Below are positions 1 to 64,000 of a stretch of DNA of 64,000 nt, one piece after another. This DNA comes from Rubripirellula sp. (lineage in GTDB: Bacteria > Planctomycetota > Planctomycetia > Pirellulales > Pirellulaceae). A model generated the notes under the pieces. It was not told the origin of the DNA and did not search any database. It worked only from the letters and a program-made list of their open reading frames with translations. Location of the stretch: assembly GCA_029245125.1 (NCBI GenBank), contig JAQWPZ010000017.1, forward strand, positions 62,001 through 126,000, written 5' to 3'. The stretch's first letter is position 1. Each line of letters opens with the position of its first letter. A program made the position numbers and the translations under genes.

Positions 1-2016
1 GTTGTTTTGGCCGAAGATTTGAACGTCGTTTTTCCATTGACGCAGTGGGTCACGTTGGCGGATACACCACCCTCGTCAGGTAATAAGAATGCCGCGGGAG
101 ATTTACCGCGTGAGTTGGTGCAGGTTGATGCTCAGCATGTGATTTGGCCGCTTAGTACGGAGTATGAAATCTTTTCGGTGGGCGATCAGCGGCACACCTT
201 GGGAGCGTTGTTCGCACTTGGGCATCAACAACCGATTCAGGAAACCGTTCCGCCTTGGAGACCCGTCGTTGAATCGTTGCGCAAGTCGGACCCCTCCGTC
301 TTGTTCGACTTGGACAAAGCTGCTTGGCCGTTTGCGATGACTTTGCCCGTCATCGTGCCCGATGCGACTTACGAGTTGGCCAACAATCACATGTGGCGAA
401 CACACTTTGCGTTTGGTGATTGGTATACGCCAACACCGAATTACATGCAGCCGCCGTTTGGTGGCGTAACAGGTCGTGAGCGCGATTGGATTGATTTCAC
501 TTGGGGGATGTACTACACGCTGCTGAATGCCGGTTTTCGAATGCCGCCCTCTGCTGGAACGGCCAACGGAGTGCATCCGGTGCCGGCAGGTTTCGGTCGT
601 GTTTATGTTCATCTGCCCGAGGGTTTCGATTATCAAGCTTGGAAGCGCGGTTTGCAGTCAGGTCGAAGTTTTGTGACGACCGGTCCGATGGTGATCGCGA
701 CAGCGGATGGAACGCCGGCCGGCCATGCTTTTCGAATTGATCAGCCAGGAACCGAAATTGCGCTGTCGATCGAAGTGATCTCGGAGCAGCCAATTACGTT
801 CGGTGAGGTCGTCATCAATGGATCGCCTGAGCATTTGTTGCGAGTGTCGAACGAGCAGCTTCCCTCCGGCGGCTATCGGAGTCTGGTCGAGCAGACAATC
901 CAGCCCACGAAGAGCGGTTGGTTCGCGATTCGCTTTTTTGAAGATCGGGTAGGTGGGCGAGTCCGCTTTGCGCACACGGCACCCTGGTATGTGGAAGTCG
1001 GCGACCAATCAGTGCGACCAAGTTGGCAGGAGCGTGAGTATCTGATCACTCGGATGAGAAACGAGCTGCGACGGAGTCGTGGCATCGTTTCTGCGGATGC
1101 CATCGAAGAATACGAAGCTGCACTTGCCTTTTATGAAGCACTCAAGGTTGATGACGAAGCAGAGCAAATCGCCAGGACCGCCAGGCCATTGAATCAGCAT
1201 CGTGATCGCTGGCTTCGTAATATGATCGTCGATCATCGTTTTTCCGCCGGCGAGGTGCGAGCCGCGACCGGGTTAACGATCGAGGCAGCAGCTAGTGAAA
1301 TCCGGCGATTGGCCGATGAGAAACCCACGCCCTCGTCCAAGGTGCGTGTTCTTCCCTATCCAGGTGGCCGACACCCTCGGCGAGGATTCTTGGATGGTGC
1401 GATCGATCCCCAGCGTGATACGAAAATTAGTGTTTTTGCGCCCTGGAACGAGGGTGGCTATGCCGTCATTGATGTTCCCGAAGCGATCTTTTCGAATCTC
1501 GGTCTGACCTATCTTGCTCACACTCACATCCCAACGATCTGGTCAGGAAAGTCGATTGAGCTGGAGCCCGTAGAGTGGGAAGTTGTGGGTGATGATGAGC
1601 TGCATTATCAGCGAACGTTACCCAATGGAATCCGGTTTGGAAGCCAAGTCCGCTCGGAAGACGATGTCGTTCGAATGGAGATGTGGCTTCATAACGGCAC
1701 TGACCAAACTCTGACGGGAATGCGATCCCAAGTCTGTGTCATGCTGAAGGGATTGATCGGTTTCAATTCCAAGCGACGACGAGAAGCGGTTGTGCGGGGT
1801 CCCTTGATTGCGATCAAAGCTGACCATGGCAATCGCTGGGTCATCACGGGGTGGGAGCCGAACCAACGTGCATGGGCCAACCCACCGGTGCCTTGCATCC
1901 ACTCCGATCCTGTTTTTCCTGATTGTGAACCGGGCGAAACGGTTCGTGTTCGTGGCGGAATGTGGTTTTATCAGGGAAGTGATATCGAAGACGCGCTTCT
2001 GAAGTGTGAATTGTGA
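1..2016 (+). CDS. CehA/McbA-like metallohydrolase family protein, 5' end outside window
   Basis: The frame is open from base 1, so the true start lies upstream; the TTG at 7 is only the first start-like codon. About 671 residues are visible. The stretch at bases 505-690 has the C-terminal signature of CehA/McbA-type proteins (LLNAGFRMPPSAGTA, GVHPVP, then GRSFVTTGP). In that family it follows an N-terminal PHP-like metal-dependent hydrolase domain, which would lie outside the window. The last 330 or so residues look like an added beta-rich domain (WLHNGTDQTL) that I cannot name. The protein is probably exported, but the signal region is not visible. It ends 219 bp before the next gene. The family call is good; the substrate is unknown. 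Confidence 0.75.
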   Translation, partial: VVLAEDLNVVFPLTQWVTLADTPPSSGNKNAAGDLPRELVQVDAQHVIWPLSTEYEIFSVGDQRHTLGALFALGHQQPIQETVPPWRPVVESLRKSDPSVLFDLDKAAWPFAMTLPVIVPDATYELANNHMWRTHFAFGDWYTPTPNYMQPPFGGVTGRERDWIDFTWGMYYTLLNAGFRMPPSAGTANGVHPVPAGFGRVYVHLPEGFDYQAWKRGLQSGRSFVTTGPMVIATADGTPAGHAFRIDQPGTEIALSIEVISEQPITFGEVVINGSPEHLLRVSNEQLPSGGYRSLVEQTIQPTKSGWFAIRFFEDRVGGRVRFAHTAPWYVEVGDQSVRPSWQEREYLITRMRNELRRSRGIVSADAIEEYEAALAFYEALKVDDEAEQIARTARPLNQHRDRWLRNMIVDHRFSAGEVRAATGLTIEAAASEIRRLADEKPTPSSKVRVLPYPGGRHPRRGFLDGAIDPQRDTKISVFAPWNEGGYAVIDVPEAIFSNLGLTYLAHTHIPTIWSGKSIELEPVEWEVVGDDELHYQRTLPNGIRFGSQVRSEDDVVRMEMWLHNGTDQTLTGMRSQVCVMLKGLIGFNSKRRREAVVRGPLIAIKADHGNRWVITGWEPNQRAWANPPVPCIHSDPVFPDCEPGETVRVRGGMWFYQGSDIEDALLKCEL

Positions 2017-2235
2017 TTGTGCGACTCGGTTGATCCGGCGTGATTACTCACGAACCACGGTGCGTTCAGCTCTTGCAATGGCAAGAAAATGCGCTACGTT
2101 CTGGTCTGTGCTGTTCTGATATTCATTGCAGTTTGACTCTCGCGTTGTGGAAGAAAAATCGAATGGTGATCGCTTGACATCGTTTACATCTGTATGCGTT
2201 AGCTTGGTAAGCAGAACCCCATTGGGAGTAGTGCG

Positions 2236-3900
2236 TTGAGTCTCCAATCAAATCGGGTTCATCAAGGCGACTGCGTCGAAAAGTTGGCGGCGTTGCAGGA
2301 GGGGTCGGTTGACCTGATGTTTGCCGATCCGCCCTTCAATATCGGCTACGACTATGACATCTATGATGACCAGCAGTCGAGCAAGGATTACTTGAAGTTT
2401 TGCGAGGACTGGATTCGTGGCGTCCATCGGGCCTTGAAGCCGAACGGGACATTCTGGTTGGCGATTGGAGACGAGTATGCGGCGGAACTGAAAGTCCGAT
2501 CGCAACAACTTGGGTTCCATCCTCGGAGTTGGGTGATTTGGTATTACACGTTCGGTGTCAATTGCGCGAAGGGCTTTAGTCGCTCGCACACGCACCTATT
2601 CCATTTTGTCAAAGATCGGGATGACTTTACCTTCAACGGTGAGAACCCGGCGGTCCGCGTCGCTTCGGCACGGCAGATGGTCTATGCCGATTCACGTGCG
2701 AATTCAAAGGGGCGGCTACCAGACAATACTTGGATCTTGCGGCCTCAAGATGCTCCACCACCCAGCTTTGCGACCTCCCACGATACTTGGTTTTTTTCTC
2801 GTGTTGCTGGCACATTCAAAGAGCGTGAAGGATTCCACGGGTGTCAAATGCCAGAGCAATTGTTGGGTCGCATTATTCGCGTTTCGAGTGATCCCGGTGA
2901 CCTCGTGGTCGATCCGTTCGGCGGCAGCGGGACCACGTTGACAGTTGCCAAAAAACTCGGTCGGCGATTCATGGGGTTCGAATTATCCAAAGAGTACGTC
3001 ACGCACATTTCGAAGCGTTTAGCAGAATGCGAAGTTGGAGATCCTTTGGATGGCTCTGCCGATCCGCTTCGTAGTGCTCCCAAGACCTCGCAGGGAAAAC
3101 GAAAGACGAAGTTTCGCAATGGGAGGCCACTGATACCGCTGACGGATGAAATTGAAGCGGCGGTGATTGACGCGTTTGCGGAAACTTCGGAGGGATACTC
3201 GGCCGATTACCTGCTTTGCCAGCCAGAGGTGGGAAAGGCATTTGTTCAAGCGTGTCGTGCGAAGTCGATTCCGGGCGATCCGCGAATCTGGAACACGTTT
3301 TTGTTGCGGATTCGGAAGTCTGGGAAGTTGCCGGGATCAACGAAACTGGGGACCCGCTTGTCCACCTCTCAGATGGATCCCTATAGCGATGCCAGTGAAG
3401 CAGCGATGAAGCTGATTGGAATCGACTATGGGATGACGCTCGATGAGATGCTTTGCACACCGCACGCGGCCGAGGAATTTGATCGGCTGGCAGCGATGTT
3501 GGCTCCCGGTTATTCGCCGTTGGAATACCGTTGGGCCGCGATTTCGCTCCGAAAACGCGCGACCACCAAGCGATTGCGGCAAGTCGCGATTGATCAACGT
3601 GAGCGGTGGCAGCAGCAACCGATGCCTGCGCTGGAAGGAATCGAAGATTGCTTGAACAGTGAGCATGAGTGCCCAGGAGTATATGTTGTTTCGGGTGACG
3701 AACCGCTGTACGTCGGTGAAACTCGCAACTTACGCGATCGTTTTGAAAAATTGGTCAATACGGAAACCTGGGCTCGTTTTTCTCCACGACACGTCTACGT
3801 TTGGAAGCTTGACAGCGAGCAAGAGCAGTTTGGGCTAAGATCTTACCTCGTTCGTGAGCAAAAGCCTTTGCTCAATTCAGCGTTCTTGCAAATCGAGTAA
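2236..3900 (+). CDS. DNA methyltransferase (beta-class amino-MTase) fused to a C-terminal GIY-YIG-like domain
   Basis: The protein has 554 residues and starts at TTG; GGGAG at 2224-2228 is a well-placed ribosome-binding site and no better in-frame start is nearby. Motif IV DPPF is at residues 31-34 (context FADPPFNIGY) and the AdoMet-binding motif DPFGGSGTT at 226-234. This order, catalytic motif first, is that of beta-class N4-cytosine/N6-adenine methyltransferases. Residues about 290-470 are a helical linker region I do not recognise. Residues 481-550 resemble a UvrC-type GIY-YIG fold: G481-V-Y483, Y492-V-G494, N498-L-R500 and a final KPLLN. The position that normally carries the metal-binding glutamate appears to be Arg535. 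No separate restriction gene is adjacent. Four bases separate it from the lyase gene downstream, although the functions look unrelated. Confidence 0.85.
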   Translation: MSLQSNRVHQGDCVEKLAALQEGSVDLMFADPPFNIGYDYDIYDDQQSSKDYLKFCEDWIRGVHRALKPNGTFWLAIGDEYAAELKVRSQQLGFHPRSWVIWYYTFGVNCAKGFSRSHTHLFHFVKDRDDFTFNGENPAVRVASARQMVYADSRANSKGRLPDNTWILRPQDAPPPSFATSHDTWFFSRVAGTFKEREGFHGCQMPEQLLGRIIRVSSDPGDLVVDPFGGSGTTLTVAKKLGRRFMGFELSKEYVTHISKRLAECEVGDPLDGSADPLRSAPKTSQGKRKTKFRNGRPLIPLTDEIEAAVIDAFAETSEGYSADYLLCQPEVGKAFVQACRAKSIPGDPRIWNTFLLRIRKSGKLPGSTKLGTRLSTSQMDPYSDASEAAMKLIGIDYGMTLDEMLCTPHAAEEFDRLAAMLAPGYSPLEYRWAAISLRKRATTKRLRQVAIDQRERWQQQPMPALEGIEDCLNSEHECPGVYVVSGDEPLYVGETRNLRDRFEKLVNTETWARFSPRHVYVWKLDSEQEQFGLRSYLVREQKPLLNSAFLQIE

Positions 3901-3903
3901 CTG

Positions 3904-4824
3904 ATGTTCAAGCCACCGCTGCGAGGTTTAGTCGCAGCCACAACGACCCCGCTTGCCGAAGATGGTTCCGTCAAGTTGGATGAAATTGGCCCAACAATGG
4001 ATCGCTTGCTCGCGTCGGGAGTCCGCGGCTTCTATGTGTGCGGAAGCACCGGAGAAGGAATGTCGTTGACCAGCCAGGAGCGTTGTGCGGTCGTGGAAGA
4101 AGCGGTGCGGTGTGTCGACGGCCGTGCTCCGGTCATTGTTCAGGTTGGGCACAACTCGTTAGCTGAAGCCAACCGATTGGCCGTGCATGCAGAATCGGTT
4201 GGCGCGGATGTGATTTCGGCAACTTGTCCCTCCTATTTTAAGGTGGGTGATGCCGAAGCACTCTGTCAGTGTATGCAGCAGATCTCAAGCGGAATTGAGC
4301 TGCCTTTTTACTACTACCACATTCCGGCTTTGACCGGTTCGCCGATCAATATCGTTGAATTCATGGACTTGGCGGTAGATCGCATTCCCACACTTGCCGG
4401 ACTGAAATACACCGCACCAATGTTGCACGACTATCAGAGTTGTCTGCATGCCGGTGGCGGTCGTTACGATGTCGTCTGGGGATGTGATGAGATGTTGTTA
4501 GGGGCCGTAGCAACCGGTGCGGCAGCTGCGATCGGAAGCACCTATAATCTCGCCGCACCGCTCTACCAGCGTATCGTTTCCGCGGTCGAATCGAATGATT
4601 TGGCTGCCGCTCGCGATCTTCAGTACCACAGTGTTCAGATGGTCGAAGTGATGCAGCAATATCCGTTTCACGGCGCATTGAAGCAAATGATGGAAATGCT
4701 AGGAATGTATGGTGGACCATGCCGATTGCCGCTGCGATCGTTGTCTGGTGAGGAATCGAATCAGTTGCGTTCACAATTGACATCGATTGGCTTTTTCGAT
4801 TGGTGTGGCATGGCCGAGGATTGA
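3904..4824 (+). CDS. nanA: N-acetylneuraminate lyase (DHDPS/NAL family aldolase)
   Basis: A 306-residue (beta/alpha)8 aldolase of the dihydrodipicolinate synthase/N-acetylneuraminate lyase family, predicted cytosolic. It has CGSTGEG near the N-terminus, where sialic acid lyases have GST and DHDPS enzymes have GTT. The [10 protein letters not shown] motif places the catalytic tyrosine at 138, and GLKYT gives the Schiff-base lysine at 168. The expected reaction is cleavage of N-acetylneuraminate to N-acetylmannosamine and pyruvate. The next gene carries a NanM-type mutarotase domain and a sodium symporter, which supports a sialic acid role over lysine biosynthesis. The stop overlaps the upstream extension of the next reading frame, and the preferred next start lies 1 bp after the stop, so the genes are probably translationally coupled. 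Confidence 0.85.
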
Positions 4825-4825
4825 A

Positions 4826-7408
4826 ATGATTTGTAAGCACCGATTCATCTGTTCCATCGTTTTTTCATTGGTCTTCGCGATTCAGAGCGGGACAGGGTCC
4901 GCTGATGATGCGATGCTTCGCTGGAGCGAGCTCCCCTCCATTCCGGATTCACTTGGTGTTGCTGGGCCAATCGTAGGTGTGCATGGTGATACGCTGATTG
5001 TCGCGGGCGGAGCCAATTTCCCAAAACCTGTTTGGGACAATGACAAAGCCTGGCACGACCAGATTTACGTGTTGCGTGAAGATGCGTGGCAAACGGTGGG
5101 AACCTTGCCCCGTCCTCTGGCGTACGCTGCCGCGGTATCGACGCCTGACGGTGTTGTTTGCATCGGTGGAAACGATGCGACAAAAACCTATTCCGACGTG
5201 TTCTTGTTGCAGTATCAAGAACAGACGGGCGAGATCGCAATTCTTCCCTACCCTGCCCTGCCGAGTCCATGTGTTTACGGTGCCGCCACGCGGATCGGCG
5301 ACGTCATCTATCTGGTCGGTGGGCAAAGCGGATCTGCGCTCGATACAGCGATGAACAACATGTGGTCGCTGGATTTATCACAGCGTGAAAACGCCGACCA
5401 GTTTGTTTGGCGTGAGCACACCGATGTGCCGTTTCCGTCGCGGGCATTCAACCTGACACTGGCCCAGCATGACGGCTATCACGACGCGATCTACGTCATC
5501 AGTGGACGAAGGCAGAGTGGCGAGGAAGTCGATTTTCTGACCGACACCTGGAAGTACGTTCCAGCAACAAAGACGTGGGAATCGTGTGCTGCTGTACCTC
5601 GCTGCGTGATGGCCGCGCCGGGAGTGGCGTTTGGTCAAAGTCACCTGTTCGTTCTCGGCGGGGCGGATGGTTCACTGTTCGATCAAACGGATCAACTACG
5701 CGACGAGCATCCGGGTTTTCCCAAGCAGGCGTTGGCCTATCACACGATTACCGATACGTGGACATCGGCCGGTGAGATACCCGCGAATCAAGTGACAACG
5801 GTGGCAGTCAAATGGAAAGATCGTTTGATCGTCGCAAGTGGAGAAGTTCGACCGCGAGTTCGATCCCCCAAGGTGTGGTCCATCAAGCCCTTAGCAAAGT
5901 CACTTGATTTCGGCGCTATCAACTATGGAGTGTTGATTGGTTACTTGTTGTCGATGGTTGGGATCGGTGTTTACTTTGCCAAGCGAAACAAGAGTACGGA
6001 TGACTATTTTCGCGGTGGCAAGAGTGTTCCGTGGTGGGCCGCTGGTTGCAGTATTTTTGCCACGATGCTGAGTTCGCTTACCTTTACTGGTGTGCCCTCC
6101 AAATCGTTTGCTCAGGATTGGGTCTACGCGGTCGGGAATATGACGATCCCCCTGGTAGCGGTGATCGCGGTATTTGTGGCGTTGCCGTTTTATCGACGCA
6201 TTGATGCGACGAGTGCTTACGAGTATCTCGAGCTTCGATTTAATCGAGCTGTTCGTCTGTTCGGAAGTGCCAGCTTCACACTGTTTCACGTTTTTCGAAT
6301 GGCAGTTGTGATGTCATTAACGGGCTTGGCGTTGGCAGCAGCCACACCACTGTCGCCCAGCCAGTCAGTGGTGATGATGGGGGTGCTTAGCATTCTGTAT
6401 TGCACGATGGGTGGGATTGAAGCCGTGATTTGGACTGATACTGTCCAGACGGTGGTGCTGCTGGGTGGCGCTGTGATTGCTGTTGTGTTGTTGGTGAGCG
6501 GCGTTGATGGTGGCAGCGAAGGGTTGTTGCAGGCGGCAAGCGAGCATGACAAGTTTGCTTTGGCGAATTGGAATTGGGATGCAACCAACACACAGATTGC
6601 GTTGTGGGTGATCATCGCCGGAGGAATCGCTCAAAATGTATCCTCTTACACGGCGGACCAAGCGGTTGTGCAGCGTTACATGACAACGCCATCGCAGAAA
6701 TTAGCCGCGCGAGCAATCTGGACGAACGCGGTACTCACGATCCCGGCGACCTTACTTTTTTTCGGGATCGGAACGGCATTATTCGCTTTCTATCGGTCAA
6801 ACCCTGAAAAGCTTGATCCCACGGCGACGACCGATCAGATTTTTCCCTTGTTCATTGCCCATGAGATGCCAATTGGATTAGCTGGACTCATTGTCGCAGG
6901 GGTTTTTGCCGCAGCTCAGTCGACCGTTTCAACCAGCATGAATTCGACCGCTACGACAGTCGTTACCGATTTTCTGAGACCACTGAATTTTTGTCGCAGC
7001 GACCGTGGTTATCTGCGGGCGGCTCGGTGGGCGACTTTTCTGATTGGCATCGCAGGAACCACGATCGCATTGCTGTTCATAAATCCTGATATCAAGTCAC
7101 TGTTTGATCAGTTCATCAAGGTCATCGGTTTATTTATGGGTGTTTTGGGCGGCTTGTTTGTCCTTGGGGCGCTGACAAGTCGTGGCAACGGTCCGGGGGC
7201 GTTTCTCGGTGGCCTCGTGGGCGCTGGTGTGATGTACACCGTTTGGAAAGACACATCGGTCAATGGCTATCTTTACACCGCGATCGGGATTGCGACGTGT
7301 TTCGTGGTGGGCTATTCACTCAGCCTGGTTATCCCGGCGGCTCCAAAAGATCTGACGGGATTGACGGTTTATACACTGCGTTCTGAGCGTCAGTCCTCGT
7401 CGTCATAG
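4826..7408 (+). CDS. Kelch mutarotase (NanM-like) fused to sodium/solute symporter
   Basis: I choose ATG 4826 (860 aa) over the ATG at 4787 because it has GAGG six bases upstream and opens a normal signal peptide (a hydrophobic run after MICKHRF). Residues about 30-355 form a Kelch beta-propeller with repeated GG and W motifs ([33 protein letters not shown]), resembling the cyclically permuted relatives of the sialic acid mutarotase NanM/YjhT. Residues about 365-855 are an SSS-family sodium/solute symporter with roughly 13 membrane segments ([22 protein letters not shown]). The propeller should lie outside the membrane, delivering the correct anomer to the transporter in the same chain. It follows the lyase gene directly. 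Sialic acid as substrate is inferred from context. Confidence 0.85.
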
Positions 7409-7579
7409 TTGCCTGGTTCCTTAATCAGCCCCCTGATCAAGGCATGGAACGGGCTATTTCGGGTCAAATACCCGCCGGCGTTCCCACTTTGCGGGCGGGC
7501 TGTTTACAATTCGAACGGGTAAAATGCACGACGAACCTCTAATTTCCCTCCCCAATGAACTCACCTTAGGACGAATAAC

Positions 7580-8884
7580 ATGCAGAATGATTCGACACGC
7601 CGCAGATTTCTGAAGTCGACGACGGCCGCAGCGGCCGGTGCCGCGTTGACCAGTACCGTGGCAAAAACAGCTCACGCCGCCGGTAGTGACGAAATTCGCT
7701 TCGTCCTGATCGGTTGTGGTGGTCGAGGCACTGGGGCGGCTCGACAAATCATGGCGACCAAGGGCAACACCAAGCTCGTTGCGGTTGCGGATCCGTTTTC
7801 ACCAAAATCGTCTGGGGCACTGAATGCCCTAAGTCGTGGTGACAACAAAAGTAAAGTCGATGTTCCTCAAGAACGAATCTTCGGCGGCTTGGACGGTTAC
7901 AAGAAAGCGATCGATGTCGATTGCGATCTTGTGATCATCGCCACGCCACCGGCCTACAAGCCGCAGCAGTTCGAATACGCGGTCAATAAAGGTCGACACG
8001 TTTTCATGGAGAAGCCTGTCGCGTCTGACGCCACGGGTGTTCGCCGTGTTCTCGCCTCTGTCGAAGAGAGCAAGAAGAAAGACCTGATGGTTGCGATCGG
8101 ATTGCAACGCCGCCACGAACCTCGGTACATGGAGACGATCGAGCGAATTCAGGACGGTGCGATCGGTGACGTTATCGCGATGCGTGTGTATTGGAATGGT
8201 GGCGGTATCTGGTATCGCAACAGAACGCCGGACCAGACTGAAATGGCATTCCAAACCAACAATTGGTACCACTTCAACTGGCTTTCTGGCGATCAAATCT
8301 GTGAACAACACATTCACAATTTGGACGTTGGATGTTGGGTGAAGGGTCAATATCCTGTCGAGTGCAACGGCATGGGTGGCCGCGGGCAACGAATGGACGG
8401 TGATGCATCCAAATCACAGATTTTTGATCATACCTTCTGTGAGTACACCTTCCCGGACGGAACGAAGATGTTCAGTCAGGGGCGTCACTGCCGCGGCGCA
8501 TGGAACCATGTTGGTGAAGCTGTGCATGGGTCGAAGGGAACGGCTGATCCGTCCGGTCGGATCGATGGTGCGAAAGAATGGCGATTTGCTGGCGAAAAGC
8601 CAAATGGCCATCAGCAAGAGCAGCATGATCTGATCGAAGCCCTGATGCGTGGTGAGATTTACAACGAGGGTGAATACGGTGCCAAGTCGACCTTCACGGC
8701 AATTCTCGGCCGTGAGGCATGCTACAGCGGCAAGGTCCTCAAGTGGGATGATCTGTTAGCCAAGGGCAAAGAGTTGGCACCTGGTATCGACAACTACACG
8801 CTCGATACTCCCCCACCAACGATGCCTGATGAGAATGGATTGTACCCTGTGCCGGTTCCAGGCAAGTACGACCCCTTTGCATAG
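7580..8884 (+). CDS. Gfo/Idh/MocA family oxidoreductase with Tat signal
   Basis: A 434-residue protein. Residues 7-12 are a twin-arginine motif (RRRFLK) followed by an Ala-rich hydrophobic stretch ending in AHAAG, so it is probably exported folded. A Rossmann-type NAD(P)-binding region follows (IGCGGRGTGAARQI), with the EKP motif of the family near residue 144 (FMEKPVA). It belongs to the secreted Gfo/Idh/MocA sugar dehydrogenases that are abundant in planctomycetes. ATG 7580 has AGGACG upstream. It lies 171 bp after the symporter gene and is followed by a strong terminator, so it may end the same transcript. A role in sugar or amino-sugar oxidation is inferred from the neighbours; the exact substrate is unknown. 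Confidence 0.85.
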   Translation: MQNDSTRRRFLKSTTAAAAGAALTSTVAKTAHAAGSDEIRFVLIGCGGRGTGAARQIMATKGNTKLVAVADPFSPKSSGALNALSRGDNKSKVDVPQERIFGGLDGYKKAIDVDCDLVIIATPPAYKPQQFEYAVNKGRHVFMEKPVASDATGVRRVLASVEESKKKDLMVAIGLQRRHEPRYMETIERIQDGAIGDVIAMRVYWNGGGIWYRNRTPDQTEMAFQTNNWYHFNWLSGDQICEQHIHNLDVGCWVKGQYPVECNGMGGRGQRMDGDASKSQIFDHTFCEYTFPDGTKMFSQGRHCRGAWNHVGEAVHGSKGTADPSGRIDGAKEWRFAGEKPNGHQQEQHDLIEALMRGEIYNEGEYGAKSTFTAILGREACYSGKVLKWDDLLAKGKELAPGIDNYTLDTPPPTMPDENGLYPVPVPGKYDPFA

Positions 8885-8906
8885 CCGCAACGAGAACTAA
8901 TTTTTG

Positions 8907-8940
8907 AGCGTGAACGAGGTTGCTCGTTCACGCTTTTTTT
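8907..8940 (+). terminator. Rho-independent terminator after the sialic acid block
   Basis: A perfect 12-bp stem (AGCGTGAACGAG paired with CTCGTTCACGCT) with a GTTG loop, followed by seven T. It starts 22 bp after the oxidoreductase stop codon and ends well before the convergent exporter gene. Confidence 0.9.
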
Positions 8941-9116
8941 GTGCGCTTTTTGAGCTATGCGTCAGCAAATGATTGCTGGCTAAAGTGGCCAACCTTGCAT
9001 TGGCTGATCACCGTTTGAAATCGCGACATCTTGCGGCGATCTGTTCTCGAGAAAGCTGGTCAAACTCCACCAAGCCGTTTCTCGTCAACCAACTGCAGTG
9101 TTAACTAAGTGGTTGA

Positions 9117-12100
9117 CTATTTCCCTTTCAAGCGGTGGGGTGGATCGGCGCGGCCGGAGGGGAAATGCACCTTGAGTTGCGGCGGTGCGTCGTCTTTGTC
9201 ATCGGCATCATTATCACTGTCTTGGACTACCGTTTCGGTGTTGCTTTCCGCTGATTCTGATTTGTCCGACTGCGAGGCCCTCGCTCGCGGCTTGAACAGT
9301 TTTCCTGCTGGTCCGGCGAGCAGGGCTGGCAGCAGAATCAAGTCACCGACCAGTGCGGCAGCGAGCATCACGAGCATCAATGTGCCGAAGCGTTGGGTTG
9401 GTGTGAATGTCGAAAGTGAGAATACGAACAAGCCGAGTCCACCGACGACTGTCGTCTGAGTCATCGCGGGGCCAACCCGTCGATAAGTTTCAATCACCGC
9501 TTCGACTCGATGCATGCCCTTATCTAGATTTTCACGGAACCACGCCAGGAAGTGAATGGTGTCATCAACGGCGACCCCCATCGCTACCGAAGCGGTCATC
9601 ATTGTTCCGATGTCGATATCGATTCCTTGATGGCACATTACCCCAAATACTAGTAGCACAGGGAAAACGTTGGGAATCATCGCGACCATTCCAGCGGCAA
9701 TTCCGTACCCAAGCTGTCTGGGGCGAAGCCAGTCGATTGGCATCCTGCCGGGATTGAGCAGCCAAATCATGACCGCTGCAATTAGCACAAAGGCAAGTCC
9801 GATCGAGTTAGCTAAGCTTTGCAACAAGGTTCGCTGCGCTTTGTAGACGACGGGAACGACACCGGTATAGACGACCTGCATCGGACCAGATCCGGTCACA
9901 TCAGGAATGCGATTAGGCAGCAATGTTGGCTGGGTCGTCTTGGCAAGTGTTTGTTCGCCATCGATCAGCACGTTAGCGGCGGAAAAATCAGTCGGATCAA
10001 ATGAGTCAGTACCGAGCCACACAATCGCGTCGAAGCTCTCTACCAACTTTTCCCATTTCTCGCTGGCAACCAGCTCCTTTGCTTTTTCAGCATCGACATT
10101 TAACCAGCGTGGTTTGTCAATCCGTTCGCCATTCAACAATTCACCGAGCGTCGCAAGGTAAGTCATACGCTGATCGATATCGCCGCCTTCTCCAAGCAGA
10201 TCGGCTTGCGCGAGCGATTTTGGGCGTTCGCTGCCGACCAGCATGACGCGTCGTTTTCTTTTTGTAGAACCGTCCCCGGAGTCGAGTTGACGCATCAATT
10301 GAGCGCGCGTTTCGTAGGCCCTCAAAACTGGTTCCACTGACTCGCGGAGAGTGGAGATAAATTGTCCGTAGTCAACGTCCGAGAGCGCGGCCACCCGCAA
10401 GCTGATGCGCCACAATTCACTATTTGCGTATTGCCCTTCTTGTTCAATTTCTAGGTAGTCATTGTCTCGCAGTTGTTCACTCGCCGCTGACAGTTCCCGA
10501 ACAAACTTTGCCCGAATTGGGCTGTAGCCGTTTGTGGCTTCAGGCAGCGGTGGCAAAAAGGTATCCGCGGCGAGTGCTTGGCCAACCACCTTGCGGCCCG
10601 GTTCCCCAAGCGTTCGGTAAACGACGGTTCGGATTCGCGCGATCGCCTCGACGCGTTGCAAGATGTCGAGAGGTTGTGAGTTGGCTTGGGAGGCTGATGG
10701 GGGCTTCGCGGCACTCGATTCCGACTGCATCGAGGGCGGAATGCGAACAACTAATTCCATCGGAACCAGCTTGCCAAAGTTTTCCTCCAGCCAAGCATAG
10801 TCGTGAATGATTCGCGAATCGTCGTCGAACAGGTTCAGCAACTGAACCGACGTCTGGATTTTCATCAATCCGGTTGCACTTGCCAGCAGCAGGCCGATAC
10901 AGGACACGCTGACCAAGCGATGGTGTCTAGTGATCCAGCGTCCAGCAGCCGCCCACCATTCTGATAAGCGGCTTTCGTTTTTTGGTTCGGTGGGAATGTC
11001 TCGTAGGAACGCAGTGGATGGCGGGAAAATCTGTAAAGCGGCTGGTAAGTAAGAGAACAGCACACAAAGTGTCATCAGCACACCGAGTGCGGCGTACAGC
11101 CCAAAATTGCTGATCGGCGCCAAGTTGCTCGTAAACAGCGAAGCCAAGCCAATCGCCGTGGTCAGGGAGGCCAGTGTGCAGGGTAGGAACGCGTGCCGAA
11201 GCGCTCGCCGGGCCGCACCAGCTTCACCTGACTTTCGTACCTCATCGCGGTAGTAGTTGACGACGTGAATAGCGCCCGACAAGCCAAGCACATAAACCAG
11301 CGATGGCATGCTCATCAAGATTGCATCCACCCGACCAGATGTCCACCAAACGATGGCCATGCTCATGATCGCGGACGAACCACCAACGATGAAGACCACA
11401 CCGGTGATCTTCAGACTGCCGAAACAGATTAAGGAGAGCACAATCCCCAGCACGACGCTGTATCCGATCAGACGAACCAGCGTGATACTTCCCTCTTCAT
11501 CAATCGCCATATTGTCCACCGGCGGTCCGCCCATCCGAAGCGCCGGCATCCCTGCTAATGAAGCTGGTGGTTCGCGATTGAACGGGGGTGGTGCCATCGA
11601 TGGTGGTGGTGCGGCGCGGATGCCGGATTGCACCGCCAATTCCAGCAGGCGGCCGCGCGGCTGGCCAAGGACACCTCGTCCGACCGCGAAGGGAAGATTG
11701 TCTTGTGCCAGTTGAGTCAGCGTCACCAGTACGCATGTCAGTCGGTTAGGTGGTTCGACTTCGACGGTGTCGAAGACGGCATAGAACGCATCGGTTTTTT
11801 CATCCAGAGAAGCTTGTTTCAATTCTTCAAGTGAATCGCCGAAGTTTTCGGTAACGATCTGTGCCAGTGCATCTTCGACCAGGGCATCGAAATTTTCCGG
11901 CAACTGCTCACGACGTTCTGCCGGTAGTGAAGCTCGAAAGGCATCTGCCGACCAGCCGAATTCTGGGGCAACTGCCGGCGCGAAAAGGGTTCCAGTTAAT
12001 CGTTTCAGGGCTCGGCGGCGGGCAACCACCGAACGGCGATCTTCATCGGTCAGGTCAATCGGCCACAACGGCCCCCCTTCTACAGTCAACTCGGCAATGA

Positions 12101-12785
12101 TCGACTCGCCTGTCTGCACAGATTGGAACAGAGGAGCACACAGTAAAGAGAGGTCGTTGTAGAACGGGTTGGCGACTTGACCGCTAGTTTGGTCGCCGAA
12201 CGCGGTGATCAACTGTCCTTGCAGTTGGTAAGTGCCGAGGCGTTTTTTGATTGCCCGAATTGCAGCTGCCGGCCCGTTTGTTCCCTCTTCCCAGCGGAAC
12301 AGTTCCCCCGAAGGTGTCACGTAATACCACTGCCCACTGGCCGACTGCAGCCATTTCTCGTCTTCGCCACCCCAGTCATCGAAGTCATTGCCGGGAAGCA
12401 TCAATTCGAGCTTGCGCCCAAGTTCTCTCGCTCTTTGGTATCGGGCAGATTCTTCCGACGAGAGGTTTTCTGCGGGAACCGCGCCCTCGCTCTCGTGCAG
12501 TAGCTTTTGCTCAAACAGTTTCAGCCGCTGGTCATCAGTGGTGCAGCCATCCCATGTTGCCAGCACAAAGCTTTCACCCGCGAAGTGCTGGGAAAACCAA
12601 TCTAATTCGGCAGTTTCCGGGAAGTCATCGGGCAGCCAGTCTTGAACGTCGTTCTGCTTCTGGCTCAGGCTCAACCGAGCGGCCCGGAATTCCCAGGGCA
12701 GGAAAAAGAAAAAAGCGACTAAAATCAACAGCGCGTAGGGGATCCCCTTCTGGCTTCGTCGACTAAGCGAAGAATCCTGCTTCAT
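9117..12785 (-). CDS. RND/MMPL family exporter protein
   Basis: A 1222-residue inner-membrane protein. One membrane segment lies near the N-terminus (ALLILVAFFFFLPW), a large extracytoplasmic region follows, and there are two sets of membrane segments: the first around residues 430-600, the second at the C-terminus from about residue 1010 with GVAVDDTIHFLAWFREN. This two-fold layout is that of RND/MMPL transporters (sterol-sensing-domain-like), which move lipids or hydrophobic molecules using the proton gradient. The substrate cannot be read from sequence. The C-terminus is a charged tail rich in Ser, Glu and Asp. The gene stands alone, convergent with the oxidoreductase upstream. The 313 bp between it and the DUF1559 gene (12786-13098) hold no gene I can support. 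Confidence 0.85.
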   Translation of the reverse strand: MKQDSSLSRRSQKGIPYALLILVAFFFFLPWEFRAARLSLSQKQNDVQDWLPDDFPETAELDWFSQHFAGESFVLATWDGCTTDDQRLKLFEQKLLHESEGAVPAENLSSEESARYQRARELGRKLELMLPGNDFDDWGGEDEKWLQSASGQWYYVTPSGELFRWEEGTNGPAAAIRAIKKRLGTYQLQGQLITAFGDQTSGQVANPFYNDLSLLCAPLFQSVQTGESIIAELTVEGGPLWPIDLTDEDRRSVVARRRALKRLTGTLFAPAVAPEFGWSADAFRASLPAERREQLPENFDALVEDALAQIVTENFGDSLEELKQASLDEKTDAFYAVFDTVEVEPPNRLTCVLVTLTQLAQDNLPFAVGRGVLGQPRGRLLELAVQSGIRAAPPPSMAPPPFNREPPASLAGMPALRMGGPPVDNMAIDEEGSITLVRLIGYSVVLGIVLSLICFGSLKITGVVFIVGGSSAIMSMAIVWWTSGRVDAILMSMPSLVYVLGLSGAIHVVNYYRDEVRKSGEAGAARRALRHAFLPCTLASLTTAIGLASLFTSNLAPISNFGLYAALGVLMTLCVLFSYLPAALQIFPPSTAFLRDIPTEPKNESRLSEWWAAAGRWITRHHRLVSVSCIGLLLASATGLMKIQTSVQLLNLFDDDSRIIHDYAWLEENFGKLVPMELVVRIPPSMQSESSAAKPPSASQANSQPLDILQRVEAIARIRTVVYRTLGEPGRKVVGQALAADTFLPPLPEATNGYSPIRAKFVRELSAASEQLRDNDYLEIEQEGQYANSELWRISLRVAALSDVDYGQFISTLRESVEPVLRAYETRAQLMRQLDSGDGSTKRKRRVMLVGSERPKSLAQADLLGEGGDIDQRMTYLATLGELLNGERIDKPRWLNVDAEKAKELVASEKWEKLVESFDAIVWLGTDSFDPTDFSAANVLIDGEQTLAKTTQPTLLPNRIPDVTGSGPMQVVYTGVVPVVYKAQRTLLQSLANSIGLAFVLIAAVMIWLLNPGRMPIDWLRPRQLGYGIAAGMVAMIPNVFPVLLVFGVMCHQGIDIDIGTMMTASVAMGVAVDDTIHFLAWFRENLDKGMHRVEAVIETYRRVGPAMTQTTVVGGLGLFVFSLSTFTPTQRFGTLMLVMLAAALVGDLILLPALLAGPAGKLFKPRARASQSDKSESAESNTETVVQDSDNDADDKDDAPPQLKVHFPSGRADPPHRLKGK

Positions 12786-13098
12786 GGGGGAAACGTGCTG
12801 AAAATACGAGGCGTAAGGGACCTGTCCGTGATCGGTGACCGATCGTTCCGAATGGTAAACTAACCCCGATTGCTCGCATGGTCTACTTCAAACGGCCTGT
12901 CCAGCCTGTGCTTATTAAAATCTCTCTGCCGGATGTTCCGGTCGGGGCTAGTTTGCCGGTCGTCGGTCGCTCGGCGTGGCGTTCGCCTAATAGGCGGCGG
13001 TTTTTCGAAATGTTGCCCAATTTCACAACAGGGGAAGCTGGGAGAGGCTGGCGACGGACTAAAACCGTGCTTTCTGTGCTGATTTTGCAGCGTTGGGT

Positions 13099-13980
13099 TT
13101 ACAGCGTGTCAGCTGGCAATTCGCCGTCGGCACGGTTGCCCATTTGCCGCATCAAATCGGCATTAGTGCTAAAGCTCAAGAATCGAACGGAGCCATCAGC
13201 GAACACAAAGTTGCTGCCGCCGCTGTGAAAACTGTCAAAACCACCGACGTGCAGCGGGTCACTCGGAACCGGAATATCCTGTTCCCATTCGGTTCGCTCG
13301 AAGGTGCCCGTGTTGCGGAGCGTTGCTCGGGTACCCGAAGCCCAGCCTAAGGAATTCGGACTTGGCTTGACTTCCCCGATCAGGATCGTTTGAGAACTGC
13401 CGTCACGAATATCCCCAAACCGAATCTTACTATTTAAGAACAGGACACCGTTGTTATCGGCATCAATGGGTGCTTCAACGTCGTGATGGCAGCCAGCGTA
13501 GTTGCTTTGTCCGACCAGGGTTCCAGAGGGCGTGTTGTTATCGAAGCCTGGATAGGAGGGGCACAGAGCAATTGAAAGTGGGATGCCTCGCACTTTCTCA
13601 TTTTCCGGCGCATAGATGCTCTTCGACAAATCGAGGTTTTCGTACAGCACTTGTTGCTCGATGTAGGGCAGGATTTCGACAATCCAGCTCTTGTGATCTC
13701 CGATTTCCTCATCTCGAATCGGACCGGTTGGGTTCGTCGTGCCAGACGGGAAGTGTTCTAAGCTGAAATCATGGTGATGGATTGCAAGTCCCAATTGCAT
13801 CAGGTTATTTGTGCAGGAAAGCCGTCGAGCTGCTTCCCGAGCGGCCTGCACTGCCGGCAAGAGCAAGCCGATCAATACGCCGATGATGGCAAGGACAACC
13901 AACAGCTCGACCAGGGTGAAGCCGCCAGTACGGGAAGCAAAAACATTGACACGCGTGTTGCTGGATCGATGGTTTTTCAT
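13099..13980 (-). CDS. DUF1559 prepilin-like protein (H-x9-DG family)
   Basis: The start is ATG 13980, with GGAG seven bases upstream; the reading frame continues upstream to a TTG but that region overlaps the neighbouring gene. The protein has 293 residues. It begins with a short basic leader and a type IV prepilin cleavage/methylation motif (GGFTLVELLVVLAIIG) followed by the hydrophobic helix. The C-terminus has the H-x9-DG motif (HSGGSNFVFADGSVRF) that marks the DUF1559 family, expanded mainly in planctomycetes. It is the last gene of a pseudopilin/GspF operon, starting 4 bp after the preceding stop. The function of the family is not established; a surface or pseudopilus role is likely. 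Confidence 0.9.
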   Translation of the reverse strand: MKNHRSSNTRVNVFASRTGGFTLVELLVVLAIIGVLIGLLLPAVQAAREAARRLSCTNNLMQLGLAIHHHDFSLEHFPSGTTNPTGPIRDEEIGDHKSWIVEILPYIEQQVLYENLDLSKSIYAPENEKVRGIPLSIALCPSYPGFDNNTPSGTLVGQSNYAGCHHDVEAPIDADNNGVLFLNSKIRFGDIRDGSSQTILIGEVKPSPNSLGWASGTRATLRNTGTFERTEWEQDIPVPSDPLHVGGFDSFHSGGSNFVFADGSVRFLSFSTNADLMRQMGNRADGELPADTL

Positions 13981-13984
13981 TGGA

Positions 13985-14431
13985 TTACTCCTCGGTTGAA
14001 ACGACGCTTGAGGTGGCGGTCGATTTTGGTTGGAATTCGAATTCGTGACTGCGCCGTGTTGTTCTCGCACGCGCCGAAGGTTCAACGAGTGTCGCGGTCA
14101 CTTTTACCGTTGCGGAGTTAGAAGTCTCTGGCGATACGGTGACTTGGACAGTTGCAGTACCAAACTGATCCAATGCCCCAGCAGGGCTCCATGTTTCCCC
14201 TTGATAGTTGGATTGGTTCATCATGCTGATCATCGCGCGGCGGACGCCCGCGTCGAGCAGCCATTCCGTTTGGATCATCTGATGTTCCAGTCTGGCGTGG
14301 CGACGAGCTCGCAGCGTGGCATGAACCGTGATCGCCATCATGCCGGCGGCAACGGTCAAGCATGCTAGTGTGCAGACAGTCAGTACACCGGCACGGTTTC
14401 GTGGCCTGCGTCGACGTAAGTTGTAATTCAT
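13985..14431 (-). CDS. Small pseudopilin-operon membrane protein
   Basis: A 148-residue protein with an Arg-rich N-terminus, one membrane segment at about residues 16-40 (LTVCTLACLTVAAGMMAI) and a soluble beta-rich remainder. It lacks the classical G-F-T-x-x-E prepilin cleavage site. Position and topology recall minor pseudopilins of the GspK/PilX type, whose leader sequences are often atypical. Its start overlaps the stop of the preceding gene by four bases (ATGA), so the two are translationally coupled. I do not recognise a specific family. Confidence 0.7.
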   Translation of the reverse strand: MNYNLRRRRPRNRAGVLTVCTLACLTVAAGMMAITVHATLRARRHARLEHQMIQTEWLLDAGVRRAMISMMNQSNYQGETWSPAGALDQFGTATVQVTVSPETSNSATVKVTATLVEPSARARTTRRSHEFEFQPKSTATSSVVSTEE

Positions 14432-14922
14432 TTGGACGTCCCCTTATTCGCTTTGGGAATCGTCCAGCGACCGACGACCGTTTGAATGTTTCGGTGGATT
14501 CGCAATTGCGGAATCGTCGTTTGAATCGCCAGTCGCACGTGTTCCGGTTGGGGGGAGTCAAGTACGGCGGTTTGATCTTCACCTAATTCGAAACGCTCCC
14601 TCGATGTCGGTTGTCCATCAAGAGATTGGTTCCGAGCGACTCGATTTTCTTGACTCTGATAGTGAATGACTGATCCGTCGCTTAGGGTGAACTGGATGCC
14701 TTGATCGATCTCGAACGACAAGGCTCGGTGAGCATCGTATCGGAACTCTCTGGCCAAGCGATCGATCACGATCGACTGGTCCATTCTCGTTCGGTTGATG
14801 GATGCGATTTGCATCGTCTTGTGCATCATGCCCGTTGTGAGCATCAGCACCGTCATGCCTGCCGTCATCACAACGAGTAATTCGATCAATGTGAACGCGT
14901 GTCGGCTAAGTCGCTTCATCAC
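14428..14922 (-). CDS. Prepilin-type pseudopilin, GspJ-like
   Basis: A 164-residue protein with a short leader and a clear prepilin peptidase site (RHAFTLIELLVVMTAG), in which Glu is the fifth residue of the mature protein. A hydrophobic helix and a soluble domain follow. Length and operon position suggest a minor pseudopilin (GspJ-like); the subtype cannot be fixed by eye. The start overlaps the preceding gene's stop by four bases, and the stop overlaps the next start by four. Confidence 0.75.
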   Translation of the reverse strand: MMKRLSRHAFTLIELLVVMTAGMTVLMLTTGMMHKTMQIASINRTRMDQSIVIDRLAREFRYDAHRALSFEIDQGIQFTLSDGSVIHYQSQENRVARNQSLDGQPTSRERFELGEDQTAVLDSPQPEHVRLAIQTTIPQLRIHRNIQTVVGRWTIPKANKGTSK

Positions 14923-15413
14923 TGATTCTCCCCTGCGTTTTGTGCTGGTGCACGCACTGTTTCGGATTGGCCGTCGTCTTCGGGTTTCGGCTGCAAATTG
15001 ATTTTTGGATCAGGCGAAGTCGTCAAGAAGCCAACGAGCGTTAGCGGCGCGTGATGGGTGGTTCGTGTTGCTGACTCACCGTCGATTTGGAGGGTGAGAA
15101 CAATCTGTGTCGATCCCGGGGGGTGTTCGATTTTTCCTCTCAGACTCGCTCGTGGCAGTAAGACTCGGGTGTCTGCTGAGATTTCCAAGCTTTCAATCGC
15201 TTGTTGGGCCCCCGGTAAATCGAGTGTGGTTAGGTGTTCCAGTTGGTTGCCGAGTTCGTCGAGCGCAATCTTTTGATTCCGAGTGTCTCGCCACAAGCGA
15301 TCTGTGCGAATCGAGATGGTTGCGACAAACGACATGACGGTAGCGAGCAGCGACGCGCAAACCATCAATTCAGTCAAGGTGAAGGCGGCGCGGCGATGGT
15401 GTGTGTGTTTCAT
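14919..15413 (-). CDS. Prepilin-type pseudopilin, GspI-like
   Basis: A 164-residue protein with a basic leader (MKHTHHRR), a prepilin cleavage site (AAFTLTELMVCASLL) and a single hydrophobic helix, followed by a soluble domain with a long amphipathic stretch (DELGNQLEHL). It is the first of the small pseudopilin-like genes in the transcript, 6 bp after the third GspF-like gene. The subtype (I versus H or J) is a guess from gene order. Confidence 0.75.
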   Translation of the reverse strand: MKHTHHRRAAFTLTELMVCASLLATVMSFVATISIRTDRLWRDTRNQKIALDELGNQLEHLTTLDLPGAQQAIESLEISADTRVLLPRASLRGKIEHPPGSTQIVLTLQIDGESATRTTHHAPLTLVGFLTTSPDPKINLQPKPEDDGQSETVRAPAQNAGENQ

Positions 15414-15419
15414 CGGTAT

Positions 15420-16538
15420 CTACTGCGCGAGGAGCCAAATGAAGTAAGCCAGAAAACCAAACACCGAACTGCATAGAAGCAGGACGAATGCTGCGATCAC
15501 GATGGTGAACGCTGGCAGAACCATTGAAACCGCTTGCTCATGCTGGTTCAGTGCGTTACTTCGTTTCCAGTCCGACAATCGTCTTAAAGTCCAAATGATT
15601 GACAACTTGTTGGATGAGTTTGCCAACGCATGACTTTCCGCTGTGGTAAGCAGTTGGACGTTCGTCAGGCTGCCCCATTCATCAACGCCTTGTTCGATCT
15701 GATTTCGTGCCGACAGAAGTTTCTGGCGAACCTGGCTGTCGTAGTGGTAATGAGCCAAGGTTGATAGTGCTGACGAAACGGGGCGACCTGCTTCCAATGA
15801 GATCGCAAGGAGTCGCAGGATTTCAGCGACTTGGGACTGTGCGGTGTTTTTGATCCACTTGGGGACTGCGTATCGATTGATCAGCCGACGTGTTGGTGTC
15901 AACCAACACGCGAAAGCAATTGCTACACCGAGGAGCATGTAAAACTGCAGGTGATCTACTAAATGCACCATGATCAAATTTGGCAGCGTAAATGCAGAAA
16001 GAAAGGGAGTGGATTGGTCCGAACCCATTTCTTTAAGGAGCATTCTTAAGGTTGGCAAGACGAAGGTAGCGAGAAACCAAGAAGTCAGCGCCAGGACGAG
16101 TAAGGTCATCACCCCATAGATGAAGGTTTGCTGTAGCTTCTTTCGCGGTTGGTCGGTTGCTATCTCTCGAGCCTTGATGAGATCGCGGTAAATTTGGGAA
16201 AGCGTTCCTGTTTGAGCCCCGAAACGCAGTGCCAAGACAGCTTCGTTGTCGAGTACCCCGGGAGTCTGTTCTGCTGCTTCAATGACCGACGTTCCCTCCG
16301 TAACGCGGTTGGCGAATTTGTTGATGCGCGATCGGTATCGACCAGCCTGTTCCTTGGTGTGATTGTGTAGCAAGGGAGCAGGGTCCAGCTGCTGTTCATG
16401 AGCGACCGCCAGCAATTGAAGAATTGTACGTTGGCGGCAGTTGCGACTTTCGCTTGTCCACCAGGGTGTGATCCGCCAATGGTGAGTTTTTTCTGCCAAC
16501 TGTGCCGTCAGTGGGAACCAAGATTCAAGTTCATTCAT
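15420..16538 (-). CDS. GspF/PilC-like type II secretion platform protein (third of three)
   Basis: A 372-residue protein with membrane segments near residues 150-170, 200-215 and at the C-terminus (LPAFTIVIAAFVLLLCS). Short cytoplasmic helical bundles carry GspF-type features (LRFGAQTGTLSQIYRDL; LLAISLEAGRPVSSALSTL). This is the T2SS-F layout of an inner-membrane assembly platform. Its N-terminal domain is divergent compared with canonical GspF. It is 1 bp downstream of the preceding GspF-like gene. Confidence 0.8.
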   Translation of the reverse strand: MNELESWFPLTAQLAEKTHHWRITPWWTSESRNCRQRTILQLLAVAHEQQLDPAPLLHNHTKEQAGRYRSRINKFANRVTEGTSVIEAAEQTPGVLDNEAVLALRFGAQTGTLSQIYRDLIKAREIATDQPRKKLQQTFIYGVMTLLVLALTSWFLATFVLPTLRMLLKEMGSDQSTPFLSAFTLPNLIMVHLVDHLQFYMLLGVAIAFACWLTPTRRLINRYAVPKWIKNTAQSQVAEILRLLAISLEAGRPVSSALSTLAHYHYDSQVRQKLLSARNQIEQGVDEWGSLTNVQLLTTAESHALANSSNKLSIIWTLRRLSDWKRSNALNQHEQAVSMVLPAFTIVIAAFVLLLCSSVFGFLAYFIWLLAQ

Positions 16539-16539
16539 G

Positions 16540-17748
16540 TCAAACTAGCCCTTGAATCAAACTGAGCAGTGGTGCGAGCAGAGCGATAGCCACAAAGCCG
16601 ACCGTTAATCCCGCTAATACGATCGAAAGCTGAGCGACCGCGCCTGTTGACCAGTTAGTGCGGTGAGCTGCATGGTCGGAGTACATCGCCCCTAACTCAT
16701 GGAGCAGCGGGAGGTGAGGAGTGCCGTCTGATCCCGCTGTCAGTGCGTGGATCAGGTTACCCGGCAGCTTGTGAGCCGCTTTGCTGGATTGTAATGACTG
16801 ACTTGGATTTTGCGCGGATCGTGCAAGGTCTTCGGCGGCCTCTTGGAAGAACTTGTGCTCGCATCCTTTACCGGCCAAACGCAAAGCATCCGGCAGAGGG
16901 ACGCCAAGACTCAGCAAGTCCGCCAATTGATTGATCAAAGAGGCCATTGTGGTGACGTTCGCAACGCTGCCCGCGACCAGTCGCCCGAGAACCCGATTCG
17001 ACAAAGCGAATTGGATCCAAATTCTTCTGGCAATCAACAAGATGATCGCCACGATCCCCAGCGTCGTCATGGTCGATGCGAGTTGATCAGTAAAGAGTCT
17101 TGAGATTCCTATTAGCAGTCGGGTGCTGGCGGGGAGTTGGATTCCAAAATCCTCAAAGATTTCTCGAAAGGAGGGAACGATAAAACCGCAAAGTAAACTG
17201 ATGAAGCCAGAAGTCAGCAACAGGATCATCGTCGGGTAGACAAGTGTTCGGCGACGGTCGCTCCGATTCTGGCTGTCACGAGCTGCGATGGTCATCAGTT
17301 CGCTGAGACGCTGTGTTGCGGCCTCTTCGGTCAGCCCCGTCAATAACAAAGGCAACCATCGGATTGCACGCGGGCTGGAACTCAAGTCGGATCCCGATTT
17401 GGCGTTCTTCAGCAACTTGCTGAGCTGCTGAATCTCTTGACGTGCGGTACCGCGAGGAATCGCGTCGGTCAGCACCGCGAGCACCGGAATGAGTTGATCT
17501 CGTCGCTCGATGACCGAATCAAAGTAATCTTCCAGCCGATGTTCGTCTGCCGATGGGTCAGTAGCGGACGGAGACACAGTGGGAGTGCGTAATGAATCTG
17601 AATTCGATTCAGTGAGGACTTCCAGAGTTGTGATCGTCCAGCCTTTGGATTCTAGTTCTGCGATCGCGTCAGCGAGCGTTTCGCAATCCAATTCGCCTTT
17701 ATATTCGTCGCCATAGCCATCGCTTGCCTTGTAAGAAAACCGTGCCAT
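16540..17748 (-). CDS. GspF/PilC-like type II secretion platform protein (second of three, canonical length)
   Basis: A 402-residue protein, the usual length of GspF/PilC. It starts with the canonical GspF N-terminus (MARFSYKASDGYGDEYKGEL and a SKGW motif), then two helical-bundle T2SS-F domains separated and followed by membrane segments (TMILLLTSGFISLLCGFIVP; IVLAGLTVGFVAIALLAPLL). In type II secretion and type IV pili this protein couples the cytoplasmic ATPase to pseudopilin assembly. No ATPase gene lies in this operon. It is 2 bp from the gene upstream. Confidence 0.85.
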   Translation of the reverse strand: MARFSYKASDGYGDEYKGELDCETLADAIAELESKGWTITTLEVLTESNSDSLRTPTVSPSATDPSADEHRLEDYFDSVIERRDQLIPVLAVLTDAIPRGTARQEIQQLSKLLKNAKSGSDLSSSPRAIRWLPLLLTGLTEEAATQRLSELMTIAARDSQNRSDRRRTLVYPTMILLLTSGFISLLCGFIVPSFREIFEDFGIQLPASTRLLIGISRLFTDQLASTMTTLGIVAIILLIARRIWIQFALSNRVLGRLVAGSVANVTTMASLINQLADLLSLGVPLPDALRLAGKGCEHKFFQEAAEDLARSAQNPSQSLQSSKAAHKLPGNLIHALTAGSDGTPHLPLLHELGAMYSDHAAHRTNWSTGAVAQLSIVLAGLTVGFVAIALLAPLLSLIQGLV

Positions 17749-17750
17749 CG

Positions 17751-18716
17751 TTATTTCACCTCACCGTTGGCGACGGAATAAAGCAAGTCGGCAAAGGGTA
17801 AAAACAGAGCCAAGCCGTAAGCCAAGACGATGATTCCGCCCAAGATGGCGCCGGTCATTGTTGGTATGACCAATCGCCAAAGGCTGCGGTTTTGCTCAGC
17901 TGTCTGCCGATAGGATTCCGCTGCCAGATTGAAGACACCAGCCAACGAATGACTCTCCAAGTCGCTTGAAACCGCCCAGCGTAATAAAGGGGGGAGTTCT
18001 TCGTTCGCCAGTGATTGCAGATCCTCCGTCGCAGATTCAAAGCGAAGAAGAGCAAATGCTTCTTCGGGAGATTGACCGTCCTCGATCAGAATTGCGAGTT
18101 GTTTTGCCAGATTCGCATCTGCAAACGCTTCGTAGTATCGCTTGCTCCCGGGTATCCATTTCCAGTGCGATTGGCGGCGAAGCAGATGCCATCCAATCAG
18201 CAACGTAACCACAATGGCCGGGAAGAGGATTGCCCATACCAAAATCGATTCTCGCATCCGCTGAAGCCATAACGTCGATTCGCTTAAACCAAACAGGCTG
18301 ATGGATAAAGATTCCAAAATTGGGCCGGTGTACAAGCAGAGTAGCAGCAGGCCGAGATAGGCCAGGCAAAACAGCAGCAGAGGATAAAGCAGAGTCTTGC
18401 CGACGTATCTTCCAAATTCACTTTTGGTTTGTGCGGGAGACGATAAGCAGTCCAATGCGATCGCGGGGTTGGAATGATGGAGCCAAGCCCACAAGCTGGC
18501 GCGGTATCGGGTGGGAAGTTCAGTGGCGTTGCGAATGGCCTCGTCCAGTGTTTCACCACTTTCGACTCGAGTCGCTAAGTGAGCGTTGATGTGATCAAGC
18601 TTGGTTTCAAGCGTTTCTCCGCGCTGCAGTCCGATGTCCATTGGCAGACCGGTAGCTGTCAGCGAAGCAATCTCGCGGTTAAAGGCAAATGCTCTTTGTA
18701 GTTGTGTTTCATCCAT
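17751..18716 (-). CDS. GspF-like platform protein, first gene of operon
   Basis: A 321-residue protein with three membrane regions (residues about 110-135, 160-180 and 280-310) and GspF-like cytoplasmic helices (ALLRFESATEDLQSL; LESHSLAGVFNLAAESYRQ). It is shorter than canonical GspF and lacks the MARFSYKA-type N-terminus. It heads a tightly packed seven-gene minus-strand operon ending at 13099. The 246 bp upstream, before the small membrane protein, are a plausible promoter region. Confidence 0.75.
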   Translation of the reverse strand: MDETQLQRAFAFNREIASLTATGLPMDIGLQRGETLETKLDHINAHLATRVESGETLDEAIRNATELPTRYRASLWAWLHHSNPAIALDCLSSPAQTKSEFGRYVGKTLLYPLLLFCLAYLGLLLLCLYTGPILESLSISLFGLSESTLWLQRMRESILVWAILFPAIVVTLLIGWHLLRRQSHWKWIPGSKRYYEAFADANLAKQLAILIEDGQSPEEAFALLRFESATEDLQSLANEELPPLLRWAVSSDLESHSLAGVFNLAAESYRQTAEQNRSLWRLVIPTMTGAILGGIIVLAYGLALFLPFADLLYSVANGEVK

Positions 18717-18962
18717 CCATCAGGTCTCCGGATACCATCACAGAGGAACAGAGTCAGCTGGTTTGTTTAAGAAAATTGCAAAAAGAATTGGCTCATGATT
18801 CTCTCTTGATGAAGCAGCGACCCGCGCTGACTCAAGCTGCGGTCAAGTCAAACTGGGATCGGTGTGTGAGGGGGCGTTGAGATAGGGAGCGACTGGCTGT
18901 TTCTTCGCAGCAGTCACGAATCATGGCTGACCGCTTCAACGTCGCGTCAGCCGATTGATCGC

Positions 18963-19346
18963 TCAGTGAAGCTCTTGCATAAGTTGCCCAAAGCTAACAG
19001 CCTGGGACTGCCGCAATCGGTTGAATGCTTCGCTCAATCCGAAGTGAGCCCCAACTTGGCGATCATGGGAGTACTCAAGTGCCAGTCGTTCTATCTCGAC
19101 GGCATTCGGCTTTTTGTAACGGGCTCGTAGCTGTTCGCCATATCGCGCCATGGGCGAGCTAATCAGCAGCAGCAAAATAATTGCCAGTGTCAAACCACCC
19201 AGTTTCCGTTCGCTGCGGCGAACTTGGCAGTGTTTCCGAGCTGCTTCAATCGTGCTCGGCCGAAGATCTCGCGATGGTCGCACGTGATGCGCGGCCGATA
19301 AGATGAGCTCTTCAATCGATGGTTCAGAGCGGGGAAGATCAGACAT
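18963..19346 (-). CDS. Small single-pass membrane protein, possible anti-sigma-like partner
   Basis: A 127-residue protein starting at ATG 19346; its first eight bases overlap the end of the sigma factor gene, so it is co-translated with it. One membrane segment lies in the middle (GGLTLAIILLLLIS), with about 50 residues before it and 60 after. A start inside the sigma gene's reading region with an immediate overlap is typical of anti-sigma factors. I see no zinc-binding HxxxCxxC motif of the ZAS type, so an anti-sigma role is inferred from context only. Confidence 0.65.
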   Translation of the reverse strand: MSDLPRSEPSIEELILSAAHHVRPSRDLRPSTIEAARKHCQVRRSERKLGGLTLAIILLLLISSPMARYGEQLRARYKKPNAVEIERLALEYSHDRQVGAHFGLSEAFNRLRQSQAVSFGQLMQELH

Positions 19347-19908
19347 GAGAGACCTCCTCGTTCGCGAAGGGACGAAGTTTCTGGCCCAGTTTCTCAATTG
19401 CGTAACGGTAGCGACTTGCTGCCGTGGAGGGAGTGATCTCCAGCACTTGCGAGATTTGCTGGAAAGTCATTTCTTCCCAGATCTTGAGTACGACGACTTC
19501 ACTTTGAAGCGTCGGCAACTCTTGCAAAGCCTGCCAAACCGCCTCCTTTCGGTCTTCACCCTCGAGTCGATCGGTTGATCGCCAAGTGATGAGGTCCGTC
19601 AAATTCTGCACGAAATACCAGCGGCGTCTGCGCCGCAGGATTGCTAGTGCTTCATTGCGGACCATCCTTAGCAGGTAGGCCCATGGTTGCTTGCTCGCCT
19701 GCAGCAGTATTGGCTGTCCGGCGATCTTAGCCAAGGTCGTTTGTACTGCATCCTCGGCATCGTCTTGATGTCGGGTGATGGTCGTTGCATATCGGACCAA
19801 ACGTTCCGCTGTCAAATCGTAGAGCCCGGTGATGGCCGCCGGACTGCTTTCGGTAAGACGGATCGCGTGGGTTTTCACGCGTTCGGAGAAGCTCTCGCAA
19901 TTTTCCAT
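19339..19908 (-). CDS. ECF-type RNA polymerase sigma factor
   Basis: A 189-residue protein from ATG 19908; a TTG at 19929 would add seven residues. Region 2 covers residues about 30-100 (YATTITRHQDDAEDAVQTTL, then KQPWAYLLRMVRNEA). Region 4 covers about 130-180 with a helix-turn-helix (LPTLQSEVVVLKIWEEMTFQ followed by QISQVLEITPSTAASR). There is no region 1 or 3, so it is of the ECF type. It precedes the small membrane protein and, 247 bp further, the pseudopilin operon on the same strand; control of that operon is possible but not shown. Confidence 0.85.
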   Translation of the reverse strand: MENCESFSERVKTHAIRLTESSPAAITGLYDLTAERLVRYATTITRHQDDAEDAVQTTLAKIAGQPILLQASKQPWAYLLRMVRNEALAILRRRRRWYFVQNLTDLITWRSTDRLEGEDRKEAVWQALQELPTLQSEVVVLKIWEEMTFQQISQVLEITPSTAASRYRYAIEKLGQKLRPFANEEVSHV

Positions 19909-20002
19909 GGTGCGTATAAGATGCGCCAACCATGGTCGTTTGTCTAATAAGGTGGCCGTTTTCTAAAAAATTTAATCCCCATCCTGGGTGGTTTCCGTGT
20001 GG

Positions 20003-22438
20003 CTAAGTGACCTGGCGGCCGTAAAACCGATTCCCTAGGACCTGCTCAAGTAGGAACACGATCAGAACAAACAGAATGGCGGGGGAATGGAGCGAAACCC
20101 GTTGGGAAGCCTTGTTTTCGGCCACTTCGATTCCTTCGCGGTCGCTGGCTAACACATATTGATCGGGTCCAAAAATCTGATCCAAGTCGCCAGGTTCGAT
20201 TCTCTCCCGTGCTGTGGCGGCATCCGGCAGGTTCGCGCTGAAACCACTGCCCGCATCCAAGCCGCGGATCCAGTACACGCCGCCGCGAGCGACATCGGTG
20301 ATGGTGACGTCGGTTGCTTCGGGTGACAAATTCAGGGGGACCGGTGAGGTATCGCCTGGCGGGAATAGCTGAATCCGTTCGGGACGCGACGCCGGGTCAC
20401 TGGAGGAAACTTCCACGGTCACCGCTTGTCCGACAGCGACGTTTTGGTCTGATTCTCCGCGACGGGTCAACAACTCAACGCTTTGCCGGATCAATAGCCA
20501 AGCAGGCCAGGGGTCGATTCCAAACAGATCATTCCAGCTACGGGTTTTGGAACCGAGTGCAGGCAGTGGTGTCGCCAGCATTAGAATTCGGCCCGGTCGA
20601 GCATTTGTTTCTGTCTCGGTTGTTTTCGGCTGGGGTTCGACTAATCGTTCCAGCAATGCGGGATGGTCGGATCCAGCAAAGGTCATCAAGACACGATCTG
20701 AGGTTGCGGGTTTCACTTGCCAATATTGTCGGACACGAAAATCGGCCCAAGGCGTATCTTTAGTCAGGGTCCGGGTAGTCGGATGATTGGCGGCTGTGAC
20801 TTGCAAAAAACTGCCCGGTTCGGGGATGCGCCATGGTCGTATCAGTTCGGGAGTCCAGGTGTCGTTGACGGCGGAAGTTCCTGCCTGTGGGCCGAGCGTC
20901 ACGAAGATGCCGCCACCCTCGCGGGCAAAGTCGCTGATCGATTGATCCTGCAGCACGGTCGCCGGGGGATCCAGCAGCAAGACCGCCACGAAATCACTCA
21001 GTCTGACTGCAGGCAGATCTGCGTAGCCGACACGTTCGACCATGAATTCAGCTTTCTCTTCATCCACTAAGCCGGGTGATGCAATGATTGCCTGCTTCAG
21101 GACTTGAGCTTCATCTTCGTCGTCACTGACCATCAATATCGCCGATGGACGAAGCACTTCGAGGGTGAAATAACGAACGTCATCGAGCGGCATTGCATCA
21201 TCACCGACGATTCGGATGCGTCCGTGATGGATGCCCACTTCAAGTGATGGAATTGTCATCAGCAGTTCGCTCGACCCACCCGGTGCCACGCGGACATTCG
21301 TTCGGTCAAGTCTTTGCATTTCTGGGCGTACCACTTTTCCGTCGCGTACGAACGGTAAGGCGGGGTCATTCACAAACAGATCTAATTCGACCGTTGCCGC
21401 GATCGGCCCGGTGGTTTGCCCGGTGGTTTGCCCAGTGGTTTGCCCAGTGGTTTGCCCAGTGGTTTGCCCAGATCCGAGCGAGAGGGTCGACGTCAACGCG
21501 ATCGGTACACCTTGTGGCGGCGTGGTGTCGGCGAAGATTGGCGTGGAGAGTGAACGATTAGTTCCCTGCATCTCGCCGAGATCGAAGATGGTCATTGCTA
21601 CCGGTGGTGCATCGGCCAATAACGCAGCCAAGCCACTTTCCCGAATCGAATCGTTCCACGTTGAAGCGGCCAAATCTGTGACGAGTAAGATTTGCCGATT
21701 GGGTAGATCACTTGTCCGCAGTAAGCGGGTCGCGGCATCCAGTCGGGCAGCTAGCGGTTGGGTGACCTCGAGCGGTTGCAGTTGCTCAATCTTAGAAACG
21801 CTGCTGGCGACATCGAGCGAGAAGGAGACGATTTGGGACGAGCGATCAACGATCGCAATGCGACTTGTTCTTGGCAATCGTGTGACCATCCAAGTCGCCA
21901 GATCTTTCATTCTGGCAAGACGGTCATCGTTTGGTGTTTTCCACGCGGAGGTGGGAGCATTGTCAAGTACGATCGCGATTGACACCGGCTCGGAAGAGGA
22001 TTGCATCGGTGCTGTGCCAGATGCGTAGGTCGTGATGCCCCAAATCATCGCGACCAGAACGGATACGATGGCGGCTGCCGTCAAACTGTACACGGTGGTT
22101 TTCGCCTGGCCCCGTGATATCGCAACGGTCGCAAGTACCAACAATGCTAAGCCCAACGCTGCAACCAATCCGATGGTCAGCCAAGTGACGGACAATGATT
22201 GGTGAATCGCTGGACGGGCCAGCGCGATCGCCAATGCTGCGAGTGCCGCGATCCGCAGTGCCAGTAACCACCAACGGCGGACTCGTAAACGACTGCGATT
22301 CGATTCGAAGCGTTTCGTCAGGAATCGAACCGAGGGAAACACGACTTTGCGTGGCTCGCGACGAGCGACCAAATGCAATACCAAGGGTACCGCGATCGCT
22401 GCGATTCCGAGGATCAGCGTGGCGTTAAAAAACGTCAT
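20003..22438 (-). CDS. BatA-type membrane protein with von Willebrand-like domain
   Basis: An 811-residue protein. The N-terminus is the double-transmembrane BatA-type domain (LILGIAAIAVPLVLHLVARR, then RWWLLALRIAALAALAIALA), followed by two more hydrophobic segments around residues 85-145. A VWA-like region follows (VSIAIVLDNAPTSAWK; ILLVTDLAASTW), with a divergent metal-binding site because DNAPTS replaces DxSxS. A beta-rich region and a glutamine-amidotransferase-like fold (FVTLGPQAG) come next, with a final C-terminal membrane helix. Residues about 325-345 are five QTTG repeats. The gene is the last of the moxR-DUF58-BatA operon, 2 bp after the DUF58 gene. A role in envelope quality control or stress tolerance is inferred from the family. 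Confidence 0.8.
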   Translation of the reverse strand: MTFFNATLILGIAAIAVPLVLHLVARREPRKVVFPSVRFLTKRFESNRSRLRVRRWWLLALRIAALAALAIALARPAIHQSLSVTWLTIGLVAALGLALLVLATVAISRGQAKTTVYSLTAAAIVSVLVAMIWGITTYASGTAPMQSSSEPVSIAIVLDNAPTSAWKTPNDDRLARMKDLATWMVTRLPRTSRIAIVDRSSQIVSFSLDVASSVSKIEQLQPLEVTQPLAARLDAATRLLRTSDLPNRQILLVTDLAASTWNDSIRESGLAALLADAPPVAMTIFDLGEMQGTNRSLSTPIFADTTPPQGVPIALTSTLSLGSGQTTGQTTGQTTGQTTGQTTGPIAATVELDLFVNDPALPFVRDGKVVRPEMQRLDRTNVRVAPGGSSELLMTIPSLEVGIHHGRIRIVGDDAMPLDDVRYFTLEVLRPSAILMVSDDEDEAQVLKQAIIASPGLVDEEKAEFMVERVGYADLPAVRLSDFVAVLLLDPPATVLQDQSISDFAREGGGIFVTLGPQAGTSAVNDTWTPELIRPWRIPEPGSFLQVTAANHPTTRTLTKDTPWADFRVRQYWQVKPATSDRVLMTFAGSDHPALLERLVEPQPKTTETETNARPGRILMLATPLPALGSKTRSWNDLFGIDPWPAWLLIRQSVELLTRRGESDQNVAVGQAVTVEVSSSDPASRPERIQLFPPGDTSPVPLNLSPEATDVTITDVARGGVYWIRGLDAGSGFSANLPDAATARERIEPGDLDQIFGPDQYVLASDREGIEVAENKASQRVSLHSPAILFVLIVFLLEQVLGNRFYGRQVT
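21407..21466 (-). repeat. In-frame tandem repeat, 5 x 12 bp, in the BatA-like gene
   Basis: Five adjacent 12-bp units. Three read cccagtggtttg and two read cccggtggtttg on the plus strand. They encode QTTG five times, keeping the frame. Confidence 0.95.
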
Positions 22439-22440
22439 GG

Positions 22441-23346
22441 TTAAAACCGCGCCTGGCGTTGCTGCAGGTATTCAGTGAGAGCGGCATCAAATGGCATGCT
22501 CGTATCCAGTGGGACGTAATCAATCCGAAGTCGGTTGCAACCTTCTCGATAATCATCGCGAAACTGTTCGAGTTGTTTGAGGTAGTCTTCACGGAAACCG
22601 GAGGCATCGACCGACACCGTGTGACCGGTTTCTGAATCCTCGAATTGCACTGGTCCTTCGTAGGGAAAGTGAACCTCAGCTTCGTCCATTACGTGGAAAA
22701 CGATCACATCGTTACCGCCGTGTTTTAGCCGGGCGAGTGCGGCAATGATCTCTTCTGGACTATCTGCATCGGATTCACTTGGCAACAGATCGGTAAACAG
22801 CATGACCAGTGAATGTTGTTTCAGCATCGCCGCGACTTGCGTGATGCAGGCTGCTAATTCAGTTCGGCCGGTCGGTTGGAGTCGTGAAAGCTGGGCCATC
22901 ACGTCGCCGAGGTGACCCCGCCGACTGCGAGCGGGCAGCAACGCTTTGACTTTTTCATCAAACGTGAGCAAGCCAACGGGATCCTGTTGCAGCGTCATCA
23001 GGTAGGTTAAGGCTGCTGCCAAGCAGGTTGAATATTCAAACTTGGTCATCGACTGGCTCTCGGTAAAGCCCATCGACTTTGATAGATCCATCACCAGATA
23101 ACCGGTGAGATTGGTTTCGGCTTCGAACCGCTTGATGAAATATTTATCGGTCTTGGCGTAAGCCAACCAGTCAATCAGCTTTGGATCATCACCGCGGTTG
23201 TAACGTCGGTGTTCACTAAACTGAACTGAAAAGCCTTGGAAAGGACTCGAGTGCAAGCCTTGTAGAAAACCGCGAACGACCATTCGGGCGCGTACGTCGA
23301 GTCGCTTGATCTGTTGCAGCGATTCGGGACTGAGCAGAGCCGACAT
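22441..23346 (-). CDS. DUF58 domain protein (VWA-like, MoxR partner)
   Basis: A 301-residue cytosolic protein with the DUF58 signature (GFSVQFSEHRRYNRGDDPKLIDW is the core; the key part is YNRGDD then DWLAYAKTDKYFIKRFE). A VWA-like fold follows (YLVMDLSKSMGF, with DxSxS-like metal-binding residues, and LVMLFTDLLPSES). Such proteins are encoded with MoxR ATPases and are thought to act as their adaptor or substrate-recognition partner. It starts 1 bp before the end of the moxR gene region and is 2 bp from the BatA-like gene. Confidence 0.9.
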   Translation of the reverse strand: MSALLSPESLQQIKRLDVRARMVVRGFLQGLHSSPFQGFSVQFSEHRRYNRGDDPKLIDWLAYAKTDKYFIKRFEAETNLTGYLVMDLSKSMGFTESQSMTKFEYSTCLAAALTYLMTLQQDPVGLLTFDEKVKALLPARSRRGHLGDVMAQLSRLQPTGRTELAACITQVAAMLKQHSLVMLFTDLLPSESDADSPEEIIAALARLKHGGNDVIVFHVMDEAEVHFPYEGPVQFEDSETGHTVSVDASGFREDYLKQLEQFRDDYREGCNRLRIDYVPLDTSMPFDAALTEYLQQRQARF

Positions 23347-23347
23347 G

Positions 23348-24439
23348 TCATTGAGCCTTGGCGAGCTTCTTCGGCTCTGGTGGGCGGATATCTTCCAGCA
23401 ACCGAGTTATGATCGCATCCGTATCCATCCCCTCGGCTTGCGCCTGAAAGTTGGTCGCCACGCGATGCCGCAGGACAGGTAAAGCGACGCGTTGAATGTC
23501 AGCAGGATCGACGCTGAAGCGTCCATCCATTGCCGCGATCGCCTTGGCACCTGCAATGAGGTTTTGTCCTGCGCGAGGACCAGCGCCAAAGTCGATCAAT
23601 TCGCGGATATAGTCAGGTGCAGTGGGATCTTTGGGACGCGTTGCCCGCACCAATTGCGCCGTGTAGCGAACAACGTAAGGATTGACGGCGATGCTGGCGA
23701 CCAACCGTTGCACATTCAGGATTGCCCGCGATGACAGAACCTTGTTGACGGTTGCCTTCTCGCCAAGCGTTGTGGTCGTCAGAATCTTTTCTTCCTCTTC
23801 CGCGGTCGGATAGTCCACACGAATGTTGAACATGAAGCGGTCGAGTTGAGCTTCCGGAAGTGGGTAGGTGCCTTCCTGTTCGATAGGGTTTTGTGTGGCG
23901 ATTGTGAAGAACGGGCTCGGCAGCGTGTAGGTATCACGGCCGACGGTGCACTGTCGTTCCTGCATTGCCTCGAGCAACGCCGCTTGTGTTTTGGGCGGTG
24001 TTCGGTTGATTTCGTCGGCCAGCAAGATGTTGGTGAAAATCGGACCCTCTACGAAGCGAAAGCTTCGCTTGCCGGCTTCGTCTTCTTCCAGCACTTGGGT
24101 GCCCGTAATATCCGACGGCATTAAATCCGGGGTAAACTGCACCCGCTTGAAAGAGACGTCCAATATTTCAGCCAAAGTACTGACCATTAACGTTTTGGCC
24201 AGGCCAGGCACCCCTTCCAACAAGCAGTGTCCGCGTGTGAAGATCGCTGCCAGCAGCTGTTCGATCGTTTCACTTTGGCCCACAATGACTTTGCCTAGCT
24301 CAGTCCGCATCGTTTGCTGGTGTTCAGCGAACTCGCGGAGGACGTCGCCGAGGCTTCGCGGTGGGGCAGCAGATTGGTTCGCGGGATTCGGATCGGACGA
24401 AGGTGGCGGAATGGGCGCCGGTGGAGGAGAACCGCTCAT
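23348..24439 (-). CDS. MoxR family AAA+ ATPase
   Basis: The start is ATG 24439 (363 aa). The longer frame to 24541 runs into the divergent gene's upstream region and is not needed. A Pro-rich N-terminal tail is followed by the AAA+ core: Walker A variant GVPGLAKT, Walker B LLADEINRTPPKTQAALLEA, sensor 1 ATQNPIEQEGTYPLPEAQLD, and an arginine-containing lid. MoxR ATPases act as chaperones for metal-containing or VWA proteins. It is the first gene of the moxR-DUF58-BatA operon and is divergent from the DUF4159 gene. Confidence 0.92.
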   Translation of the reverse strand: MSGSPPPAPIPPPSSDPNPANQSAAPPRSLGDVLREFAEHQQTMRTELGKVIVGQSETIEQLLAAIFTRGHCLLEGVPGLAKTLMVSTLAEILDVSFKRVQFTPDLMPSDITGTQVLEEDEAGKRSFRFVEGPIFTNILLADEINRTPPKTQAALLEAMQERQCTVGRDTYTLPSPFFTIATQNPIEQEGTYPLPEAQLDRFMFNIRVDYPTAEEEEKILTTTTLGEKATVNKVLSSRAILNVQRLVASIAVNPYVVRYTAQLVRATRPKDPTAPDYIRELIDFGAGPRAGQNLIAGAKAIAAMDGRFSVDPADIQRVALPVLRHRVATNFQAQAEGMDTDAIITRLLEDIRPPEPKKLAKAQ

Positions 24440-24571
24440 GATGGAAAAGAAACAGTCCTTTGTACGAATGCGATTGAGATCGTGAGCCAAGCAAGCAACA
24501 CGGGCCAACGGGCTCGTGACTATCGCTATCTTAGACACCACAACCTGAGTGCGGGGAGGAGGGAGCTACAC

Positions 24572-26914
24572 GTGGTCAAACCTTGCAGAACATCATTTGC
24601 TGTCCTGGTGATCCTGATCACTGTTTGGATGGCCGCGGTCCCAACGCGATCTTACGCTCAAGTCAACGCGGCAGCGGTGCAGCGATCGATTGATCGTGGA
24701 ATTACCTATCTTCGCAAAACACAAAATGGGCGAGGTGGCTGGGAGGAGTACGGGGGGCAGTCTTGTGGCTTGTCCGCCCTGTGTACCTTGGCCCTTCTTA
24801 ATGTCGGTGTGCCTCGGGATGATCCCGCGATCGTCAAGGCGATGCGGTATTTACGAGGTTTTGAACCGGGTGAAACCTACAGCGTGGCTCTGCAAACCCT
24901 TGTGTACTGCCAGATGGGTGCCGCGGGAGATCTGCCGCGGATTCGTCGCAATGTCCGATTGTTGGTCGAAGAGCAGTTTCAAGCGGGACGACCTGATCGC
25001 ATCGGAAGTTGGAGCTACGGCGGCGGTATGGGGAGTGGCGATCCGTCCAACGCGCAATTCGCGATCTTAGCGTTGGGTGCTGCCCAAGATCGTGGGATTG
25101 AGGTTTCCCAGGATGTTTTCCGTCGAGCGCTGGACTATTGGGTTAACCGGCAATTGAACAATGGTGGATGGAGCTACCGATCCCGCCCCGTGCCCACGGG
25201 CAGCATGACCTGCGCCGGAATTGCTTCGATCATCATCGCTCGCGGGCGTTTGGGTGGTGAGAGTTCGTCGATTGAGGGCGATCAGATTCGGTGCTGTGGT
25301 GGCGAAGGCTCCGCCGATGACCCGGTCGAGCGGGGATTAGCGTGGCTGGGCCGTAACTTCACACTCGTTGCGAATCCCGGCGGTGATAAATTCACTTTCT
25401 TCTATTATCTCTACGCGCTCGAACGGGTTGGACGACTGTCGGGACGCCGATTGATTGGTGAGCATGATTGGTATCGTGAAGGTGCCGAAAGGCTGATCAA
25501 GCTGCAGGACGGTTTTTCGGGCTTTTGGCCGGGAGCCGAACCGATGGAAACACGTGAGGTGGCGACCTCTTTCGCGCTGCTATTTCTCGGGAAAGGTAAA
25601 CGTCAGGTGGTCGCGGGACGCTTGAAGTATCCCCAACGCTTGTCTCCCGGGCAGTGGAATCAGCACCCCGATTCACTCCGCCAATTGGTGCGGCACGTCG
25701 AGCAGAATTGGCAACGCGATTTGACGTGGCAAACCATCGATGCTGCGACTGCCAAAGTGGATGACTTGCTTCAAACACCCGTTTTGGTGATCAGTGGTCG
25801 GCAGTCGGTCAATTTTACCCCCGAATTTGCCGAGAGTCTCAAGTCGTATGTCGACCAGGGCGGATGCATTTTATTTGAAGCTGACGGAGGCGATGGATGT
25901 GGTGACGCCAGTGGATTCGAGCAAAGTGTGAAGTCGCTTTGCCAGGATTGGTTTCCGGATGCTCCGTTGGATCGATTGCCGCTGAATCATCCGATTTGGT
26001 ACGCCGAGCACAAAGTCGATCCCACCGTGGTCGGCGATCAGTTTTGGGTTTACGGCGTGCAGGCTTGCTGCCGCACCGCCGTCTTCTTTGTGCCTCAGAG
26101 TTTGTCTTGTCGTTGGGAGCTGGGGGACGTTCTTTTCCAGCGTGATCGAGAGTCACCAGCGGCGCGGTCGCAGATCGGTACTGCGATTCGAATCGGTGAA
26201 AATCTGATCGCTTACGCGACCGGTCGGGAGCTAAAAGACAAGTTGCAGCAGCGATTGATCCTCGAGTCGGCCGAGGCTGGCTCCCCTGATAGGGGGGCGA
26301 TCCAGCTTGGGATGTTGGCGATCGATGCCGGGGGACAAGAAGCTCGGCGAGCACTGCCCAATGCTGCGTCACTAATGTCGTCGCGGCTGCCGATGCAAGT
26401 TTCGGCGATACCTCGACCGGTCGGGTTTGAGACAGAGCAGTTGTTGGAGGTGCCTTTCCTCTGGATGCATGGCCGAACCGAATTTGAGCTCGAGCCAGGT
26501 CAACGTGATGTGTTGCGGAAATACGTCGAAAACGGCGGTGTGATTCTCGGGACCTCGGTTTGTGGTAGCGAGCCTTTTGCCATGGCCTTTCGCCGCGAAA
26601 TGGCGCTGATTTTTACTGATTCGCCTTTGCAGTCTCTGCCTGCCAGTCATCCATTGCTAAATATCTACGGAGGCTATGACATCCGAAACGTCACGATTCG
26701 GACCCCTGCCGCGGCTGGGGCATCTGTCTCGCGACGCACTGGCCCGCCGTTATTGGAGTACGCAATGGTCGATCAAGTCGTCGGAGTTTTCTTTTCGCCA
26801 CTTGATCTGAGTTGTGCCCTGGAGAGTCCGAATTCTGTCCAATGTCCCGGCTACGACACCGAAGAGGCGGCGAAAATCGTCGCGAATCTGGTGCTTTTCG
26901 CTCTGCAGCAGTGA
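24572..26914 (+). CDS. Prenyltransferase-like alpha/alpha barrel fused to two DUF4159 domains
   Basis: The start is GTG 24572, with GGAGGAGGG 8-17 bases upstream; the open frame extends back to 24314 but that part is antisense to moxR. The product has 780 residues with a signal peptide (SFAVLVILITVWMAAVPTRS, cut near YAQ). Residues about 35-370 look like a squalene/hopene-cyclase-type alpha/alpha barrel (LRKTQNGRGGWEEYGG; GSWSYGGGMGSGD; NNGGWSYRS). Two DUF4159-like regions follow (VLVISGRQSVNFTPEF, YVDQGGCILFEADGG; then FLWMHGRTEFELEP, YVENGGVILGTSVCG). It is divergent from the moxR operon, and such genes often accompany MoxR/BatA clusters in planctomycetes. The function is unknown and catalytic aspartates are not evident. 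Confidence 0.8.
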   Translation: MVKPCRTSFAVLVILITVWMAAVPTRSYAQVNAAAVQRSIDRGITYLRKTQNGRGGWEEYGGQSCGLSALCTLALLNVGVPRDDPAIVKAMRYLRGFEPGETYSVALQTLVYCQMGAAGDLPRIRRNVRLLVEEQFQAGRPDRIGSWSYGGGMGSGDPSNAQFAILALGAAQDRGIEVSQDVFRRALDYWVNRQLNNGGWSYRSRPVPTGSMTCAGIASIIIARGRLGGESSSIEGDQIRCCGGEGSADDPVERGLAWLGRNFTLVANPGGDKFTFFYYLYALERVGRLSGRRLIGEHDWYREGAERLIKLQDGFSGFWPGAEPMETREVATSFALLFLGKGKRQVVAGRLKYPQRLSPGQWNQHPDSLRQLVRHVEQNWQRDLTWQTIDAATAKVDDLLQTPVLVISGRQSVNFTPEFAESLKSYVDQGGCILFEADGGDGCGDASGFEQSVKSLCQDWFPDAPLDRLPLNHPIWYAEHKVDPTVVGDQFWVYGVQACCRTAVFFVPQSLSCRWELGDVLFQRDRESPAARSQIGTAIRIGENLIAYATGRELKDKLQQRLILESAEAGSPDRGAIQLGMLAIDAGGQEARRALPNAASLMSSRLPMQVSAIPRPVGFETEQLLEVPFLWMHGRTEFELEPGQRDVLRKYVENGGVILGTSVCGSEPFAMAFRREMALIFTDSPLQSLPASHPLLNIYGGYDIRNVTIRTPAAAGASVSRRTGPPLLEYAMVDQVVGVFFSPLDLSCALESPNSVQCPGYDTEEAAKIVANLVLFALQQ

Positions 26915-27181
26915 TCGAGATTCGTTCAATTCCACGCCGTCGCCCGTTTTTTTGGGGCAGCAAATAAGAGGAAAACACAGGCTTTCTGCTTCATCAAAGC
27001 ACTGATTCGCCGTGTCGCGGAGCGGTCCTGCTCTGCTACTTCCGGGGGGATAGCTCATTTCGTTTGGGGACTGCGTGCTTTTCACCGTCTTTCTACTTGC
27101 CCAAATCACCCTTCACATGCAATAATCCCCGACCGCCAAAAGGCAAAAAGACACGTATTTATCTAAGTTGAGCGTCCTGCG

Positions 27182-27346
27182 ATGGCCAGAAGTAAGAAAA
27201 AAGCCGAAACCATTTTCCTCGTCTGCGACGAGTGCGGCGACTACAACTACTCCTACAAGCGTAAGCCGGGTGGTGAGAAGTTGAAGTTGATGAAGTATTG
27301 CGCACGTCTTCGCAAGCACACGTCGCACACCGAAAAGAAGAAATAA
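27182..27346 (+). CDS. rpmG: 50S ribosomal protein L33
   Basis: A 54-residue protein from ATG 27182, rich in Lys and Arg, with the L33 pattern: a CDEC pair at residues 15-18, [11 protein letters not shown] and a C-terminal [13 protein letters not shown]. The first zinc knuckle CxxC and one further Cys (residue 40) are present, but the fourth zinc-binding Cys is replaced by Leu (KYCARL against the usual KYCPRC), so zinc binding may be lost or altered. It lies 118 bp before the recJ start. The 267 bp upstream (26915-27181) show no other gene. Confidence 0.93.
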
Positions 27347-27462
27347 CGTCTCGGCGATTCAGCGATCCGGGCTGCGGTCAAGATCGCTTCGGCTGATTCG
27401 ATTTGTGCGAACCTCACCCAAGTTTGGGGCTCTCGGCCGACAAGGACCGATCGGAGTCAAGG

Positions 27463-29223
27463 ATGCAACGACAGTGGCGTATCATTCCGCATGACGCCGG
27501 TCGTGTCGAGCAAATGATTCGCTCAACGCGTTTACCGCCCGTTGTTGCGCAATTGCTGGTGAGTCGTGGCGTCTATAACGCCGAGGATGCCAGCCGTTTC
27601 TTGGATACAAAGCTGATCGGATTGCGCGATCCGCAACTCTTGCCTGGAATGGCAGACGCCACAGACCTGATCGTGGAAGCGATCAACAGCAAGACACCGG
27701 TCGTCATCTACGGCGACTACGATTGCGACGGTATGACCGGAACCGCAATCTTGTACAACGGGTTGCGATTGCTGGACGCTGATGTCAGTTACTTCGTACC
27801 GAACCGTTTAGAAGACGGGTATGGATTGAACGAAGACGCGATCCGCAAACTTGCCCAGCGTGGCAAGAAATTAATCGTCACGGTTGATTGCGGAATCACC
27901 AGCATTGCTCACGCAGATCTATGTCGTGAATTGGGCGTCAAGCTGATCATTACCGACCACCACACGCTGGCGGATCGGTTGCCAGCGGCGGAAGCCATTG
28001 TGCATCCCAGGTTGCCTGGTTCGACGTATCCCTTCGGCGAACTATGTGGTGCTGGTGTCGCTTTCAAGTTGGCGTGGTCGATCTGTCAAAAAGTTTGCGG
28101 CGCTAAAAAAGTGAGTGAGTCGCTGCGACGCTACCTCATGCAATCGCTTTCATTAGCCGCGATCGGAACGGTGGCCGATGTCGTCCCCTTGTTGGATGAG
28201 AACCGAATTCTGGTCGAGCATGGGATTCGGATGCTTCGTGGTGAGCCACTGCCAGGATTGGTTGAATTGATGAAGTTGACCAAGCTGGATCAGGTTTCAA
28301 CTCTCAACACCGAAAGTATTGCGTTTAGTTTGGCACCCCGTTTGAACGCTGCTGGGCGTTTGGGTCAGGCCCAGTTGGCGATCGAGTTGCTGACGACACC
28401 TGCCGGCGATCGAACCAATCAACTTGCTGATTACATTCACCAGTTGAACAACACACGCGATACCTTGCAGCGGAGTGTGACGTTGGCTGCCAGTAAGCAG
28501 GCGAAGTCCGAGTTTGATCCGGAGGGAGATCCGGCGCTCGTGCTCGCTGGGGTTGGCTGGCATCAAGGGGTCATCGGAGTCGTGGCAGGACGTTTGGCCG
28601 ATAAGTACGCCAAGCCCGTATTGGTGTTGTCGATGGATGCGACTGGTAAATCGGAGGCGGTTGGTTCGGGCCGAGTTGGTGGCACCGAAGTTGACTTGCA
28701 CGAAGCCTTGACTGAGTGTGAACATCGCTTGGTGCGATTTGGTGGCCACCGTGCCGCCGCAGGTTTGACGATCGATGAGAGAGAGATCGAAGCTTTTCGC
28801 GGAGACTTCTGTGAAGCGGTCGCCCGCCAGTGGACGGACAAAGAAATTGTGCCGGAAATTGTGATTGATGCGGAGGCGACTTTTGGTCAGCTGAATCTTG
28901 AAGTGATCAAGCAGATCGAAATGTTGGCACCGTTCGGGTGTGGGAATCCACGCCCCGTCCTATTCTGCGGTGGAGTCGAATTGGACCAGCCAGCGCGACG
29001 CATGGGTGGTGGAGACCGACATCTGACCGTCAATTTGCGACAGGGTAGCAAGGTGATTCGTGCGGTTGCCTTTAGCGCTGGCGATTGGTGCGATCAGCTG
29101 AATGAGGCGGATGGCCAAATAGAGATTGCTTATCGGCCAGTGATTAATGAATTTCGCGGTTTTCGAAAGGTCGAAATTCATCTTGTCGATTGGCGGCCCG
29201 CGACAAGTTTGGCCGCTGTTTAA
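27463..29223 (+). CDS. recJ: Single-stranded-DNA-specific exonuclease RecJ
   Basis: The start is ATG 27463 (586 aa), with GGAG six bases upstream; an in-frame ATG at 27403 is less well placed. DHH-superfamily motifs are clear: YGDYDCDGMTGTA (motif I), VDCGITS, ITDHHTL (the DHH motif), and the DHHA1-type region GSGRVGGTEVDLHEAL with GGHRAAAG. The C-terminal OB-like domain includes LAPFGCGNPRPV. RecJ degrades single-stranded DNA 5' to 3' in mismatch repair and RecF-pathway recombination, using Mn2+ or Mg2+. Length is normal for the family. Confidence 0.95.
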   Translation: MQRQWRIIPHDAGRVEQMIRSTRLPPVVAQLLVSRGVYNAEDASRFLDTKLIGLRDPQLLPGMADATDLIVEAINSKTPVVIYGDYDCDGMTGTAILYNGLRLLDADVSYFVPNRLEDGYGLNEDAIRKLAQRGKKLIVTVDCGITSIAHADLCRELGVKLIITDHHTLADRLPAAEAIVHPRLPGSTYPFGELCGAGVAFKLAWSICQKVCGAKKVSESLRRYLMQSLSLAAIGTVADVVPLLDENRILVEHGIRMLRGEPLPGLVELMKLTKLDQVSTLNTESIAFSLAPRLNAAGRLGQAQLAIELLTTPAGDRTNQLADYIHQLNNTRDTLQRSVTLAASKQAKSEFDPEGDPALVLAGVGWHQGVIGVVAGRLADKYAKPVLVLSMDATGKSEAVGSGRVGGTEVDLHEALTECEHRLVRFGGHRAAAGLTIDEREIEAFRGDFCEAVARQWTDKEIVPEIVIDAEATFGQLNLEVIKQIEMLAPFGCGNPRPVLFCGGVELDQPARRMGGGDRHLTVNLRQGSKVIRAVAFSAGDWCDQLNEADGQIEIAYRPVINEFRGFRKVEIHLVDWRPATSLAAV

Positions 29224-29383
29224 ACGAGAGATGGCGTTTGTCGTGGTTGATCTCCAGTCAGGCAAAGCAACGTATCGATTGCGTGTCGCGAAAGTTTTCT
29301 CGCGGAAGGCCTGCGGCGACCGCCGGCACGCTCCCTGGAGGCTATGCTGGCTTCTGCAATCCCGCAACCTGAGTGAGTCTGCT

Positions 29384-30724
29384 ATGAGATTAATGCTGAT
29401 CTGTTTAGTGTCGTGTCTTATGTTCTGGTGCCTCGCACCAAGTGCACCCGCGGCGGAACGCCCAAATATTGTCTTGGTCCTGGTTGACGACCTCGGCTAT
29501 GGCGACCTCGCCTGTTTTGGTGCCGAGGATATGCGTACGCCTCACCTTGACGCGTTGATGGCACGCGGCATGCGTTTCGACAACTTCTATGCCAACTGCA
29601 CCGTTTGTTCACCCACCCGCGCATCGCTAATCACCGGTCGTTATCCCGATATCGCCGGTGTGCCCGGAGTGATTCGGCAATGGGATGAAAATTGTTGGGG
29701 CTACCTTGATCCCAACGCCGTGACACTACCGCAGATGTTAAAGACGGCCGGCTATCAAACCGGAATGGTTGGTAAGTGGCACTTGGGGTTCGCGAAACCA
29801 AACGTTCCTAACCATCGTGGCTTTGATTTTTTTCACGGCTTCCTCGGTGACATGATGGATGATTATTACGATCACCTGCGAGGTGGCGAAAATTGGATGC
29901 GGCTGAATGACCAAGTCATTCAGCCGGAAGGTCATGCGACGGATTTGTTTACGCAGTGGTCGATTGATTACATCCGCGATCAGGCGGCTGATGACTCGGA
30001 GCCGTTCTTTTTGTATCTCGCCTACAACGCGCCACATTTTCCGATTCAACCGCCTGAATCCTGGTTCAAGAAAGTACAGGAACGGGAGCCGCAGCTAAAC
30101 GAAAAGCGGGCGAAGAATGTTGCTTTCGTTGAACACCTGGACGACGGGATTGGTCGTCTGATCGCTGCTATTAAAGATGCCGGTATCGAGGACAATACAT
30201 TGGTGATCTTTTCGTCAGACAATGGCGGATCATTGCCGCACGCTCAGAGTAACGGTGAGCTCCGTGGTGGCAAACAGGATCATTGGGAAGGAGGGATTCG
30301 TGTGCCGACGTGTGCTGTTTGGCCCGGCAAGATTCCTGTGAAGCGTTCTGCGGAGATGGGAATGACGATGGACTTCTTGCCCACTTTGTGTGAAATCGCT
30401 GGAGCCGAGGTGACCGCGCCGATCGATGGACATTCACTTGCAGATATTTGGCTGCGTGGTGGTCAGGGTGATCCTGAGCGAATCATGGTATGGGTGAGGA
30501 GAGAGGGAAACAAACGCTATCAAGGGCGGGCTTACTACGCGATTCGAAAAGGTCCTTGGAAATTACAGCAGAGTTCACCATTCGAGCCGATGGTGCTGGT
30601 GAACATGGATGAGGACCCCCTCGAGCAAAATCCCCAGCAACCGACGGGCAAAATTGCGGGCGAACTGCAACGAGAGTTAATGTTGCACCTGCAGCGAGCT
30701 GGTCGCGTTGCCTGGCAGCCCTAA
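29384..30724 (+). CDS. Secreted arylsulfatase-family sulfatase (canonical active site)
   Basis: The start is ATG 29384 (446 aa), opening a signal peptide (LMLICLVSCLMFWCLAPS, cut near AAE). The longer frame from 29147 overlaps recJ and is rejected. Motifs are canonical: the metal-binding pair D35-D36 in VDDLGYGD, the formylglycine site C75-S-P-T-R79, GKWHLG, NAPHFP and SSDNGG. It hydrolyses sulfate esters, probably on an algal or other sulfated polysaccharide, after conversion of Cys75 to formylglycine by an anaerobic or FGE-type modifying enzyme not seen here. The substrate is unknown. It stands between recJ and an esterase. Confidence 0.93.
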   Translation: MRLMLICLVSCLMFWCLAPSAPAAERPNIVLVLVDDLGYGDLACFGAEDMRTPHLDALMARGMRFDNFYANCTVCSPTRASLITGRYPDIAGVPGVIRQWDENCWGYLDPNAVTLPQMLKTAGYQTGMVGKWHLGFAKPNVPNHRGFDFFHGFLGDMMDDYYDHLRGGENWMRLNDQVIQPEGHATDLFTQWSIDYIRDQAADDSEPFFLYLAYNAPHFPIQPPESWFKKVQEREPQLNEKRAKNVAFVEHLDDGIGRLIAAIKDAGIEDNTLVIFSSDNGGSLPHAQSNGELRGGKQDHWEGGIRVPTCAVWPGKIPVKRSAEMGMTMDFLPTLCEIAGAEVTAPIDGHSLADIWLRGGQGDPERIMVWVRREGNKRYQGRAYYAIRKGPWKLQQSSPFEPMVLVNMDEDPLEQNPQQPTGKIAGELQRELMLHLQRAGRVAWQP

Positions 30725-30765
30725 ACACAACCTGCCTGGCAACCCTAAAGAAGAGAGATTTAACT

Positions 30766-31500
30766 ATGCCAACCGCCCACCGCACCCGCATCGGGCCCCT
30801 GGATTGCATTGTCGTTGACGGTGGCGAATCGCCAACGATCCCAGTCATCATTTGTCACGGCTACGGAGCTTCGTATGAAGATTTGGCACCGCTGTCGGGT
30901 GAATGGATTGCATTGTTAGGCGAGAAAGCAAAGGAGTTTCAGTTCGTCTTTCCCGACGCGCCCCATTCATTGGAAGCTATGGGAATGCCGGATGCTCGCG
31001 CCTGGTGGCCGATCAATATGGCGCAATTGGCTGAGGCAGTGCAAGCTTCGCAATTTGATGAGTTGCATGAACAGGTTCCGCCCGGGATCGATGGCTCACG
31101 CGAGAAATTGTGCGAAACAATTGAGTCTCTTTGTGAATCTTTTGAGGGAGCATCCACTCCACTGGTCATGGGTGGTTTTTCGCAAGGCGCAATGCTGACG
31201 ATGGACACTGCCTTGCGTGGTTCAGTGCAATCGCCTGCCCTGCTCTTGCAGTTTTCCGGAACGATCGTATGCAAGTCGCAATGGCAGGCGAATCTGAATC
31301 GATTGCACGAGACTGCCGTCTTCCAATCACATGGCGAGATTGATCCGATTTTGCCCTACTCAAGTGCTGTGTCGCTGCACGAAATGTTGCGTGATGCAGA
31401 AGTGCCGATCGACTTTCATTCGTTTATGGGTCCGCACACGATTGATGTCGATTCTGTTCAGCGAACTGCGATCGCGTTGGCAAAGTTGGTGGCAGAATAG
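30766..31500 (+). CDS. Phospholipase/carboxylesterase-type alpha/beta hydrolase
   Basis: A 244-residue cytosolic alpha/beta hydrolase. The nucleophile elbow is GFSQGA (Ser near residue 141), the acid probably lies in GEIDPILPY, and the His in MGPHTIDVD. The HGYGAS oxyanion-loop region is near the N-terminus. This is the pattern of the short-chain carboxylesterase/lysophospholipase family (YpfH/EstB-like). It lies 41 bp after the sulfatase gene; GAAGAGAG just before the ATG could be the ribosome-binding site. Confidence 0.85.
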   Translation: MPTAHRTRIGPLDCIVVDGGESPTIPVIICHGYGASYEDLAPLSGEWIALLGEKAKEFQFVFPDAPHSLEAMGMPDARAWWPINMAQLAEAVQASQFDELHEQVPPGIDGSREKLCETIESLCESFEGASTPLVMGGFSQGAMLTMDTALRGSVQSPALLLQFSGTIVCKSQWQANLNRLHETAVFQSHGEIDPILPYSSAVSLHEMLRDAEVPIDFHSFMGPHTIDVDSVQRTAIALAKLVAE

Positions 31501-31846
31501 CAGTGACGCCTGCGGTCGCGTTACCCAGCGAGAGAGCTGTCTTGGCTACGTGAGGTGCTTGTCGTCTCCGCTCCCGCGAGAACCGCTGCCAACGCGATTT
31601 TGGGGGAGCGACTTAAAATTCACCAAACCGCTTCTGCTTGTGGAATCCAAATTACGGCTGCGGTCTGGGCGACTGATGAGACAATTCGACGTATAACAGC
31701 GTTTGTTGGGAACCTCTTGGCGGAAGTTTACCCTGACTAGCCCATCCAAGTTCCTCGCCTCGCATTTTGAGGGTCGCGGTGAACGTGATGCCAGCAACTG
31801 GCGGAATGAAATGATCTCGCCTCCAAATCACACCAGCTCAACTTGA
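31501..31846. other. Intergenic stretch with no supported gene
   Basis: These 346 bp lie between the esterase and the DinB-like gene. A 61-codon plus-strand frame (31555-31740) and an 83-codon minus-strand frame overlap here, but neither has a recognisable domain or a convincing ribosome-binding site. I see no hairpin with a T tract and no repeat. Confidence 0.5.
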
Positions 31847-32401
31847 ATGATGAAACGACTTCGTGGCCGGCGACCCGAGCGGTCGGAATATACGGTTGAA
31901 TATCAGCACGGACTGATCTCATTGCTGGATGGGGACGACGTTATGCCGATCCTGAGTCAGCAGCAGTATTGGTTGTGTGAATTAGCGAGCCACTTGAGTG
32001 TCGAGCAGATCGATAAGGTGCACGCCCCCTACACTTGGACGATCCGGCAGGTCTTTGAGCATGTAGCCGATGCGGAACGTGTGTTTGGATACCGGATATT
32101 GCGAGCTGCTGCGGGCGATGAGACTCCAGTGAGTACTTGGGACGAGAACGAATACGCACGACGTCGGTTCGGGCTTGGAACCTTCACAACCATCGTCAGC
32201 GAGGTTGGTGCGCTTCGAAACGCGAATCTTTGCTTGCTTCAACGTCTGGTCCCATCTTGCTGGGAGCATTACGCGACGGTTGACGATCAATCGATCACCG
32301 TACGAGCCATGGCATGGTTGTGTGCCGGTCATCTGCATCATCATCTACAGATCGTCGAGCAGCGGTGTGGTGTTAGCGTGCAGAGATTGCCTTCGGGATG
32401 A
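31847..32401 (+). CDS. DinB superfamily protein
   Basis: A 184-residue protein starting at one of two consecutive ATG codons (31847 or 31850). From about residue 35 it has the four-helix DinB/DUF664 pattern: WTIRQVFEHVADAERVFGYR carries the first metal-binding His, and the C-terminal WLCAGHLHHHLQIVEQR supplies further His residues. DinB-like proteins bind a divalent metal, and many are thiol S-transferases or of unknown role. The first 30 residues are a basic, non-conserved extension, and a start at ATG 31943 (MPILSQQQ) is equally possible. Confidence 0.8.
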   Translation: MMKRLRGRRPERSEYTVEYQHGLISLLDGDDVMPILSQQQYWLCELASHLSVEQIDKVHAPYTWTIRQVFEHVADAERVFGYRILRAAAGDETPVSTWDENEYARRRFGLGTFTTIVSEVGALRNANLCLLQRLVPSCWEHYATVDDQSITVRAMAWLCAGHLHHHLQIVEQRCGVSVQRLPSG

Positions 32402-32561
32402 TTCTGCAGCATACGGAACCGCTCGGGTTCACTCGGCCGGTTCTGGGACTGACTGGAATCGTGCCATTCCAGTCAGAATCGTCTTGGTGCCGTTACGTTT
32501 TGAGCAGAAGGCTCTAGAATAACGGTGAATTCTGGGCACCTCATTTTAATTGGGATTCAAC

Positions 32562-34121
32562 GTGACTGCTGACGAAGCCTTCGATTCTTATTCGGTCAAG
32601 CACGGCTTGTCGGACCTGTTAGGGAGCGGGGTTGATCCCGTTCAGGCTGGGCTAAAGCTGCGTGAGCTCGCAGAGGGATCCACTGGCCGTGGAAAAGAGT
32701 TAGTTGAATCGATGGCGGCTGAGGCGAATCAGTTGCAGCAATCAGACCCGGCGATCGTTGGTGGTTTGTTGAGTTTGTTGCACATGGTTGTGTTGCAGTC
32801 TGGGCCGGAAGGTATCCGTGAAATGGATCCAGGTCAGTTGCAGCAGATTGAAAGTTCGTTGCCGGCGGAATCTCCCAACCAGCATTTGTTGCAGCATCTG
32901 TATGCGATGATTCAAACCGATCAGTCGCTGCGGTTGCTCGTCGCTTCCTTGCGAAACAGGCCCCCGGAGGACTGGATTGCCGCAGCGCAGGTTCTGAGTC
33001 CCTTGATGCAGCATGATGATTGGTCGGTTGACGCACTGTATCCCGGGATCTTGGATTGCTTGCAGTCGCCGAGCCTCGCGTCGCCCGTGCTCGACGTCGC
33101 GAGTTTCTTGTTGCGAAAGTCACAAGTAGACTGTCATCCAGCTGCAGAACGTTTGCCAATGTTGAACGAACTGTTGGGAGCGGTCAGCGGCCGGTTAAGT
33201 CGGTTCGAGCAAGACCCCCGAGTGCTTGGCGATAGCGTCGAGGTCGTACAGGCAAAATTGGGAGAGGCGGTCGCCTTGGCCGTTTCTCTTTGCGACACAC
33301 TGGCGCTGATCGGCGATGAATCATCCATTGGTAAATTGAATCAAGCGATCGAACTACGGCACCGGCGAGTTCAATGTGAGGCGGCTGGTGCCTTGGCGCG
33401 TTTTGGTGATGAGGTTGGTAAAAAACGCTTGATTGAACTTACGGAGGATCCTGCTGCTCGGTTGAGGGCAATTTCCTACGCAGACGAACTCGATCTAGGC
33501 GAATCGGTGGATGATGCCTACCGCACTGACAACGCGACAGCTGAAGCAGAGATGGCTGTTTGGTTAAGCCAGCCACAGCAAATGGGTGTGCCGCCAACAC
33601 ATGTTGAAGTGATCGAAACGCGGCGGATGTTGTGGCCAAGTTTCCAGGATCCGGTCGATATCGCTCTAGTACGGTTTGAATATAACTTCGGCGATCGCGC
33701 TTTCAGTAACGTAGGGGTCTGTGGGCCTGTGACATTCGCAATGTCAGCGGACGTTGCCGATTTTCCTGTTGATGATATTTTTGAAATCTACGCTGGCTGG
33801 CACGCGGAGCATCCCGATATCTTCTCGATCTCTGCTGATTCGTTTAACGAAGTCCAAGCTCGTATGATGGCAGCTTTCGCGAAACATCTTTCCCAATTGG
33901 GATATGAATCGGTTGATGCCAAGCAATTGGGTTTCTTTTTAGATGAGCATGCAGGGGTATTTCAGGCGGTTCGTGATGACACCGAGTGTGTCGTCGTCAC
34001 CGATGGTTTGGAAACGATCGACAAACCGATTTCCGGACGAATGCGTCCGCCGACCCCAGAGGACATCTTCAATCTGTATAAAGGAAGAAAGATGCTGCGA
34101 ACCTTTAACACCGGTTCGTGA
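32562..34121 (+). CDS. HEAT-like repeat protein of unknown function, first gene of FtsK cassette
   Basis: The start is uncertain. GTG 32562 with GGGA six bases upstream gives 519 residues; TTG 32550 would add four. Residues about 20-330 are almost wholly helical and look like an alpha-solenoid, with one clear HEAT-like unit (HRRVQCEAAGALARFGDEVG). The last 190 residues are a mixed alpha/beta domain (VEVIETRRMLWPSFQDPVDI; FNEVQARMMAAFAKHLSQLGY) that I cannot assign. No signal peptide or membrane segment is seen. It is 27 bp upstream of the small helical protein and lies on the same strand as the FtsK/EssC-like ATPase, so a function in the same system is inferred. Confidence 0.8.
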   Translation: MTADEAFDSYSVKHGLSDLLGSGVDPVQAGLKLRELAEGSTGRGKELVESMAAEANQLQQSDPAIVGGLLSLLHMVVLQSGPEGIREMDPGQLQQIESSLPAESPNQHLLQHLYAMIQTDQSLRLLVASLRNRPPEDWIAAAQVLSPLMQHDDWSVDALYPGILDCLQSPSLASPVLDVASFLLRKSQVDCHPAAERLPMLNELLGAVSGRLSRFEQDPRVLGDSVEVVQAKLGEAVALAVSLCDTLALIGDESSIGKLNQAIELRHRRVQCEAAGALARFGDEVGKKRLIELTEDPAARLRAISYADELDLGESVDDAYRTDNATAEAEMAVWLSQPQQMGVPPTHVEVIETRRMLWPSFQDPVDIALVRFEYNFGDRAFSNVGVCGPVTFAMSADVADFPVDDIFEIYAGWHAEHPDIFSISADSFNEVQARMMAAFAKHLSQLGYESVDAKQLGFFLDEHAGVFQAVRDDTECVVVTDGLETIDKPISGRMRPPTPEDIFNLYKGRKMLRTFNTGS

Positions 34122-34148
34122 TCCACCTCTTGCCCCCCCGAGTGCCGC

Positions 34149-34400
34149 ATGTCTTTCAATCTCGGTCGAATTACAGATTTCGAGGGTAGGTTACAGCGGG
34201 ATTACGTTGAATTTGCACGGCTTTGGGCTGCGGTTCGGGAAGATTGGTTGGATGACCAGTGTCGCAAATTTGAACAAAAACATCTGCATTCTTTGGGTCC
34301 CAGTTTGAGCCGGTTCACGGCGGAGTTACATGAATTTTGCGACTCCGTTCGAAAAGCGGAGGGGGAGCTTCGCGATCATCACCGAGCCGGTGGCGAGTAA
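34149..34400 (+). CDS. Small helical protein, possible WXG100-like partner of the FtsK-like ATPase
   Basis: An 83-residue protein without a signal peptide. It appears as two helices around a short turn: residues 7-31, then W33-L-D35 and a second helix from about 37 to 76 (DQCRKFEQKHLHSLGPSLSR). Size, two-helix hairpin and a Trp at the turn followed by an aromatic in helix 2 (FE) recall WXG100/Esx proteins, but the third position is Asp rather than Gly and no C-terminal YxxxD/E export signal is present. It sits directly between the HEAT-like protein and a large FtsK/EssC-like ATPase, the usual neighbour of Esx proteins. The resemblance is by eye and could be chance for a small helical protein. 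Confidence 0.65.
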   Translation: MSFNLGRITDFEGRLQRDYVEFARLWAAVREDWLDDQCRKFEQKHLHSLGPSLSRFTAELHEFCDSVRKAEGELRDHHRAGGE

Positions 34401-34477
34401 CTAAACTGGGAGGAAGGTTTTTAAGGCCTGTCGAACGTCTTTGCCTTTGGTTCGTTTCTCTGCTGAGTTGAGTTTCC

Positions 34478-37400
34478 ATGAAAGACTCTTCCGTCGGTCC
34501 CGTAGGGCTATTTGATAATCGGCGTCAGCAACGCTTACTGGATGGGTTATCGGACCGCTTTCGATCATGTGTTGAGCGGCAAAAAGATCTGCAGTCGCAG
34601 CACGCGGAAGAGCTGAAGAATGAGGGCGAGCAGCTAACCAGCATGGTCGATGAGACGACGGCGACTTGCCGTCGGCAAAGACGTGAAATGCTCGCGCAGT
34701 GGGATCGGACGGAAGAAGAGCTGATTAGTGGTTACGAGTCGACCGTCATCAAGACCCGGCAAGAGTTGAATCGCCTCGCAGCGAAATTCAGACGGAAAGC
34801 TGGTGAAGAAACGACAACCATCAATCACAAAGTCAAATCGCGTCGCGAAGCGGTTATAGAGCAATACGACAATCGCAAAAATCAACCGGGGCAACAGCAG
34901 CAAAAAGAGCATCGGGAGATCGATGAATCCTTGCAACCAATTCATCAACATTTGGAATGGGGGCGGGCGCTCACCATTCGCCGCTTGGATCGCTTGCCGG
35001 ATGTTGATCTGAATGAGTCACCGAGTAAGTCGATTTCTTCCCACCCGCCTGAGTCGGTCAAAGAATCAATCGAAACGATTGGTCGGCTAACGCGGGAGTG
35101 TGAGAAGACCGTCAATGAGATGCAGGCTGGTGCCGCATCGAAAATTGTTGACTCGTTTTATCTGCCGGGTGGTGTCGCACTTTTTGTTTTTGTCTGGGCG
35201 ATCGTGGCGTTCTTTGTCGCGCCTCAGCCACCGTGGCTGTGGATGGCTGCTGGAATTATTCCTGCTGGCTTTCTTGGTTTTTCAACTTACTTGATTCTGT
35301 TATGGCCGCTTAAACGCATGACGCGACGACTGTACCCAGAGGTCGAGCGAATCTTTCATGCGGCCGAAAAGTGTGCCGCGGCGGGCCGCGTCATTTCAAG
35401 TCAGGAAGCGGCAGAGATGTCCGCCGACTTGATCACACGTCGTGACTCACACATTGATGCGACCAAGCGATGGAAATTAGAGCAGTTGCAAGAGTTGGAG
35501 ACGGTCCTCAAAGTTGAACAGGAAAAGGCTCGCGAGTCGTTACTCGCGACATTAGAAACTGCCGACAATTCGTACTCAAAGAAAGCTGCCGATGTGGATC
35601 AGCAGATGCGAACTCAGGCGGATAAAGTTGCCGGGCAGATCAAGCAGAAAATCGCTGACACGGATCATCGCTCCCAGACGCATCGCGAGGTGAGTGCTGA
35701 GCGACGCCATGAACATCTGCAGCGACTCGCTGTTCGGTTGCAAGATGGGGTTCGTCGTGGCCTGCATCAGATTGAAATCTGTCAGCAGCGAGCCGATATC
35801 CGTTTCCCGGACTGGGCCGATGTTGCTGGAGGAGCGACGCCGACGGGTAACCTTGATTTCCTGCCGTTGGGATGGTTGAAGGTTGATGAGCGACTTCATT
35901 CATTCCTCCGCCCCCCCGCACTTACTAGCGGTCCTGGTGACGGATCTGATCAGGCGGAGGCATCCCAAGATTCAGACGGCATACTGATTGATTTACCTAT
36001 TCCTGAACGGATGCCTGTGGGATTGCACCGACGGTTGCACAGTGGTGTCGTGATTCGGGCACCCCAGGCTCAAATGAATCAGGCGATCGAGTTGGCGCAC
36101 CAGATTTTGTGGCGGGCATTGACTGGGGCGGAACCGTCGCGAACCAAGTTAACCCTGATTGATCCGCTTGGTCGCGGCCAACATTTCACCAGTTTTATGG
36201 CGTTGGCGGACCATGACCCGTCGCTGGTCGGACACCGCGTCTGGACAACGGACAGCAAGATCGATGAGCGGTTAGGCGAATTATCGCATCACGTCGAGGA
36301 TGTGCTGCAGTCTTCCTTGCGAGATCGTTTCGAGCGGATTGAGGATTACAACGAATTGGCAGGTACGATGGCCGAACCGTACCGCGTTGTGGCTGCGGTC
36401 GGTTTCCCCGAAGGCTTGTCGCGGGAAAGCTATCGGCATCTCAAAGCGTTATTACAAAGTGGTCTGCGTTGTGGAATATTTACCGTCCTTGTTTGCGATG
36501 AAGCAAAGCCATGGCCGGCTGATATGCCATTGCCGACCGGTGAAAAAATTGTGCCGCTCTGCTTGGATGAAAAGGGTGAATGGCATCTCGATCTAGAGGG
36601 TCTAAAGGAACTGCCGTTTGTTCCCGCTCCTGCACCACCAAGCGCATTGCGAGGCGAACTTATCGAGCAGCTTGGAAAAGCTGCGATCTCGGCATCCAAG
36701 GTTGAGATTCCGCTCCAAGCGATTCTGTCAGCTGATGATGAGGGTAATGGCAACACGGATGATGGATTGGGAATAGTGGTTGGTTCGCAGGGCGCCAATC
36801 GATCGCTGTGTTTGCAGTTAGGCGAGGGCGTCCGGCAGCATGTGTTAATCGCGGGGAAAACAGGTTCTGGAAAAAGCACGCTGTTGCACTCCATTATTAC
36901 CTCGGGCGCTCATCATTACCGGCCTGATCAGCTGCAGTTTTATCTGCTGGACTTTAAGAAAGGTGTTGAGTTCAAGCCCTATGCGGATTTGGCAATTCCG
37001 CACGCACGGGTCATTGGAATCGAGAGTGAACGCGAATTCGGCCGCAGTGTGTTGCAACGATTGGATGCTGAACTGCAACAGCGCGGAGAGTTGTTCCGTT
37101 CCGCTGGAGTTCAGGAATTAGGGGATTATCGAACGGCAACAGGCAAGACACTGCCACGTATCATGTTGGTGGTCGATGAGTTTCAGGAGTTGTTCGTTAG
37201 AGATGACCGATTGGCGGGTGATTGCACCATGTTGCTCGACCGTCTTGTGCGACAAGGTCGATCGTTCGGGATGCACGTTATTTTGAGTAGTCAGTCATTG
37301 GCGGGTGCTTACTCATTGCCGCGAGCAACACTCGGGCAAATGGCAGTGCGGATAGCGATGCAATGCAGTGAGTCCGATGCAGCCTTGATCTTGTCAGACG

Positions 37401-38389
37401 ACAATACCGCTGCACGACTCATCAGCCGACCTGGCGAAGCGATCTACAATGACGCGGGTGGTTTGGTGGAAGGTAATCAGCCGTTCCAAGTAGCGTGGCT
37501 GTCTTCCGCCGAGCACCGCGAAATGCTCAGTTCTATTGCTGGTCGTGATGAGTCATTTGTTGCAGCGCTTCCGCCTCCTGTTGTGTTCGAAGGTAACCGG
37601 CCCTGCCGGTGGACTTCGACCTTGGCAGCGGCGGCAATGTCCGATGACCAACGATTTGTTGGTCTATTGGGCGAGTCGGTGGAGCTTGGGCCGCCGATTG
37701 CACTTGAGCTATCACGCAACAATGGCCGTAACGTGCTGGTAATTGCTCCGTCGGATTCCCGGTCAGCCCTGATGGCGAGTGCCGTTGCTGGGCTGGCAAA
37801 ATCTGATCCCCGGCTTGAGGTTTTGTACTTCGATGGAAATCGAGTGGATGACAGTCCGTCCACTGCACCGTGGTTCGAAACAGCCGGCATTCAGGTTCAA
37901 ACGATCAAACCACGTGACTGTGAGCAGGAGATGCGGCGATTGGCCGAACTGATCGCAGAACGAGGAGACGAGTCCGAGGGAACAGCCCCCATTTTGCTAG
38001 TCATCGATCCGCTGGAACGGTTCCGTGACCTGCGACAGGACGACTCATTTAATTTTTCATTGGATGCTTCGAGCGGGCAAATCAGTGGTGCTGCTGCATT
38101 TCAGCAAGTGCTTCGTGATGGACCGGCCGCGGGTGTTTTTGTCTTAGTCATTTGTGGTTCCGCAGAAACACTTTCCCGATGGCTTCCACGGGCATCGCAG
38201 CACGACCTTGAGTTGCGAATTTTGGGGCAAATGAATCAATCGGATTCAGCGCTGTTGATCGATTCGCCGATCGCATCCGATTTGTCGGCGGCCACGATGT
38301 TGTTGTACGACGATTCAGACGGCCGGATTAGCAAATTCCGCCAAACAGATCTCCCCGATGCTGGTGCCGTGGCCAAGTGGTTAATGTAA
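34478..38389 (+). CDS. Large FtsK/SpoIIIE (EssC-like) ATPase with coiled coils and membrane hairpin
   Basis: A 1303-residue protein. Residues about 10-215 are long charged coiled coil; 228-283 hold two membrane segments (VALFVFVWAIVAFFVA; WLWMAAGIIPAGFLGF); 290-450 are a second coiled coil. Then come three ATPase-like modules. The first (about 510-770) lacks a P-loop. The second is active-looking, with Walker A G793-KTGSGKS and Walker B VVDEF (D900, E901), and an SSQS motif. The third (about 1075-1290) has a degenerate loop (APSDSRS) and a LLVIDP strand. Such tandem FtsK modules occur in type VII secretion ATPases (EccC/EssC) and DNA pumps. It is followed, with a 13-bp overlap, by a sulfatase gene. 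A secretion or conflict-related role is inferred. Confidence 0.85.
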   Translation: MKDSSVGPVGLFDNRRQQRLLDGLSDRFRSCVERQKDLQSQHAEELKNEGEQLTSMVDETTATCRRQRREMLAQWDRTEEELISGYESTVIKTRQELNRLAAKFRRKAGEETTTINHKVKSRREAVIEQYDNRKNQPGQQQQKEHREIDESLQPIHQHLEWGRALTIRRLDRLPDVDLNESPSKSISSHPPESVKESIETIGRLTRECEKTVNEMQAGAASKIVDSFYLPGGVALFVFVWAIVAFFVAPQPPWLWMAAGIIPAGFLGFSTYLILLWPLKRMTRRLYPEVERIFHAAEKCAAAGRVISSQEAAEMSADLITRRDSHIDATKRWKLEQLQELETVLKVEQEKARESLLATLETADNSYSKKAADVDQQMRTQADKVAGQIKQKIADTDHRSQTHREVSAERRHEHLQRLAVRLQDGVRRGLHQIEICQQRADIRFPDWADVAGGATPTGNLDFLPLGWLKVDERLHSFLRPPALTSGPGDGSDQAEASQDSDGILIDLPIPERMPVGLHRRLHSGVVIRAPQAQMNQAIELAHQILWRALTGAEPSRTKLTLIDPLGRGQHFTSFMALADHDPSLVGHRVWTTDSKIDERLGELSHHVEDVLQSSLRDRFERIEDYNELAGTMAEPYRVVAAVGFPEGLSRESYRHLKALLQSGLRCGIFTVLVCDEAKPWPADMPLPTGEKIVPLCLDEKGEWHLDLEGLKELPFVPAPAPPSALRGELIEQLGKAAISASKVEIPLQAILSADDEGNGNTDDGLGIVVGSQGANRSLCLQLGEGVRQHVLIAGKTGSGKSTLLHSIITSGAHHYRPDQLQFYLLDFKKGVEFKPYADLAIPHARVIGIESEREFGRSVLQRLDAELQQRGELFRSAGVQELGDYRTATGKTLPRIMLVVDEFQELFVRDDRLAGDCTMLLDRLVRQGRSFGMHVILSSQSLAGAYSLPRATLGQMAVRIAMQCSESDAALILSDDNTAARLISRPGEAIYNDAGGLVEGNQPFQVAWLSSAEHREMLSSIAGRDESFVAALPPPVVFEGNRPCRWTSTLAAAAMSDDQRFVGLLGESVELGPPIALELSRNNGRNVLVIAPSDSRSALMASAVAGLAKSDPRLEVLYFDGNRVDDSPSTAPWFETAGIQVQTIKPRDCEQEMRRLAELIAERGDESEGTAPILLVIDPLERFRDLRQDDSFNFSLDASSGQISGAAAFQQVLRDGPAAGVFVLVICGSAETLSRWLPRASQHDLELRILGQMNQSDSALLIDSPIASDLSAATMLLYDDSDGRISKFRQTDLPDAGAVAKWLM

Positions 38390-39864
38390 ATGATGTCAGT
38401 CAGCTGAGTCCACGCTTGGGGGGCGATATCGAGCGACTCGATCATGCTTACCGCTTTCATGGCTTACCAATCTTGGTGATCTCGCTTGTGATTGCCGCCG
38501 GGCTGAGCCTCAATAAAGAGCTCGCCGCAGCGGATCATCCAACCAATATTTTATTGATTACGTGCGACAATCTCGGCTACGGAGATTTGCCTTGTTACAA
38601 CGCAAAGTCAACGGTTGTTGCACCAAACCTTAGTCGTCTGGCTAGCGAAGGGGTGCGGCTCACGAACTTCTACACGGCGTCTCCCACGTGCACTGTTTCC
38701 AGAGCTTGCCTGTTAACCGGACGACTTCCCCAGCGACACGGACTGCAACGACAACTGCCTGGTGTCGAGGGAAATTATGGTGTTGGCTTGAATCAACAAG
38801 AACGACTGTTGCCGCAATTTTTAAAAAGTGGGACTCGTCCCTATGCGACCGGTTGTTTTGGGAAATGGAATATTGGTTTTGCGGCTGGTTCTCGGCCAAC
38901 AGAACGGGGCTTTGATGAGTTCGTGGGACATGCTTCGGGCAATATGGACTACTATCACCATCACTATCGCCAGCAACATGATTTGTATCGTGGGACAGTG
39001 TCTCGGGAGACAGAACATCTCTTTCGCGAGGGAGAGTATTCGACAGATTTGTTTGCTGATGCAGCGATCGATTTCATTCGGCGTCACGGTGGTAATGATC
39101 AACCCTGGTTTTGCTATTTGCCATTCAATGCTCCGCACTTTCCTTCCGCTGGAAATAAGCGGCCGGGCCAACCAACAAACTGGCAAGCACCCGATGATGC
39201 TTTTGAGGCTATCGGCCTTTCGCCCAGTGAGAAGGATCCTAGGAAACGTTACGAAGCGGTTGTGTTCGCTTTGGACCGCGCAATCGGTCGAGTGTTTGAA
39301 TCGTTGGAAATGTCTGGCCAGCTCAACCACACGTTCGTCTTTTTTATGTCTGACAATGGAGCGTTTCGACTCAATCGAAAAGGAATCGATGTGGGGCGTA
39401 ATGATCCGTTGCGGTCTGGGGGTGTGACCTGCTGGGAGGGTGGTTTGCGGGTCGCTGCTATGGCACGTTGGCCACGGCATATACCGGCTGGTTCAGTGAG
39501 GGATGAACCTTTTTGGTCTCCTGATCTTCTGGTGGCATGTCTCAAAATCGCAGGAGTCGATCGGTCAATCGATTTGCCGTCAGACGGTTCTGGTCTGATT
39601 TTGGATGGAAAGAATCCACTCCCTTTGTTGACCCAAGGAAGTAAGTCACCACATCGTTCGTTCTTCTTTGCGTATCGGTCTCACGCAGCAGTCCGCATGG
39701 GGCGTTGGAAAATTGTCCGCGAACGACCTACGGAGGCTTGGCAATTATTCAATCTAAGAACCGATCCGGGTGAGTCGACTGATCTCGCTGGGAAAGAACA
39801 CGATGTTTTGAATCAATTGGTTGCAGAATTTGATTCTTGGAAAGAAAAATTGGCCATGGAATAG
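38377..39864 (+). CDS. Sulfatase-family protein with altered active-site motifs
   Basis: A 495-residue protein from GTG 38377, overlapping the ATPase gene's end by 13 bp, which suggests translational coupling. A hydrophobic segment at about residues 30-52 is a signal anchor or a signal sequence with a long n-region; later GTG/TTG starts near 38470 are possible. The sulfatase fold is clear (NLGYGDLPCYN, NAPHFPS, MSDNGAF), but three key motifs deviate from the canonical sulfatase at 29384: the metal pair DD is D64-N65, the formylglycine site CxPxR is C105-T-V-S-R109, and GKWH is GKWN (N165). Cys and Arg remain. It may be inactive or act on a different ester. Confidence 0.85.
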   Translation: MVNVNDVSQLSPRLGGDIERLDHAYRFHGLPILVISLVIAAGLSLNKELAAADHPTNILLITCDNLGYGDLPCYNAKSTVVAPNLSRLASEGVRLTNFYTASPTCTVSRACLLTGRLPQRHGLQRQLPGVEGNYGVGLNQQERLLPQFLKSGTRPYATGCFGKWNIGFAAGSRPTERGFDEFVGHASGNMDYYHHHYRQQHDLYRGTVSRETEHLFREGEYSTDLFADAAIDFIRRHGGNDQPWFCYLPFNAPHFPSAGNKRPGQPTNWQAPDDAFEAIGLSPSEKDPRKRYEAVVFALDRAIGRVFESLEMSGQLNHTFVFFMSDNGAFRLNRKGIDVGRNDPLRSGGVTCWEGGLRVAAMARWPRHIPAGSVRDEPFWSPDLLVACLKIAGVDRSIDLPSDGSGLILDGKNPLPLLTQGSKSPHRSFFFAYRSHAAVRMGRWKIVRERPTEAWQLFNLRTDPGESTDLAGKEHDVLNQLVAEFDSWKEKLAME

Positions 39865-39974
39865 TTCGTTTGGTGCCCTGGTTTTCCTTTTTTGTGGACA
39901 ACTCTGATTGCGACTTCTGCTTCGCCAATCCATCGGTTGCTCCCTCAGTCCGATGGTTTTTGGTGGGTGCCACT

Positions 39975-40910
39975 TCAGCGTGAATCACGCGATTTCATTG
40001 GTTTGCGATTCACCAAATAGATTCCCACAGCGACACAACATCCTGCGAGTAATAACCAATGGGAATACGGATCACCTCGGAATGCCAGCGCGAATAGCAC
40101 GCCAAACAAGGGTGTGGCAAAGCCAAACACGGAAATTGCCGTCGCTGTGTGCCGGCGTAGCAAGGTTGCCTGAACAGCGAAGCAAATCCCCCCCACGATC
40201 AAGCCTTGGTACAGAAGTGCCAGGATGACTGGCGTGGTCCAGGCGGTGACATCGCTGCTGGGGATGCCCTCCACGAGAAAGCTGCAAATCACAAATAATC
40301 CGGATCCAAGCAGGTGATGCCAGAAGATAAATTTATTGGGCTCGACACGAGCGACGGCATATTTGGTGAAGACAATTTTGATGCCCAGGACGATAGCGCT
40401 CAGCAACATCAGGATGTCGCCAATCGTGGTTGGCGAGTCGACACTGGCATTCGTTGAGGCCGCCGAGTCGCCATGTCTCATCTGAAAAACAGTCAGTGCC
40501 ACTCCGAACGCGGCCAAGCCGATGCCACTCACTTTCCGTGGCGTCAGGCAATCCGCTTTCGTAATGAAATGTTCAATCAATGCGACCCAGCCAACGTAAG
40601 TGCTGATCATCAACACGGCATGGGAAGTGTTTGAATAATGAATCGCAAAGTTGAACAGTAAGATTTGAACAAGCAGCAGTAACGCCACTATCGCGGAGAG
40701 GCGGGCCTCATTGGCGTTCAGTTGCAGGGGTGATCGGCGTAGGCGACACCAAAGCCACATGAAAGCTGCTGCTAAAGCAAATCGAATCGCTGCCACCGCA
40801 ATCGGATTCAGCGTGTCTTCGGAGTACTTTACAGCGACTGCTATGCCGCCCCACAGCGCGGCGGTCATCAGCGAGAGAGAAGCCGCGGTGGCATCGAGGG
40901 GTTCTTTCAT
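39975..40910 (-). CDS. EamA/DMT family transporter
   Basis: A 311-residue membrane protein with about ten hydrophobic segments in two five-helix halves, the arrangement of EamA drug/metabolite transporters (ALWGGIAVAVKYSEDTLNPI; FATPLFGVLFALAFRGD). It likely exports a small metabolite or amino acid. It is convergent with the degenerate sulfatase and stands alone. Upstream on its own strand lies the 524-bp gene-poor stretch. Confidence 0.85.
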   Translation of the reverse strand: MKEPLDATAASLSLMTAALWGGIAVAVKYSEDTLNPIAVAAIRFALAAAFMWLWCRLRRSPLQLNANEARLSAIVALLLLVQILLFNFAIHYSNTSHAVLMISTYVGWVALIEHFITKADCLTPRKVSGIGLAAFGVALTVFQMRHGDSAASTNASVDSPTTIGDILMLLSAIVLGIKIVFTKYAVARVEPNKFIFWHHLLGSGLFVICSFLVEGIPSSDVTAWTTPVILALLYQGLIVGGICFAVQATLLRRHTATAISVFGFATPLFGVLFALAFRGDPYSHWLLLAGCCVAVGIYLVNRKPMKSRDSR

Positions 40911-41001
40911 GCCTCGATCTTAGTTGTCACCTGGGGTGTGCGGCCAGTGGTCCGTTTGAGTCAATTTTGGGTAACCCAGGTTCGTTGGGTGCGACACAAT
41001 T

Positions 41002-41027
41002 AACCACCCACCGACGGGTGTGGTTTT
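41002..41027 (+). other. Weak stem-loop with T tract
   Basis: The arms AACCAC and GTGGTT pair around an imperfect inner stem and are followed by TTTT. It is upstream of the EamA gene on the opposite strand, with no plus-strand gene ending nearby. It may be a terminator or chance. Confidence 0.3.
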
Positions 41028-41049
41028 CTCAGCCTTCATGGAGGGTTCG

Positions 41050-41229
41050 ATGGGTTTCGTTGCATTCGATCACAGAAGCGATCTGAACGATCGTGATTTT
41101 GGAATTGTTGACGGTGTCAGTCAGGCCATAAAGCGTTTGATCGGCAACGAGGTCAAACGAAGCGATGTCTCTCAACTCTCGCAATCGTGCAGCCGATGGG
41201 AGCAATCGGTGGCAAATTGGATCGGGTGA
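41050..41229 (+). CDS. Possible small hypothetical protein
   Basis: A 59-residue frame from ATG 41050, with GGAGGG four bases upstream. The product is soluble and charged, with no motif I know. It is the best candidate in the 524-bp stretch 40911-41434, where the overlapping frame 41165-41446 looks like a shadow. The rest of the stretch shows nothing else. Confidence 0.3.
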   Translation: MGFVAFDHRSDLNDRDFGIVDGVSQAIKRLIGNEVKRSDVSQLSQSCSRWEQSVANWIG

Positions 41230-41434
41230 TGAGGTTGCTGATGCTGGTTTGGAGCCTCGGCCACCGGTCGCGAAGATTGGTAATCAAGGTTTTCTTGAAT
41301 TGAACGCAGTGATCGCCCAGAGCGTATCGAAGCTCAAGTTATGGGCATGTTCTTGTTCAGCAACCACAACGGTAGCGTTCGCAAGTTTTGCTGCGAATCT
41401 TTGCAGGGTGTGGATTCATGGAGATGCGGTCAAA

Positions 41435-41845
41435 TCACTTCGGTGATGTTGCACTTGCAGAGGATGCTGCAAGCTCTTGCTGCGCCGTTCGAAGAACATT
41501 TTTCGGACTGAACGGCTTGACGAACACAGCCGAGATTCCCAGGGCGGTCCGCAGTAATGCTTGATCTAGTTCGTATGCTTTTCCGGTCACCATGAGGATT
41601 GGCGTTTTTGCAAAACGTACTGTTTTTCGTAGCCGTTGGCAGAGTTCGGATCCCGTCAGACCTGGCATCTCTTCATCGGTCACAATCAGGTCGAAATCAT
41701 GCTGCATGCACAGTTGCCAAGCGTCAGCCCCATCAACCGCAGTCGTTACCGAAAAACCTGCTGTACGTAAGGTGCGTTGCAGGACAAGGCGAAGGGCAGA
41801 TGAGTCTTCGGCGACAAGAATATGGCAAATTGATTGTTCCATCAT
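41435..41845 (-). CDS. Stand-alone response regulator receiver protein
   Basis: A 136-residue CheY-like receiver domain. Acidic residues at 13-14 (VAEDSS), the phosphoacceptor Asp57 (IVTDEEMPG), the switch Thr in LMVTGK and the conserved Lys in VFVKPFSP are all present. There is no output domain, so it acts through a protein partner or as a phosphorelay intermediate. No histidine kinase is encoded nearby. The start is one of two consecutive ATG codons (41845 or 41842), with GGAG just upstream. Confidence 0.9.
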   Translation of the reverse strand: MMEQSICHILVAEDSSALRLVLQRTLRTAGFSVTTAVDGADAWQLCMQHDFDLIVTDEEMPGLTGSELCQRLRKTVRFAKTPILMVTGKAYELDQALLRTALGISAVFVKPFSPKNVLRTAQQELAASSASATSPK

Positions 41846-42299
41846 GCTCCTCTACACCGGAACCTATCCCAGATGCTTCCTGCTGGTCGAGCCAATCACA
41901 GATTTTTCTTTGGATTTAATTTTTAGACTGCGTTCAAAGTCATGCAGTTGGATAATGTCGAGGTTCCGTGGCGGTAGCTGCGACTATGGTCGCTGATGCG
42001 AATCGAATCAGGTTGCCTGGGACTTGGGGGAGTGCATCACTGGTCTGGAAGTGCAGACTACTGCAACATGGGAAGCACGATGAAAAACTTAATCACCATT
42101 GCATTGAGCAAGTCGATGAAAAAGGAGCCCTGCCGCGCGCCGCACAACCGATCAGGTTTGGTCGGACCGAGGCCGATCACACGAACGCGCGGCAGGACGT
42201 AATCAATCGCTAGAGAGCTTTCGACTTTGATTTGCGAACACGCGCGACTGCCCAGGTAGCAGCGCAGACGGGTAGCCTAGAATCAGAAATCGAATCAGC
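41846..42299. other. Gene-poor stretch containing an inverted repeat
   Basis: These 454 bp between the receiver gene and the Cys/His-rich gene hold only small overlapping frames without motifs (for example 41968-42213). The one clear structure is an 11-bp perfect inverted repeat, CCTGCCGCGCG at 42129-42139 and CGCGCGGCAGG at 42186-42196, spaced 46 bp apart. No T tract follows, so a simple terminator is unlikely. Confidence 0.5.
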
Positions 42300-42737
42300 T
42301 CATGCCGAGATTGGCGGTCCACGGGGATGTGGGCAAGCATCCCAAAGCTCATGGGAGAGAACCGCGGACAGAACGGCTAATCGTTCCGGTCTGTCTGCTG
42401 ACGCCAGCGGAGGGAAGGAAATCCATTGGACGCCGACTGGGCAAGCGAGCGACTGGCAAGTTGCACACGAGTCAGAATCGTGTGGTAGTTCCTCGGGCTC
42501 GCTGCTGTGTTCTGGATTGGCCACTGCTTCACTGTGCAAGCAGCCGTGACCGCAGCTCGATGCAGTGTCGACTTTTGTTGTGACGCATTCCCCGCACGTG
42601 GCTACGTGCAACCAAGCTGGTGCGTGCCCGAAGGCAGCAACGATGCAAAGGATGGCAGCAAGAATGGGGCGGACGTATCGCACAGAGTTGGCGTTGTAAG
42701 CAGTATTCGTTGTCCGACCAATAGACGCTAGAAGCAT
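42300..42737 (-). CDS. Cys/His-rich secreted hypothetical protein
   Basis: The frame opens at a TTG (42788); ATG 42737 (145 aa) is the preferred start, and a GTG slightly downstream would give a tidier signal peptide (RPILAAILCIVAAFGHAPAW). The mature part carries clustered Cys and His (ATCGEC, CGHGCLH, HDSDSCATCQSL), suggestive of metal binding or disulfides outside the cytoplasm. Similar short Cys-rich proteins occur next to metal transport genes in planctomycetes, but none is seen here. The opposite-strand frame over the same bases looks like a shadow. Confidence 0.5.
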   Translation of the reverse strand: MLLASIGRTTNTAYNANSVRYVRPILAAILCIVAAFGHAPAWLHVATCGECVTTKVDTASSCGHGCLHSEAVANPEHSSEPEELPHDSDSCATCQSLACPVGVQWISFPPLASADRPERLAVLSAVLSHELWDACPHPRGPPISA

Positions 42738-42812
42738 TACGATGACTGAGTACGGTTGGTTCGTCAAGGCAACATTGAATTCAACCAAGCAGCAAATGCA
42801 ACGATTTTAAGT

Positions 42813-42858
42813 ACTTCCCCGCTCTACGCGTGATCACTTCCCCGCTCTACGCGGGATC
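42813..42858. repeat. Tandem 23-bp hairpin repeat, two copies
   Basis: Two directly adjacent 23-bp copies (42813-42835 and 42836-42858) differ at a single base. Copy 2 contains CCCGC-TCTAC-GCGGG, a hairpin-forming core; in copy 1 the mismatch shortens the stem. They lie between a Cys-rich gene and the tRNA region. There is no spacer between the copies and no cas gene, so this is not a CRISPR array. Confidence 0.85.
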
Positions 42859-43542
42859 GACGTGTCGAGACACACTGATTGTGTTAACCGAACAGCGCCC
42901 CGCCGCCCGCGAACTTGGATCAGGATGAAGTCTCGTTTGGGTAAGTAACTCGCGAAGCTGTGGCGTCCTGAGTAGATGGAAAGTCGCTCTCGCTGCAAGG
43001 CACCAGCCGAAGATCGTCCTGAAGTGGGGCTTGTAAGCTCCGATCGGTCAAATACTCGCAAAACGCGGAATTGTGTGGGTGCAAGATGAAAGGTCCTTCC
43101 GGCGACGATTCTTGAATCTCGCTGGATTTGCCTTTTTCCTGGAGGCTTCGGCATTCAGCAAGGTGATCTCTGCAGAGCGTCCTGGTCCTGTCGCGTTCTG
43201 ATTCAAAATCTCGCGCGGGATTTTGGCCGGTGGGACTTTGCCAGTGATGAGTTGCGGTAAAGAATTGCTCCGCGACAACTTGGGCGGGTTCCGGTCGCTA
43301 GTATTGCGGGATCGAAGTTTTGCTTTTCCACGGTCCCGGCAGGTAGTTACGCCCGCAGAGAGTGGCGAGAGCACAAACCGACAGGTATTTGCGTCACTTC
43401 GTAAGGTTTGGTGGATATGGGCATTTGAGCGTCTTTCTGTGTTCCAAAAGGGAATGTTCCCACCTGGGCTTCATCGAAAGTGTGCTCCGCCAACTGCGGC
43501 GAGACGCCGTTTGAAACGGCAGATTGCAGAAGAATCCAAAAG
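42859..43542. other. Gene-poor stretch between the hairpin repeat and tRNA-Asp
   Basis: About 680 bp with several overlapping frames on both strands, none with a domain or convincing start. A short palindrome (GCCGTTTGAAACGGC, 43506-43520) lies just past the 3' end of the tRNA on its strand and may help terminate it, but no T tract follows. I see no mobile element remnant that I can name. Confidence 0.45.
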
Positions 43543-43616
43543 CGACGCGGACGGGACTCGAACCCGCAACCTCCGGATCGACAGTCCGGGGCTCTAACCA
43601 ATTGAGCTACCGCGCC
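43543..43616 (-). tRNA. tRNA-Asp (anticodon GTC)
   Basis: A 74-nt cloverleaf on the minus strand. The acceptor arms GGCGCGG and CCGCGTC pair with one G-T wobble; the D arm is GCTC/GAGC with GG in the loop; the anticodon arm is CCGGA-CTGTCGA-TCCGG, giving GTC; the T arm is GCGGG-TTCGAGT-CCCGT. The discriminator base is G and CCA is not encoded. Protein-like frames across it on both strands are artefacts. Confidence 0.95.
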
Positions 43617-43887
43617 TTTGGGTTGGCTGGAAGTCAAAAGTATATCGCCGGCGGTTTCCCCCGCAAGTCCGGCCTGTTCGCAGATTGAACGACTCGACAA
43701 GAAGCGATTCTGAAGATGACGATTTTGGGGGTCGCGAGGGGGCGTGCGGGATTGCCTCGGTCTGGAAGGCACCCAGATCGGACCGGATCAGCTGATGAAA
43801 GCGTCGGTTTGACCTAGTCTTTTTTGGCGGGACGCTCGATTCCGTTGATTTCTCGGATGCGTACGCTGAAAACGGGTTTCCACTCCA

Positions 43888-44046
43888 ATGTTTGACCGCT
43901 ATTCATTCTCGACTTGGCTTTTTGACGCTTGGGGCGAGCTAACTCGGTACTTTGGCACGATGGACGAGACTCATTACGGGGTGTTGGCTGGGTGTGCCGT
44001 GCTATTTGGTTTTCTGTGCTTGAAAGGCACTGGCATCAATCGCTGA
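43888..44046 (+). CDS. Small membrane protein (52 aa)
   Basis: ATG 43888 opens a 52-residue frame with an aromatic-rich amphipathic N-terminus (FDRYSFSTWLFDAWGELTRY) and one membrane segment (GVLAGCAVLFGFLCL) ending in a short basic tail. The codon use looks normal for the region. There is no strong ribosome-binding site. It lies upstream of a 371-bp stretch without other genes. It resembles no family I recognise. Confidence 0.45.
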   Translation: MFDRYSFSTWLFDAWGELTRYFGTMDETHYGVLAGCAVLFGFLCLKGTGINR

Positions 44047-44417
44047 GCGAAATGGAGGCTAAAACCGGCGATCAGGTTTTGGCTGTTCCAAACTCCGTTC
44101 CCCCTGATTTCCCAAAAACGGTTGATTCGAATTCACTGGCGGGTGGGTGAGCATCCCTTCAAGGGCATGAAAAAAGCTTGTCATTGCGATCCCGCAAGAA
44201 CTCTTCGGTGGCCGGATCGATGGGCTGATTGGACATCGCCAATAGCGAAATTGGGTGATGGAGACGGCGGGTGGTATTTCCAGGACACCTTCTCCCCCAA
44301 TCCTCCTGCTCCCTCGGCAGTGGCAAAGAATTTGCACTCTCGCGGGTCACCGGTATCATTAGGCCGCAGCAGGTTGCCACGAGTTTCACCTTGCTTAATC
44401 CATAGGGGAGTCGAGCG
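44047..44417. other. Intergenic stretch with no supported gene
   Basis: These 371 bp contain overlapping small frames on both strands (for example 44059-44337, minus) that look like chance. No repeat, tRNA or clear terminator was seen. The promoter of the next gene probably lies near its 3' end. Confidence 0.4.
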
Positions 44418-44744
44418 ATGCCATTGTTTGAAATCGAGACGGATTCACACATAATCATTACCTGGGCTGACGGCGAGGATTCGGCCCGAGAGGTAGTCGC
44501 CGATGCGTACCCGAACGACGAAGTGATGCGGTTGACCAAGCGTCCTCGTGACACATGGGTGATCAGCAAAGGAGCGTTGGGTCTGACGAGCCCGCGATTG
44601 GATCCTTGCTTGGTCGCACGGGACTGCCTCAGTCGTTCCGCTGGGGATAAGGTGAATGCGATTCGGCTTTACCGAATGGAAACCGGGAGTGATTTAGAGC
44701 ATGCCCGGAAAGCGATTGAATCCAATATGGTGATGGGCTGGTAG
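44418..44744 (+). CDS. Small protein with ribosomal L7/L12 C-terminal-like motif
   Basis: A 108-residue soluble protein. The N-terminal half is a small beta-rich region (FEIETDSHIIITWADGEDSA). The last 30 residues (KVNAIRLYRMETGSDLEHAR, then KAIESN) align with the helix-loop-helix at the C-terminus of ribosomal protein L7/L12 (pattern K-V-x-A-I-x-x-x-R-x-x-T-G-x-x-L-x-x-A-K). In L7/L12 this domain binds translation factors; small stand-alone versions are of unknown role. GGGGAG lies nine bases before the ATG. It lies 80 bp upstream of the lipoprotein gene and is probably independent of it. Confidence 0.7.
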   Translation: MPLFEIETDSHIIITWADGEDSAREVVADAYPNDEVMRLTKRPRDTWVISKGALGLTSPRLDPCLVARDCLSRSAGDKVNAIRLYRMETGSDLEHARKAIESNMVMGW

Positions 44745-44824
44745 CCGATGTGAGCCACTTGATTGGCTAAGATAAGCGTGAACATAAGCCTGAGACCGAC
44801 CGCCTTGCCGACCACGAAAAATTG

Positions 44825-47197
44825 ATGCCGCGCGTTTCCTATTTGCTCGCGCTCCTCTGCCTTCCCTTCGTGATTGGATGCGAGGGGTGCCGCCAAGATC
44901 CGGAATCTGGTGCGGATGAAGATTCGCCTGCTCAGGCCGATTTTACTGCGCGGCCCGCACAAGCTTTTCCGGGTGCTGCCAACGCGACCGGGGGTGCCAT
45001 CAAGCCGGGGCACTGGATGACGGCGGCGCAGGTGCTGAAAAGTAACAACGAGGATGCTCGAGGTGAGTTGCTCAGCCAGACCTTGGCGACAGGTGCCAGT
45101 TTTGACACCGGAGCGAAGACCAAGTCTCAAGGTATCTTGCCCAACATCCGGCCAATCGTTTTGCCGAAGGGTCAATCAAGGCGATTCGATTACCGTATCC
45201 TTGCTCCGCTTCCCGCACTGGGTGATCAGAAACGGGCGTACCTGAGCAGCCAATTTCGTTCAAACAGTCGGTCGGTTTTCTTTGAAACTGGCGCTCAGCC
45301 GTTCAATGTTCTCTCTGGTGAGGAGTTTTTCTTCATCATTCTGACCAATCGGCCCGAACGTTTTACAAAATTTCAAGTGTCTGACTGGGTGCGTCCGTAT
45401 CGTGATGAATCGAGCGAATTCAGTGGTTCGGCTGCGAATTACCGAATCGTCATTCCACCCACCAAGGATCTGCTGCCACTCAGCGAAACAATGCTGGATT
45501 GGACCAGTACTGCAGTTGTGCTGTGGGATGATTTGTCACCAGATGCATTGACGCCGCAGCAGCAAACAGCACTCGCTGATTGGGTGCGATTTGGAGGCAA
45601 GTTGATCGTGAATGGGGCAGTCGCCTCCGATTCGATCGCCAAGACCAAGCTGTCATCACTACTGCCTTTGCAGCCGACCGGTAATATCGAATTGGATTTA
45701 GATTCTGCTGCTGATTTGTTGCGTTCCTGGAGCGTCGATACCGATGCCTCGGTCGATAAGCAAATCGCGGTGCTGCGTAGCCAGTCCGGGCGTGTGGCGG
45801 TTGATGGGAACGCTGCGGAGGATTCCACAAGCGTTCAGGGGACTGGCAACTTGGTTTTGTCCCGACGGGTCGGAGCCGGAACCGTGGTGCAGCCTCGATT
45901 TGACGTCAGCAGCAACTGGTTGTCCGATTGGAAGAGTTATGACAGTTTCGTGAACGCTACTCTGCTTGGCCGGCCACATCGTCAGTTTGTCCAGTCAACT
46001 TCTAGTATCGGTCTCGATGCGATTCAGCAGGAATATCCTGATTGGTCGAATGCTTTTTCGGATCCAGTGATGAATTCGAAATTCAGGATTACAGCCCGCG
46101 ATGCGGTGCTTCGCACCAGCCTGCCGTTGGAAGGGATTTCGGTAACTGCCTCTCGTAGTGTCGTTGACCCATTAGTTGCCTTTGATTCAATCACTGGGGT
46201 CGGTGGGTGGACGGATCAAAGCGATGCGATTCGAGTGGCTCAGCAGGTGCTGCGGGACGAATCTGGAATCGAGATTCCGAAATCATCCTTGGTGATCAAG
46301 TCACTCGGTCTTTACCTGCTGATCCTAGTGCCAGTTAACTATCTGTTCTTCCGATTGATTGGCCGGCTTGAGTACGCTTGGATGGCGGTTCCCCTGATCG
46401 CCGTTGGGGGCGCGGTGTGGGTTGCTCGAACCGCACGTTTGGACATCGGCTTCGCTCGTAGTCAAACGGAGATCGCGATGTTGGAATTGCAGCCAGATTA
46501 CGAGCGTGGCCATCTATCCCGCGTCGTATCGATTTATAACTCGCTCTCTAGCAAGTACGACATTGATTTCAACACGATCGATGCTGTTGCGTCGCCAATT
46601 GCGACCGGTGACATGGCGGATGATGACGCCAGTTTTCGTACTGGATTCACCGAGGGGCCATCTTTAGCGGATTTGGCTGTTGGCAGTAACACCGTGCGGA
46701 TGTTGCATGCGGAACAAATGATCGACGTTGGTGGCTCGATTGAAATGAGTTCTGATGGTCAGCTTGTGAATCAAACGGATTATGATTTGTTGGATGCGTT
46801 CGTTGTCGAAAAAATGGCCGATGATCGTGTCCGAATCGCGGCGTTGGGGATGTGCGAAAGCGGATTGGCGACCAGTGTTCGTTTTCGAGACGCTAAGGAA
46901 TTGGTGATTTCTGATGAAATCCCCGAGCGGACTCGGGCAATGCTTCAATTGTTGGGTTCACCAGAATCGATGCCCAAAGATTCCATGCGAATGGTGGCGA
47001 GAATCGAGCAGGTGATTCCCGGTATGACCATTACACCAGCAGCTAGCCAACGCACATCGCAAACTATCGTGATCGCTCATCTGCGACACGCACCAAGTCA
47101 GTTGCCGCAGAAGGATTTCAATTTGCTTGGAGATCTTCGCAAGGTGTTGACAGACGATCAAATCGAAGAAAAACAACCCTCCGGTGAGGACAGGTAA
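44825..47197 (+). CDS. Large lipoprotein/membrane protein upstream of an ABC ATPase
   Basis: The start is ATG 44825 (790 aa); a TTG directly before it is less likely. The N-terminus is a lipoprotein signal (LLALLCLPFVIGC, lipobox VIGC). A glutamine-amidotransferase-like region follows (AVVLWDDLSPDAL; LADWVRFGGKLIVNG), as in DUF4350-type proteins. Two membrane segments lie at about residues 490-540 (LYLLILVPVNYLFF; WMAVPLIAVGGAVWVA), and a periplasmic tail comes last. It stops 6 bp before the ABC ATPase start, so the two form an operon. It may be the extracytoplasmic partner of an ABC-type complex, loosely like gliding-motility GldG, but a true permease is not present. Confidence 0.75.
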   Translation: MPRVSYLLALLCLPFVIGCEGCRQDPESGADEDSPAQADFTARPAQAFPGAANATGGAIKPGHWMTAAQVLKSNNEDARGELLSQTLATGASFDTGAKTKSQGILPNIRPIVLPKGQSRRFDYRILAPLPALGDQKRAYLSSQFRSNSRSVFFETGAQPFNVLSGEEFFFIILTNRPERFTKFQVSDWVRPYRDESSEFSGSAANYRIVIPPTKDLLPLSETMLDWTSTAVVLWDDLSPDALTPQQQTALADWVRFGGKLIVNGAVASDSIAKTKLSSLLPLQPTGNIELDLDSAADLLRSWSVDTDASVDKQIAVLRSQSGRVAVDGNAAEDSTSVQGTGNLVLSRRVGAGTVVQPRFDVSSNWLSDWKSYDSFVNATLLGRPHRQFVQSTSSIGLDAIQQEYPDWSNAFSDPVMNSKFRITARDAVLRTSLPLEGISVTASRSVVDPLVAFDSITGVGGWTDQSDAIRVAQQVLRDESGIEIPKSSLVIKSLGLYLLILVPVNYLFFRLIGRLEYAWMAVPLIAVGGAVWVARTARLDIGFARSQTEIAMLELQPDYERGHLSRVVSIYNSLSSKYDIDFNTIDAVASPIATGDMADDDASFRTGFTEGPSLADLAVGSNTVRMLHAEQMIDVGGSIEMSSDGQLVNQTDYDLLDAFVVEKMADDRVRIAALGMCESGLATSVRFRDAKELVISDEIPERTRAMLQLLGSPESMPKDSMRMVARIEQVIPGMTITPAASQRTSQTIVIAHLRHAPSQLPQKDFNLLGDLRKVLTDDQIEEKQPSGEDR

Positions 47198-47203
47198 AGT
47201 AGC

Positions 47204-48130
47204 ATGATCACTCTGGAAGGTTTCGGAAAAGATTACGGTGATTTCACGGCGGTTGATAGTATTGATCTACAGATCGATGCTGGAGAAACATTCGGTTTTA
47301 TCGGTCCCAACGGTGCAGGGAAAAGCACAACGATTCGGTTCTTGGCGACTCTGTTGCGTGCAAGTCGCGGCCGAGGTGAGGTTGCCGGATGTGATGTGAT
47401 GGGTGATCCGGTCGGTGTGCGACAGGCTGTCGGTTACATGCCAGATAACTTCGGTGTTTACGACGGGATGCGAGTTTGGGAGTTCTTGGATTTTTTCGCC
47501 GTCGCCTATCGAATCGGACGTACCGAGCGGAAACAGATCATCGACAACGTGCTCGAGTTGCTGGATCTAACTCACAAGCGTGACGACTTTGTTAATGGCC
47601 TGTCGCGGGGGATGAAGCAACGACTCTGCTTGGCCAAAACGCTTGTCCATGATCCGCCGGTACTGATTCTGGATGAACCGGCAAGTGGCCTCGACCCCCG
47701 CGCGCGAGTCGAGGTGAAAGCTCTGCTAAAAGAGCTGCGGAAAATGGGAAAGACCATTTTGATCAGCAGTCACATCCTGACCGAGTTGGCAGATTGCTGC
47801 ACATCGATTGGAATCATCGAGCGTGGTCAGATGTTGATGCATGGTCCGATTGAGAGTGTCTATCGACAAATCAGACGCAATCGCATCGTGGAGATTCAGT
47901 TCTTGTCCGGGGAAGATGCCGGCATGTCGATTCTTCGTAGCAGTCCGCATTTACGATCCTTGGATATTGAACCAAACGCGGTTGTTGCCGAACTGGAAAC
48001 GGATGACGAGGGCTTGGCAGCCTTGATGGAGCATTTGCTCGAATCGGGCGTGCGAATGAAGTCGTTCAACGATCGCGACCCTACGCTAGAGGATGTGTTT
48101 ATGACGGTCACCAAAGGCTTGGTCACCTAG
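47204..48130 (+). CDS. ABC transporter ATP-binding protein
   Basis: A 308-residue protein with all ABC ATPase motifs: Walker A GPNGAGKST, Q-loop (YMPDNFGVYDG), signature LSRGMKQRL (variant of LSGGQ), Walker B LILDEPASGLDP, and switch His in SSHIL. The C-terminal 80 residues form the accessory domain typical of ABC-2 exporter ATPases (DrrA/CcmA-type). It forms an operon with the lipoprotein upstream and is convergent with miaA. No ABC permease gene is adjacent, so its membrane partner is elsewhere or is the lipoprotein itself. Confidence 0.92.
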   Translation: MITLEGFGKDYGDFTAVDSIDLQIDAGETFGFIGPNGAGKSTTIRFLATLLRASRGRGEVAGCDVMGDPVGVRQAVGYMPDNFGVYDGMRVWEFLDFFAVAYRIGRTERKQIIDNVLELLDLTHKRDDFVNGLSRGMKQRLCLAKTLVHDPPVLILDEPASGLDPRARVEVKALLKELRKMGKTILISSHILTELADCCTSIGIIERGQMLMHGPIESVYRQIRRNRIVEIQFLSGEDAGMSILRSSPHLRSLDIEPNAVVAELETDDEGLAALMEHLLESGVRMKSFNDRDPTLEDVFMTVTKGLVT

Positions 48131-48143
48131 TAGCAGTCTGTCC

Positions 48144-49151
48144 TCAGGCAGCTTCCATCGCCCGCACGATGTCATCGACGACCTTGGTCTGTTCTAACGG
48201 GTCCGTGACCGGCAGAGAACTAATTTCGTGAAACGATCGAAACCAAGTTTCCTGACGACGCGCCAATTGTCGAGTGTGCGCTGAAACCTCTTCGATCAGA
48301 ACCTCTTGGTCTCCGCTATCCTCGAGCCACTGCAGGACTTCGCGGTAACCAACTGCTTGAGACGCTGTCCGAGAAAGCGCTCCGTAGGTGTTCAACAAAC
48401 TGCGGACTTCGTTCAGTAGCCCAGCGGTAAACATTTTTTGGACGCGTTGGTTAATCCGTTGATGAAGTTGTGGACGGGGCCACGCAAGGCAATAGACGTT
48501 GCAGTCTGTCGGGTTTTTGTGTCGATCGAATTGGGTTTGCTGGTGGCTAATCGGTTGTCCGGTGTGTCTCGCGACCTCCAATGCGCGAGTCATCCGCCGG
48601 GTATCTTGCGGTCCGATCCGATGAGCAGCCAGCGGATCAACTTGGATGAGTCGCTCTCGAAGGGCTTCGACTCCGTAGCGACGGACATCCTCTTCGACTG
48701 CTTGTCTGAACTCCCAATCTGCTGGCGGACCTGGATCAAATCCTCGCAATACACCCTTCAGAAACATCGGCGTCCCGCCGACAAAGATCGCTGGCTTGCC
48801 AGCTTGTCTCAATTCCGCAACGATTCGATGAGCTTCACGTAGGTAACAGGCAACGCTGAACTCTTCATTGGGGTCAACCAGGTCGAGTAGATGATGGGGT
48901 ATCTGCTGGCGTTCCTCGGGGCTTGGTTTGGCGGCTCCGATGTCCATTCCCCGGTAGACGGCAATGGAGTCAAGGGAAAGGATCTCGCCACCGATTCGCT
49001 CGGCCAATTCCAAGGCGACCGCACTTTTTCCGGCAGCGGTCGGCCCGGTCAGGATGATCGCTTCATCCACTAACGGAGGGAATGACTCCGCCGCCGCTGC
49101 AGACGTATCGGTCGGTGGATGGTCCGATTTGGTAGACAAGAGCTGGTCCAT
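48144..49151 (-). CDS. miaA: tRNA dimethylallyltransferase MiaA
   Basis: A 335-residue protein. The P-loop is GPTAAGKSA; the next signature motifs are SLDSIAVYRGMDIGAAKPS and HHLLDLVDPNEEFSVACY. The RMTRALEV motif and the C-terminal TRQLARRQETWFR are typical of MiaA. It transfers a dimethylallyl group to N6 of A37 in tRNAs that read UNN codons. It is about 25 residues longer than usual at the N-terminus, so a later start is possible. It lies 61 bp downstream of the hydrolase gene on the same strand. Confidence 0.95.
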   Translation of the reverse strand: MDQLLSTKSDHPPTDTSAAAAESFPPLVDEAIILTGPTAAGKSAVALELAERIGGEILSLDSIAVYRGMDIGAAKPSPEERQQIPHHLLDLVDPNEEFSVACYLREAHRIVAELRQAGKPAIFVGGTPMFLKGVLRGFDPGPPADWEFRQAVEEDVRRYGVEALRERLIQVDPLAAHRIGPQDTRRMTRALEVARHTGQPISHQQTQFDRHKNPTDCNVYCLAWPRPQLHQRINQRVQKMFTAGLLNEVRSLLNTYGALSRTASQAVGYREVLQWLEDSGDQEVLIEEVSAHTRQLARRQETWFRSFHEISSLPVTDPLEQTKVVDDIVRAMEAA

Positions 49152-49212
49152 GGCTGTGGGCCTGAGATATTTGAAGTGCCACAGTCTTTATAAGTCGCTG
49201 GCAAGTCGGTGC

Positions 49213-50418
49213 CTATTGGCGATCTTCTGGTTGCAGCCAATGCTGAAAAAAGGCGTAAATTTGCTCGTTTGACTCGGGGGTCGGTGAATGTTCTTCACGG
49301 TTGGTCATGGCGACACGATTTTCGAAACCCAGGACTCGGTTGACGGCAATCAAATGATTGAGCGCAACCCAACGTTCTGGTTTGTCCGCGGTTCCGCCTG
49401 AGACCAAGATAGGCCGCGGGGCCATCAATGCGTGCAGTTCGATGAGATCGTGCCCGCCTTCCACCAAGACCCGATAGGAACCCGTCCGTGGTTCCCCTTC
49501 GCTGGGTAATTTTCGAAAACGTTGCGACTGCTTTGGATTGTTCGTCTTACCAAGTTCGTAACCGAGATACCAAGGGTCCCAGTAGTTGACGCTGCCGCCG
49601 GGGTTCTCTTTGCGGCGGTCCCGTTCATCAAACACAATGCCGGGATCCGACCATGCCGCACAAGCAAACCGATCATCCATGCAGGAGGCGAATAACGACC
49701 ATTTTCCGCCAAACGAATGACCGACGATTCCAATGCGGTCCGCGTCTACGTCTGATCGTTGGGCTAGAAAGGTGTTGGCACATGCGGCGGTGTACGCCAA
49801 CGCAGAGAGTGGTTGAACCTGTACCGGTTTTCCTTCACTGCCAAAGTATTGTCCTCGGTGGCCGGCTTCACGAGCATCTTGGAGATTGACCCCGGAGTTT
49901 GGTTTGCCAATCGACAGCGTGACGAATCCGCGATTCGCTAATTGCCAGCCGAAATCACGAAGCGGAACTCCCAACCCGGCCCCCGTTTGGGCATCGTAGT
50001 AAGGAACGACGACCGCTGGAAATGGTCCGCTTCCGCTCGGGACTAACAAAAATGCATCGACCATTTCGCCACGGATCCCGATCCCGAGCCGTAAACGATG
50101 CTGCTGGATTTGGTCTTTCCTGGCAGTCACTTCGATGACTTCGACAACGGGCTTTTCAATGAGAGGAGGCCACGGTCCAAGTATCTCTTGCCATGCCAAC
50201 AGGATCTCTTTCCTGCGGCCTTGCCAGTGGTCTGCATTGGATGCCATCTTGCCGTTGTTTAACAGGAGTGGTGACCGATAGTCACCAAAGTCACCGCGGT
50301 ATTGTGGTGGAGGTGAGTATGAATCACGCAGCAAGTTGGCAGGCTCCGTACCGCGGATGCAATGCGTAGTCAGTAAAGCCATGATCGAAAAAGAAACGCA
50401 CCGCCAAATCGACATCAC
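49213..50418 (-). CDS. Secreted alpha/beta hydrolase (acetyl-xylan-esterase-like)
   Basis: A 401-residue protein with a signal peptide (CVSFSIMALLTTHCIRG). Nucleophile motif GHSFGG is near residue 233, the acid is probably in LVSGGTADKPER, and His is in TNREEHSPTPES. This is the layout of dienelactone-hydrolase/acetyl-xylan-esterase-type enzymes acting on sugar esters. Residues about 40-110 form a conserved lid-like N-terminal region (SPLLLNNGKMAS). Its 3' end is followed by miaA. Its first four bases overlap the transporter's stop, so they are probably co-transcribed. The substrate is unknown. Confidence 0.8.
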   Translation of the reverse strand: MMSIWRCVSFSIMALLTTHCIRGTEPANLLRDSYSPPPQYRGDFGDYRSPLLLNNGKMASNADHWQGRRKEILLAWQEILGPWPPLIEKPVVEVIEVTARKDQIQQHRLRLGIGIRGEMVDAFLLVPSGSGPFPAVVVPYYDAQTGAGLGVPLRDFGWQLANRGFVTLSIGKPNSGVNLQDAREAGHRGQYFGSEGKPVQVQPLSALAYTAACANTFLAQRSDVDADRIGIVGHSFGGKWSLFASCMDDRFACAAWSDPGIVFDERDRRKENPGGSVNYWDPWYLGYELGKTNNPKQSQRFRKLPSEGEPRTGSYRVLVEGGHDLIELHALMAPRPILVSGGTADKPERWVALNHLIAVNRVLGFENRVAMTNREEHSPTPESNEQIYAFFQHWLQPEDRQ

Positions 50419-51764
50419 TTGTTCTCCGTTTTGAAAGTGGCTGAGCGCATCGCCACCGTGTTGGTTGTCGTTTCGTTTTCCGCCGTCGGTGCCGGCTCTA
50501 CTTGCTGACTCTTTTGGCGATAGTTCCGAACGCTGTTGGGCAATGTGATCAATGCTGTTTTTCCGGCGATCACTAACAGCAATGCCAAGCCGAGCCCACC
50601 GAACACTTTAGCCGTGGTGCTGTTCACTTGCGAATGCATGATGTCGCGTTGGTTGGTCAGCCAAAACAAAATGGCGGCGACCAGTGGGGCGGCAACGACA
50701 GTCACGGCCTGGGCGGCAATGATGGTGAGCGTGCGGTCGAAGTCTAGTAGAAACGCAGCTAAGGCGACGACCATTCCACAAATTAGGGCAACCGCAGTGA
50801 GTATCCGTGGTGCCAAGTCCGAAGGCTTGCAGCCGAGACCAAATCCATCGGCAGCAATGAAACCTCCGATCATCGAATTGATCAAAAAAGAGGAGTAGGC
50901 TGCGGAGAAAAGTCCCAGCGAAAAGATGACGCGTCCACGACTGCCGAAAGTTGGTTCCAACGCATTGGCGACGGCGATTGGATCACGCAATGCGACCGGC
51001 TGGCCGGTATACAATCCCGCCGCTGCTGTCGACATCAACATGATGGTGATCAAAGCCATGATGAGTGAACCGACACGAGCGTCGAGGATTCCACTCCGTA
51101 ACTCTCGTTCGTCCCACCCTTTTTGACGTACGAGGTACGCTTGATAGAACGCCGCAGCGATCACAAATGTGGTGCCAATCAGGGCCAGTACATCCAAATT
51201 CATGATGTTGTCCAGCTGGGGAACAAATCCTGCTGCCATCTCGCCCGGGTTTGGGCGAAGGGTAATCAGATTAATCGCGAAGCTCACCAACATCACCGCC
51301 ACGAAGGCCATCATTAGACGCTCGAGGAGTCGGTACAGATTTTTAAAAGCAAATAGAAATGCCAAGGCGACGGCATTGAAACCAACCACCAAGGCGGCCA
51401 CCACGGACTTAGAATCGGTGAAGGTATCGAATGCGGCTGCGACACCGATGTTGTTGCCTGACTGGAATGCGGCGGAAATAAAAAACACACTGCAACCAAG
51501 TAGCACTGCAAGTGGGCGACCGGCTTTCTCGCGAATCAGGTTTCCGGGCGTGTCCTTGGCAACCGCTCCCAACTTGGCTCCCATTGTCATGTAGACGAGC
51601 ATGAAAGCGACGGAAACGACGACGATCCAGAGCATCGAGTAGCCGTGGTTCGCCCCGATTTTTGAACTGGTCACGATGCTGCCGGGACCGATCACCACAC
51701 AAGCCGTGATGAGGCCCGGCCCGATTCGGCGGTACCAAGGATGGTCGCTGGGGGATTGATTCAT
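50415..51764 (-). CDS. NRAMP-family-like transporter lacking canonical metal-binding motifs
   Basis: The start is ATG 51764 (449 aa); the frame extends to 51827 without a better start. Eleven or so membrane segments match the NRAMP (SLC11) fold, beginning with RRIGPGLITACVVIGPGS. In canonical NRAMP the first helix break is DPGN and helix 6 has MPH. Here the break is G26-P27-G28-S29, and the helix 6 equivalent reads AAAFYQAYLVRQ. Both metal ligands of the Mn2+/Fe2+ site are therefore absent, so the substrate may not be a transition metal. It precedes the hydrolase gene with a four-base overlap. Confidence 0.8.
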   Translation of the reverse strand: MNQSPSDHPWYRRIGPGLITACVVIGPGSIVTSSKIGANHGYSMLWIVVVSVAFMLVYMTMGAKLGAVAKDTPGNLIREKAGRPLAVLLGCSVFFISAAFQSGNNIGVAAAFDTFTDSKSVVAALVVGFNAVALAFLFAFKNLYRLLERLMMAFVAVMLVSFAINLITLRPNPGEMAAGFVPQLDNIMNLDVLALIGTTFVIAAAFYQAYLVRQKGWDERELRSGILDARVGSLIMALITIMLMSTAAAGLYTGQPVALRDPIAVANALEPTFGSRGRVIFSLGLFSAAYSSFLINSMIGGFIAADGFGLGCKPSDLAPRILTAVALICGMVVALAAFLLDFDRTLTIIAAQAVTVVAAPLVAAILFWLTNQRDIMHSQVNSTTAKVFGGLGLALLLVIAGKTALITLPNSVRNYRQKSQQVEPAPTAENETTTNTVAMRSATFKTENK

Positions 51765-51981
51765 ATTTGGTTGGGGAGCTTGAATAGACGAAATGGATTT
51801 GCGAACGATCCTAAACCATCGGACCAAGGCTCTCTACAATGTGGCCTCGCTAAGTCAGCCAAACTTCCGTTTCAGCATCATGAAGTCGACCATCCAGCAC
51901 CGCTGATTGCCGCCAAGCCAGTTAATGGCACCCCTGTCGGTGGGTCTGGAGGTGGCGTAACTCGAAAAAATTGATAACCCA

Positions 51982-52188
51982 ATGAACAAGCAAGAGTCCG
52001 AATCAGTCGTGATCCGGTTGGATGATTTTCTGAAACATGAAGGAATCGTGGGAACCGGTGGAGAGGCAAAAGTCCGGATTCAATCGGGGGAGGTTCGAGT
52101 CAACGGTGACGTTGAGATTCGGCGGCGTAAGCAACTATCGGTCGGAGATGTGGTCGAGGTGCTCGGGGAAACACTGACAGTCGGCTGA
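51982..52188 (+). CDS. RNA-binding S4 domain protein
   Basis: A 68-residue protein consisting of one S4 RNA-binding domain (IRLDDFLKHEGIVGTGGEAK, then VRVNGDVEIRRRKQLSVGD). It matches the small YbcJ/YaaA-type S4 proteins. It probably binds structured RNA, perhaps rRNA or the ribosome. It stands alone and is divergent from the NRAMP-like gene. Confidence 0.85.
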   Translation: MNKQESESVVIRLDDFLKHEGIVGTGGEAKVRIQSGEVRVNGDVEIRRRKQLSVGDVVEVLGETLTVG

Positions 52189-52494
52189 CTCTTCAAGATC
52201 CAAATCCGCAGGTTTGAGCAGCAAATAAGTGCGAAACGCGATTCTTGCTGCTCTGTTTGGGATGGGCATGGATCTGCCGATTTGCATTCGCTTTGATCAT
52301 TTGCGCGGCGCGCGAAAGTTTGCGGGTTCTGGCAAATGAAACGCTCTCGCGATTGTCTGGACAAGTCAGTGGCTTGAAGCGGCCGATGAACTGACTACGG
52401 GCGACGGCTGAGTGGAAATCAGTTGTTGATGTCAAGCACAGGCCACGCAGGCCGCAAAGTCTGCCATCGATCGGGGCGGAAGGAACTGCCAGTT

Positions 52495-53070
52495 ATGAAA
52501 TTGAATACCACGTTTGCCAGAGCGATCATCGCTGGATTCGCGATCCTTACGACAGCCACCTCCGCCTCCGCTGATTGGCATTCGTTCTGGCACAATCTTC
52601 ACATCGGGTTTCATCGCAATAATGCCTGGCCCGACCCCTTCAATGAGGCGGATGCGATTCAGGTAATGGCGCCCTTTGAAGTGATGAAGGCCAACGGATG
52701 GAAGATGCACAACACCATCGGGCACGAGTTGTTCCGACCTGGTGACGGAGCGCTACTCGCGTCTGGCAACTATCGGGTTCGGTGGATTGCGACTCAGGCA
52801 CCCGCGAATCGTCGGACAGTTTACGTGTTGCAGAGTCGGTCGAATGCTGAAACCGGGGCTCGAGTTGCATCGGTACAGCAGGCGCTCTCCCGAATGAACC
52901 TCAACGGACCGGTCCCTACGGTTCTGGTGACCGATGTTGAGCCCTCGACGTCTCCGGGCGACTGGGCGACCAAAATCAATCGGGAGTGGTTGGAGAACTT
53001 GGCCGCACCGCGATTACCAAGTGAAAGTGCGAGTGGGCAAGCAGGTGTCACGACCCCCACGGGTAATTAG
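52495..53070 (+). CDS. Secreted hypothetical protein, conserved planctomycete-like family
   Basis: The start is ATG 52495 (191 aa), with AAGGA about 12 bases upstream; an ATG at 52423 is in frame but would place a basic stretch before the signal peptide. The signal peptide (FARAIIAGFAILTTATSASA) is followed by a Trp/His-rich motif (DWHSFWHNLHIGFHRNNAWP) and DPFNEADAIQV. I recall this motif from planctomycete hypothetical proteins, but no function is known to me. A strong terminator follows. Confidence 0.8.
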   Translation: MKLNTTFARAIIAGFAILTTATSASADWHSFWHNLHIGFHRNNAWPDPFNEADAIQVMAPFEVMKANGWKMHNTIGHELFRPGDGALLASGNYRVRWIATQAPANRRTVYVLQSRSNAETGARVASVQQALSRMNLNGPVPTVLVTDVEPSTSPGDWATKINREWLENLAAPRLPSESASGQAGVTTPTGN

Positions 53071-53190
53071 CGAGACCAACAAGCTGTGCTGGCGAGCCGA
53101 ACCGTCAATTCGTCCCGCTTCGCTAACTGCTCGACGAATTGCAAGCCGTAATTCGGTCCACAGCAATCAAGACAATTTGCCGTGCTATCT

Positions 53191-53227
53191 AGGCGATCTT
53201 CCCTGTGGAAGGTCGCCTTTTTTTTTT
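53191..53227 (+). terminator. Rho-independent terminator
   Basis: Arms AGGCGATCTTCC and GGAAGGTCGCCT form a 12-bp stem with one T-G wobble and a CTGT loop, followed by ten T. It lies 121 bp after the secreted hypothetical gene and is the main feature of the 306-bp interval before the TPR gene. Confidence 0.9.
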
Positions 53228-53376
53228 GTTGGTTTGGCCGGATCGCGGCATTGAGGTCAAGTTTTCCGCTTGCGTCGGCCGATCCTGTTAAACGGCATTA
53301 CTAGAATATTCGATACGACCGGGTTCTGCATCGGTGCCGACAAATTGTTGGCAGAGCTGCAGAACCGGGGGAGAAG

Positions 53377-54666
53377 ATGACTGTGAAACCCGAAAACCCT
53401 GTCCGCAAGGCACTGCTAGCATCCCTGATTGCTGGCAGCGGCGTCTTTTTCACTGGATGCACCACGAGCGGATTTTCTGTTGCGTCGGTGAATCCCTTCG
53501 CAAAGTCTCCCGCGGCGGTTGAGCCTGGAGTCGGTGTTCAGACTTCGTTGAGCGATTCCATCGCTTCGACTGCCAGTGGTTCGACTAATCAGATCCGTTC
53601 GTTGGGAACGACAGCGCGAAGCGCACTCACCAAAACGAAGGATGCGGTGACGGGTGTCTTTGCCGCGAAGGAATCAAACCCTGAGGCGGTGGCTAACGAC
53701 CCGCTATCACTGGCGAACAAGCCGACGAACATCGGTCCGGAGGTCTACGTGGCCCAGGGCCAACTGTGGGAATCAACGGGTGATTTCGGCAAGGCAATGG
53801 AAAGCTATTCGCTGGCTTTAAAGAGCGAGCCTAGCAACGGTCCTGCCTTAACCAGTGTCGCACGCTTGCATTATCGACAGAGTAACCATCAGCAAGCCGC
53901 TGAGTATTTTCGTCTCGCGATCGAACAGTCGCCGAACGATGCTGGCCTGCACAACGACCTCGGATTGACCTTCAGCAAGTTGGGTGATCATCAAGCCGCT
54001 TCGCAGGCTTTGGAGAAGTCACTTCAGATTGCACCGGGGACTCCTCGCTATGCGAATAACCTAGCGAGCGTCAAGTTCCAGGCTGGTGAAGCTCCCGCAG
54101 CCTACAGCGTACTCGCGGCGAACAACAAACCAGCTGTGGCCCATTTCAATATGGCGTATCTGCATTTCAAGAACGGTCAGTTGTTGGATGCAAAAAACCA
54201 TCTTGGAGAGGCGATACAATCACAGCCGGAAGCTACTGACGACGCAGCGGTCCAGCTCGCCGTCGAGCGGTCGCAAGAACTACTCGCGAAGATCGATGCG
54301 ACGATGGGCCCGATCGCTCAGGCTGCTCCGCAAGCGACGATCGCTGGAGGGGCGTTGTTCCAGCAGGACACAGCTGTCCGGCAGACTAGCCAGTCATCCC
54401 CAGCGGCGGTGAGTCCACAGGCCCCAGCGGCGGTGAGTCCACAGGCCCCAGCGGCGGTGAGTCCACAGGCCCCAGCGACGGTGAGTCCACAGGCCACTGT
54501 AGGACCTGCTTTGAGCGGCATTGCTATGCCATCTCAAGCGGTCTCCGCATCAATCTCGAGCGGAACGAAAACGCCTTCCGCGGATACCCGGCCAATGCCG
54601 GTCAGGCCAACGGAGAGTGGTTCCACTCCTTCGATTCCCTTCGGGATGCCGAACGTGAGTGAATGA
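53377..54666 (+). CDS. TPR-repeat lipoprotein
   Basis: A 429-residue protein with a lipoprotein signal (ASLIAGSGVFFTGC, lipobox FTGC at Cys27). A low-complexity Ser/Ala/Thr region follows, then TPR repeats at about residues 120-290 (YVAQGQLWESTGDFGKAMES; AARLHYRQS-type units; NDLGLTFSKLGDHQAASQAL). The C-terminal 110 residues are Pro/Ala/Ser-rich with four SPQAPAAV-type repeats encoded by a 24-bp tandem DNA repeat. TPR lipoproteins of this kind act as scaffolds at the outer membrane (like PilF or BamD); the partner is unknown. Confidence 0.85.
   Translation: MTVKPENPVRKALLASLIAGSGVFFTGCTTSGFSVASVNPFAKSPAAVEPGVGVQTSLSDSIASTASGSTNQIRSLGTTARSALTKTKDAVTGVFAAKESNPEAVANDPLSLANKPTNIGPEVYVAQGQLWESTGDFGKAMESYSLALKSEPSNGPALTSVARLHYRQSNHQQAAEYFRLAIEQSPNDAGLHNDLGLTFSKLGDHQAASQALEKSLQIAPGTPRYANNLASVKFQAGEAPAAYSVLAANNKPAVAHFNMAYLHFKNGQLLDAKNHLGEAIQSQPEATDDAAVQLAVERSQELLAKIDATMGPIAQAAPQATIAGGALFQQDTAVRQTSQSSPAAVSPQAPAAVSPQAPAAVSPQAPATVSPQATVGPALSGIAMPSQAVSASISSGTKTPSADTRPMPVRPTESGSTPSIPFGMPNVSE
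54400..54495 (+). repeat. In-frame tandem repeat, 4 x 24 bp, in the TPR lipoprotein gene
   Basis: Four adjacent 24-bp units; three are identical and the fourth differs by one base. They encode the eight-residue unit PAAVSPQA in the Pro-rich tail. Confidence 0.95.
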
Positions 54667-54835
54667 TCACCTGCAGGTGGGAGGGGCACTCCGGTCAATC
54701 GACACGGGTGCCCACGTGGAGCGGTACCCTAGGGAAAATGGGTGAATCAGGGCTCGTCAGTGATGGGCTGAATGCGGCGGATGAAACGTTCGTTGATCGC
54801 CAGACGATGCACTGCTCCGCATCATTCAGGGCCGC

Positions 54836-55678
54836 TCATTCCAAGGGCTCATCTGCTGGAGCTTCACCTTCCTGGGCTTCACCCTCCTGGGCTTCACCCT
54901 CCTGGGGGTAGGGCAACGGTTGATGGTGGAGTTCCGCCAACGCATTCGATGCGGCCCGTTGCTCGGCATCTTTTTTGTTGTTTCCCCAGGCCGCAGTGAA
55001 CGGGCGATCGTCGATCACCGCTGAGATCAGAAAGGACTTGCGGTGGTCGGGTCCCGACTCTCGGACCAGTCGGTAAACCGGTGTGCTCGATAATTCTCGC
55101 TGGGCGTATTGCTGCAGCGTCGATTTGAAATTACCAGCACCCTGGCTCTCCACTGCGTGCTGCACTTCATCGGCCAGCCACTTTTTAAGTCGTTCTTTGA
55201 CGACTTCGCCACCCGCATCGAGATAGATTGCTGCCACAACCGATTCGAAAACATCGCTGACCAATGAGCGTGGAAAGCTGCGATTGCGGGTGACGCCCCG
55301 TCCGACGATCAGGCAACGATCTAACCCCAACTGGCACGCGACTTTGCCGCAGGATCGACGACTCACGACGGCTGATTTGATCTTGGTCAGATCGCCTTCG
55401 TTGTATTCGGGGTAATCCTCGAATAGCCATTGGCACACGGTTAACCCGAGTACAGCGTCGCCAAGAAATTCCAATCTCTCGTTGCTTTCCAGGCGATGGG
55501 AAGCTCCCGAGGCATGCGTTAGCGCTGACAGCAATAACCCGGCATCCTCAAACTTGTAATCGATGATTTGTTGGCATCGCGCAAGTTTGGAAGCCTGGTC
55601 AGAGCCGTCTGCACTGCCAGAGTCATCCACTAATTGGATGTCAGTGGCATCGGGATGGACGTTTTCCGATGAGTTCAC
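54836..55678 (-). CDS. rnc: Ribonuclease III
   Basis: A 280-residue protein. An acidic N-terminal tail of about 30 residues precedes the RNase III domain with the signature NERLEFLGDAVLG and the second catalytic region VSDVFESVVAAIYLD. The double-stranded-RNA-binding domain covers about 180-255 (NFKSTLQQYAQRE; GNNKKDAEQRAASNAL). It cuts double-stranded RNA, processing rRNA precursors. The C-terminal tail has three QEGEA repeats encoded by a 15-bp tandem repeat, an acidic extension not part of the fold. The neighbours era and lepB are not present. Confidence 0.95.
   Translation of the reverse strand: MNSSENVHPDATDIQLVDDSGSADGSDQASKLARCQQIIDYKFEDAGLLLSALTHASGASHRLESNERLEFLGDAVLGLTVCQWLFEDYPEYNEGDLTKIKSAVVSRRSCGKVACQLGLDRCLIVGRGVTRNRSFPRSLVSDVFESVVAAIYLDAGGEVVKERLKKWLADEVQHAVESQGAGNFKSTLQQYAQRELSSTPVYRLVRESGPDHRKSFLISAVIDDRPFTAAWGNNKKDAEQRAASNALAELHHQPLPYPQEGEAQEGEAQEGEAPADEPLE
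54861..54905 (-). repeat. In-frame tandem repeat, 3 x 15 bp, in rnc
   Basis: Three adjacent 15-bp units near the 3' end of rnc, differing at one base in the unit at 54861-54875. They encode QEGEA three times in the acidic tail. Confidence 0.93.
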
Positions 55679-55780
55679 AGTATGGCAGACTTGGGCCTAC
55701 CCGCTCGATTTCCTTGCCCTTATGGGCAGGGTAATCCGACGAGGGCCGCCAGCGAAATAGGGATGGACGAGCCATGTCAC

Positions 55781-55819
55781 ATACCGGTGATTGGGTTGAT
55801 GTAACCCAATCACCGGTGT
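55781..55819. other. Long perfect hairpin between alkaline phosphatase and rnc genes
   Basis: A 15-bp perfect inverted repeat (ACCGGTGATTGGGTT against AACCCAATCACCGGT) with a 5-base loop, extended at the ends by a wobble and an A-T pair. It lies after the alkaline phosphatase stop and upstream of the rnc start on the minus strand. No T tract follows on either strand, so it may be a factor-dependent terminator, a processing site or an operator. Confidence 0.6.
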
Positions 55820-55889
55820 GCGAGCACTGTCGGCATGATAGCGGGGTCGAGAGGATCTCGCCAGGATCCGATTGATCTTTTAGCGACGA

Positions 55890-57782
55890 TTACTCAGTGG
55901 GTGATTGGTCACTGAATTGCGATTGTTTGGCGGACACTGCACCTGCACGTCTGATGGTTTCGGGATCTTTTAGCACTAAGTAATGTCCGTGATCGGCGGT
56001 AACGATAACAGCGGTGTAGTCCCAAGCATCATTCTCGTCGACCCAATCCATCACGACACTAAAGGCATCGTCGCCACTGAGGACGGCTCCGATGCTGTTG
56101 TCCAAATTGTTGGCATGATTTGCCCAGTCGACGTCGCCGGCTTCCACCAGCAACCAGAATCCCTCGATGGACTGCTCCAGTACCAACAACGCGGCCCGGG
56201 TTGCCTCGGCCAAAGTTGGGTTCTCGGTGACATCGGCTTCGGAATAAGTTTCAACGCCCGTCACACCGTAGGTTGGGTTGTACATGCGGTCGGCGGTTTG
56301 GAAGGGCAAGTGACCTCCTTCGGCACCAAAGTAGCCAATCAAGGGTTGGTCATGATCGATGGCTTGGCGTGCGGCAGCCATCAGAACTTGTTGTCCTCGT
56401 TTTCCTGGGGTGCGTTGGGCAACCACGTAACGACCCCCGTTTCGGCGATCCACTTTAGCAAGGTCATCTTCATGGAAATAACGATTGCCGGGGAGGAAAT
56501 TATCACCTTGACCACTATCCGTTTTGGAGGTTTTCCCCCAACCCCCACCGATGAGAACATCGACTCCGGGTAAGGGATTGCTCCGATGAGAAGAAGATGG
56601 CAGGCCGACCAGGTCACGACTGATGTCTTGGTAGTCACCCCGGCTGACATTGTTCGCATAGGTGGCGGCAGGCGTTGCGTGGCTCACCGGGACGCTAGTG
56701 ACAACCCCGATCCGGAACTCATCATCAGCCTGCAGTTGTCGGGCAATCGGAATGACTTGGTTTCCATCGACGTCAAAGTTGATCGCGCCGTTATAGGTTT
56801 TAATGCCAGCAGTCATGCTGGTGGCGGAGGCCGCCGAATCGGTCACCGAGTGGGGCTGTTCCCGTGACAGACCGAGCAGATAGTCGCTGCCGGCAAATTC
56901 TAGCCAAGGTGCTTCGCCGCCGAATCGCGAGTCAAATCCGCCAGTTGCTGGTGTGTTTCCAGCATTGACCGTTTGAGCGTTGACATCATGTTTCGCAGTC
57001 GTCAATCGTGGGCTGGTGCAGACCAAACCAAAGTCCGTTTGGGTTCGACGATCGTCCAGAAATTTCAAGCCTGTTCCGCGACCGCTTTCGTACTGCCGTG
57101 TTGGAGCGTTGTAAAGAGCCGCCGCCCGCGTTGTTTGCCAATCCATCCCGTCGAAGACCATCAGAATGATATTGCTGTAGCCAGCTTCGACAGCCGCGAG
57201 TTGCAAGCGATAGATATCAGTCTGGTCATAGTAAATCGCGGTTGGATTGACTGTACCTTCAGGAACTTTTCCATACAGCTCTGTCAGTCGTTCGGGATTT
57301 GTGTAAGCACTGCCACGAGCTCGTAGTGAGTCTAGTGAGATGCCAAATGTATAGACGGGGATCAGTCGATTGCTGTGGTTGGTCCAAGTTGTGAACTTAT
57401 TCAAGTCATTGCCCCAGGATGCCCAAGCCGCCTGTTGGTCTAGGATCGCTTTGTTTTGCAGTTGCCGCATGGGATCGGAGAAATTGTTTACCTTGCCCTC
57501 GCTGCTGTCAGCAGTGGAGTCATCGCTCCCTAGAAGACGTGGTATCAACTCTGTCGCCAATGTCGTTGTCTTCTGCAGCACTGTCTTCTGCAGCACTGTC
57601 TTCTGCAGCGTTGTCTTCTGCGGCGTTGTCTTCTGCGGCGTTGTCTTCTGTAACGCAGTGGCGTCACGAGGAGTCGTTTGGAGAGGCGTCGGTTGCTGTC
57701 CCACGACGGTGCCGGGGATCAGGTGAACGGTTCCGAGTCCGAGGGTCAAGCAAGCGATAAGGCAAAGAACTCGGGGCATCAA
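55890..57782 (-). CDS. Secreted alkaline phosphatase (PhoA family)
   Basis: A 630-residue protein with a signal peptide (VLCLIACLTLGLGTVHL). Metal and catalytic motifs of the alkaline phosphatase superfamily are present: VFDGMDW, the serine nucleophile region SVTDSAASATSMTAG, EAGDVDWANHANN and VTADHGHY. After the signal peptide, residues about 40-75 hold six QKTT/QKTV units encoded by a 15-bp tandem repeat. It releases phosphate from organic esters outside the cytoplasm. It is about 150 residues longer than E. coli PhoA. It is transcribed toward rnc; a long hairpin lies past its stop. Confidence 0.9.
   Translation of the reverse strand: MMPRVLCLIACLTLGLGTVHLIPGTVVGQQPTPLQTTPRDATALQKTTPQKTTPQKTTLQKTVLQKTVLQKTTTLATELIPRLLGSDDSTADSSEGKVNNFSDPMRQLQNKAILDQQAAWASWGNDLNKFTTWTNHSNRLIPVYTFGISLDSLRARGSAYTNPERLTELYGKVPEGTVNPTAIYYDQTDIYRLQLAAVEAGYSNIILMVFDGMDWQTTRAAALYNAPTRQYESGRGTGLKFLDDRRTQTDFGLVCTSPRLTTAKHDVNAQTVNAGNTPATGGFDSRFGGEAPWLEFAGSDYLLGLSREQPHSVTDSAASATSMTAGIKTYNGAINFDVDGNQVIPIARQLQADDEFRIGVVTSVPVSHATPAATYANNVSRGDYQDISRDLVGLPSSSHRSNPLPGVDVLIGGGWGKTSKTDSGQGDNFLPGNRYFHEDDLAKVDRRNGGRYVVAQRTPGKRGQQVLMAAARQAIDHDQPLIGYFGAEGGHLPFQTADRMYNPTYGVTGVETYSEADVTENPTLAEATRAALLVLEQSIEGFWLLVEAGDVDWANHANNLDNSIGAVLSGDDAFSVVMDWVDENDAWDYTAVIVTADHGHYLVLKDPETIRRAGAVSAKQSQFSDQSPTE
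57565..57654 (-). repeat. In-frame tandem repeat, 6 x 15 bp, in the alkaline phosphatase gene
   Basis: Six adjacent 15-bp units of the pattern gttgtcttctgcrgc (plus strand), with scattered substitutions. They encode LQKTT/PQKTT/LQKTV-type units just after the signal peptide. Confidence 0.93.
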
Positions 57783-57860
57783 TCAGGCTCATCAAAAGGT
57801 AGTAAACGAACTTGCATCAGCTCATTATGGTTCGTGCTGATTTAGGTTTGAATCGGATTT

Positions 57861-59159
57861 TTATAAACCGCGACGTCGTTGTCTGGGCTGCTGTGTAACC
57901 CGACCGGTTGCAACCAGGTATTCCTGACGCTCTTTCCCGACACCGACACCGACCCGCAGATAGAGGTGGTCGTCGACCGCGACTGGGCTCGCGAAAATCG
58001 AGTCACCCGATTTGTTCTCCGACAGCAGGTCGAATCGGTCTGGTACGGCCGAGATGACATAAACGGTGCCAGCTTGGGAAGCGATGTACAGCCGGCCGTT
58101 GGCTAGCAGCGGCGACGCGCTGACTGATCCTCCGAACAAACGTTTTCGCCAAGTCTCTTTGCCATCCACTGAACGCCAGCAGTACGCGACCCCATTGTCA
58201 GCGATTGCGAAGACAAAATTCTTGATCGCCAACAACGATTGCTCGTAACACATCACGCGATTTTCCCAAAGTCGTGATTGTGTGCCGTCACCGCGAACGC
58301 ACCAAGTGCCAGAGCGAGGGTTGCCACCACTTACCATCACGCGGCGATCGTCCCACGCGATCGTTCCACAGACCGCTTCAGTGCTCGATTCAACGACCCA
58401 AAGTTTGCGACCCGAAAGCGGGTCATAGGAAGCGATCATGTCGGCTCCAGCAATCAGCAGTTGACGCTGTCCGGCAATCGACGCCACCACGGGAGAGGCG
58501 AAGTTTAAGTTGCTGGGTCTCGGGACCTTCCACACGACCTTGCCGCTTCGGGTGTCTAGCGCGTAGATGCCACTTTCGGGGCCGTCGTATTCAGCGGCAA
58601 CGATCACCACATCATCTTCGATGACTGGGCTGGCTCCGTAACCGAACTGAAAAGCGGACGGTTTGAAGGCGCTGACTCGCGTTTGCCAAACCTCTCGTCC
58701 CGAGGGTGTCATCGCTGTTAACCAGATTGCATCGTCGGTATAGAAGACAACGAACAGGTTTTCACCATTCCATGCGGGGGTCGGTGAAGCGTGTGAATTG
58801 TTGGGGTGAATCACATTGGGCAAGGTGCCCCGATGGACGACCCATTGATCCACCAGTCGTCCACTCTCGCGGTCAAATTTCAGTAGCGATTGCGATTTCG
58901 TGTCGGCCTCGGCTGTGGTTAGGAAAATGCTGTCCTCGATCACGACCGGGGAGGAGTGGCCGCGGCCGGGTAGCGGTGTTTTCCAGACAATATTGTTACC
59001 GTTGTTCAAGTTCCAACGAATCGGTGCGTCGGTTTGGGGAGATGCATGGTTATTGCCCTGCGGGCCTCGCCATCCCGGCCAGTTTTCCGCACGGCAGAGT
59101 TGGGGCGTAGTCGCAGCGAGCGACACGAGTAGGATCAAAATTGACCAGATTCGATTCAT
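57861..59159 (-). CDS. Secreted PQQ-binding-like beta-propeller repeat protein
   Basis: The start is ATG 59159 (432 aa), which gives a signal peptide (IWSILILLVSLAATTPQL, cut near CRAEN); the open frame upstream to 59318 is not needed. After a WPGWRGPQGNN motif come PQQ-like propeller blades (GKVVWKVPRPSNLNFASPVV; GRKLWVVESSTEAV; GTVYVISAVPDRFDLL). Such proteins with a WRG-x-x-G start are common in planctomycetes as secreted BamB-like propellers; a redox-enzyme or scaffold role is possible. It is divergent from the oxidoreductase at 59306. Confidence 0.85.
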   Translation of the reverse strand: MNRIWSILILLVSLAATTPQLCRAENWPGWRGPQGNNHASPQTDAPIRWNLNNGNNIVWKTPLPGRGHSSPVVIEDSIFLTTAEADTKSQSLLKFDRESGRLVDQWVVHRGTLPNVIHPNNSHASPTPAWNGENLFVVFYTDDAIWLTAMTPSGREVWQTRVSAFKPSAFQFGYGASPVIEDDVVIVAAEYDGPESGIYALDTRSGKVVWKVPRPSNLNFASPVVASIAGQRQLLIAGADMIASYDPLSGRKLWVVESSTEAVCGTIAWDDRRVMVSGGNPRSGTWCVRGDGTQSRLWENRVMCYEQSLLAIKNFVFAIADNGVAYCWRSVDGKETWRKRLFGGSVSASPLLANGRLYIASQAGTVYVISAVPDRFDLLSENKSGDSIFASPVAVDDHLYLRVGVGVGKERQEYLVATGRVTQQPRQRRRGL

Positions 59160-59305
59160 TCCAGGTTTTCCGTGAACGGACAATTGTGAGGATGTCGGCT
59201 TTCGATCCTGCCAACAATCGACGATCATAGCTACGGTGAGTTCAGAGGGCACCGGTGTCTCTCTCTGCACCGTACCGGATTCTTGAAAAGACGTGGAGTA
59301 TTCAA

Positions 59306-60307
59306 ATGCGGGCCGCAATCGTTGGCGTGGGATTCATGGGTTGGATCCACTATCTGGCTTACCAACGAAGCGAATTCGCGGAGATGGTCGGTTTCTGTAG
59401 TCGCGATCCTGGGAAACGGGCCGGTGATTGGCGCGGAATCAAAGGGAATTTTGGCCCTCCCGGCGAGCAAATTGATATTTCGTCCATGGCCATTCATGAG
59501 TCGATTGAGCCCTTGTTGGCAGATGATTCGATCGACTTGATCGATATTTGCCTTCCTCCTGCGCTCCACCCCGAGACGATTCGCCAATGCCTTCGAGCGG
59601 GCAAGCATGTGTTGTGTGAGAAGCCACTCGCGTTGGATGCTGCCACGGCTCGACAGTTGGCCGATGAAGCGGCCCCCGGTCAGTTGATGGTCGCCCATAT
59701 TCTGCCACTCATGCCTGAGTTTGCTCTACTTGTCGCCGCCGCCAGTGATGGGCGATGGGGAAAGCCCGTTTCTGGCCGGTTTCATCGCACGATCGGGCCA
59801 CCCGATTGGATTCCCGATTTCTACGATCGGTCGAGCGTCGGTGGACCCCTTGTCGATCTTCACGTTCATGACGCCCATCTGATCCGGTTGCTGTTTGGAA
59901 TGCCAACGGCCGCACAGACAGTCAGCCGGCAGAAAGAAGGCGTGCCGATGTTCTATGAGACAATTTTTGAGTTCGACCAGCCTGGTGTTGCCGTGGCTGC
60001 TGGCGGAGGTGTCATTGACTCCCCGGCCCGACCCTTCACCCATGGCTACGAAGTGAGCTTTGAACAGGCGACGGTGAGGTTCGAGTTCGCCGGCTATGCG
60101 GATGGATCGACGACGCTGATCCCGGTCACCATTATGAAGCAGGATGGGACTGTGGAGAAACCAGAACTGGGAGATGGCGATCCGGTCAATGCGTTTGTTG
60201 CCGAAATCAATGCCGCAGCAAGAAGCATCGACCACGGCGAAGCGTCACCTGTCCTCGATGCCAATACCGCTGCTGATGCACTCGCGATTTGCGAAATGCA
60301 AATGTAA
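59306..60307 (+). CDS. Gfo/Idh/MocA family oxidoreductase (cytosolic)
   Basis: The start is ATG 59306, with GGAG eight bases upstream (333 aa); the open frame to 59255 overlaps the opposite gene's leader and is not needed. Residues about 3-120 are a Rossmann fold (AAIVGVGFMGWIHYLAYQRS), with EKP in HVLCEKPLALD. The C-terminal domain has the DLHVHDAHLIR His pair typical of the family. No signal peptide is seen, unlike the Tat-exported paralog at 7580. The probable reaction is NAD(P)-dependent oxidation of a sugar or inositol; the substrate is unknown. Confidence 0.9.
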   Translation: MRAAIVGVGFMGWIHYLAYQRSEFAEMVGFCSRDPGKRAGDWRGIKGNFGPPGEQIDISSMAIHESIEPLLADDSIDLIDICLPPALHPETIRQCLRAGKHVLCEKPLALDAATARQLADEAAPGQLMVAHILPLMPEFALLVAAASDGRWGKPVSGRFHRTIGPPDWIPDFYDRSSVGGPLVDLHVHDAHLIRLLFGMPTAAQTVSRQKEGVPMFYETIFEFDQPGVAVAAGGGVIDSPARPFTHGYEVSFEQATVRFEFAGYADGSTTLIPVTIMKQDGTVEKPELGDGDPVNAFVAEINAAARSIDHGEASPVLDANTAADALAICEMQM

Positions 60308-60341
60308 GTGACGGCTGCTGGTGGGGAAGACTCGAATGAGC

Positions 60342-63300
60342 CTAACGACCGAAAATTGAATCGAGGCCCCGATTGATCTGTTGTTGCAGATAGTTCTCGG
60401 CGCTGCTCTGGACTGCTTGTGCACCTAGTTGTGTGATGACATTCCGCACCGAATCGGAGTCGAGGCTGGGCCGAGATAAAGTTCCATCAATTTGCAAGGT
60501 CACAGGTTGTCCGGCTAATCCTTGCAGATCACGCCCCAGCCAACGCGGATCGAGTGGCACTTGGGCAACCAATTCCAACTGGCCCGCCAAGCTCACTCGC
60601 CCGCTAGTCACGACCTGCGCGCGATCGACTTCCATGAACAGTCGGTCGTGCGACACGAATCCTCGTTCAACCGTGAATCCGACGGTTTGCGGTGGCATCT
60701 TGATCAGCGTTTGATTGACCGGAGGGTTGTTCTGCGCTGCAAGTGGATTGCTGATCGACTTTAGTTGATTCACACCGGTGATGATTTGCTGAGCCAGCGG
60801 CCCTGCCATCATCTGCACACCACCCACGTTCAATCGCCCTGCAACGCGACTTTGTTCGGGTTGGTCGAAGACGATCAGTGCTTCATCGATCTCGACACCA
60901 ATCACTCCGTCGATTCTGGCGCTGTTGGCGACCAAGGGTGCGACGTACTTTAGCCAGCGATTTGTTTGCTCCGGGCTCAAACGGATTGACTCTGCCAGCA
61001 CTCCGGGCTCAACTCGTATCCAAAGGGGGCCGGGGCGATAATGAACTTGCCCGGCCACACGAAGCGAACCTTGGTCAACGGGAATCGTGGCGGGGGAAAC
61101 CGATACACTTTTTTCGTCCAGTCGTATCGGGATCGAAGCCGATCCAAGACGGATGCCAGCGACTTCCCCCGATTCCCAGCCCAGGTTGGCCGCGACGGTT
61201 AAGCCAACCAAGCCATCAGGGTGACGGACGACACGAATCGAAAGTGGTGTTTGTTGGATCCCAGTCGCTTTGATTTCGATTCCGGCCAGTGAGGACAGGC
61301 GATTGGCAACCTCGTCCATCTTCAAACGAGCGGGTCCATCGAGTTCGACGATTCCCGTTGCCGCATTCCACGCGACTTTTCCCGTCAGCGTGGTGGCGAA
61401 CCAATCACCCGCGACTTGAATCGCATCCGCAAGCACATCGCTGGTCAGGGTGTCGTAGCTCAATTGGCCATCGAGAGTTAGGTTTGGCTCGGACCAAACG
61501 ATTTGCGAGGTTGCCAATTCAGGCCGCCCCAGGGCTCCCGGTCGCGGTGGACCGACAGTTTGGTATTCCGCACTAGCTTGCGGTGGTTGGACGACCGCCA
61601 AATTTGTACCATCGGTTTGAACAACAATGTCGAGCCACTGATCGCGAGAGGTGACCGTGACGGAGCCCTCGCAGTCTCCCATCAACAACCAATCTTTGCC
61701 CGTCTTGGTCGTCGATTCACTGGTGTAGCTGACCTGTTGAACCGCAGGCGAATTTACCACACTGATTTTTTCGCTGACGCTGCCTTGAAGTCGCTCTAGC
61801 TTCGCTCGCCATTTAATGTCCATCTCGGTTTGTGCGGCCGTCATGGACCCCTTCGCTGCTGCGGAAAAGGCATCACCGGCAATCGTGAAAGATTGTGAAT
61901 CGAGTGAACCGGTTGGCCACACATATTCGCCATCAAAGTGAATCTTGATGTTTGGCTGTGTGAATTGTCGTCTGCCATAAGAAAGTTGTGGATTGGTCAA
62001 TTCAATCGCGGCCGAGGTCAACCGCGCAGCGGTGGAAGATAGGTTTGCTGTCGCGTTCATTGTGAAGCCGCCCGAGGCCTGATGTAGTTCGGGTGGCAGC
62101 CAGGGGCCAAGGGTTGCGTGCAGCATTTCCAGTCGACCCGCTCCTTGGATACGGAATGGCATCGCAAGTGTGGTCGAAGGCTGTGCGACAGGTTTGGTAA
62201 GCTCGGCGGTGATGTCCAAGCCATTGCTATTGAGGTCAATGATGACTTCGGAAAGTTGGTCTAGGGTTTGGTTGCCCCATTGGCCGACGGCTGTGACACG
62301 TCCTTGCAGCGAGGGACGCTTGAGGGTTTGGCCATCTGCCAGAGCAATCAACAAATTGGATGCGTTGCCACCGCCGCTTAGTCGCCAGGTTCCATCGGCA
62401 TTCGAATTCCAAGCCAACGTTCCTTGGGCAACACCAGCCAAGTTGGTTTCGGAAATCTCCGCGAGAGGGCGTAGCATCGATGACAGGCGACCGAAGTCGA
62501 TGTCAAAATCAACGTTTCCGGCTCGTAAGTTTCCCTGGCCCTTCGCGGTACCGAAGGTGCTGGTCCAGCGAAACTGCTCTGCTGTCAGCACGCCTGATCC
62601 ACTCGAAACGGTCGCGGTTAATTCGATTGGATCAATCACCACTTCCCTGCCCTGTGACCGACCTCGTAATTCATCGCTGCGAAGATTTAATTTGCTGCTG
62701 CGGTTTTTGGATTGGGGTGAGGAATCCAAACGAGCATAGATGCGGCCAGACAATAACTGTGCGTCGTCTCGGATTGGTAGCAAGCCTGGGAGGGATTGAT
62801 CGAGAGCTGCAAGGTCGACGTTCGCGGTTGCCGTTCCGTCAATGGCTTGCAGCCACTGCAGTGGGTTGTCATTAGCGCCGACGAGCGAGAAAGTTCTCGA
62901 GAAAGCTCCATCGATGGTCGCCGAGGCGAAGTCTGTGCTGGCTTGAAGCTGCTTGCCAATTACTCGATTGTTCAGCAGGATCAATTGACCATCGACCGTT
63001 GCCAATGAGTTGCTCCAGACACGCGAGCCTTCGTCGGACGCCCGCAGATTTCGGATCTGAAGTTGATCGATCGAAGCCTCAGTGCTGCCATCGCTGGAAC
63101 CCGTCATGGCGATTGATCCCGTGGCATCCCCACTGAGTGTGTAGGGAATGGACGAAGCTGCCTCGGGGAAGCGTCGCCGAACGAGCGACATGACCGAGAG
63201 CGGCAGAGATTCGCTTTCGAGCCCCATTGTCCAGGAGGCTTCTTGGGCGGTTGCGTCGACCTGTGGAGCCAGATCGACCTGTGGAGCCAGTGCAACCTGT

Positions 63301-63977
63301 GGAGCCAGTGCGAATCGCGCTTTGCCCTGGAGCGATCCACCACCACCGGAGGGCTCGGTCAATACGCCGGCAAAGGTCGCACTTATTTCATCAAGACCTG
63401 CTTCCACTTCCGCGTTGCTTTGCGTTACTTGCCATACGCCGCCGGTAATCGCGTCGGTGACGGTGACCGTCAAGTCTTGAACCTTCAACGAGGCGGAAGC
63501 CGAAGTTTTCTCCTCCGAGGGAGTCAGCAATATTGCTAAATCTTGTTCCAGGGATGTTTTGCCCTCATCGAGCTGGCAGGCCAAGGCGACACCGCGGAGG
63601 GTGACTTCACCGAAGTGGTTGATCGAGCCCATCAAATCAGTAACGGTCAAATCGACGTCCAGTTGATCGATGACCAGTTGCGTTCCCGCCTCGCCTCTTA
63701 CCTCTAATCCGGTGACCCGCAGTGGCGTGATCCAGCCGATTCGGATCGCTTTCACTTCAGCGGTGAGCCCATATTCCGATAGGGTTCGAATCAGGATCGA
63801 TCGGCCCATCGACGAATGACTGATTAAGCTTGGGATGCAAAGCCCCAGGGCAACGACCAAGAGCAAGCCGGTCAAGGCGTACAGTTGTCGCCGCCTCGAT
63901 CGTTCGCTGTGGCGGCGACGCGTTAGGTTTCGCTGCGATCGCTCTACCGACTCGAGCACAAAATCGTCACTATTCAC
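60342..63977 (-). CDS. Very large AsmA/TamB-like protein
   Basis: A 1211-residue protein with a basic N-terminus, one membrane segment (LYALTGLLLVVALGLCIPSL) and a very long beta-rich remainder, with AsmA-like features at the start (GLTAEVKAIRIGWITPLRVT) and at the end (QLELVAQVPLDPRWLGRDLQ; GTLSRPSLDSDSVRNVIT). Proteins of the AsmA/TamB/YhdP group form a periplasm-spanning groove for lipid transfer or outer-membrane assembly. Residues about 220-240 carry three LAPQV repeats encoded by an 18-bp tandem repeat. It is convergent with the Gfo/Idh/MocA gene, with 34 bp between. Confidence 0.75.
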   Translation of the reverse strand: MNSDDFVLESVERSQRNLTRRRHSERSRRRQLYALTGLLLVVALGLCIPSLISHSSMGRSILIRTLSEYGLTAEVKAIRIGWITPLRVTGLEVRGEAGTQLVIDQLDVDLTVTDLMGSINHFGEVTLRGVALACQLDEGKTSLEQDLAILLTPSEEKTSASASLKVQDLTVTVTDAITGGVWQVTQSNAEVEAGLDEISATFAGVLTEPSGGGGSLQGKARFALAPQVALAPQVDLAPQVDATAQEASWTMGLESESLPLSVMSLVRRRFPEAASSIPYTLSGDATGSIAMTGSSDGSTEASIDQLQIRNLRASDEGSRVWSNSLATVDGQLILLNNRVIGKQLQASTDFASATIDGAFSRTFSLVGANDNPLQWLQAIDGTATANVDLAALDQSLPGLLPIRDDAQLLSGRIYARLDSSPQSKNRSSKLNLRSDELRGRSQGREVVIDPIELTATVSSGSGVLTAEQFRWTSTFGTAKGQGNLRAGNVDFDIDFGRLSSMLRPLAEISETNLAGVAQGTLAWNSNADGTWRLSGGGNASNLLIALADGQTLKRPSLQGRVTAVGQWGNQTLDQLSEVIIDLNSNGLDITAELTKPVAQPSTTLAMPFRIQGAGRLEMLHATLGPWLPPELHQASGGFTMNATANLSSTAARLTSAAIELTNPQLSYGRRQFTQPNIKIHFDGEYVWPTGSLDSQSFTIAGDAFSAAAKGSMTAAQTEMDIKWRAKLERLQGSVSEKISVVNSPAVQQVSYTSESTTKTGKDWLLMGDCEGSVTVTSRDQWLDIVVQTDGTNLAVVQPPQASAEYQTVGPPRPGALGRPELATSQIVWSEPNLTLDGQLSYDTLTSDVLADAIQVAGDWFATTLTGKVAWNAATGIVELDGPARLKMDEVANRLSSLAGIEIKATGIQQTPLSIRVVRHPDGLVGLTVAANLGWESGEVAGIRLGSASIPIRLDEKSVSVSPATIPVDQGSLRVAGQVHYRPGPLWIRVEPGVLAESIRLSPEQTNRWLKYVAPLVANSARIDGVIGVEIDEALIVFDQPEQSRVAGRLNVGGVQMMAGPLAQQIITGVNQLKSISNPLAAQNNPPVNQTLIKMPPQTVGFTVERGFVSHDRLFMEVDRAQVVTSGRVSLAGQLELVAQVPLDPRWLGRDLQGLAGQPVTLQIDGTLSRPSLDSDSVRNVITQLGAQAVQSSAENYLQQQINRGLDSIFGR
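63261..63314 (-). repeat. In-frame tandem repeat, 3 x 18 bp, in the AsmA-like gene
   Basis: Three adjacent 18-bp units beginning ctgtggagccag on the plus strand, with differences in the last six bases. They encode LAPQVA/LAPQVD-type units. Confidence 0.93.
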
Positions 63978-64000
63978 GGTTACATCCTTGCCTTCGCCGA

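What the first reader, a model, noticed from the sequence alone, without database searches (positions are those of the whole stretch)
32562..38389. HEAT-like protein, 83-aa helical protein and EssC-like ATPase form an undescribed cassette
Three same-strand genes with spacings of 27 and 77 bp encode an alpha-solenoid protein, a small two-helix protein with a Trp at the turn, and a 1303-aa FtsK/SpoIIIE ATPase with three ATPase-like modules. This pairing of a small helical protein and a multi-module FtsK ATPase echoes type VII secretion, but the ATPase topology and the solenoid protein are different, and other type VII membrane components are absent. It could be a planctomycete secretion or DNA-handling system.
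Basis: partly seen in the sequence, partly recalled or inferred. Interest (0 to 1): 0.75.

Follow-up and report, generated by a model that had tools for sequence, protein, structure and literature searches.

The report
Four-gene type VII-like planctomycete export system
The small helical protein and the large ATPase look like half of a four-gene protein-export machine related to type VII secretion, whose other two genes lie elsewhere in this genome, while the neighbouring HEAT-like gene is probably only a neighbour.

Summary
The three ORFs exist as described, but the trio is the wrong unit. The 83-aa protein ('w2') and the 1303-aa FtsK-like ATPase belong to a four-gene set with a canonical WXG100 protein ('w1') and a long helical-hairpin protein ('mid'). 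In many planctomycetes the order is w1-mid-w2-FtsK; in the window's genome w1-mid lies on another contig. In one draw of 294 planctomycete genomes all four occur in 39 of the 41 with this ATPase; in the other 253, w1 and mid occur in none and w2 weakly in one. They are retained even where scattered, in one single-contig genome at four places. The HEAT-like gene shows no association (1 of 41 versus 3 of 253). The ATPase has two predicted membrane segments and three RecA-like modules, only the middle one with a Walker A; its closest solved fold is EccC. A 2012 paper already notes WXG proteins with such an ATPase in planctomycetes; some relatives elsewhere carry a nuclease-like protein in the mid position, which the mostly short planctomycete mid lacks. 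Most likely a membrane-anchored, toxin-free minimal type VII-like export system; that it exports anything is inferred, not shown.

The parts
34149..34400 (+). w2: 83-aa two-helix protein with WLD at the expected turn; divergent WXG100-like
   Evidence: W-x-D invariant in 36 of 36 homologues; profile matches EsxA (6e-4) but also unrelated coiled coils; no Pfam match for the window copy itself.
34478..38389 (+). EccC/EssC-like FtsK ATPase, 1303 aa
35162..35302 (+). two predicted transmembrane segments of the ATPase (residues 229-247 and 257-275) between coiled-coil-like regions
   Evidence: Hydropathy scan: two or more N-terminal segments in 56 of 64 homologues.
36008..36634 (+). ATPase module 1 (residues about 511-719), no Walker A
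   Evidence: AlphaFold2 secondary structure; motif scan.
36764..37354 (+). ATPase module 2 (residues about 763-959), the only one with Walker A (GKTGSGKS, residues 793-800) and Walker B (VVDEF)
37484..38386 (+). ATPase module 3 (residues about 1003-1303), no Walker A
32550..34121 (+). HEAT-like protein: neighbour, probably NOT part of the system

Best explanation
w2 (P0002) and the ATPase (P0003) are two of four parts of a minimal type VII-like export system. The other two, a WXG100 protein w1 (G000:C153:58409-58675, minus) and a long helical-hairpin protein mid (about C153:57914-58402, minus), lie on another contig of the same genome. Proposed working: the ATPase sits in the inner membrane by its two transmembrane segments and forms a ring, as FtsK/EccC relatives do; the helical hairpins w1, w2 and mid pair into a bundle that a degenerate module recognises; ATP hydrolysis in the single active middle module threads the bundle across the inner membrane. 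Without YukC-like parts or a toxin domain on mid, the exported goods would be the hairpins themselves or partners they carry. Shown by computation: homology, single Walker A, predicted membrane segments, four-gene co-occurrence with and without linkage. Inferred: ring, pairing, direction and act of export, cargo.
For: Co-occurrence in one draw of 294 genomes: w1 in 40 of 41 genomes with the ATPase and 0 of 253 without; mid 39 of 41 and 0 of 253; w2 40 of 41 and 1 of 253 (weak, E 1.7e-4); all four in 39. Nine genomes keep all four although they are not in one place; in G105 (one contig) they are at four places; none of these nine supplied rows to the w1 profile. Linked order w1-mid-w2-FtsK; in 28 linked loci no other gene cluster recurs in more than 4. 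w1 is WXG100: PF06013 at E<=0.1 in 22 of 22, window genome's copy 42.1 bits against a cut-off of 27.3; best PDB relatives HP0062 and EsxB. ATPase: EccCa/EssC matches, EccC top by phmmer and Foldseek. One Walker A in 64 of 64 homologues, membrane segments in 56 of 64.
Against: No secretion data. YukD and YukC are not found in the genome, so known type VII scaffold parts are missing; nothing is known to cross the outer membrane. The type VII signal YxxxD/E is in 0 of 22 w1 and 0 of 36 w2. w2 itself has no Pfam match and its PDB profile hits include unrelated coiled coils. mid matches no PDB fold at E<=0.001 and no Pfam family beyond weak scattered hits. The counts are of related genomes and not independent events; two of the 41 ATPase genomes are partial matches. 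PADLOC matches to defence ATPases SspH (1.9e-25) and mad8 (2.8e-20) leave a defence or DNA role open.
Confidence: 0.65

Rival explanations
1. One reading: HEAT-like protein, w2 and ATPase form one functional cassette.
For: Same strand and short spacing; HEAT-like gene next to w2-FtsK in 13 of 30 related loci plus a fragment at a contig edge in L061.
Against: Across 294 genomes orthologues (E<1e-80) are in 1 of 41 with the ATPase and 3 of 253 without, p=0.45; at E<=1e-5, 3 of 41 and 11 of 253, p=0.42. In G274, G121 and G205 it sits among genes unlike the window's, without w2 or the ATPase. The same slot holds other genes in other loci.
Confidence: 0.1
2. A DNA-handling or defence system: the FtsK-like motor moves DNA, with small helical adaptors, as in HerA/Ssp/MADS-type defence.
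For: PADLOC matches of the middle module to SspH and mad8; FtsK motor domains are the next fold family after EccC/EssC; the relatives described with CoCoNuT defence loci (PMC11090510, passages).
Against: EccC/EssC rank first by sequence and fold; partners are WXG100; membrane segments; no recurring nuclease or other gene cluster beside the four; the genome has an ordinary 1054-aa FtsK elsewhere.
Confidence: 0.15
3. A polymorphic-toxin export system for killing competitors, with mid as carrier of a toxin.
For: By position, a Helicobacter plasmid (L153) has w1, a protein with WHH/colicin-DNase matches, an SMI1/KNR4 gene, a 77-aa gene, FtsK; PMC11090510 describes a coiled coil fused to a nuclease beside two WXG100 proteins and such an ATPase. 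L062, L064 and L065 have longer mids.
Against: mid is 160-216 aa in 24 of 27 loci measured (L083 dropped, its start being unclear); no Pfam domain on the two longest; one copy each of w1, mid and w2 and no LXG protein found in the window's genome. The mid profile does not single out the plasmid toxins.
Confidence: 0.1

Closest known systems
WXG100/FtsK 'mobile type VII' systems (Zhang et al. 2012, PMC3482391, Table 1 footnote; passages seen)
   Same: [quoted passage not shown] planctomycetes named.
   Different: The footnote speaks of solo WXG domains and mobile versions. Here there are two WXG-like proteins plus mid, and in nine genomes the genes are dispersed; partners and their co-retention are not mentioned in the passages seen.
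WXG100/EssC-like operons beside CoCoNuT/TerY-P loci (PMC11090510, passages; Anantharaman et al. 2012 known only as cited there)
   Same: Two WXG100-type proteins, one without the motif; a coiled-coil protein; EssC-like ATPase with N-terminal coiled coil.
   Different: There the coiled coil is fused to a nuclease and the ATPase lacks transmembrane segments; here mid is mostly short and the ATPase has them.
Helicobacter pylori HP0062/HP0066 (PMC3397514 and PMC4978471, passages)
   Same: HP0062 is the best PDB relative of w1 (3e-13), has WRD at the hairpin bend, and is in a cluster with an FtsK/SpoIIIE gene called a minimal type VII set.
   Different: The neighbouring genes of that cluster were not compared here; only a related Helicobacter plasmid was.
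T7SSa/T7SSb (EccC, EssC/YukB)
   Same: WXG100 protein and membrane FtsK-type ATPase of the same fold.
   Different: One instead of several Walker A motifs, WxD instead of WxG, no YukD or YukC found, no YxxxD/E signal.

Membership tests
Type VII secretion (T7SSa/b) | WXG100 family protein encoded | tested here: met
   w1: PF06013 in 22 of 22 at E<=0.1, window genome's copy above cut-off. For w2: 11 of 36 at E<=1, window copy none.
Type VII secretion (T7SSa/b) | literal W-x-G at the hairpin | tested here: not met
   W-x-D in 22 of 22 w1 and 36 of 36 w2; W-x-G in 0 and 1. HP0062 has WRD too.
Type VII secretion (T7SSa/b) | EccC/EssC-type FtsK ATPase | tested here: met
   matches are below the curated cut-offs of the EccC/EssC equivalogs, so same fold and kin, not the same equivalog.
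Type VII secretion (T7SSa/b) | ATPase anchored in the membrane | tested here: met
   Predicted only: two or more hydrophobic N-terminal segments in 56 of 64 (in L080 the second lies elsewhere).
Type VII secretion (T7SSa/b) | Walker motifs in more than one module | tested here: not met
   One Walker A in 64 of 64; EssC is said to have them in D1 and D2 (PMC11090510).
Type VII secretion (T7SSa/b) | YukD/EsaB ubiquitin-like protein | tested here: not met
   PF08817 not found in G000 (91% complete); control rings in B. subtilis.
Type VII secretion (T7SSa/b) | YukC/EssB | tested here: not met
   PF10140 not found; control rings in B. subtilis.
Type VII secretion (T7SSa/b) | EccB | tested here: inconclusive
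   PF05108 not found, but the control rang in none of 14 genomes.
Type VII secretion (T7SSa/b) | EsaA, EssA, EccD, EccE | not tested
   No search made for them beyond PF08817.
Type VII secretion (T7SSa/b) | C-terminal YxxxD/E export signal | tested here: not met
   0 of 22 w1, 0 of 36 w2; the wider pattern HxxxD/ExxhxxxH in 11 of 22 w1 (shuffled mean 5.9, max 14) and 4 of 36 w2 (shuffled mean 9.7).
Type VII secretion (T7SSa/b) | ATP-dependent export of WXG100 proteins | not testable with these tools
   Needs experiment.
WXG/FtsK systems of Zhang 2012 | three-module ATPase with only the middle one active, beside a WXG protein | tested here: met
WXG/FtsK systems of Zhang 2012 | mobile | tested here: inconclusive
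   Plasmid relatives exist; in planctomycetes no recurring mobile gene beside it in 28 linked loci, but clade-wise gain and loss.
DNA translocase FtsK/SpoIIIE | orthology with the chromosome translocase | tested here: not met
   The genome's ordinary FtsK is at C244 (221 bits to PF01580 against 81.5 in that search).

The most novel reading that the evidence does not exclude
Planctomycetes keep a toxin-free, four-part type VII-like machine in a diderm envelope, in which one active ATPase module exports helical hairpins (w1, w2, mid) as structural or carrier proteins for an ordinary cell-envelope task; selection holds the four genes together as a set even after their operon has broken up into up to four places.
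Probability: 0.35. Interest if true: 0.75.

Novelty: new variant of a known kind. Interest (0 to 1): 0.52.

Why it matters
Type VII secretion is studied almost only in Gram-positive bacteria. A four-gene version without toxin, YukD or YukC, in diderm bacteria, would show the smallest part list that can work, and would separate the role of the ATPase and hairpins from that of the scaffold. The dispersed genomes are natural controls: co-retention without linkage names the parts without experiment, including two that neighbourhood reading of this window could never have shown. It also gives names to two families (mid and w2) that match no Pfam family reliably.

Tried and rejected
HEAT-like protein as a part: rejected on co-occurrence and on context in G121, G205 and G274. 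The 405-aa gene in its place in six loci: suspected by me from memory to be TelA-like; Pfam gave only a weak PhaP match, dropped. mid as homologue of plasmid toxin N-termini: the mid profile scored the Rhodococcus 314-aa protein at 5.4e-6, but WXG proteins in the same set scored as well (8.9e-6) and the Helicobacter and Caballeronia proteins did not score, so only gene position speaks for it. The w2 profile also picks up w1 proteins, and among the third small genes only the Rhodococcus one scored (6.6e-6). Foldseek for mid: nothing at E<=0.001. Single-sequence P0002 over 294 genomes found only 4; the profile was needed. Fold of P0002 itself was not predicted; the second job went to mid.
Full report
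Observation. The window lies in a 7.06-Mb planctomycete draft genome, 91% complete; its closest named relative locus is from a Rubripirellula MAG (92% identity). The three ORFs are present with spacings of 27 and 77 bp. P0001 has a marginal HEAT match, P0002 no Pfam match, P0003 an FtsK_SpoIIIE domain with EccCa and EssC as best NCBIfam models, below their curated cut-offs; EccC chains lead the PDB sequence search. P0002 matches WXG100 only at E 0.14.

Neighbourhood. The one genome-contig scan gave 31 loci, 30 with this ATPase (L037-L066; L067 is a distant Clostridiales match). A w2 homologue lies directly upstream in 29 of these 30; L063 starts inside the ATPase gene. The HEAT-like gene is next to it in 13 of 30, with a 62-aa fragment at a contig edge in L061. 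Elsewhere that slot holds a 405-aa protein (6 loci), a 465-aa protein (L045) or a thiamine-pyrophosphate enzyme (L053). In L057, L058, L062, L064 and L065, and in more distant planctomycetes, the upstream genes are instead w1 and mid, in the order w1-mid-w2-FtsK. In 28 such loci, no gene cluster other than the four recurs in more than 4 loci, with a rough gene caller.

The missing half. The w1 profile (22 rows) finds one match in the window's genome, G000:C153:58409-58675, E 9.1e-36. Beside it, 3 bp downstream, is mid, 163 aa. The copy passes Pfam's WXG100 cut-off (42.1 against 27.3 bits). So the operon is split: w1-mid on C153, w2-FtsK in the window.

Co-occurrence. Four searches over the same draw of 294 planctomycete genomes (tabulated). 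The ATPase is in 41: 39 strong matches and two partial ones (G271, G279) matching only module 3, which I counted in; without them w1 would be 38 of 39 and 2 of 255. Counts: w1 40 of 41 and 0 of 253; mid 39 of 41 and 0 of 253; w2 40 of 41 and 1 of 253 (G247, E 1.7e-4). All four: 39. Exceptions: G219 lacks w1 and mid, G107 lacks mid and w2 by these searches. Within 8 kb all four lie together in 24 of 41. In 15 genomes with all four they do not; in six of these contig ends may be the cause (G076, G124, G139, G271, G279, G280), in nine not (G000, G024, G087, G105, G137, G152, G194, G216, G251). In G105 and G087 they are at four places; G105 is one contig. Profiles were built partly from sample genomes, but 23 of 40 w1, 21 of 39 mid and 27 of 41 w2 matches are in genomes that gave no row; none of the nine gave a w1 row. 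Only the best candidates per genome were scored, and related genomes are not independent, so the Fisher values (1e-46 to 1e-49) are descriptive. All-or-none patterns recur: in the window's family three other genomes have none of the four; in family f3 the five genomes of genus g7 and G283 have none.

HEAT-like protein. Orthologues (E<1e-80) are in four genomes, all of the window's family: one with the ATPase, three without; p=0.45. At E<=1e-5, 14 genomes: 3 of 41 and 11 of 253, p=0.42. In G274, G121 and G205 none of its neighbours matched window genes at 18-48 kb.

The proteins. w1: WXG100 at E<=0.1 in 22 of 22, TIGR03930 likewise 22 of 22 though member 1 is below the curated cut-off; PDB: HP0062 3e-13, EsxB 2.5e-8, EsxA 1.2e-5. 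w2: WXG100 in 11 of 36 at E<=1, best 5e-4; PDB: EsxA 6e-4, a designed coiled coil 0.0012, HP0062 0.0018, then unrelated coiled coils; w1 and w2 profiles align (hhalign probability 87%, E 4e-6). I read w2 as a divergent WXG100-like protein, not proven. Both have W-x-D (22 of 22, 36 of 36) and no YxxxD/E. mid: AlphaFold2 (five sequences, pLDDT 89) gives two antiparallel helices of about 75 residues; no PDB match at E<=0.001.

The ATPase. Exactly one Walker A in 64 of 64 homologues; hydrophobic N-terminal segments, two or more in 56 and at least one in 60; the four without are short ORFs. AlphaFold2 of residues 430-1303: pLDDT 80.7, pTM 0.64. Foldseek: EccC 4nh0 E 5.7e-28 (whole-chain TM only 0.36, modules being differently placed), EccC/EssC pieces TM 0.42-0.56 by target, then FtsK motors at 7e-12.

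Relatives outside. tblastn gave 191 plasmid records (25 rows seen; four inspected) and 146 phage records (15 rows seen, none inspected). Caballeronia, Helicobacter, Rhodococcus and Deinococcus plasmids each have a w1-like gene near the ATPase gene (E 8e-28 to 6e-11 in a set of 29 proteins). The Helicobacter one has a WHH/colicin-DNase protein in the mid position with an SMI1/KNR4 gene; the Caballeronia one sits with vWA, PP2C and kinase genes; the Rhodococcus one is near TerD genes. The ATPases of these four have no pair of N-terminal hydrophobic segments, and the Deinococcus one does not fit the Walker A pattern used.

Literature. Passages seen: Zhang 2012 names planctomycetes among lineages with solo WXG domains and a three-domain ATPase with only the middle active; PMC11090510 describes two WXG100 proteins, a coiled-coil nuclease and a TM-less EssC-like ATPase; PMC4978471 calls WxG plus FtsK a minimal type VII set; PMC3397514 on HP0062; PMC11217815 on T7SSc-j, no planctomycetes; PMC3935865. 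Searches for planctomycete type VII work listed nothing dedicated to it in this open-access library; subscription journals are not held.

Verdict. A new, membrane-anchored and mostly toxin-free variant of a known but little-studied kind, defined here by four genes that are kept together with or without linkage. Export is the best-supported reading, not a shown one.

Noticed in passing
G000:C153:57914-58675 (L105:7912-8676, minus): w1 and mid of the window's genome, downstream of a 300-aa TPR protein gene on the same strand (L105:8714-9616).
   Followed up: yes
G105:C1 at 234326, 710884, 1936050 and 2663610: ATPase, w1, w2 and mid at four separate places of one single-contig genome.
   Followed up: partly
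L062:1127-2227 and L064:4249-5352: mid with a C-terminal extension of about 200 residues that is alike in the two loci and has no Pfam match.
   Followed up: partly
L047, L048, L049, L051, L052, L060, upstream of w2: A conserved protein of about 405 aa, without a convincing Pfam match, takes the place of the HEAT-like gene.
   Followed up: partly
window 29147-30724 and 38377-39864: Sulfatase-like genes on either side of the locus; the second, if it starts at its GTG, overlaps the ATPase stop by 13 bp.
   Followed up: no
L151:11261-14370 and L152:3522-13505: Plasmid relatives lie beside TerD genes (Rhodococcus) and vWA, CARF, PP2C and kinase genes (Caballeronia), as in published Ter/CoCoNuT associations.
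   Followed up: no
MT836827.1 3411-5624 (hit H26): A faecal phage record aligns with all three module regions (query 436-1187, E 3e-55); not inspected.
   Followed up: no
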